Below, in pieces: positions 1-25,888 of a stretch of 25,888 nt of DNA (its first letter is position 1; every line of letters starts with the position of its first letter). The translations under genes were made by a program, and so were the position numbers. Under the pieces are notes generated by a model. The model did not search any database and was not told where the DNA came from. It saw only the letters and a program-made list of their open reading frames with translations. Origin of the DNA: a virus; the IMG/VR virus record IMGVR_UViG_3300032118_000052, positions 1-25,888 of that record; one strand, written 5' to 3'.

Positions 1-515
1 TCCCTACCCCCCCTTGGTTTTCCCCCCTCTCTTCTCTCTATTTTACGGCCCGCAACCCGCTCTTGCCACGGCCGCCACATGATCGCCGCATCCCGCTCAG
101 CGTACGTCAGGTAGCAGGCCAAGCCCGCCTTGATCATCCAGTCCATCCGCTGCGTGAACGTCGCGACGTCCAGATGCCATTCCCAACAGAGCCGTCCGGG
201 ATCGCCCCAGACGATGCCCCAATCGTCCTCTCTCGCAGCGTTCATCCACACGGCCAAGCAGAATGCCTTCTCGCCATCGCTCGCCCTTTGCCAGAATTCT
301 TTGGCCAGCAGGCCCCTGCACAGCGGGATATACGGCGGATTCGCGGTGTCGTGCTTCCACACCGCCCAAGGGCCTCTCGCGTTCACCACTGCCAGGAATG
401 GCGATGGCGACGCCAGCGAGTCGTACCGCTGATCTGGATTCGCCGGCCACGGGAACCGCCGATGCTTCACGTCCACCACGCCCGCCGCCGGGGCGACCTT
501 TGCCGATCGTGTCAT
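1..515 (-). CDS. Winged-helix protein, probable phage replication factor (3' end outside window)
   Basis: About 171 codons are visible from the ATG at 513-515 to the left edge, and no stop is reached. An AGGG lies about 7 bases before this ATG. An ATG four bases upstream opens a different, shadow frame. Residues 1-75 are Trp/Pro-rich. Residues about 80-140 look like a winged helix-turn-helix: a helix with DGEKAFCLAVWMNA, a WGIVWGDP turn, then a recognition-type helix FTQRMDWMIKAGL. After residue 155 the chain becomes basic and low in complexity. This plan resembles the N-terminal domain of phage replisome organisers and DnaD-like proteins, which load helicase at an origin. The function is inferred from fold-like patterns only. 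The first 65 codons are duplicated upstream of parB (2557-2763). A different DNA-binding protein is possible. Confidence 0.6.
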   Translation of the reverse strand, partial: MTRSAKVAPAAGVVDVKHRRFPWPANPDQRYDSLASPSPFLAVVNARGPWAVWKHDTANPPYIPLCRGLLAKEFWQRASDGEKAFCLAVWMNAAREDDWGIVWGDPGRLCWEWHLDVATFTQRMDWMIKAGLACYLTYAERDAAIMWRPWQERVAGRKIERREGGKPRGGR

Positions 516-519
516 CCAT
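320..519. repeat. 200-bp duplication, copy 1
   Basis: This segment matches 2568-2767 at a constant offset of 2248 bases. I see two mismatches (508/2756 and 512/2760). It covers the start codon and first 65 codons of the winged-helix gene, and the match breaks sharply at 319/2567. Confidence 0.95.
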
Positions 520-532
520 AGCCCTGCACATT

Positions 533-559
533 CACGATTTACGATTTACGAATTACGAG
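533..559. repeat. Type A 7-bp-period repeat
   Basis: About three degenerate ATTTACG units fill the gap between the parB stop and the start of the winged-helix gene. Confidence 0.8.
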
Positions 560-561
560 TT

Positions 562-2469
562 TCAGACGCCCGGGTCCTCATCTTCCTGGAAGACCTCTTC
601 ATGAACGGGCCCAGCGGCCGTCTCGGCCTTCTCGGCGGCCTTGATCTTCTTCGGCCGCCCGCGTTTCTTCTTTGCGGCCGTCTGCCCCTTCTCGGGTTGG
701 TCGACGGGGCAACCGGTCTTGGTACACGTAGTCAGCGTGCATGCCTGGCAATCGCTTGGGCAAGTCTCGCTCTTTTCGTCCTTCGCCTGGTCCTCCTCCG
801 CCGCCATCGCCAGCTTCGCCAGCTCGTACTCCGCCTGGGCGTCGAAGCCCAGCACTGGCCCGACGATCTCCAGGGTCTCCCGTGTGTTCTCCGCAAAGTG
901 CAGCTTGTGCATCATGTCCGTCCAGAACCATTCCGCGACGCACAGGATCGGCGGGTCGGGATATTTCTTGATAGCCTTGCCCACCGCGGAGAGCAGCTTC
1001 TCTCGCTCCCTTCCCCACGGATTGTCGTGGTCGAAAAAGAGCTGCAAGAGCAGGATCACGTCGGCACTGGGGGCCGGCTCGTTCAGCATGCGTTCCTGGA
1101 AGACATCGGCGACCCGGTCCCACCGCTGGATCTCCTTGTCCTGTTCGATCTCCGCCGCCGTCGGCTCGTGGGGCTTCGTTGGACCGCTCCGCGACGAGCC
1201 GTACTCCTTCTGCGCCTTGATCTTCACCCACTTGACTGATCCCTTGCCCCGCCCCGCGACGACGATCCCGGGCACCGCCCCCTTGGCCCCTTCTTTCACG
1301 ACCTCGAACCGGTCCGCCGTCACGAGCTCCTGGCCGAAGACCCGCTTCATCCGCTGGATGGCCGCCTCATACTTCTGTCGCTTCGGCCAGTCGGTCTCGA
1401 CCTCGATCGTCGAGATCGGGACAGGCTTCACCGGAAGGCAGGCCGCGCCGTGCTTCTCCGCGTACGCGTGATCGGCGGCCTGTTTGACGAGCTCGTACGC
1501 CTGCTTTTCCTGCCGCAGAGACTTGCGCTCCCAGCACTTCGGATCGAGGCATCGGACCGCGTCCGCAGCGTCCGCCTCGACGTCCGGGTCCTGCCACAGG
1601 AGCTGCGAGATCGCATCTGTTCTTTTCGGGCAGTCTGCGCAGACCTTGGCCCAATCGAACGACGCCTTGGCCAGAAACAGTTTCTCCGTGACGAGCCAAT
1701 TCGCGACGTCGTCCGCCGAGGCGTTGTGCGGATAGAACCGATAGTCCTTCCTAATTTTGTTCAGCCAGTGCTCCTGCAGGCTCGCCGGCAGCCGGGCGAT
1801 ATGGACCCAGTGTGCTGCGGTCCAATGCGAATAATCACGATGGCGGCCTTTCTCGCCAGCCTCCATCGCCTCGGCCTTCCACCCCGGGATCAGGTTCCGC
1901 TCGATCTGCGCGTGGGCGAGCACCCAATGCTGCGTCTTGCCGAGCTTGGAGGCGACGGCCTTCGTATCCTGGCCGTACTTGTCCAGCCACGTGGCCGCCA
2001 CATGGCCTTCCTCCAAAGGCGTCAGGTCCTCGTGCAGGTTCGCCATCGCGACGATGTCGTACGCCAGATCATCCGGAAGCTTCCCGACGTTGCGCACGGG
2101 CACTTGGGTGAGCCCGCACTCGCAGGCCGCCGCGAATCGCCGCTCCCCGCTGAGGATCTGGAGGAATCGGACGCCCAGCGCCTCGCGGAATGGCGTCTTC
2201 TCGTCGACGTGTTCCCGCACGATCAGCGCTTCCAGGACGCCGTTGGCCCGAACGCTCTTGGCCAGATCGATATATTTCTGCGTCTTCACATTGACGACCC
2301 TGTTATCCGGATGCCTGACCAGACGGTCCACGGACCAGAGCTCGATCTTGAGGGCATTGACCATCACCATCTCCGCCGTCGGGTGGGCAATCGTGATGCC
2401 CTTGAGATCGACCCCCGTCTTTGCCTCGGGGACCGTTTCGGTCGTCTTGCTCTTTCGTTTCGCTGCCAT
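562..2469 (-). CDS. ParB-like partition/nuclease-domain protein
   Basis: A 635-aa protein starting at the ATG at 2467-2469, which follows AGGAGACGACG. A longer reading from 2499 lacks this signal. Residues about 40-125 form a ParB/sulfiredoxin-like N-terminal domain with the SGERR motif (107-111). Residues 144-154 carry ANLHEDLTPLEE, the second ParB signature. A helix-turn-helix region follows (about 155-190). The middle has a Cys cluster (CADCPK and CLDPKCWE), the C-terminus has another (CPSDCQACTLTTC), and near the end is an AT-hook-like RGRPKK. ParB proteins bind centromere-like sites and slide on DNA as CTP-dependent clamps. In phages they serve plasmid-like partition or regulation. No ParA is seen in the window. 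The gene sits between a truncated and an intact copy of the same 5' gene segment, which suggests it was inserted. A perfect palindrome lies just upstream. Confidence 0.85.
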   Translation of the reverse strand: MAAKRKSKTTETVPEAKTGVDLKGITIAHPTAEMVMVNALKIELWSVDRLVRHPDNRVVNVKTQKYIDLAKSVRANGVLEALIVREHVDEKTPFREALGVRFLQILSGERRFAAACECGLTQVPVRNVGKLPDDLAYDIVAMANLHEDLTPLEEGHVAATWLDKYGQDTKAVASKLGKTQHWVLAHAQIERNLIPGWKAEAMEAGEKGRHRDYSHWTAAHWVHIARLPASLQEHWLNKIRKDYRFYPHNASADDVANWLVTEKLFLAKASFDWAKVCADCPKRTDAISQLLWQDPDVEADAADAVRCLDPKCWERKSLRQEKQAYELVKQAADHAYAEKHGAACLPVKPVPISTIEVETDWPKRQKYEAAIQRMKRVFGQELVTADRFEVVKEGAKGAVPGIVVAGRGKGSVKWVKIKAQKEYGSSRSGPTKPHEPTAAEIEQDKEIQRWDRVADVFQERMLNEPAPSADVILLLQLFFDHDNPWGREREKLLSAVGKAIKKYPDPPILCVAEWFWTDMMHKLHFAENTRETLEIVGPVLGFDAQAEYELAKLAMAAEEDQAKDEKSETCPSDCQACTLTTCTKTGCPVDQPEKGQTAAKKKRGRPKKIKAAEKAETAAGPVHEEVFQEDEDPGV

Positions 2470-2484
2470 CGTCGTCTCCTGTTG

Positions 2485-2504
2485 GGGCGATGCATGCATC
2501 GCCC
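2485..2504. promoter_or_regulatory. Perfect 20-bp palindrome upstream of parB
   Basis: The sequence GGGCGATGCA followed by its exact reverse complement lies 16-35 bases before the parB start codon. It could be a ParB-binding (parS-like) site or operator. It could also be a dispersed REP-like palindrome, because its flanks (GTTG on one side, GTAC on the other) are partly symmetric too. No second copy is seen in this window. Confidence 0.55.
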
Positions 2505-2556
2505 GTACTCATTTGCCTGCCGCCTGCTGGCTTAGCTCGCGACGGCCTTCGTATTA

Positions 2557-2763
2557 TTATCCATCGAACAGCGGGATATACGGCGGATTCGCGGTGTCGT
2601 GCTTCCACACCGCCCAAGGGCCTCTCGCGTTCACCACTGCCAGGAATGGCGATGGCGACGCCAGCGAGTCGTACCGCTGATCTGGATTCGCCGGCCACGG
2701 GAACCGCCGATGCTTCACGTCCACCACGCCCGCCGCCGGGGCGACCTTTGCCGATTGTGCCAT
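2557..2763 (-). pseudogene. Truncated duplicate of the winged-helix gene 5' end
   Basis: This 68-codon reading frame begins MAQSAKVAPA. It is identical to the first 65 residues of the gene at 1-515 apart from T2A and R3Q, then ends in three unrelated residues (FDG) and a stop. It lacks the whole winged-helix part. The near-identical DNA indicates a recent duplication that left a 5' fragment upstream of parB. It may still be translated as a short peptide, since the start region is intact, but no function is evident. Confidence 0.85.
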
Positions 2764-2767
2764 CCAT
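2568..2767. repeat. 200-bp duplication, copy 2
   Basis: Partner of 320-519. Similarity fades beyond 2767 into type A repeat DNA. Confidence 0.95.
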
Positions 2768-2775
2768 ATGCCTGC

Positions 2776-2813
2776 GTATTTACGATCTGCGATTTACGAT
2801 TTTGCATTTGCAA
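2776..2813. repeat. Type A 7-bp-period repeat
   Basis: Degenerate ATTTACG units lie between the zinc-ribbon gene and the truncated duplicate. Confidence 0.75.
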
Positions 2814-3074
2814 TCACGCCGCGCCATTGAAGTCCACGGATTCCCGGCTGCCGTCTGCCTTGCGAATCTTCCAGGTCCCGCGCCACCCCTTTCTCAGCAG
2901 GTGCCCGAACAGCCGCTCGGTGCACTGTTCGCAGAACCAATAGACGACGCCGGCGTTGCCGCCAACGTCAACGGCCGTGAGTATCTCATGGAGCTCGAAG
3001 GGTTGCCCACACTCGCAACAGGGCTTCCACGTGCACTCGACCTCCGTCGCGACGATCCGCCGATGGAGTTTCAT
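2814..3074 (-). CDS. Small zinc-ribbon protein
   Basis: An 86-aa protein. I place the start at the ATG at 3072-3074 because AGGAGG lies 9 bases before it. A longer frame from the GTG at 3134 is possible but has weaker spacing. Two CxxC pairs (CCECGQ near residue 19 and FCEQC near residue 48) suggest one four-Cys zinc ribbon. A Trp/Lys/Arg-rich tail (GWRGTWKIRKADGSRE) may contact nucleic acid. The gene follows another Cys-rich small protein in the same direction. I do not recognise a named family. Small zinc ribbons are common in phage early regions. Confidence 0.75.
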   Translation of the reverse strand: MKLHRRIVATEVECTWKPCCECGQPFELHEILTAVDVGGNAGVVYWFCEQCTERLFGHLLRKGWRGTWKIRKADGSRESVDFNGAA

Positions 3075-3120
3075 CCGAGGGCCTCCTGGGTCAGGCTCAC
3101 TTCGCGGCCCCATGATCTGT

Positions 3121-3558
3121 TTATGGATTTTCACGGCGCTGCTCTCCCTCCATTCGCTCCATGGCGAGTTCTTCCTCCGTCACCGGGTTCGTGGCGGTCG
3201 ATTTCAGCCGCGTCGGGAACGGCAGATCCCAGTGGGCGGCGATCGCGGCCCAGTCGATCTCCTCGAATCGGGCGTCCGTCCCGGCCATCCGGCAGATTTC
3301 GAAGAACTGCCGCTGAATGTGCGGCAACGCCAGCCCCTTGGGCCCGGATCTCGCCAAAATCAGGTTCGCCGGGTACAGATGCCGCAGTTGATCGTGCACC
3401 GCGCAGTTGACGCACAGGCCTTTCGGCTTCGCACTTCGCTTGAGCATCCTCGCCCCCGACCCGGGCACCGGATCGACCTTGCACGGACGCCCACACCGGC
3501 CGCAGGAGCACCCCTGCCCGGAACCCGCAAACGCGAACGCCGCCTGTTTCTTCGGCAT
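3121..3558 (-). CDS. Conserved-looking phage protein with Cys motifs
   Basis: A 145-aa protein starting at the ATG at 3556-3558 (MPKKQAAF). The frame is open to 3603, but the extra codons are repeat DNA (NRKSGILDRKS). A metal-site candidate lies near residues 17-25 (CSCGRCGRPC) with a second Cys pair in GLCVNCAVHD. The later text (LRHLYPANLILARSGPKGLALPHIQRQF, then HWDLPFPTRLKSTATNP) resembles a hypothetical phage protein family I recall from GC-rich phages, with no known function. The start region has only a weak GGA. It lies 14 bases after the cytosine methylase and was probably co-transcribed with it. Confidence 0.75.
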   Translation of the reverse strand: MPKKQAAFAFAGSGQGCSCGRCGRPCKVDPVPGSGARMLKRSAKPKGLCVNCAVHDQLRHLYPANLILARSGPKGLALPHIQRQFFEICRMAGTDARFEEIDWAAIAAHWDLPFPTRLKSTATNPVTEEELAMERMEGEQRRENP

Positions 3559-3561
3559 GGT

Positions 3562-3596
3562 CGATTTCCGATCTAAGATTCCTGATTTACGATTCC
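3562..3596. repeat. Type A repeat forming the 3' end of the cytosine methylase gene
   Basis: The repeat runs across the methylase stop. The last codons (IVNQES) and the TAG stop come from repeat sequence. Confidence 0.75.
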
Positions 3597-4832
3597 AAGA
3601 CACGCCTTTATGAACTCCGCCGCGAGGATGGGCACTATGGCATTCCCGAACCCGCGGAGCGTCCCGACCCGGCTCTTGCCCGCAAGGGGGCCGCCAGAAT
3701 CCAACTCATAGGCAGACCCATCAACCATCGGGAATGTTCCGGGCTCAATGCGCCTCGGGACGAACCCTTTGCCGGCGGCCCGCTCGTCACACCAGACGAC
3801 GCCGAAGTCGCTCCAAGGACCTGCTGGGATATTTCGCCGCGCCAACTCGATCCCTTTCTGTTCTTGTGGGCACTGCTGTTCGGCGTGGCCCACGCCACCA
3901 TCCTCGGCAACCCGCTGTGACTCGCAGGCGAGTTCCTTCCGTCCCGGACCGTCAGTGTTTCCCAGGTCGCTAGCGCCGCCTGGGCCCCGAGATCGACTTG
4001 TCGTTTTCTTCCGTCCGCACCGTAATTCGAGACGTTGCCTGTCCGTCCCCCGTTCGGCACGTTCGGCGTCGCCCACACCGCCAGACTGACCGCATCCGTC
4101 AGCGTGTTGCCCTTGTGGATCCCGGTCGGCGGGACCGTCTTGCGGTTCGCCGTGCTGTTTCGGGTGCTCCGGCTGTCGCACTCGCCGCCTGGACTTGGCC
4201 AGGCCAGTGTCTGGACTAACACGCTCAGTGACGTGATCTGTGTTCGGTTGGCGCCAGTCCCGTCCCTCTGTCCCATTCTCCGTTTCGTCGCAAGATGGGC
4301 CTCCGGCGTCTTGTTGTCGTCGTTCGCTACCGGCGTGGGCCATCCACCACAAACGTTGCCGCCTGTGGGGCGAGCCGACGCTTGCAGCCGGCAGATCACT
4401 CGTCCCGACGGCATAACCGAGCTCCTCCAGGTCAAGAGACACTCCGTCGAGCCATCGAGGTCCATCACCGCTCGCAGTCTGCTCGCCAAAGATCGTGACA
4501 GGGCGGCACTCGCTGACGAGACGGTAAAATTCAGGCCAGAGGTGCCGTTCATCTTTCTCGCCGCCGCGCTTGCCGGCACACGAAAAGGGTTGGCAGGGGC
4601 AAGAGCCTGTCCAAACAGGCCGGTCGGCGGGCCATCCCGCAAGCCGCAGGGCATAATCCCAGCCCCCGATCCCCGCGAACAGATGAACCCTGCCGTATCC
4701 CGAGAGGTCTTTCGCCTCGACTTCAACGATGCTCCGCTCATCCACGTCCCCTTCCATGATCAGCCCCGCCGCGATCAGATTCCGCAGCCACTGAGCCGCG
4801 TAAGCCTCGTTCTCGTTGTAATATGCCTTCAT
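3573..4832 (-). CDS. DNA (cytosine-5) methyltransferase, phage type
   Basis: A 419-aa protein starting MKAYYNENEAYAAQWLRNLI. It transfers methyl from S-adenosylmethionine to C5 of cytosine. Motif I is HLFAGIGGWDYAL (about 50-62). Motif IV is GSCPCQPFS (77-84) with Cys80 as nucleophile. A GEQTASG segment stands where the usual ENV motif lies. Motif VIII is PHRRQRLWW, and motif X near the end is RGFGNAIVP. The region between VIII and X is hydrophilic, rich in Arg/Gly/Glu, and overlaps a second open frame (3635-4654). The start overlaps the stop of a 30-aa ORF (TGATG). No restriction enzyme is seen, so this is probably a solitary methylase protecting phage DNA or altering its recognition. Target specificity cannot be read from sequence. 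Confidence 0.92.
   Translation of the reverse strand: MKAYYNENEAYAAQWLRNLIAAGLIMEGDVDERSIVEVEAKDLSGYGRVHLFAGIGGWDYALRLAGWPADRPVWTGSCPCQPFSCAGKRGGEKDERHLWPEFYRLVSECRPVTIFGEQTASGDGPRWLDGVSLDLEELGYAVGTSDLPAASVGSPHRRQRLWWMAHAGSERRQQDAGGPSCDETENGTEGRDWRQPNTDHVTERVSPDTGLAKSRRRVRQPEHPKQHGEPQDGPADRDPQGQHADGCGQSGGVGDAERAERGTDRQRLELRCGRKKTTSRSRGPGGASDLGNTDGPGRKELACESQRVAEDGGVGHAEQQCPQEQKGIELARRNIPAGPWSDFGVVWCDERAAGKGFVPRRIEPGTFPMVDGSAYELDSGGPLAGKSRVGTLRGFGNAIVPILAAEFIKACLGIVNQES
3635..4654 (-). CDS. Overlapping alternative-frame ORF inside the methylase gene
   Basis: A 339-codon frame nested in the cytosine methylase gene, starting at the ATG at 4652-4654 (MPCGLRDGPP). It is open upstream to 4741. A GGGGGCTGGGATT precedes the ATG. 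The product is Ser/Thr/Trp-rich with segments that read like a real family: DGSTECLLTWRSSVMPSG, ICRLQASARPT, GGWPTPVANDDNKTPEAH, and RGALSPEHSRWLMGLP near the end. From memory, proteins with WPTPTA and LNPxxxxWLMGxP segments occur as separate phage genes near C5 methylases. The alternative is that conservation of the methylase DNA produces look-alike peptides in the +1 frame. Which of the two is true cannot be settled from one sequence. Confidence 0.45.
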   Translation of the reverse strand: MPCGLRDGPPTGLFGQALAPANPFRVPASAAARKMNGTSGLNFTVSSASAALSRSLASRLRAVMDLDGSTECLLTWRSSVMPSGRVICRLQASARPTGGNVCGGWPTPVANDDNKTPEAHLATKRRMGQRDGTGANRTQITSLSVLVQTLAWPSPGGECDSRSTRNSTANRKTVPPTGIHKGNTLTDAVSLAVWATPNVPNGGRTGNVSNYGADGRKRQVDLGAQAALATWETLTVRDGRNSPASHSGLPRMVAWATPNSSAHKNRKGSSWRGEISQQVLGATSASSGVTSGPPAKGSSRGALSPEHSRWLMGLPMSWILAAPLRARAGSGRSAGSGMP

Positions 4833-4924
4833 CACGTCACGATCCCGCCTGAACGAACTTTTTCTTTCAATACGCCGCAGGTCGGGACCATTTGCGTTGT
4901 ACCGCCTTCCATTGTCGTGGTCAT
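4832..4924 (-). CDS. Possible 30-aa leader ORF before the cytosine methylase
   Basis: The peptide (MTTTMEGGTTQMVPTCGVLK and ten more residues) fills the gap between two genes exactly. Its ATG lies 6 bases after the upstream stop, and its TGA overlaps the methylase ATG as TGATG. The only ribosome-binding signal is a weak GGTGAAG. The tight fit suggests translational coupling, but the peptide has no recognisable features. Confidence 0.4.
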   Translation of the reverse strand: MTTTMEGGTTQMVPTCGVLKEKVRSGGIVT

Positions 4925-4929
4925 CGTCT

Positions 4930-5394
4930 TCACCGACTCGCTGGTGCCGCGGCGGGCAGCAGGGCCTTGAATCCATGCTCTTTGATGCTCTGGAAATAGG
5001 TCTGCTGACGGCCGTGATCGTAGACGTAAGGCAGGAAGACCTCCATCAGCTCCACCTGCGACAACTCGATCATCGCCATCTGGGCATCGATCCAGTCCGC
5101 CAGGATCTTCCACGCCGTTCGCCGGGCCTGGTCGCCGATCTTTCGCAGGGTCTCCGGCCTGGGGCGCCGCATATTCGCCCGCAGAGTCCGCTCCACCGCC
5201 GCGACTTGGCACGGTAGACGGAACGGCATATCCACCTCCCCGATCCGAACGATGAAACAGATCGCATCGACTGTGCCCTCCGGCGAGTATATCTTGAGGA
5301 TCTGCGTCGCCTTATGCCCGGCGAGCTTGGCCTCGATGTAACTGATCGATCTATCCGCCGAAATCCCGCTCGTGTAATTCTTCAATGGCATCAT
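4930..5394 (-). CDS. Conserved phage protein of unknown function
   Basis: A 154-aa protein with a good GGAGAG six bases before ATGATG, so either Met may be used. The text MPLKNYTSGISADRSISYIEAKLAG, the PFRLPC segment near residue 60, the long helix QARRTAWKILADWIDAQMAMIELSQVELMEVFLPY (about 88-122) and the ending FKALLPA match a hypothetical phage family I recall across unrelated tailed phages. No catalytic motif is visible. The alternating beta-rich N-half and helical C-half suggest a compact soluble protein. It sits in an early-gene run before the methylase. Confidence 0.8.
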   Translation of the reverse strand: MMPLKNYTSGISADRSISYIEAKLAGHKATQILKIYSPEGTVDAICFIVRIGEVDMPFRLPCQVAAVERTLRANMRRPRPETLRKIGDQARRTAWKILADWIDAQMAMIELSQVELMEVFLPYVYDHGRQQTYFQSIKEHGFKALLPAAAPASR

Positions 5395-5430
5395 GTCTCT
5401 CCATGTCCTTGCGGGCGGGTTTGCCCCCCC

Positions 5431-6345
5431 CTATAATGGCTTGCCCGGCTGCTTGCTGCCGGGGCAGGGCCGCTTTCCGTTGCCCCGACCAGCAGCGTAT
5501 CCAACGCCGTCGAGGTCATGCGGATAGATGCCGCGACTCGATACGGTGAAGACCCGCCCGCATGCCGAACATTTGCCCTTGGGGCGAGGCCCTTTGGACA
5601 CGGGTTCCGTGGAGCATCGCGTCACACGGCCGCGCTTGGGCTCATGTTCATCTTCTCCCTCCGACTCGCCCTTGTCGGCCGAACGGATGCGGGCGGTACA
5701 CGTCTCGCCGCCCCGGCGGGTCTTGCCGTACTGGGGACTCTTCGGGTTGGCGCAGGTCCCGTACATGCTGTTGCCGACCGTTAATTTGAAGGCGCCGCAG
5801 CCGACGCAGTGGCCCGCATCAAGAATCTCTTCGTGTCTTTCGCGCTCTTCGTGGTTCACCTCCGATTTATGATTTACGATTTCCGATTTACGATTTAGGG
5901 TTCGGGGTTTCGGTTGCCCGCCCTTCCCATCGACCACCCGCACTTCCTCTTTCACCCGCGGCGTCGCCGGCATCTGGTCGGTAGGCAACGTAGTGGGTGA
6001 GGGCAGGATCGCGACGATCCGGTTGCCGGTCCAGATGCCCCCGACCCGGAATGCAGCTTTGGGGATCAGGCCGAAATCCTTCAGAGCGATGTGCGCGGCC
6101 AGTCGAATGCCTTGGGTCCCCCTGCGCATGATCGCAATGGAGCCCGGCTCGATCTTCGAATCCGTCGGCTCGAAAACCAAGCGCCTCGACTCGGCGCCGT
6201 AGCCGATCAGTATGCGACTGGCCGTTTTGGGGATGTTGCCGGCGAGCGATCCGCCGATGTAGACGCCGCCGTGCGTGTTGATCGCGATGGAACTCCCCGC
6301 TTGGTTGCTGTGCACGAAACCCTTGAAGAACACGATGTCATCCAT
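5431..6345 (-). CDS. Two-part zinc-ribbon protein with a repeat-derived linker
   Basis: A 304-aa protein starting MDDIVFFKGF after GAGG. Residues 1-120 are a beta-rich domain of unknown type. Residues 150-174 (NRKSEIVNHKSEV, then NHEERERHEE) are a direct in-frame translation of the type A and type B dispersed repeats. Residues 180-216 carry C180, C183, C198 and C216 in a CVGCG..YGTCANPKSPQYG pattern, a likely zinc site. An acidic/basic linker follows. A second motif (C259, C262, H276, C294, ending RPCPGSK) resembles short zinc-binding phage proteins. The layout looks like two proteins joined through repeat DNA. No frameshift is seen. The start lies in a 55-bp leader shared with the DUF5131 gene. 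Confidence 0.75.
   Translation of the reverse strand: MDDIVFFKGFVHSNQAGSSIAINTHGGVYIGGSLAGNIPKTASRILIGYGAESRRLVFEPTDSKIEPGSIAIMRRGTQGIRLAAHIALKDFGLIPKAAFRVGGIWTGNRIVAILPSPTTLPTDQMPATPRVKEEVRVVDGKGGQPKPRTLNRKSEIVNHKSEVNHEERERHEEILDAGHCVGCGAFKLTVGNSMYGTCANPKSPQYGKTRRGGETCTARIRSADKGESEGEDEHEPKRGRVTRCSTEPVSKGPRPKGKCSACGRVFTVSSRGIYPHDLDGVGYAAGRGNGKRPCPGSKQPGKPL
5827..5898. repeat. Type B then type A repeats inside a coding sequence
   Basis: Type B occupies 5827-5858 and type A 5861-5898. Both are read in frame within the 304-aa protein, giving its linker residues 150-174. Confidence 0.85.
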
Positions 6346-6396
6346 GACTCAAACCTCAATTTTCGAAACCACGAAGCTCACGAAGAGCACGAAGGG
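6342..6396 (-). repeat. 55-bp leader repeat, copy 1 (start region of the 304-aa gene)
   Basis: It matches 7939-7993 with one mismatch. It contains a type B repeat (reverse orientation), AAATTGAGGTTTGAGTC and the ATG. The same DNA thus gives two genes their Shine-Dalgarno and start codon. It also supplies the last residues (PNPSCSS) and the stop of the upstream gene. Confidence 0.95.
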
Positions 6397-6986
6397 TTCG
6401 GCAGATAGGCCCTGCCGATGATCCGCTCGAAACAATTGCCTGTGACGTCGGCCCAGATCATGGCTTTTCCCTGAATGCGGCCGGCGTGCAGGCGAGGCTT
6501 ACCATCGGGGCGACGCACGCAGTATTTGCGGGCGAACAATGGCATCCAGTCATATAGTGATTCGGCGAATAGACCCGGCCGGACCGGGAACAATCGCATG
6601 ATCGGCTCCCGCAATCGCATCTCCCCCGAGTAGTCCCGAAGATCGCGCACCTGAATGCTGATCCCACGCCCGACCAGGTACGTCCACCACCCGTAATAGG
6701 CCACGCCGTCCACGCCGGGGCAGTGGAATACCCAAACGTAGAGCGCCCGCCGTTCCGTGCGTCCGCACCCTTCCCGTCGCCACCTCAAGGACTTCGCTTG
6801 ACGTTCCCGCTTTTCTCGACCAAGATCCTGCCATGTCGTCACTCTCGGCTTCGCGCCCGGGTGGTCGATCTCCACCACCGCCGCATCCGGACCGAACCGG
6901 TCCCAGAACGATTCCGGTATGATCGAGGGACCCTTGCCCCGGTCCCGTTTTCGCGAGTTGACGTAGATCGCGCCCGTGGCTTTCAC
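6378..6986 (-). CDS. Hypothetical protein, 202 aa
   Basis: I choose the GTG at 6984-6986. It overlaps the stop of the preceding DUF5131 gene as GTGA and has AAAGGG about 9 bases upstream. The frame is open to an ATG at 7022. The protein is rich in Arg and Trp (TWQDLGREKRERQAKSLRWRREGCG, then YVWVFHCPGVDGVAYYGWWTYLVGRG). It ends in PNPSCSS, which is encoded by a type B repeat. No family is recognised. Translational coupling to the DUF5131 gene suggests a joint role or at least joint regulation. Confidence 0.65.
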   Translation of the reverse strand: MKATGAIYVNSRKRDRGKGPSIIPESFWDRFGPDAAVVEIDHPGAKPRVTTWQDLGREKRERQAKSLRWRREGCGRTERRALYVWVFHCPGVDGVAYYGWWTYLVGRGISIQVRDLRDYSGEMRLREPIMRLFPVRPGLFAESLYDWMPLFARKYCVRRPDGKPRLHAGRIQGKAMIWADVTGNCFERIIGRAYLPNPSCSS

Positions 6987-7942
6987 AATCTCAACCCTTT
7001 CGGCTTTTCCTGAATCCGGCACTCCGGCGGGAACTCCGCCGCGTCCTCCGTCACCCGCACCCGACTGCCTGTGGGCGGGACTCTCGGACCTTGCTTCATC
7101 CAGGCCGGCACGCCCGCATCACGGCAGTCCGTGACAATCCCCTGGGCCTCCTCCCACCAGTTCACCGGGTCAATTCCTGTCCACCGGCCCGCCCTGCCGC
7201 CCGCCAGTTTCTCGCACCCCACGACGACCCAGTCGAGCAGCTCATCGAGCGGCACAGCGTCGGTATCCTCGCCGCACTTGGGGCATGGATATGCCTGACC
7301 ATGCTTTGGATCTCCATCATCCTCGCCCCACCAATAGCAGGCGGGACAGACGTTGTAACCCCCCGCGATGAACGGAGTGACAGCATCGGAGACCCGTGAG
7401 ATCAACGGTTCGAGACTCACGCCTCGCATCGCCGCCGGAATCCGCCGCAACGTCTCGATGCGAGAGATGTATTCCGGCCCCTCGACACTGACCATCAGAA
7501 TGACGTGCGGGAAATCGTCGGGCCAGACCGGTATGCGGCGCTGCTGATACCATTCGATGAACTCCGCCATCCGCCCCGGCTCTTTCGTCAGCACCATGAA
7601 CCGATGCTGCCGGCAATTGCACATCACATCGAATGCCCGGGCGATGAACTCGAAGGGAACCCGCTCATCGAACAGGTCGCTCTTGCTGTTGACGAAGACG
7701 AAGGCCGGCTTGCGCCAGTGCAGAGGCCGAGACAGATTGCACACCAGGCAATTGACTTTCGAGGTAAAAAGCCAATCCCCCCCGGTGCATGCCACTTGGT
7801 CCTCGTAACCAGACAACCCTCTGCCCGCCAGCCGGTGGACCGTCCGGCAGGCCCAGCAGTTGTCGCAGCCCGGCGACCGCTTGCGGCAGCCGATGGTCAG
7901 ATCCCACGTCCGATCGCAATACGGAATGCCCGTTTCAGCCAT
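6983..7942 (-). CDS. Phage Gp37/Gp68 (DUF5131) family protein
   Basis: A 319-aa protein starting MAETGIPYCDRTWDLTIGC. The N-terminal Cys pattern C19...SPGC26DNC29WA is the signature of the Gp37/Gp68 family, a predicted TIM-barrel group distantly like radical-SAM enzymes. Its activity is not established as far as I know. Further family-like segments are FVNSKSDLFDERVPFEF, HRFMVLTKEPGRM, VSVEGPEY, RGVSLEPLI, DWVVVGCEKLAGGRAG and GVPAWMKQGP. Between them is a zinc-ribbon-like insert (CPACYWW...CPKCGED, about 218-243). The length is usual for the family. The gene is preceded by the duplicated 55-bp leader and is coupled downstream to the 202-aa gene. Confidence 0.88.
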   Translation of the reverse strand: MAETGIPYCDRTWDLTIGCRKRSPGCDNCWACRTVHRLAGRGLSGYEDQVACTGGDWLFTSKVNCLVCNLSRPLHWRKPAFVFVNSKSDLFDERVPFEFIARAFDVMCNCRQHRFMVLTKEPGRMAEFIEWYQQRRIPVWPDDFPHVILMVSVEGPEYISRIETLRRIPAAMRGVSLEPLISRVSDAVTPFIAGGYNVCPACYWWGEDDGDPKHGQAYPCPKCGEDTDAVPLDELLDWVVVGCEKLAGGRAGRWTGIDPVNWWEEAQGIVTDCRDAGVPAWMKQGPRVPPTGSRVRVTEDAAEFPPECRIQEKPKGLRL

Positions 7943-7993
7943 GACTCAAACCTCAATTTTCGGAACCACGAAGCTCACGAAGAGCACGAAGGG
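7939..7993 (-). repeat. 55-bp leader repeat, copy 2 (start region of the DUF5131 gene)
   Basis: Partner of 6342-6396, differing at one base. Here it follows a gene remnant. Confidence 0.95.
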
Positions 7994-7998
7994 AATTG

Positions 7999-8067
7999 CT
8001 ATCCTCGACTTCGCAATTTGCGCAAGGTTCGCCGGGGCACCGGCACCCGCCGAATGCCGCCGTCCAT
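7999..8067 (-). pseudogene. Tiny ORF or gene remnant
   Basis: The frame ending at 7999 reads back through MDGGIRRVPVPRRTLRKLRSRG to an ILAVREPGYTTPAKG stretch that looks protein-like but has no start codon before an upstream TAA. The only ATG (8065-8067) gives 22 residues and has GAAGGGCG nearby. It is either a decayed gene or a very short basic peptide. Confidence 0.3.
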
Positions 8068-8146
8068 CGTCACGACGCCCTTCGCCGGCGTCGTGTAGCC
8101 CGGCTCCCGGACCGCAAGGATCGATGCCTTCCCGGTTTACGTTCTT

Positions 8147-8641
8147 TCAATACAGCACCGGCTGCAGGTTCGTCGGCTCGGGGACGCGGAATAGAATCGT
8201 CACGACGCGCTTCGCGGGCAGACCGAATCGCGGCCGGTTCGTCGCCTCGAAGTACAAGAGCTGATCGCCCGGCACGAGTTCCGCCGCGCAGCTCCACGTG
8301 TGATCCGCGTTGTTGACATCGACGGTCACATTGCTCAGCGTCCCGCCGGCGTAGACCACGTCGACGTCATAGCCGTTCGGATCGCAGCAGATCGCCCGGG
8401 GCCGGTTCCATTTGCCCGGCCTCAACATCCAGATCGACGGCTCACCGGGCACCGGCGGCAGGAGCGAGCCGCGGACTGCTGCGGGATCGATGGCGTACGG
8501 AACCAGCCGAACGTCATAACCGACCTGCACGCAGTCCGCCCCGCCCGCCGCCAAAACAACCAACTGCCGAGCCATGCCGGAGCCCGCGAGGACCACGGCC
8601 GCCAGGCACGAAACTCGGATCGACGATTTACGATTCACCAT
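8147..8641 (-). CDS. Putative exported phage protein
   Basis: A 164-aa protein. The ATG at 8639-8641 follows AAGGAG with 9-base spacing and is the best start. The first residues (MVNRKSSIRVS) are type A repeat DNA, followed by a hydrophobic stretch CLAAVVLAGSGMA that could serve as a signal peptide. Alternatively the true protein starts at the internal MARQLVVLAAGG. The rest is beta-rich (LVPYAID, SIWMLRPGKW, VDVVYAGGTLSNVTVDV, LLYFEATNRPRF, RVVTILFRVPEPT), with four Cys. No family is recognised. A Cys-containing beta protein near lysis-like genes could act at the envelope, but that is a guess. Confidence 0.65.
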   Translation of the reverse strand: MVNRKSSIRVSCLAAVVLAGSGMARQLVVLAAGGADCVQVGYDVRLVPYAIDPAAVRGSLLPPVPGEPSIWMLRPGKWNRPRAICCDPNGYDVDVVYAGGTLSNVTVDVNNADHTWSCAAELVPGDQLLYFEATNRPRFGLPAKRVVTILFRVPEPTNLQPVLY

Positions 8642-8650
8642 TTTCGATTT
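8618..8650. repeat. Type A repeat carrying a stop and coding for a start region
   Basis: It supplies the TAA of the 37-aa ORF (8628-8630) and the N-terminal codons of the 164-aa protein. Confidence 0.75.
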
Positions 8651-8741
8651 CTCCTTCCTCCACAGCATCCGGCCCGATGGCCTTCTTAGTCGCCGCCAAC
8701 ATTCTGCGTAGGTACTTTGTTGATAGTTCTGTGATCAGCAT
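8628..8741 (-). CDS. Small ORF, 37 aa
   Basis: MLITELSTKYLRRMLAATKK followed by a polar acidic tail. The ATG is at 8739-8741 with AGGA about 9 bases upstream, just after the stop of the 82-aa gene. The end overlaps the next gene by 14 bases. The Shine-Dalgarno of that next gene is inside this ORF, so coupled translation is likely. It is predicted to be an amphipathic helix with a tail, of unknown role. Confidence 0.55.
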   Translation of the reverse strand: MLITELSTKYLRRMLAATKKAIGPDAVEEGEIENGES

Positions 8742-8745
8742 GGTT

Positions 8746-8994
8746 TCAATCCTCGATCAAACTTTCCATCCGGTTGGCGAGTTTGCTCACGGATAGGGCC
8801 AACAGATCCAGGGCCTCGCGTCTGTATGCCTCGGCCGTCGAACCATCACTACTCAGCCCCGCCGCGGTCAGCGATGCGATCGCGGCCTCAGCCAGTCGCC
8901 GGGCCTCGAACTTCTCCCTGTGAATCTTCTTCGTCAGGCAGCCTGCCGCGAATTCGGCCACAGGCAGGGCCTTCAATCTCTTTTTCGTTGTCAT
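8746..8994 (-). CDS. Hypothetical protein, 82 aa
   Basis: A helical, charged protein (MTTKKRLKALPVAEFAAG, then REKFEARRLAEAAIASLTAAG, YRREALDLLALSVSKLANRMESLIED). No Cys cluster or membrane segment is visible. Heptad-like spacing in the last 35 residues suggests a helical bundle or dimer. The ribosome site is weak (GAGAAATGACCT). It lies between the TM/coiled-coil gene and two envelope-type ORFs. The family is not recognised. Confidence 0.7.
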   Translation of the reverse strand: MTTKKRLKALPVAEFAAGCLTKKIHREKFEARRLAEAAIASLTAAGLSSDGSTAEAYRREALDLLALSVSKLANRMESLIED

Positions 8995-9003
8995 AGGTCA
9001 TTT

Positions 9004-9035
9004 CTCTTCGTGTCTTTCATGCTCTTCGTGGTTTT
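9004..9035. repeat. Type B 9-bp-period repeat
   Basis: It fills the gap upstream of the 82-aa gene. Read leftward it would give NHEEHERHEE. Confidence 0.8.
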
Positions 9036-9040
9036 GCCAT

Positions 9041-9334
9041 TCATTTGATACGGTCCCGCTCGGCCCGGGCCGCCTCAACGGACAATTGCTGATCGCGCAG
9101 GGCGGCAGTGAGCTGATCGATGACCGCCCGCGTTCCAGGGCACTCGGGCATCCCCTTCGCGGTTTCCAATTTCCGCCGTAGAGCGGTGTCTTTATCGAGC
9201 TGCCTCGCGTACTCCTGATTGGCCGCCTCACGATGGATCCGCAGACTGCCCCGGCGTTCAACTGTCAGAAAGATCAACGCCACAATCGCCCCTCCCCAGA
9301 TAATCGCAAGACCCATTGCCACGATAGTGCTCAT
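9041..9334 (-). CDS. Membrane-anchored coiled-coil protein (i-spanin-like candidate)
   Basis: A 97-aa protein with AAAGGAG 8 bases before the ATG. Residues 3-24 (TIVAMGLAIIWGGAIVALIFLTV) form one transmembrane helix, followed by a long charged helix to the end (REAANQEYARQLDKDTALRRKLETAK... LRDQQLSVEAARAERDRIK). This is the architecture of Rz-type inner-membrane spanins, which help disrupt the outer membrane in lysis. The neighbouring 231-aa gene encodes a lipoprotein. No separate Rz1-like small lipoprotein is nested here, and no endolysin is visible, so the lysis role is an inference. Confidence 0.6.
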   Translation of the reverse strand: MSTIVAMGLAIIWGGAIVALIFLTVERRGSLRIHREAANQEYARQLDKDTALRRKLETAKGMPECPGTRAVIDQLTAALRDQQLSVEAARAERDRIK

Positions 9335-9376
9335 CCACGACTCCTTTCGACCGACGTTCCGATCCGTTCGCTCACA

Positions 9377-10072
9377 TCACGCCGCCGGGGTTTTCGCCCG
9401 TTGGACCGCCTCGGCTGCGCCCGTGCCACTCTTGATCTGGCTATAGGCCAGGTCCTTTTTCGCCGCTGCCGCATCCGTCACGAGCGTCTTGTTGGCCAGC
9501 AGGGCATCGACGCTGTCCACGATTCCCCGTATCGATGCCTCCTCCGTCGCCTGGTCCGCCTTCGCCTTGCGGCCGCGCACGATGGCGCCGCCGATGGCCC
9601 CGCCGAACGTAGTCACCAGACCGCCGAGCAGCGCCGCGTAGACGTTCCATGGGGCGGGCAGCGATGCACCGAAGGCGCTGATGCCCTTGCCGTACAGTTC
9701 CGCCTCGATCTTCGGGTCGATGCCGCCCGTGGCGACGGCCTGGTCGAGCGCTGTGCGATACGTGGCCAGCTTCTGGTCGAACAGCGCCTTGATCGGCTTC
9801 GCCGCTATCAGCTTCGCCTGGAGCGCAGCGTTCTCCTCTCGCAACCGCGTCATGACCTCACCCGTCGCGTTCGGATCGCCGAGCAGTTTCGCATTGGCCG
9901 CCAGCAATACCTCGATCTGCACAACCTTCGCATCCAGGGCCACCGATTGCTGCTCGATTAGCGAGATCGCCGACTGCAAGGCGGTGACCCGCTGCGTGCC
10001 GTCCATCCCACATCCGCCCACCGGCAATACCGCCATCAGAAACACCACCAGTCCAAACGTCCGAGCCTTCAT
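9377..10072 (-). CDS. Lipoprotein with coiled coil and glycine-rich membrane segment
   Basis: A 231-aa protein with GAAGGG before the ATG. The N-terminus is a lipoprotein signal (MKARTFGLVVFLMAVLPVGGC) with Cys21 as lipidation site. Residues about 30-125 are Ala/Leu/Glu-rich coiled coil. Residues about 135-160 (PAPWNVYAALLGGLVTTFGGAIGGAIV) form a glycine-rich membrane helix followed by RGRKAKAD. Phage proteins with this PWN...G-rich helix and basic tail are often found near lysis genes. It may work with the downstream TM/coiled-coil protein at the envelope. An exact family is not recognised. Confidence 0.65.
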   Translation of the reverse strand: MKARTFGLVVFLMAVLPVGGCGMDGTQRVTALQSAISLIEQQSVALDAKVVQIEVLLAANAKLLGDPNATGEVMTRLREENAALQAKLIAAKPIKALFDQKLATYRTALDQAVATGGIDPKIEAELYGKGISAFGASLPAPWNVYAALLGGLVTTFGGAIGGAIVRGRKAKADQATEEASIRGIVDSVDALLANKTLVTDAAAAKKDLAYSQIKSGTGAAEAVQRAKTPAA

Positions 10073-10095
10073 TTGAGATTCCCTTCAAAGAATTA

Positions 10096-10120
10096 GGATT
10101 TATGATTTACGATTTACGAC
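10096..10120. repeat. Type A repeat containing the stop of the adenine methylase gene
   Basis: The methylase ends ...RGQS followed by TAA. The CAGTCGTAAATCGTAAATC there is repeat sequence. Confidence 0.75.
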
Positions 10121-11001
10121 TGACCCCGCTCAATCGTCGCGAAGTCTTCAAACAAACCCATCCCGTCCACCTGCTGGTTCACCAGCAGAACCTCCACGGC
10201 ACGTTGCCGATAACTCCCGCGCTTCCCGATTTGCGTGAGGGATTTCGTGACTTCGATTTTCCGTTTCGTCCAATCCGGATACAGATCATCGAGGGCCGGG
10301 TGGTCGTAGTACGAGAGAACGATCCTCGCCCGCTTGAATCGATGCAGGATTTGGGCGAGGCGTATGTGATCGATGGGTAGAAAATCGTGCTCGTAGCCGA
10401 CATTGTTCTCGATGTACACGGGGTCGCAATAGATAACGACGTTCGGGGCATCCTCGATCTTGGGAATGAGTTCGAACGCATCCATATTCAGGATCGTGAC
10501 ATTCCGCAACCTGCGCCGCCAGGCGGGAATGGATTCGACGGCGAACGCGAACCGCTTGGCCTGATAGCCGCCATTATTCGTATATCGGATCGACATCTTG
10601 CTGCCGCCCCTCGTCGTTCCGGCCACGCCGCCCCACGATTGCCACGCCTTTACGAAATAACAATAGGCGCGCTCCAACGGATCGGTCTCATTTTCGAGTT
10701 GCTCCAGGACCTCGCGATGAAAGTCCTGACTGAAAAGAGTCCGGCGGAGACGGCGATACAGCTTCGGACCAAGAATCGGGTCCTGTATGATGTGAGCCAT
10801 GTTGATGAGATCACGGTGCAGATCGTTGATAACCTCGATGCGAGACGGTTCCTTCGCCAGCAGGATCGCCGCACCGCCGGCGAACGGCTCCCAATAGGCG
10901 TTATGCCGCCCCAACAAAGCCACAATCGCCGAAGCCAGGTTCCGTTTCGCCCCAGCCCACGGCGCCAGTGCCCAAATCTTCATGTTCGGCAAATCCGTCA
11001 C
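10114..11001 (-). CDS. D12-class N6-adenine DNA methyltransferase (Dam-like)
   Basis: A 295-aa protein. The GTG at 10999-11001 overlaps the preceding stop (GTGA) and has AAAGG in front, whereas an ATG at 10983 lacks a ribosome site. The SAM-binding motif I is EPFAGGAAILLAK (38-50), followed by the usual IEVINDLHRDLINM. The catalytic motif IV, normally DPPY, reads DPVY (193-196). The remaining D12 features are present: AYCYFVKAWQSWGG, FAFAVESIPAWRRRL, ARIVLSYYDHP and the C-terminal EVLLVNQQ. The enzyme would methylate adenine N6, commonly in GATC-like sites. The V in motif IV leaves activity uncertain. No restriction partner is seen. Confidence 0.9.
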   Translation of the reverse strand: MTDLPNMKIWALAPWAGAKRNLASAIVALLGRHNAYWEPFAGGAAILLAKEPSRIEVINDLHRDLINMAHIIQDPILGPKLYRRLRRTLFSQDFHREVLEQLENETDPLERAYCYFVKAWQSWGGVAGTTRGGSKMSIRYTNNGGYQAKRFAFAVESIPAWRRRLRNVTILNMDAFELIPKIEDAPNVVIYCDPVYIENNVGYEHDFLPIDHIRLAQILHRFKRARIVLSYYDHPALDDLYPDWTKRKIEVTKSLTQIGKRGSYRQRAVEVLLVNQQVDGMGLFEDFATIERGQS

Positions 11002-11426
11002 TTCGTGCCTTTCGTGCTCTTCGTGGTTTCAACCTTTTTGATCCAGTCCAGCTCTTCATTCATCGCCCGGATCTTCTGGACCTGCTCGACCGTCATCGGG
11101 CCCCGGGCGTCGTACAGAATGATCCGGGCGATGCCGAACCCCGCCATCAACTCCTGCAACGTTCGGATTGCCTTGGCCCGGCCGGCTGCGCCTTTGCCCG
11201 CGATGATCTGGCGGACGTCGACGCCCTGGTCCGTCAGTCCGCTCTCGTACTCGCAGCGGTACGTGAGCTCCCAAACCGCGATATTCTCCGGATCGCACGG
11301 CTCGCCGACGAGCTGCATCAGCCGGATGCCGTCGTATTCCTCGGGCCGCTCGATGACCTCCGGCAGGCTGACGAGCAATCGACCCGGCTGGCGGCGAGGT
11401 CGGGCGTAATGTTTTTTGATGGCCAT
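10998..11426 (-). CDS. Hypothetical protein with repeat-derived C-terminus
   Basis: A 142-aa protein (MAIKKHYARPRRQPGRLLVS). The ribosome site is poor, and another ATG seven bases upstream is in a different frame. The N-terminus is basic and the middle mixed alpha/beta (EEYDGIRLMQLVGEPCDPENIAVWELTYRCEYESGL, then a helix ending AGFGIARIILYDARGPMTVEQVQKIRAMNEELDWIKK). The last twelve residues (VETTKSTKGTK) are read from a type B repeat. The stop is coupled to the methylase start by a GTGA overlap, so the two are likely co-translated. The family is not recognised. Confidence 0.7.
   Translation of the reverse strand: MAIKKHYARPRRQPGRLLVSLPEVIERPEEYDGIRLMQLVGEPCDPENIAVWELTYRCEYESGLTDQGVDVRQIIAGKGAAGRAKAIRTLQELMAGFGIARIILYDARGPMTVEQVQKIRAMNEELDWIKKVETTKSTKGTK
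11000..11030. repeat. Type B repeat coding for a protein C-terminus
   Basis: It gives ETTKSTKGTK, and it also supplies the AAAGG and GTG used by the adenine methylase. Confidence 0.8.
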
Positions 11427-11450
11427 TTGTCATTTGCGATTTACGGTTTT
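11424..11450. repeat. Type A repeat
   Basis: It lies directly upstream of the 142-aa gene start. Confidence 0.65.
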
Positions 11451-11451
11451 T

Positions 11452-11543
11452 GAAACCACGAAGGACACGAAGCTCACGAAGGAAAACCCAAAATGGCTTT
11501 CTCGTTTTTCCTTTCTTCGTGTCTTTCGTGCTCTTCGTGGTTC
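11452..11543. repeat. Head-to-head pair of type B repeats (inverted repeat)
   Basis: A reverse-oriented copy (11452-11486) faces a forward copy (11506-11543) around a 19-base spacer. The arms are imperfect but long enough to fold into a hairpin of about 30 bp in the gap after the 366-aa gene. It may act as a terminator or processing site. Confidence 0.75.
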
Positions 11544-11551
11544 ACACATAT

Positions 11552-12652
11552 CTAAACGGTCCCGGCCGCATCGATCAGCTTGTCGAGCTCGGCGTCGATC
11601 TCTTCGCGCATCTGGCCGCGTCGCGCCTGGATGCCCCGCTGGTGGTCTGCCGTCCCGGTGATCGTCAATTCATCGAGCCACGTATCGACCCGATGCCGGA
11701 GGTCCGCCAGGCAGGCGTGCCGGCTGGGATAGCTCTCCATGATCGCTTTGCCCTGGGCGTAATTGCCCATCTGCACTTGATATTCCAGCCGCCGCAGCCC
11801 GTCCTTACTTATGACCATCGCGTTCAGCCGCGCCTGCTTCATGCCCTTGCACTTGATCTCAATCCGCTCGGCGGTCTCCTCTGCGCCCCCGGTCGGGACA
11901 TCCTCAGCGAAACTTTCCGGCTTCGTTGCTGCGGGTGATTTATCCGCGCACGGTTTGCAGAGGTCCGGCTCGGCCCAATCGCAGGCATTCGGGCTGCATA
12001 GCCGCTGATCTTTGCAGTCTTCGCAGGTCTCGTTGTTCGTTCCGCAAACTCGGCAGGTCCGACCCCGCTTCACATCGTTCGTGCTCTTCGTGGTTCCATC
12101 CTCCAGTCCCTGGAGCAGCGGACGATTGGCGTCCTCGATCCCGGCCTTGGCCAAGTCCGAGAGGTCATCCTGCCAACCGTATTTTTTGACGACGGACCGG
12201 AAGTCCTCGATGTTGTGTTTCCGGATCCGGCAGACGGGGCGGTTCTGATCATTGAATTTCGGCTGGCCGCCGACGTCCGTGACGATCTGAGCGTGTTCCA
12301 ACTCATGGTACATCAGACGTTCGTGATCCGTTTTTTTCAGGCCGATCCAGGCTCCCCGATTGAGGACGACGATGAAATCGTAGCCATCGAGGCTGCGGTC
12401 GAGATCGCTTCGCTTGCGGCATTTGCCGAGCGATAACCGGCCGTCGGCATCGGCCCGGATGCCATCCTGCCAGGCGATCCCGATCCGGGCGGGCTTCAGA
12501 TCCGCCCGCTCCACCGCGATGATCCGCTCCATGATCTCATACGGCGAGATAACCTTGCCCGCATTCATTCGTTCGGCCAGTTTGATTTTGACGACTTTTC
12601 GCTTCGGCGGTTTGCCGCCGTCGCTCTTTCTCGGTCTGCCCCGTTTCGCCAT
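11552..12652 (-). CDS. Putative phage metallopeptidase with Cys-rich domain
   Basis: A 366-aa protein with GGGGAGG nine bases before the ATG. An AT-hook-like start (AKRGRPRK) leads into a basic segment. The HELEH motif (116-120) after YDFIVVLNRGAW and before HNIEDFRSVVKKYGW matches the putative phage metallopeptidase family, whose HExxH binds zinc. A metal-binding block follows with eight Cys (200, 203, 210, 213, 219, 224, 232, 235). The C-terminal third is helical (QARLNAMVISKDGLRRLEYQVQ). Residues 187-193 (TTKSTND) come from a type B repeat inside the gene. The domain may act on DNA-bound proteins, but the substrate is unknown. Confidence 0.75.
   Translation of the reverse strand: MAKRGRPRKSDGGKPPKRKVVKIKLAERMNAGKVISPYEIMERIIAVERADLKPARIGIAWQDGIRADADGRLSLGKCRKRSDLDRSLDGYDFIVVLNRGAWIGLKKTDHERLMYHELEHAQIVTDVGGQPKFNDQNRPVCRIRKHNIEDFRSVVKKYGWQDDLSDLAKAGIEDANRPLLQGLEDGTTKSTNDVKRGRTCRVCGTNNETCEDCKDQRLCSPNACDWAEPDLCKPCADKSPAATKPESFAEDVPTGGAEETAERIEIKCKGMKQARLNAMVISKDGLRRLEYQVQMGNYAQGKAIMESYPSRHACLADLRHRVDTWLDELTITGTADHQRGIQARRGQMREEIDAELDKLIDAAGTV
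12069..12097. repeat. Type B repeat inside the metallopeptidase gene
   Basis: It is read in a different frame from the usual NHEEHE form, giving GTTKSTND just before the Cys cluster. Confidence 0.8.
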
Positions 12653-12655
12653 CTG

Positions 12656-12781
12656 TCACCTCCCCGCCCGCACGCCGCAGCGCCGCCAGTCCTCACAGCT
12701 CGGGCAGACCATTGCCGCCAGACCTGCGCAGACCGCGACCGCGGCCGTCCTTAGCGTGTGAAAAATCTTCCTTGCCATCAT
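12656..12781 (-). CDS. Small exported or membrane protein, 41 aa
   Basis: MMARKIFHTLRTAAVAVCAG leads into LAAMVCPSCEDWRRCGVRAGR. AAAAGGACCC precedes ATGATG (12781 or 12778). A basic N-terminus, a hydrophobic core and Cys residues at the end of the core are compatible with a signal peptide or very short lipoprotein. It lies three bases before the metallopeptidase gene and carries that gene's Shine-Dalgarno in its last codons, which argues that it is a real translated unit. The function is unknown. Confidence 0.6.
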   Translation of the reverse strand: MMARKIFHTLRTAAVAVCAGLAAMVCPSCEDWRRCGVRAGR

Positions 12782-12792
12782 GGGTCCTTTTA

Positions 12793-12989
12793 GAATTGAT
12801 GATTTGTGATTTGCGATTGATGATCGTAAAGCTGGCGGGCCGCATCGATGCCTCGCGTGACTGGTCTTCGCCACGCTATACCGTATGCTGCTGATGCGGC
12901 ACAGCCACGGGCCCGGAGTCCATCGCCGCCAGCGAAACTTCAAAACGCGGCGATCAACCGGTCGCCGCGTTCGGAGGAGGGTGATGAAA
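12793..12989. repeat. Structured tandem unit B
   Basis: It opens with type A DNA, then CTGGCGGGCCG at 12832, CGCCGCCAGCGA at 12924-12935, a 10-bp-stem hairpin and GTGATG at 12981. CTGGCGG can pair with CCGCCAG across the unit. The spacing of 92 bases between the two arms equals that of unit A. Confidence 0.65.
12944..12971 (-). terminator. Probable leftward terminator hairpin
   Basis: The 10-bp perfect stem AACGCGGCGA/TCGCCGCGTT has an 8-base loop. On the minus strand it is followed by TTTTG. It lies downstream of the integrase gene. Confidence 0.6.
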
Positions 12990-12990
12990 A

Positions 12991-13176
12991 CATTGATGAT
13001 TTACGATTGATGATCGATGATTGAAATAGACTGGCGGGCCGGATTCCCCACCCGGCTCCAATTTCGATTGAGCGGTTTTTCGCCGCTCGCTCCGCCCCCT
13101 CGACCCAGCGCTCGAAACGCGCCGCCGCCAGCGATGATGCCGGCCCGGCCTTCCGAGGAAGCCGGGCGTGATGAAG
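12991..13176. repeat. Structured tandem unit A
   Basis: It has the same order as unit B: type A DNA, CTGGCGGGCCG at 13031, CGCCGCCAGCGA at 13123-13134, a hairpin and GTGATG at 13168. The interior sequence differs but holds its own hairpin (GAGCGG/CCGCTC, 13070-13088). Confidence 0.65.
13143..13167. other. Hairpin in unit A
   Basis: GCCCGGC pairs with GCCGGGC, with further TTCC/GGAA pairing inside. It holds the place of the 12944-12971 hairpin in unit B but has a different sequence. Confidence 0.65.
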
Positions 13177-13202
13177 GAGGCTTGCAGCTACTCCTTCGGT
13201 AT

Positions 13203-13243
13203 GACCAATGGATTTTCGCAAGTGACCAGGGGATCAGACCAAT
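13203..13243. promoter_or_regulatory. GACCA repeats beside the attachment core
   Basis: GACCAAT at 13203 and 13237 and GACCA at 13224 lie within 45 bases of the core. They are candidate integrase arm-type sites. A 7-bp inverted repeat (GAAGGAG/CTCCTTC, 13173-13197) flanks them. Confidence 0.35.
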
Positions 13244-13246
13244 TTC

Positions 13247-13288
13247 CTCATAATCCCTTGGTTGTAGGTTCGAATCCTACCGGGCCCA
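13247..13288 (+). other. attP: Attachment core: 3' half of tRNA-Met(CAU)
   Basis: The plus strand reads as an anticodon loop CTCATAA (13247-13253, anticodon CAT), the 3' anticodon stem TCCCT, a variable loop, a T-arm GTAGG-TTCGAAT-CCTAC (13264-13280), the acceptor strand CGGGCCC and discriminator A (13288). The bases to the left cannot form the matching anticodon stem, so only the 3' half of the tRNA is present. This is the usual identity block of a tRNA-targeting phage. It overlaps the integrase 3' end, and phage genes lie on both sides. Confidence 0.85.
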
Positions 13289-14249
13289 GCGGCAGGTGAT
13301 TGAACGCGTTACGGGCATTGTCCATCGACAATCGCTTGTCTACCGCGATGTAGTATTGGTTGGTCGTCTGCATGGATGCGTGCCCGAGGATGGACTGGGC
13401 GTGGGGCATCGGGACCCGCTGCTCGGCCAAATGCGTGCCGGCATTCTTCCTCAGCGTGTGGAAGGTGCCGGCTTTTATTTTGGCCGCATCGCGAATCCGG
13501 TGAAACTCACGCCAGAAATTGCAGTAGGGATAGTTGCGGATCCGCTCGGGCAGCGGCCAGGGCTGGGCCAGGCGAAGCTCGTACGTCACTCGCTTCAGGA
13601 AGGGATACAACCAGCCCGCGTGAACCCGCAGCCGCCAGAAAAAATTGACCAGGTCCTCGGACATCGGGACATCCCGATCCGAGCCGCCCTTGGTGCCCCA
13701 CTGCCACCAGCCCGATGCCCGGTCGTCATCGCGGTACTGGATGCGCAGGATTTCGGCGGCCAGATCGATGTCATGGTCCCATCGCAGATTCCAGATCTCG
13801 CCTTCCCGCAGACCGTGTAGGCCGACCAGGAAGAATCCGGTCCACCGCAGCCGCATCAAGGGGTCCTGGAAACCGGCCCCATCCACCGCATCGAGCATCG
13901 CGTGCAGATCGCTCGGCGAGTACACCTGCACCAGCCGCCGGTCCGGCTTCATCCGCTTGACCCCGGTGAATGGATTCACCGTTCCGGCATACTCCGGCTG
14001 CTCGCCGAGCCAGCGATAGACCTGGCTGACCGCCGCGCAGTAACTGTGCACCGAAGTCACCGGGTGCCCGTGGGCCTCCCGGCACTTGGCATGATCTCGG
14101 AGCCAGACCTGGAACTTCGCCGCCCCAGCCCCGGGGTACTCGCCGCAGAACGCCATCCATTTCTTCCAGGCGCTGCGGCACTTGTGCTTCGTCGCCCCTT
14201 TCACGGGCGACCACGATTCGAACTCTCGAAACGATTCAGGTAACGTCAT
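13248..14249 (-). CDS. int: Tyrosine recombinase (phage integrase)
   Basis: A 333-aa protein with a near-perfect AAAGGAGG before the ATG. Residues about 10-90 are the SAM-like core-binding domain. The catalytic domain has Arg148 (HGLREGEIWNLRW), Lys187 (GTKGG), His264-x-x-Arg267 (FHTLRKNAG), His290 (ILGHASMQTT) and the Tyr nucleophile at 299 or 300 (NQYY), so all active residues are present. It would integrate the phage at a tRNA-Met(CAU) gene. The last 12 residues (GPVGFEPTTKGL) are encoded by the tRNA 3' half, and the TGA stop is the complement of bases in the anticodon loop. No excisionase gene is recognised nearby. Confidence 0.95.
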   Translation of the reverse strand: MTLPESFREFESWSPVKGATKHKCRSAWKKWMAFCGEYPGAGAAKFQVWLRDHAKCREAHGHPVTSVHSYCAAVSQVYRWLGEQPEYAGTVNPFTGVKRMKPDRRLVQVYSPSDLHAMLDAVDGAGFQDPLMRLRWTGFFLVGLHGLREGEIWNLRWDHDIDLAAEILRIQYRDDDRASGWWQWGTKGGSDRDVPMSEDLVNFFWRLRVHAGWLYPFLKRVTYELRLAQPWPLPERIRNYPYCNFWREFHRIRDAAKIKAGTFHTLRKNAGTHLAEQRVPMPHAQSILGHASMQTTNQYYIAVDKRLSMDNARNAFNHLPLGPVGFEPTTKGL

Positions 14250-14448
14250 AGAGGTCCTCCTTTCATCGAGAGCAGCTGCAAGCCATCTCGCAGACTACCC
14301 CGGAGTCCCCGTCAACGCTACCGTTGAGTTACAGAGATATGAACTTGTCAAAGATCATCCTTGATCCTATCGCCGACCGGCGAACCGGGGGGCCGCGCCT
14401 TTGGCGCCATGGCCGCCATACCGTTCATTCGCTCGATCTGCAAAGTCA

Positions 14449-14853
14449 TCACTCGCCGGGTGGCGAGATCATTTCACATGTACCCAGCTTTGTTTGTCCC
14501 TGATCCGGCAGATTTGAGAGCAATGATTTCCGCTCAACGATCACCTCGCATTTGCCCTCGCCCGCCTCCATGATGACGACCTGATTGCCCGCAGCCTCCT
14601 CCCGCTCGATCAGGGCCTTCAGGACCGCCTGGTCGCGGTCTGCCGCCACCTGCTGCCGGAATCGCCGGACCGCCGTCCGCTCCGTCATCCACGCCGGCAA
14701 CTGCACGATCCCGCCCCGGCCAATCACCATCCGCCGCTCGTACCCGTGACTCGTCATCACGATCAGCAGCGAGTGCCCGCCGGTCCGGTCGTACTGGCCC
14801 TTCAATGCCCGCTCCAGGGCCTCGATCGCGTCGAAAACTTCCGTGTTGACCAT
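14449..14853 (-). CDS. Hypothetical protein, 134 aa
   Basis: It starts MVNTEVFDAIEALERALKGQ after GGCGGAG. The first 60 residues are mixed alpha/beta (HSLLIVMTSHGYERRMVIGRGGIVQLPAW), then comes a charged helical part (ERTAVRRFRQQVAADRDQAVLKALIEREEAAG), a beta hairpin (NQVVIMEAGEGKCEVIVERKS) and a loose tail. No motif is recognised. It is the last small gene before the integrase, with about 200 bases between them in which I see no gene and no clear promoter. Confidence 0.7.
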   Translation of the reverse strand: MVNTEVFDAIEALERALKGQYDRTGGHSLLIVMTSHGYERRMVIGRGGIVQLPAWMTERTAVRRFRQQVAADRDQAVLKALIEREEAAGNQVVIMEAGEGKCEVIVERKSLLSNLPDQGQTKLGTCEMISPPGE

Positions 14854-14868
14854 GACGGCTCCGCCTTG

Positions 14869-14902
14869 GATTTACCATTTACGAGTTACGATTTACGATT
14901 GA
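14869..14902. repeat. Type A repeat
   Basis: It occupies the space between the acidic protein gene and the 134-aa gene. Confidence 0.8.
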
Positions 14903-14913
14903 CCGCACCACGG

Positions 14914-15087
14914 TCACTCATCATCATCATCATCGATCTCGGCATCATCCTCATCCCCGTCTTCGTCCTCCTCATCCTCATCCGGCTCGGGGTCCAGCTC
15001 TATCGCGTCATCCTCCATCGGCTGACCCATCCGATCATTATCATCGAATCCGCTGCCGTCGAATCTCGGTAAACCCGTGCGTGTCAT
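14914..15087 (-). CDS. Hyperacidic small protein, 57 aa
   Basis: It starts MTRTGLPRFDGSGFDDNDRM at the ATG at 15085-15087, with TGAGGAC in front. The C-terminal 30 residues are almost entirely Asp/Glu (DPEPDEDEEDEDGDEDDAEI, then DDDDDE). Such charge suggests a flexible tail that could mimic DNA or bind basic proteins. Several phage anti-restriction proteins are acidic, but none has this plain poly-acid form, so the role is open. The first residues and leader resemble those of the 74-aa gene at 15360-15584 (M-[TA]-R...GS..DD.DR), which hints at a duplication. Confidence 0.65.
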   Translation of the reverse strand: MTRTGLPRFDGSGFDDNDRMGQPMEDDAIELDPEPDEDEEDEDGDEDDAEIDDDDDE

Positions 15088-15104
15088 GTCAGTCCTCACT
15101 CAAC

Positions 15105-15140
15105 TCAAATCGTAATTCGTCAATCGTACTTCGTACATCA
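15105..15140. repeat. Type A variant repeat
   Basis: Units of the ATTCGTA/ACTTCGTAC kind lie between the 73-bp repeat and the hyperacidic gene. Confidence 0.7.
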
Positions 15141-15143
15141 AGA

Positions 15144-15216
15144 CGGGCCTCGGCTTGGGGCCTCCTTGCCCCGCGCCGCAAGCCCACGATCAGGAAAGCA
15201 TCCCTGTACCAGCGAA
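15144..15216. repeat. 73-bp perfect direct repeat, copy 1
   Basis: It is identical to 15621-15693. It contains a short GC hairpin (GGGGC/GCCCC) whose loop, on the minus strand, holds AAGGAG. It covers the 3' end of the 57-aa ORF at 15190. Confidence 0.95.
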
Positions 15217-15363
15217 ATCCCCGTTCTCAACATAGTCCTCGTCCACATCGTCATGATGATCTTGTTCCCATCCCGGATCTGGGTCGTCGAAGTCCAGGTC
15301 TACCGCCGATCCCTCGGCATCCTTGAGGATAGGCTCGATTATGACTTCTGCCAGGGACTTCAT
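15190..15363 (-). CDS. Small acidic protein, 57 aa
   Basis: It starts MKSLAEVIIEPILKDAEGSA. The ATG (15361-15363) overlaps the stop of the preceding 74-aa gene as ATGA. The middle is acidic (VDLDFDDPDPGWEQDHHDDVDEDYVE). The last eight residues (FAGTGMLS) come from the 73-bp direct repeat. The family is not recognised. It is coupled to its neighbour and is the second strongly acidic small protein in this cluster. Confidence 0.6.
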   Translation of the reverse strand: MKSLAEVIIEPILKDAEGSAVDLDFDDPDPGWEQDHHDDVDEDYVENGDFAGTGMLS

Positions 15364-15584
15364 CGGGTCGCCCCCCTCTGAGTCGCGGCCGGCAGCGAAG
15401 TCCGCCTGTATCGAACCTCGATACCCAGCCTCCGGAGTTCCTTCTGCGCGTTGGCCGCCCGCTCGAAGTCGCCGCACTCGCGGGCCCGCTCAAGAATGAA
15501 GAACCACGCTACCGGGCTTTCCTTGTAGTCAATTTTAACCGGCCGGTCACCGTCATCGATCTTCGATCCATCCCTTCGTGCCAT
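15360..15584 (-). CDS. Small helical phage protein, 74 aa
   Basis: It starts MARRDGSKIDDGDRPVKIDY with TGAGGAC before the ATG. The central segment SPVAWFFILERARECGDFERAANAQKELRRLGIEVRYRR reads as a helical hairpin followed by a basic strand. I recall similar short proteins in GC-rich phages and planctomycete genomes, but with no function. It is followed by an overlapping acidic ORF. Confidence 0.7.
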   Translation of the reverse strand: MARRDGSKIDDGDRPVKIDYKESPVAWFFILERARECGDFERAANAQKELRRLGIEVRYRRTSLPAATQRGATR

Positions 15585-15620
15585 GTGCGGTCCTCAGTCA
15601 ACCTGAAATCATAAATCACC

Positions 15621-15693
15621 CGGGCCTCGGCTTGGGGCCTCCTTGCCCCGCGCCGCAAGCCCACGATCAGGAAAGCATCCCTGTACCAGCGAA
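15621..15693. repeat. 73-bp perfect direct repeat, copy 2
   Basis: It lies 477 bases from copy 1, upstream of the 74-aa gene. Confidence 0.95.
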
Positions 15694-15804
15694 TGATTGC
15701 GATGGCGTGCCGCCGGATGTGACCCTCCTTGCCGGCGGCCGCCGGCCGGCGGCTCCATCCGCCGCCCTGGAATCTGAAATTCGAGATCGACGATGTATGG
15801 AAAA

Positions 15805-15852
15805 CGGACTGCGCCGAAGACGGGGTAGCGGGTCGCGAGTCGGCGCAGTCCG
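15805..15852. other. 13-bp perfect stem-loop
   Basis: CGGACTGCGCCGA (15805-15817) pairs with TCGGCGCAGTCCG (15840-15852) around a 22-base loop. No T-run follows on either strand, so it is not a simple terminator. It is a candidate for a structured RNA or a protein-binding site. Confidence 0.6.
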
Positions 15853-16073
15853 ACGGTATTCTGGGGCAGGCGGCGTTTTGAAATGCCATGGATGGTATCT
15901 CTTTTTGCCTGTGACTGCCCCATTTTCGAATGTGGGCCGCGCGATGGAGAACGAAGAGGCAGGTACGCGCGGCCCGCGTGGTGTTGCATGCCGGCCCCGG
16001 TCAGTGATGGCACTGGGGCACAGATCGTCACGATTCCGAAAAGCGGATATCGCGCCGAGGCCGGCGACGGTCT

Positions 16074-16131
16074 TCGATTGTCGATTTACGATTGACGATT
16101 TACGATTCAACTTCGGGCCCTTCGTGGTTCA
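16074..16131. repeat. Type A repeat with partial type B
   Basis: Type A covers 16074-16110 and a short type B piece 16119-16131, just downstream of the 110-aa gene. Confidence 0.75.
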
Positions 16132-16137
16132 ATCCGG

Positions 16138-16470
16138 TCAGTTCGGGTTCGCGATCTCCCGCTTGATCCAATCTAAAAACGTCTCGATCTGCATGCCGAG
16201 CGTGACGGCCTTCGACCCGGCCGGAGGGTCATTGCCTGCCGCCGGCGGCGGAATGGCCACGCTGGGCGAGATCAAACCCATCACCGCGGCATCGACCTCC
16301 GGCTTGTGCCTCGCCCGGAACAACCCGATCTGGCCCGCCGTCAACATCATAGCAGCCTCCAAACTGGCATCCCAGCCCTGTCGCCTCGCCTCGACGAGCC
16401 AGGCGTACACGGCCTCCTGCAGGTCCCGCAGGGTCAGATCGCAGATGACGATACTCGATGGATCAGCCAT
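16138..16470 (-). CDS. Hypothetical protein, 110 aa
   Basis: It starts MADPSSIVICDLTLRDLQEA at the ATG at 16468-16470, preceded by CCGGAGATCATC. The open frame extends nine codons further, into repeat DNA. It is mostly helical (RDLQEAVYAWLVEARRQGWDASLEAAMMLTAGQIGLFRARH), with a Pro/Ala loop and a C-terminal helix (AVTLGMQIETFLDWIKREIA). No Cys or catalytic motif is seen. It is the first of the small leftward genes before the integrase. Confidence 0.7.
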   Translation of the reverse strand: MADPSSIVICDLTLRDLQEAVYAWLVEARRQGWDASLEAAMMLTAGQIGLFRARHKPEVDAAVMGLISPSVAIPPPAAGNDPPAGSKAVTLGMQIETFLDWIKREIANPN

Positions 16471-16483
16471 GATGATCTCCGGT

Positions 16484-16513
16484 TTGTCATTTACCATTTA
16501 CGATTTACGATTC
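16484..16513. repeat. Type A repeat
   Basis: It lies across the stop of the Cys-rich ORF and upstream of the 110-aa gene. Confidence 0.7.
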
Positions 16514-16717
16514 CGCCGGCGGCAACTGGTCCAGCTCCCGGCGGAACTCCTCACACCGGCCGCAACCCACGGGACAGCGGCCGTCCACCCACAACACACA
16601 GGGCCCGTCGCCGGGCACCGGCACCGCCATCATCCGCGTCTCGGCGCCGCCCCAGACATCCAGGTCTTCGCCGCTCCGCGGCGATCCGCGATCCGTGATT
16701 TGCGACTGCTGATTCAC
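16505..16717 (-). CDS. Small Cys-rich protein
   Basis: The C-terminal 42 residues (MMAVPVPGDGPCVLWVDGRC, then PVGCGRCEEFRRELDQLPPA) look genuine, with four Cys spaced C-x8-C-x3-C-x2-C that could bind a metal. The start is uncertain. A GTG at 16715-16717 preceded by AAGGG lies in a type B repeat, as for the adenine methylase, and gives 70 residues. The ATG at 16633 gives 42 residues but has little ribosome signal. The family is not recognised. Confidence 0.45.
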   Translation of the reverse strand: MNQQSQITDRGSPRSGEDLDVWGGAETRMMAVPVPGDGPCVLWVDGRCPVGCGRCEEFRRELDQLPPAES

Positions 16718-16745
16718 TTCGTGCCCTTCGTGCTCTTCGTGGTTA
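16688..16745. repeat. Type A-like and type B repeats
   Basis: They are adjacent, at the 5' end of the Cys-rich ORF and just upstream of the plus-strand promoter. Confidence 0.75.
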
Positions 16746-16778
16746 AAGGTCCGCTCTGTGAATTTGGGCAATTTACTA

Positions 16779-16806
16779 TTGACATTTCCGAACGCCACGC
16801 TATACT
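16779..16806 (+). promoter_or_regulatory. Sigma70-like promoter
   Basis: TTGACA (16779-16784), a 16-base spacer, then TATACT (16801-16806). It points right, toward the only plus-strand genes of the window. About 330 bases separate it from the first clear start codon. Confidence 0.6.
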
Positions 16807-17137
16807 GTACCGCTATCGCGAACGGACTCACCGTTACACCCGGCGGCCCGAATCAACTCGGCTCCTCGCAGGGGCAAGGAGGCAATCCCATCAGCACAAC
16901 TCGTTCGGCCTTCGCGGCGTCTCGTACACGCCTCAAGGGCTGCTCTTCGCCAGGCTCCTCCGAGCCATCCACGGCGATGCTCTGCCGGGACCATCCTTGA
17001 TGCTCAACCATCCATTGCGTGTGAGAGTACAGCCTCATGGAGGAGATGTCAAGGGGAAAACTCAAGAAAACCGCAATTTTTCTCGCGGCCAGAGTGACGG
17101 AATTAAGTAATTGCTAAATTGATAAAGGGTTATGAAA
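16807..17137. other. Leader region, no confident gene
   Basis: A minus-strand frame (16853-17038, MRLYSHTQWMVEHQGWSRQS...) and plus-strand frames are open, but none has a ribosome site or recognisable composition. The last 50 bases are AT-rich, unlike the surroundings. Confidence 0.45.
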
Positions 17138-17593
17138 ATGCTCGGCATGGCTATTGAGGGTGGAAAAACCGCCGGCTGGCCTATCCCGCCGGACGTCAAA
17201 GAGGACTTCACTACCTTTTGTAAGGATGTTGGGACCCTGGCGAAAGATGATTGCGCTGGGGCGTTGTTCGTATGGCAATACCTCCCGGCGCAGATCAGGG
17301 AGTGGGCGAAACTCGGAGCCAAGGGCATCAAACCGGTGGATGGGAACTTCTGGGCGCATTTTGGGGCTGGCATGGGAGCATACATCCAGCGGGGGTTCCT
17401 CGATTTTCTGACTGGAAGCACCTTGGAAGCGGATCACATCAGGCGGGGAATCGATCCGGGGGCGAAGGCCGACCAGATCGCGAGCCGTGCTTCATCACCC
17501 ACGGAAGGGGCGGCGTCGATGATCGACCGAGCCGCAACTGATTCAGCATCGCCCGCCGAAAAGCAGGTTCGTAAAAGAGTAACTCGTCGATGA
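17138..17593 (+). CDS. Hypothetical protein, 151 aa, plus-strand island
   Basis: I take the ATG at 17138 (MLGMAIEGGKTAGWPIPPDV) because AAAGGG lies 8 bases before it. The ATG at 17132 is too close to that site. Residues 15-115 are mixed helix with aromatic residues (VWQYLPAQIREWAKLGAKG, NFWAHFGAGMGAYIQRGFLDFL). The C-terminus is polar and basic (KQVRKRVTRR). No family is recognised. The gene runs against the direction of almost all others, behind its own promoter, as expected of a prophage-expressed cargo gene. A lysogenic role is inferred only from position. Confidence 0.6.
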   Translation: MLGMAIEGGKTAGWPIPPDVKEDFTTFCKDVGTLAKDDCAGALFVWQYLPAQIREWAKLGAKGIKPVDGNFWAHFGAGMGAYIQRGFLDFLTGSTLEADHIRRGIDPGAKADQIASRASSPTEGAASMIDRAATDSASPAEKQVRKRVTRR

Positions 17594-17734
17594 TCTGAAG
17601 ACAGGTGAAGTCGATTGTCGAGGGTCCGCTGCGATGGTCGCTCGCTACCATAAGGCTCTCCAGCACATTGTCAGTCAAGATGCCCCCAACCACTGCCGAG
17701 CAGAATAGTGCCGTGGGATGTGGATGTCAACACT

Positions 17735-17770
17735 TTTTAACCACAGAGGGCACGGAGGCCGCAGAGAAAA
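17735..17770. repeat. Third dispersed-type repeat (ACCACAGAGGGCACGGAGG-like)
   Basis: A 9-bp-period element different from types A and B sits directly upstream of the lipoprotein Shine-Dalgarno. Confidence 0.6.
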
Positions 17771-17779
17771 GGAGATCGT

Positions 17780-18004
17780 ATGAGAAAGGCGAGTATCGCG
17801 ATTCTGGTGTGCCTGGGCGTTGCGGCCGTGCTTCTGCCCGGCTGCACGACGGCGGGTCCGTACGTCACGAACGTGGCCTATGACGGCCAGGGGAACCTGC
17901 TGGTGACGAAGAACACGGTGGTCTTCAACGGGTTCTTCGGCACGGTGGGCAACGGCGATAAGGAAACCACCGTGACTATCAAGGCCCCCGTCATCCAGAA
18001 GTGA
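17780..18004 (+). CDS. Short phage-type lipoprotein, 74 aa
   Basis: AAAGGAG precedes the ATG. The signal MRKASIAILVCLGVAAVLLP ends in the lipobox LPGC with Cys22 as lipid site. The mature part (TTAGPYVTNVAYDGQGNLLV, then TKNTVVFNGFFGTVGNGDKE) has the G-x-YVTN-I/V-x-x-D-G-x-G-x-L pattern I recall from short lipoproteins encoded near lysis genes of other phages. Their function is unknown. An envelope location, perhaps in superinfection exclusion or lysis, is plausible. In the same frame after the TGA stop, a membrane-helix-like stretch continues to 18117. Confidence 0.8.
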   Translation: MRKASIAILVCLGVAAVLLPGCTTAGPYVTNVAYDGQGNLLVTKNTVVFNGFFGTVGNGDKETTVTIKAPVIQK

Positions 18005-18189
18005 CAGACCGAAGATCGCGAGGAGCCGCCGAGACGCCCTGCCGGGATAATTCTGGCCTTCGGCAATCTCATCCTAATGGCCATCTGCGGGTTGGGCTGG
18101 TGGACCCTGCCGGGATAAGAATAAGGGCCGGGCGCACGGGCCCGTCCCCACAGGAGAAACGACGCACGCGGGCCATCGTTTCCCGGGTT

Positions 18190-18214
18190 TTCACCTTTTC
18201 AGTGAAAGGGTGAA
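18190..18214. terminator. Probable terminator between convergent genes
   Basis: TTCACCTTTTCA and TGAAAGGGTGAA form a near-perfect 12-bp palindrome around one base, followed rightward by TTTCTT. It lies between the plus-strand lipoprotein and the leftward holin-like gene and may stop both. Confidence 0.65.
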
Positions 18215-18257
18215 TTTCTTGAAAACAGCGTCATTCCTCGCCGCCGAGCCTCCGCGA

Positions 18258-18464
18258 TCATTTGAGGGCCAGGGTCAATAGCAGGCCGGCGAGGAAGGTG
18301 AGGAGACTGATCACGGTCGTCGCCCACAGGGGCAGGCGGTTGCGGATCGTATTGATGGCGGTCCACTGCTGCTCGTCGATGTCGTGCAAAGCCTTATCCT
18401 TTTCCTGCAGGCCCTTGATGGCCTCCTCATGCCGGGCCCCGATGATGCATTCGCCATTCGACAT
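18258..18464 (-). CDS. Holin-like or XhlA-like small membrane protein
   Basis: A 68-aa protein with AGGGAG before the ATG. The first 40 residues are a charged helix (ARHEEAIKGLQEKDKALHDIDEQQWTAINTIRNRL). The last 24 form one transmembrane helix (PLWATTVISLLTFLAGLLLTLALK). This layout fits XhlA-type haemolysin/holin-associated proteins that act with a holin or endolysin at the inner membrane. It is the last gene of the tail operon, a usual place for lysis genes. No endolysin is visible. A different membrane role is possible. Confidence 0.6.
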   Translation of the reverse strand: MSNGECIIGARHEEAIKGLQEKDKALHDIDEQQWTAINTIRNRLPLWATTVISLLTFLAGLLLTLALK

Positions 18465-18477
18465 CGCCTATCTCCCT

Positions 18478-18510
18478 TCATTCACAATCATCAATCATCA
18501 ATCGTACATC
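18478..18510. repeat. Type A variant repeat
   Basis: ATCATCA/ATCGTAC units lie upstream of the holin-like gene. Confidence 0.65.
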
Positions 18511-18516
18511 GCCCCG

Positions 18517-18945
18517 TCACTGCGGCTCGGCCATGATCTGCATGGCCACGTCATAATTCTTCCCGTCTTCCAGTGCGATCCCGCTGCCCGAGTTCAGAGG
18601 CTGGGTATCGATCAACGGGCCCGCCGTGCCGCTGATCACAGTGGTCAGGAACATCGTCTTGGCCAGATTCCAGTTGCCGCCGTCGGCCGTGAACGTCACT
18701 TCGTCCGTGGTCAGCGTCCGGCCGTTCGTGCCGCCGGCTGCACTGATCATGCCGGTCGAGCTGCTCGGGATCGGTTGCCGGGCGTAGCCGTTGCCCGTGA
18801 GCTCCGTCAGAGCGGTCAGGCTCGCGTTGTCGGCGATCTCGGTCTCGATATCCTCCGCCCAGCCGATGTAGTAGTTCGCCGGCTTGGTCTGCAGTCCGTT
18901 AGCCAGCTCGAAAAAGTGCTGGATGCCTTCTGTCTTGATACTCAT
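18517..18945 (-). CDS. Tail-associated structural protein
   Basis: A 142-aa protein. The ATG at 18943-18945 follows GGGAATTGTAT. A TTG two codons upstream is less likely. The text YYIGWAEDIETEIADNASL, ELTGNGYARQPI, TFTADGGNWNLAKTMFLTTV and GKNYDVAMQIMAEP resembles a family of small beta-rich phage tail-fibre or neck proteins. It shares the LxGYxR...FT...W pattern with the 125-aa protein at 24303-24680, so the two may be distant paralogues. It lies downstream of the large tail-tip gene. Confidence 0.65.
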   Translation of the reverse strand: MSIKTEGIQHFFELANGLQTKPANYYIGWAEDIETEIADNASLTALTELTGNGYARQPIPSSSTGMISAAGGTNGRTLTTDEVTFTADGGNWNLAKTMFLTTVISGTAGPLIDTQPLNSGSGIALEDGKNYDVAMQIMAEPQ

Positions 18946-18960
18946 ATACAATTCCCTTTT

Positions 18961-21354
18961 TTACAAATCATCCAAGTACCCTTCTCGGACTGCCGTCATT
19001 TCCTCCCCAGTCAGGGCGTAATCAAAGACAGCCACCTCATCAAGATTGCCGTCAAAATAAATGGAGCCATACTCCTCCGGCGGAAGAAGACCCGCAGCAC
19101 CCAACCTGAATTGACAATCATATACACCCGTATGAACTGCCGGCGTAAACCCGGATTGTGAAGTCGTTCCGGAAGCAATCACGCTGGCCGTGTTATCATC
19201 CCACAAAACGTAACTTGAATCCTTCGTTGTCGAGTTGAATGCAAAACAGAGATGATACCATCGCCCCGTATATAAGTTGGCAATGATCTCCATGCCACGT
19301 CCATACGTTTCTCCTTCGTAGTCTGGAGTACCAATATCATCCGCGTACGAAAAAGGAGTCTGGCATCCTATTGTATATTCAGAGCCATCCCCATTGGGAT
19401 AGTAACTTATTTCGAAACTACCTTTTGCGAACTGGTGTCCCTCTTGATCAATCCACACGCTACTATCCAACAGATCCGCAAACTCATAGTCACCGTCGTT
19501 CCATGCCGGCAAGCTATTGCATTTGAACCAGATGGACACGGTTGCATCCTTATTGGATGTGCCAGCTTTGAACGGGAAATCGGATGACATTTGAGAATCG
19601 GCGCGGCTCATATACGCTGACGAACTGCGAGCGAATAGTCCGGAGTACAATCCTTGCTTGTGGTTCGTTCCGTCTGCCGTCACGTTGGCATTCGTGAGCG
19701 TATTGCCGCCTATCGAGTCCGTCGTCAATGCCCCACTCTCCATCCTATACAGGGCGACCGGAGCAACTAAGGAGAAGGAGGCGTACGGCCCGTACTCATA
19801 CGCGGCTCCGGTCGAGAAGAAGATCTCCGAGTAGCCTTCATTATCGAGAATGCGGGACTCGGTCGTCTCCGTGGTGGCCGGGGCCCCGGCCGCGGGCGGC
19901 GTCCCGTAGGACGTGTAGGCCTGGCCGAAGACGTCCTCGATCACCTCGATGATGCACTCGCCCTCGGTCAGACTGCCGCGGTCGATCGTGACCACGCGAA
20001 CGATCATACTGGCGATGTTCAACTCGGGGTAGGCGATCTCGATCACGCTGGTCTCGTGCAGATGGGCCATCGTCCGCAAGGCGTGCAGGGTCAGCCGCTT
20101 GGGCATTGCGGAGATCTGCTGCTGGATTCGGGCGGCGATCGTATTGGCCAAATCGCCGTCGCAGACGAAGGCACTGTAATCGAGCTCCTGGACTATCGGG
20201 TGACCGCCCTGCCGGGCCAGTAGGGCGATATCGTCTGCCACCGCCGGGCGGCTCTGATCCGTGGTCCGGTCGTGCCACAGCACCACGGTTCGCGATGGAA
20301 TCGTGCCGGGCGAGCTGGTCGGCATGGACTCGACCCAGAAGTCGCTCTCATCGAAGATATCCAGCGGGAGGTCGTAATCCTGGCGTATGAGTCCGATCTC
20401 GAATTTGCCCGTGGCCGGATCCGTGTAGACCTTGCCGTCTATGATCTGCTCGACCTGGTGGATCATGTCGTCGATGCCGTCCGGGGCACTGTCCCAGGCG
20501 TACGATAGGCCCATGCCCTCGTCATAGCAGGTCTCGGCGGCCGTCGCGAAGGTGTCCCCGATCAAGCCGGGGTCCTTGCCCATGCCGATGATCGGACAGG
20601 TGATCCACTCGTAGATCATGTGGATCGCGTTGAAGTCGGCGTACGCACCGACCGGGGCCTTGGCGATGTACCACATCGCGTCGCCATCGACGAGCTTCTT
20701 GGTCGCTTTGACCAGGAACGACAAGGGCTTGAGCTGGGGAACGCTGCCCATATATACGTCAGCCAGAATGACGCCGGTGAATCCGCGATACGCGGGCTGG
20801 TCCGCGCCGAGCCAGGCCTCGAGGTAGCTGTCCAGGGTCTGGGTGATGCCGCCGTATTGGATGTGCACGACGCCGGAAACGCCGCCTTCACGTTCGTACC
20901 CGCCGAAGCAGTACGGGGCCGCGATCGTCGCCGTAGTGACGCCATCCGCCGCCCGGATCGTCGGATCGTTCAATACGGGCCAGACGCAGGTATCCGCGAC
21001 CCAGATTTGAAGAACGCCGTCGACGTTCGCCTGGCAGATGCCCATGTGCAGACTGAGATTGTAATAGAGCGCGATGGATGCCCCGTGGTTCTTCTCCTTC
21101 TCCTCGACGTGATAATTGAAGATGGGACTGATCGCATTCGGTCCGCGATACCGTCGGCAGCCGCGGATCACGGGCAGCGGCCGGCCCTCCGTGGCGGTCG
21201 GAAGATTGAATGCGGATGAGCCGGCGGGATTGCCCTTTGGTTTCTGGCGTAGAAGATATGCAATGCCAGTTGAAACCGCCGTGGCAATAAGTGTCCAGAC
21301 GAGCCATACCACCAAAGCCGGCCAAACGGCGAGAATGCATGGAGCCATCATCAT
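18961..21354 (-). CDS. Tail tip protein (Phage-tail_3 type) with C-terminal LamG domain
   Basis: About 797 aa from ATG 21352-21354, which overlaps the previous stop (TGATG) and follows GGGGGAT. Two further ATGs follow directly. The frame is open 80 codons further upstream, but that part is a shadow of the previous gene. A hydrophobic stretch (about 5-32) precedes LPTATEGRPLPVIRGCRRYRGP, the usual start of J-like tail proteins. The central region (MIYEWITCPIIGMGKDPGLI, GIDDMIHQVEQIIDGKVYTD, then PATGKFEIGLIRQDYD) fits the Phage-tail_3 family of baseplate/tail tip proteins. Residues about 560-790 form a LamG/concanavalin-like domain (VALYRMESGALTTDSIGGNT ... NLDEVAVFDYALTGEEMTAV), probably glycan-binding for host recognition. 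DNA coding for this domain is visibly richer in AT, which suggests acquisition by transfer. Confidence 0.8.
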   Translation of the reverse strand: MMMAPCILAVWPALVVWLVWTLIATAVSTGIAYLLRQKPKGNPAGSSAFNLPTATEGRPLPVIRGCRRYRGPNAISPIFNYHVEEKEKNHGASIALYYNLSLHMGICQANVDGVLQIWVADTCVWPVLNDPTIRAADGVTTATIAAPYCFGGYEREGGVSGVVHIQYGGITQTLDSYLEAWLGADQPAYRGFTGVILADVYMGSVPQLKPLSFLVKATKKLVDGDAMWYIAKAPVGAYADFNAIHMIYEWITCPIIGMGKDPGLIGDTFATAAETCYDEGMGLSYAWDSAPDGIDDMIHQVEQIIDGKVYTDPATGKFEIGLIRQDYDLPLDIFDESDFWVESMPTSSPGTIPSRTVVLWHDRTTDQSRPAVADDIALLARQGGHPIVQELDYSAFVCDGDLANTIAARIQQQISAMPKRLTLHALRTMAHLHETSVIEIAYPELNIASMIVRVVTIDRGSLTEGECIIEVIEDVFGQAYTSYGTPPAAGAPATTETTESRILDNEGYSEIFFSTGAAYEYGPYASFSLVAPVALYRMESGALTTDSIGGNTLTNANVTADGTNHKQGLYSGLFARSSSAYMSRADSQMSSDFPFKAGTSNKDATVSIWFKCNSLPAWNDGDYEFADLLDSSVWIDQEGHQFAKGSFEISYYPNGDGSEYTIGCQTPFSYADDIGTPDYEGETYGRGMEIIANLYTGRWYHLCFAFNSTTKDSSYVLWDDNTASVIASGTTSQSGFTPAVHTGVYDCQFRLGAAGLLPPEEYGSIYFDGNLDEVAVFDYALTGEEMTAVREGYLDDL

Positions 21355-22172
21355 CACGCGATCCCCCACATCGAGAATGGGTCGGTGTCCGGGATGTTCT
21401 TCTGGCCGCGATAGTTGTCGCCGTTGCCGAACTTCACATCGCAGGTGCTGAAGAGGTGATCGCAGCCAGGATAGACATCGAAGGTCTGATCTGCGGCCAC
21501 ACCCGGCGCCGAGGGCGAGATCGTGACGTCCTGGCCGATGTGCCGAATGATTTTGCGGCGGCGGCCATTGACCACGATATCGCCGCCGGTCCACCAGCCG
21601 TCGGTCTGATATCCGAACGCCATGGCCGTGAGCACGTTGCCGCTGACGGCCGATAGCACGCCGCTCACCTTATAGTCGGCCCGGACCACGCCGCACAGCA
21701 CGGGAGTATAGAGCTCGACTCCGCACTGGCGGCCGTAGCGAGTGACCAGGCCGGCTCGCTGCATCGCCGCCGTAACCGGATCGATCACGATCTCGGACCA
21801 GCGGTCGCCCCGGCGGCTCTGCTGCCGGAAGACCACGTCGAGAACGTCACCTTTGAAAATCGCTTGGACGTCCGAGCCGTGGCCCTTGTACCGCGCGTAG
21901 TGGATGATGTCCTCGGGGGCGGCGACGGTGTACTGCCAGGCGAACGGATTACGCCAATCCATCTTGACGATCGTGCGGCTCTTGAGTGCGGTCGTCCCCT
22001 CCTCGATCCGTCCGCCGGTGCAATAGCACTTGGTGTAGTCATTGCCGCCGTAACTCACGTCGGCGGGCGCGTCCGCGTATCGCCACCAGGTGCTCGTCGC
22101 GCCGAGTTGGAATGCGTGCAGCTCGAACGGGACGCCCTCGGCCAGCGAGGCCTCTTTCGCCGCGAAACTCAT
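21354..22172 (-). CDS. Phage BR0599-family tail assembly protein (DUF2163 group)
   Basis: A 272-aa protein starting MSFAAKEASLAEGVPFELHA at the ATG at 22170-22172, with GGGAGGG in front. The frame extends five codons further. The N-terminal half (LYAFxxG-like, TRTIVKMDWRNPFA region) matches DUF2163. The C-terminal signature GCDHLFSTCDVKFGNGDNYRGQKNIPDTDPF is characteristic of the BR0599 family, where clustered Cys (as in lambda L tail-tip proteins) probably hold a metal cluster. It lies between the tail hub and tail tip genes, the usual order in such phages and in gene transfer agents. The stop overlaps the next start. Confidence 0.88.
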   Translation of the reverse strand: MSFAAKEASLAEGVPFELHAFQLGATSTWWRYADAPADVSYGGNDYTKCYCTGGRIEEGTTALKSRTIVKMDWRNPFAWQYTVAAPEDIIHYARYKGHGSDVQAIFKGDVLDVVFRQQSRRGDRWSEIVIDPVTAAMQRAGLVTRYGRQCGVELYTPVLCGVVRADYKVSGVLSAVSGNVLTAMAFGYQTDGWWTGGDIVVNGRRRKIIRHIGQDVTISPSAPGVAADQTFDVYPGCDHLFSTCDVKFGNGDNYRGQKNIPDTDPFSMWGIA

Positions 22173-22186
22173 AGGCCCTCCCGGCA

Positions 22187-22218
22187 TTTTCGATTTACGA
22201 TTGACGATTTACGATTTG
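22187..22218. repeat. Type A repeat
   Basis: It ends at the ribosome site of the BR0599-family gene. Confidence 0.75.
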
Positions 22219-22220
22219 AG

Positions 22221-22268
22221 AGGGAAGAACGACGGACCCTCCCATCGTCGCGGCCCCCGGCTCTTCCC
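22221..22268. other. Structured intergenic element
   Basis: GGGAAGA and ACGACGG near 22222-22236 can pair with CGTCG and TCTTCCC near 22245-22267. It lies between two type A repeats and two tail genes. It may be a processing or attenuation site. Confidence 0.4.
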
Positions 22269-22301
22269 CAATTCGTAATTCGTACTTCGTACTTCATAAA
22301 T
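22269..22301. repeat. Type A variant repeat
   Basis: ATTCGTA and ACTTCGT units lie just after the 661-aa gene stop. Confidence 0.7.
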
Positions 22302-22304
22302 CTC

Positions 22305-24290
22305 TCACGTCACTCTCACCAGCTTCACGGCGCAGTCCAGGGCCCCGCGGTCCTGCCATTCGAACGTCACGTCATCGCTCGCCAGCCGGCATTTGTCCAC
22401 CCAGCAGAGACTCTGCCCCGCGTCGAATGCCTGCCCCGGTGCCGTGAGCAGATCGATCCGCTCCTCGGCATCGCTGATGACCGCCAGGCCGGTCACCTTG
22501 CGGGGGATGATATCGGCGAGCGGCGGGCGGAACGCCAGATAGGTCCGCAGGGCATTGAACCCCATGTTGCGAGTGAATCCGCGATTGGCGACGTAGAGAC
22601 TCGTATCGCTCGATCCGCAGGGCCGCGTGAGCGTCAGATCGGCCGCAAACGTCGGGACGAGGAACGCCGTCTGGCAGCCCTTGATCGCGTACAGGAACTG
22701 CCGCAGCCGCCAGCATGCCTGCATCGTCCTCGGATGCCAGATGTGGCCCTGGATCGTTGCGTTGAAGTCGGCGTTGCGTACCACGACGAACGGGCCCGTG
22801 CCGGCGTCGAGAACGGCGGCATCGGGATCATGCTCGAACTCGCCGTGATCGCTTGGCCAATAGGCCGGATCCGTCAGGACCGTCATACCGTCATAGGTCA
22901 TCGCGGCCGCGAACCCGGTGACGGCGGCGAGATCGGCGACGTCGACCTCCCAGGTCAGATCGATCAGGGTGGCATCTCTGTACCGCCCCACCCGACCCGC
23001 GCCCAGGCACCAGCCGATCCGGCAGGGCATGATCCACGGGCTACCGCTATAGGCGCGCACCGTGGGCATCGATAGGGTCAGGGCTGCATCGGCCACGCCG
23101 GCGACCTCGACGATCTCATACAGTTCCTGTGATTGCCAGATCATGGCGTAACTGCCGACGCGGTAATCGGCATAGCGCGTGTCGATGGCGATGGCACTGC
23201 TGCCGGCGGGCAGAACGGCCGTGTGGGCGGTGGACTGCGACCCGAGAGGGATCGGCCAAGTATTCGACAGCCAGCCGTGAAGAACGGCCTCGAAGGCCGC
23301 GTAATCCGCGTCCCCGTCGATGAAGACCTGCGTCGTGAACGCCTGGCGGGGGAACCCGAGATGGTGGGCGATCCGCTGCTCGGTCCGGTCGTGGGAATCC
23401 AGTATCTCCGTATTGAACCGCAGCCGTTCAGTCACCGGCCAGGTCCATCGGCCGATGGATGGGGCGAAACTGATGACGTTCAGGTCCGCGGTCATCGAGC
23501 ACTCGGCCCGGAAGTGCGCTTGCCATGAGATCATGTACAGGCCGTGCCGAATGAGATCGATTTCGGCAGGGGTCAAAATGTCATTGAAGACCGCCAACTC
23601 ATCGAGGTGCATGTCGGAGTAGCCGCCGCCGGCGTCGCCGCGGATCCCGCTGTTGATCCGCGTACTATTCAGCGAGATGCTGTTCGCCGCGTTGCCGGTC
23701 TGCAGGGCGCCGCCGCCAAGCCGGGCATCGGCGGCAAGGTCCCAGCACTCGAATTGATAACTCTTGTCGGCGTCGTCGTACGTGTAGGCGACGAAATACC
23801 AGGTCCCGATTGCCGGCGCACCGCCTGAAAACGTGATCACCTCGTTCAGTGTGCCCGATGTATGGCCATGATAGACCCGCAACGCAATGGTCCCGCTGGT
23901 ATTGTTCACGTGGAGCCACAGACTACGCCCGCCGGAAAGCGTGTACTTGCTGTACAGCGTGGCATTGCGACTGGTCAATAGCGCATCGAGACGAAATATG
24001 CCGGTGATACTGATCTTTTTGACCGAGTCATCGCTTTTGAGGGGAAAACCCGTGGAAAGATTGGCATCGTTGAGATAGGCGGAAACTCCTCCCGCCGTGG
24101 TGAATATCCCGGCGGCATCACCCTCTTTATGATCGGCGGCGTCCGTATCGAGCGTGAGCGCGGAGAAATGCAGATGATTGCCATTGCCCGACACGTCGTA
24201 GAGGTGTCCCGCAGTCGGATTATCGAGGTCCGCCGTGTTGAACTGCCAGGCGGCCTTACAGTTCGAATCCAACTGGAATTGATTGGCCAT
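22305..24290 (-). CDS. Tail hub-type protein with N-terminal LamG domain
   Basis: A 661-aa protein starting MANQFQLDSNCKAAWQFNTA. Residues about 10-250 form a LamG/concanavalin-like domain (LYDVSGNGNHL; WYFVAYTYDDADKSYQFECW; MHLDELAVFNDILTPAEIDL). Residues 251-661 form a tail domain: RWTWPVTERLRFNTEILDSH is followed by RTEQRIAHHLGFPRQAF, a pattern of minor tail proteins that lie between the tape measure and BR0599 genes. The end is rich in beta strands (RGFTRNMGFNALRTYLAFRP, WQDRGALDCAVKLVRV). The LamG part would bind glycans at the host surface. A similar LamG domain sits at the other end of the 797-aa tail protein (18961-21354). Confidence 0.75.
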   Translation of the reverse strand: MANQFQLDSNCKAAWQFNTADLDNPTAGHLYDVSGNGNHLHFSALTLDTDAADHKEGDAAGIFTTAGGVSAYLNDANLSTGFPLKSDDSVKKISITGIFRLDALLTSRNATLYSKYTLSGGRSLWLHVNNTSGTIALRVYHGHTSGTLNEVITFSGGAPAIGTWYFVAYTYDDADKSYQFECWDLAADARLGGGALQTGNAANSISLNSTRINSGIRGDAGGGYSDMHLDELAVFNDILTPAEIDLIRHGLYMISWQAHFRAECSMTADLNVISFAPSIGRWTWPVTERLRFNTEILDSHDRTEQRIAHHLGFPRQAFTTQVFIDGDADYAAFEAVLHGWLSNTWPIPLGSQSTAHTAVLPAGSSAIAIDTRYADYRVGSYAMIWQSQELYEIVEVAGVADAALTLSMPTVRAYSGSPWIMPCRIGWCLGAGRVGRYRDATLIDLTWEVDVADLAAVTGFAAAMTYDGMTVLTDPAYWPSDHGEFEHDPDAAVLDAGTGPFVVVRNADFNATIQGHIWHPRTMQACWRLRQFLYAIKGCQTAFLVPTFAADLTLTRPCGSSDTSLYVANRGFTRNMGFNALRTYLAFRPPLADIIPRKVTGLAVISDAEERIDLLTAPGQAFDAGQSLCWVDKCRLASDDVTFEWQDRGALDCAVKLVRVT

Positions 24291-24302
24291 AGTCCCGCTC
24301 GC

Positions 24303-24680
24303 CTACGTCTGAGTCACCGTAATTTCGCCGATAGGAAAGCTCGGCGCGATGCTCGTGCCGGTAACGATCTGGGGGAACGGTAGCGGCGTCGAGTGGATCA
24401 AATTGCCGCCGGAGGCGGCGTCGAACAGGCAGACGTGCGTGATCGTGCCCCAGGCCCCCGTAGGCGTGGGAAACGTCACGGCGACGTCGTTGCTCTTGAC
24501 GCCGGCGGCGGCCGCCGTCCAATCCGTCGTCTCGATCTCGACCCGGTCGTAAGACCCGCTCGACGGCTCCGCCAGACCGCCGCCGTCCACGCCCGGATCG
24601 GCGGTGGACAATCCCGCCCAGACGCTATCGGCGAGCAGGTATTCGACCAGCAGATTTGCGGCATAAGTGCTTAGGCTCAT
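24303..24680 (-). CDS. Small tail-fibre-type structural protein
   Basis: A 125-aa protein starting MSLSTYAANLLVEYLLADSV. The ATG overlaps the tape-measure stop (ATGA), and GGAGGAACC lies upstream. The pattern LSxYAANxLLxxL, WAGLSTADPG, SYDRVEI, FPTPTGAWGTITHVCLFDAASGGNLIHSTPL and a beta-rich end matches a phage family usually annotated as a tail-fibre or capping protein. Its exact position in the particle is not known to me. It starts the run of tail genes after the tape measure. Confidence 0.8.
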   Translation of the reverse strand: MSLSTYAANLLVEYLLADSVWAGLSTADPGVDGGGLAEPSSGSYDRVEIETTDWTAAAAGVKSNDVAVTFPTPTGAWGTITHVCLFDAASGGNLIHSTPLPFPQIVTGTSIAPSFPIGEITVTQT

Positions 24681-25888
24681 CCTCGGTTCCTCCCGGTGTG
24701 GTACATCACCAGTTGCTCGCCCTCACGCCCTTCCATATCCTTGCGGTGCAGCAGGTCCCGCCGATCCACGATCGTCGCGTTGATCTGCATCTGCTTGGCG
24801 GCGATCTGCTTCAATACGGCGAGCATCTCACCGAAAGCCGGATTACCCCCGCCGCCGGCATGGACGCCCAACCGGCCCGCATTGTCCCTGGCGAGAGGCA
24901 GGATGCCTTCCTCGCCCGCCTCGCCCATGACGCCCGTGCCCCGGGCGAACGGGAACAGCGTCGGCCGGTCGATGACGGTTCCCCGGCCGAAGGGGATGAT
25001 GCCCCGCGTGCCGAAGACGTTGCCCAACCGGCTGACCGGGACGTCGTAATTGCCCGCGGCGGCCCCCGTGGATGTCATACCGCCACCGCCGCCACCGAAC
25101 CCGCCGGCGATGCTGCCGCCCAGGTTCTTCAGGAACGTCGTCCCCAGGTCCATACCCTGCGTGATGATCGGCTTCCAGAGTTGCTCCTGCATCCAGTATT
25201 CGAGCATCTTGAGGCCGACCCGCTCCAGGGACTTGCCGAGGTCCTCACTGCGAAAGACCGCGTCCGAGAGGGACCCGACGATCCCATCCCGCATCTGGAC
25301 CGCCAGTTGGCCTGCGATCTGGGCGGTCGTCAGGAGCGACTCCTGCATCTCCTCAATACTCTGCGACCAGCCCTCGCCGAACGTCACGTCCGCCAGGTCC
25401 CGGGCCCGCTGCATCTCGTTGACGACCCGCGTCAATTCCTCCCGCTGGGCGGCGGTCAGCTCCACACCCCGCTTGAATGCCTCGTTCGTCGCGTTCTGAA
25501 TGACGGTCTGCCGCTCCCGCTCTTTATTGGTCAACCCGGCCAACCGGGCCTCATCCTGCATCGCCCTCGTCGTCTGCTCGAGCTCGGCGTTGAAGTCCGC
25601 TTGCGCCGCCTTCAAGACGAGTCCCTCTATCTCCTGCCTCTCGGCAGCCGTCAGGTCCACCGTGGTGCGCAGACCTTTGTCGTAATCCTCCTGAACGGCG
25701 GCGGCGGCCTTATCGAGCGACAATGCCTGCTGCCTCTGGAGTGCGTTCGTGCCGCGAATTTCGGACTCCAGACGCAGTTTATTCAGCACATCGCTCATGG
25801 CCGTGAGTTGCGATTCGGCCTGATCGCCCGCTCCTTCACGCCCGGCCCCGCCGGCCGTCGTGCCGCCGGGGAATAGATTGCGGGGCAA
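24677..25888 (-). CDS. Tail tape-measure protein, C-terminal part (5' end outside window)
   Basis: At least 403 codons are visible. The apparent TTG start at the window edge is probably internal. The first 220 residues are coiled coil with two related LTAA[EQ]R[QE]E segments. A glycine-rich region (GGSIAGGFGGGGGGM) follows. The final part has the typical tape-measure ending FGRGTVIDRPTLFPFARGTGVMGEAGEEGILPLARDNAGRLGV. Such proteins set tail length and are ejected with the DNA. The visible part is the C-terminal third or less of a usual tape measure. Confidence 0.88.
   Translation of the reverse strand: MPRNLFPGGTTAGGAGREGAGDQAESQLTAMSDVLNKLRLESEIRGTNALQRQQALSLDKAAAAVQEDYDKGLRTTVDLTAAERQEIEGLVLKAAQADFNAELEQTTRAMQDEARLAGLTNKERERQTVIQNATNEAFKRGVELTAAQREELTRVVNEMQRARDLADVTFGEGWSQSIEEMQESLLTTAQIAGQLAVQMRDGIVGSLSDAVFRSEDLGKSLERVGLKMLEYWMQEQLWKPIITQGMDLGTTFLKNLGGSIAGGFGGGGGGMTSTGAAAGNYDVPVSRLGNVFGTRGIIPFGRGTVIDRPTLFPFARGTGVMGEAGEEGILPLARDNAGRLGVHAGGGGNPAFGEMLAVLKQIAAKQMQINATIVDRRDLLHRKDMEGREGEQLVMYHTGRNRG

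Follow-up and report, generated by a model that had tools for sequence, protein, structure and literature searches.

Does a phage cytosine methylase gene encode one protein or two, and if there are two, do they belong to the same enzyme? The question is raised by a gene in IMG/VR virus record IMGVR_UViG_3300032118_000052, positions 1 to 25,888; this whole stretch of 25,888 nucleotides is the window analysed here. A first-pass annotation had reported a second open frame of 339 codons (3635-4654), nested in the methylase gene and on the same strand, and had inferred that the DNA may code in two frames or that one protein family may have arisen from the other's +1 frame. The nesting and the shared strand held, in that both frames lie on the minus strand with the second shifted by +1, and the 339 codons are part of a longer frame of 368 codons (4741-3635). 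Our analysis supports the inference: the nested +1 frame is real and coding, with translation of its product, beta, inferred from selection in the absence of expression data. We further propose, as the likely reading, that the product of the locus is a split cytosine-C5 DNA methyltransferase, with the gene for beta nested in that for the catalytic subunit, alpha; translation, assembly and activity of this enzyme are all inferred.

Alpha, a C5-methyltransferase, is assigned to 3573-4832 (minus strand). The listed methylase ORF spans 4976-3573, and rather than its upstream limit at 4976 we prefer, by alignment, the ATG at 4832, which yields an N-terminus (MKAYYNENEAYA..) in agreement with that of homologues. 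Alpha matches the phrog_363 (E 1.8e-69) and PF00145 (E 6.1e-16) profiles, and the C5-methyltransferase motifs I, IV, VI, VIII and X are all present and in order on the minus strand. Motif I (HLFAGIGG, 4662-4685) is largely invariant in alignments; motif IV (GSCPCQPFS, with the catalytic PCQ, 4581-4607) is supported by alignment and by the PF00145 match; and at the motif VI position (4479-4487) the usual ENV is replaced by GEQ, which is invariant in all aligned alpha sequences. Alignment also places motif VIII (SPHRRQR, 4353-4373) and motif X (GFGNAIVP, 3630-3653), the latter read in the methylase frame from DNA that it shares with the last codons of beta. Neither a motif IX nor a recognition domain can be recognised in alpha between motifs VIII and X.

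Beta (368 aa; ATG at 4741 to the stop ending at 3635, minus strand) is proposed to be the subunit responsible for recognition and motif IX. Its N-terminal part includes a helix and hairpin (ALSRSLASRLRA..GSTECLLTWRSSVMPSGRVICRLQAS, 4358-4528, minus strand), predicted by AlphaFold2, which lies over alpha motifs VI-VIII in a region where both frames are constrained. An array of recurring WPTP-type modules follows (3749-4342, minus strand), over which the alpha frame is an unconserved hydrophilic linker, and after the array comes a motif IX-like tail (LSPEHSRWLMGLP, 3710-3748, minus strand; RRIEPGTFPMVDG in the alpha frame) containing a near-invariant LNP..WLMG. The segments WPTPVAND, DGSTECLLTW and RGALSPEHSRWLMGLP, which the first-pass annotation had quoted, are all present in the +1 translation, and it was also right to place the hydrophilic linker between motifs VIII and X within the overlap. 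The search of this translation against viral proteins that it had proposed matches phrog_1008 over residues 27-348 (E 1.5e-22), in addition to a weaker match to phrog_31772 (E 2.5e-5). That the recognition region and motif IX of the enzyme likely reside in the +1 product is an inference that goes beyond the earlier claim.

In the window alone, the open +1 frame is only mildly unlikely to have arisen by chance (when the methylase codons are shuffled synonymously, the mean is 2.3 stops, with P = 0.039 for none), and it is the comparative evidence that is decisive. Between motif VIII and WLMG, 65 loci, many of them recovered using methylase motifs only, contain no +1 stops where 118 would be expected if the methylase alone coded, and no methylase-frame stops where 261 would be expected if beta alone coded. 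Among 79 script-recognised methylase ORFs, 68 remain free of +1 stops between motifs VIII and X and 11 contain a single one, with 0.2-4.6 expected in each; this stretch extends beyond the end of beta, which bears on the 11 ORFs with a stop. The +2 frame of the same 79 ORFs usually contains several stops between the same motifs.

The two frames are also under selection in different parts of the gene. We compared nonsynonymous and synonymous change, relative to neutral expectation, in aligned in-phase blocks of 67 distinct loci (homologous genes from viral contigs and phages) in all three frames, given here in the order methylase/+1/+2. Before motif IV the values are 0.08/2.95/2.64; from motif IV to VIII both the methylase and +1 frames are constrained (0.21/0.86/2.55); in the linker modules constraint is confined to the +1 frame (2.65/0.13/2.41); in the LNP..WLMG tail both frames are again constrained (0.68/0.35/1.42); and in the motif X region, from after WLMG to the end, purifying selection is in the methylase frame (0.08/2.57/2.79). 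A further 64 loci taken from contigs of bacterial genomes, some of them shared with the viral-contig set, give the same order for the modules (1.06/0.25/1.63) and the tail (0.66/0.27/1.61). These are pairwise substitution counts without phylogenetic independence; nevertheless, the reversal of the selected frame along one gene serves as its own control. In comparisons of the window's own linker, differences at methylase codon positions 1, 2 and 3 number 190, 68 and 52, so that most fall at third positions of the +1 frame. Since the module stretch is constrained in beta only, the alpha linker is probably a by-product: beta sequence read in the wrong frame.

The first-pass annotation had held that its reading would be refuted by a lack of homologues outside methylase genes together with selection in the methylase frame only. 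Neither is the case. Homologues outside the overlap are found in separate gp82-type sequences, in a fusion and in single-ORF Gordonia enzymes, all described below, and the codon-position comparison of homologous loci that it had suggested places selection in the linker in the +1 frame rather than in that of the methylase.

Where does beta begin? Stops in the +1 frame occur at the expected number at the methylase N-terminus, fall to 7 against 24 expected at VTPDDL, and number 1 against about 115 expected from VTPDDL to motif VIII. The depletion sets in shortly before motif I, at the position of +1 start codons that have Shine-Dalgarno-like sequences. In every locus inspected for starts, a +1 start codon follows the last +1 stop and precedes motif I, often with an upstream AGGAG or GGAG. 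Across 97 loci in which the GGAG and its prospective ATG are both synonymous choices in the methylase frame, the two occur together (42/3/23/29, p=2e-7). In the window, a possible Shine-Dalgarno sequence, AAGGGG (4748-4753, minus strand), lies 6 nt 5' of the ATG at 4741; inspection also finds a GGAG (4735-4732, minus strand) before a TTG at 4726 as an alternative. Amino-acid constraint in the +1 frame first becomes visible between motifs IV and VI, and none is seen in the first ~50 residues of beta, which overlap the stretch between motifs I and IV. Beta is more likely to arise by internal initiation than by frameshifting, which is not excluded.

Relatives of the locus show the same parts in other arrangements. 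Using tblastn we recovered phage records with the same +1 frame, and of 317 fetched loci (which include some contigs fetched twice) 296 have the nested +1 layout, 8 have adjacent, barely overlapping frames in the +1 relation, 7 have one ORF, 5 have alpha only and 1 is of another kind; L105 was classed as +2. Beta without alpha was found in none of the 317. In Arthrobacter phage PrincessTrina, gp81 contains motifs I-VIII and gp82, which lies +1 to gp81 with a 38 nt overlap and mostly beyond it, contains LPTP modules, LNPAFVEWMMGL and motif X (LGNGV) and matches phrog_1008 at 2.7e-102. A search with gp82 gave matches in 568 phage records, 434 of them Mycobacterium. Other actinophage pairs divide the enzyme in the same way, into I-VIII and, in a separate gene downstream, LPTP modules plus IX and X: Stasia gp76/gp75, Kingsley gp70/71, SchoolBus gp6/gp5 and Eesa gp39/40. 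Gordonia phage Leonard gp5 has motifs I-VIII, modules, IX and X in a single frame, and one contig, L041, encodes a short-linker alpha followed in frame by beta as a C-terminal fusion. The equivalent of the beta tail directly precedes motif X in single-frame relatives, including one without modules (L046), where WVEWMMGL occupies this position. Two further loci, L030 and L043, have motif X in the +1 (beta) frame and a methylase frame that stops early, a layout intermediate between the nested and the actinophage ones.

The modules also vary in place. Near-identical modules occur at differing positions of beta, with, for example, a cluster of ten members found at positions 1-3 and another of nine at 2, 3, 4 and 7, as would be expected of exchangeable units. 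Clustering was by single linkage and merged most modules into one group, and only the small clusters count as evidence of shuffling.

Structural evidence on beta is limited. The AlphaFold2 model has a mean pLDDT of 56 and leaves the modules unresolved, with local confidence at the WLMG helices and over residues 81-120 (pLDDT 69-88; helix 77-96, strands 102-109 and 115-122). The model was too poor for Foldseek to recognise a fold, and neither Pfam and NCBIfam searches with beta nor a PDB sequence search with a beta profile gave matches. When a profile of the IX-X region was compared with the PDB, C5 methyltransferases came top and in register, with weak scores (E 0.22-1.5) that are not significant alone. 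For a single-ORF relative, L231, AlphaFold2 gives a confident catalytic part and C-terminal segment, again with unresolved modules, and Foldseek matches the model to M.HhaI.

The finding on which our model rests is that the conserved C5-methyltransferase motifs are divided between two coding frames of one locus. We propose that alpha would fold the catalytic large domain from motifs I-VIII, a long peptide without detectable selection, and motif X. Beta, initiated independently from an internal start codon shortly before motif I, would provide a helix-hairpin N-terminus, the WPTP-type modules and the motif IX-like LNP....WLMGxP, together forming the small DNA-recognising domain, and would bind alpha to supply target recognition; in M.HhaI-type enzymes it is the small domain that contacts the target (domain roles, PMC3404938). 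Three elements of this model are inferred: production of both proteins, their assembly into one enzyme, and DNA reading by the modules. Because the order of the parts in the DNA equals that of a single-frame enzyme, we infer, without a tree, a fused ancestor that would have been split by frame changes after motif VIII and before motif X. The module stretch of beta would then be old and the alpha linker new, while the beta N-terminus would be newly overprinted on alpha motifs; this polarity, too, is inferred without a tree. A bolder reading holds that, across a large family of phage enzymes, the catalytic and DNA-recognition domains of a single enzyme occupy two frames through overprinting in both directions and that the WPTP modules are exchangeable specificity units. 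We lean slightly against accepting it as it stands; if it is true, recombination between phages would re-target the enzyme.

Two-polypeptide C5 methyltransferases have precedents. In M.AquI the larger subunit contains I-VIII and the smaller IX and X, and in M.EcoHK31I the large subunit contains I-VIII and X and the small polypeptide IX (PMC3404938); EcoHK31I has been termed naturally split (PMC3439449). The M.EcoHK31I small-subunit frame also lies inside the large-subunit gene, and the enzyme is known as a restriction-modification methylase. The M.AquI split matches the actinophage pairs, whereas the window keeps motif X in alpha and has beta fully nested. M.EcoHK31I (YGGCCR) resembles the window in having I-VIII and X in one polypeptide and IX in the other, but its recognition domain is predicted in the large subunit (PMC3404938), while in the window the VIII-IX region is conserved in beta and not in alpha, in a phage gene with WPTP-type modules. 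This comparison was made without the EcoHK31I sequence, and homology is not established. The Mycobacterium, Arthrobacter and Gordonia phage methylases (phrog_363 plus phrog_1008) share with the window the alpha and beta families, their linear order and a module, but their genes are separate or fused and barely nested if at all, with motif X in beta or in the single chain. In mycobacteriophage methylases, the ShiLan-domain HNH endonuclease (PMC11855218) is likewise a second protein encoded out of frame, but it is a mobile endonuclease insert, while beta is a conserved part across its family. Plasmid matches (Citrobacter, Klebsiella aerogenes, Rhizobium) were considered as an EcoHK31I-like restriction locus and set aside, no restriction gene being annotated alongside them in the plasmid table.

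Several other explanations of the nested frame were considered. It could be a shadow frame in GC-rich DNA whose +1 similarity passively echoes methylase conservation, and the window alone, with its P of 0.039, would not dismiss this; but the linker is kept in the +1 and not the methylase frame, substitutions are concentrated at beta third positions, and homologues exist outside the overlap, so that the codon-position reversal contradicts this explanation and leaves it all but excluded. A gene overprinted de novo, without outside homologues, is ruled out by PrincessTrina gp82 and the L041 fusion. If beta is a genuine protein, it might still be a separate one (for example DNA-binding or anti-restriction) that shares DNA with the enzyme without being part of it. 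There is no biochemical link between beta and alpha and the beta modules have no recognised fold, both of which leave room for this reading; we nonetheless consider it unlikely, as beta is never without alpha in the 317 loci, no motif IX can be recognised in alpha itself, and in related enzymes these modules and the tail either form part of one chain, between VIII and X, or carry motif X.

A further alternative concerns how beta is made: a programmed +1 frameshift before the first WPTP module could fuse the alpha N-terminus to beta, alongside unshifted alpha. The DNA order, identical to that in single-frame enzymes, and the +1-frame motif X of L030 and L043 favour this explanation. Against it, depletion of +1 stops reaches far upstream of the modules, to candidate starts with Shine-Dalgarno-like sequences, and the betas of actinophages have gene annotations of their own, each with a separate start. 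We regard frameshifting as improbable, and its ranking below internal initiation does not rest on a systematic search for a shift site.

The split-enzyme reading bears on how such genes are recorded. The same nested arrangement occurs in hundreds of related phage and prophage genes, usually with only one frame recorded, and we found no description of a nested frame in phage methylases in the literature searched. Both frames are annotated in Xanthomonas phages PhiXhv-5 and -28, only the +1 frame in phiKX1, Cy-LDV1 and FoX4, and the methylase frame in epsilon15; in the E. coli genome rows listed, the match falls on a DNA cytosine methyltransferase, and beta cannot be recognised as a second product. 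The families phrog_363 and phrog_1008 are listed apart under the shared name of DNA methyltransferase; in this group they correspond to two frames of one stretch of DNA, and their members here are probably two subunits of one enzyme. With one frame annotated, alpha may appear inactive when expressed by itself, and it may be difficult to attribute methylation specificities. That the family includes nested, adjacent and fused forms also makes the origin of long overlapping genes testable through a measurable enzyme activity.

Other genes in the window, all on the minus strand, encode a ~645 aa protein with a ParB_N domain (562-2499, E 6e-8), a DUF5131 protein (6983-7942, E 6e-49) and a ~877 aa protein with a ConA-like lectin domain (18961-21594; Laminin_G_3, E 9e-7). 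Among the related loci, gp9.1 of phiBT1 (L210) has been noted as a possibly inactive methylase; it is followed by an unannotated +1 frame with LPTP modules, a motif IX-like segment and motif X, and it is possible that the missing half simply lacks annotation. In a Gordonia phage contig (L236; methylase gene 1501-3201) there is an in-frame insert after motif VI that, read one base out of frame, gives YVAGLIDGEGCV.., like a LAGLIDADG homing endonuclease, and further on, out of frame, gives SEPYSETLPTSGMTRNG, which looks like a beta N-terminus; a near-identical insert is present in L234.
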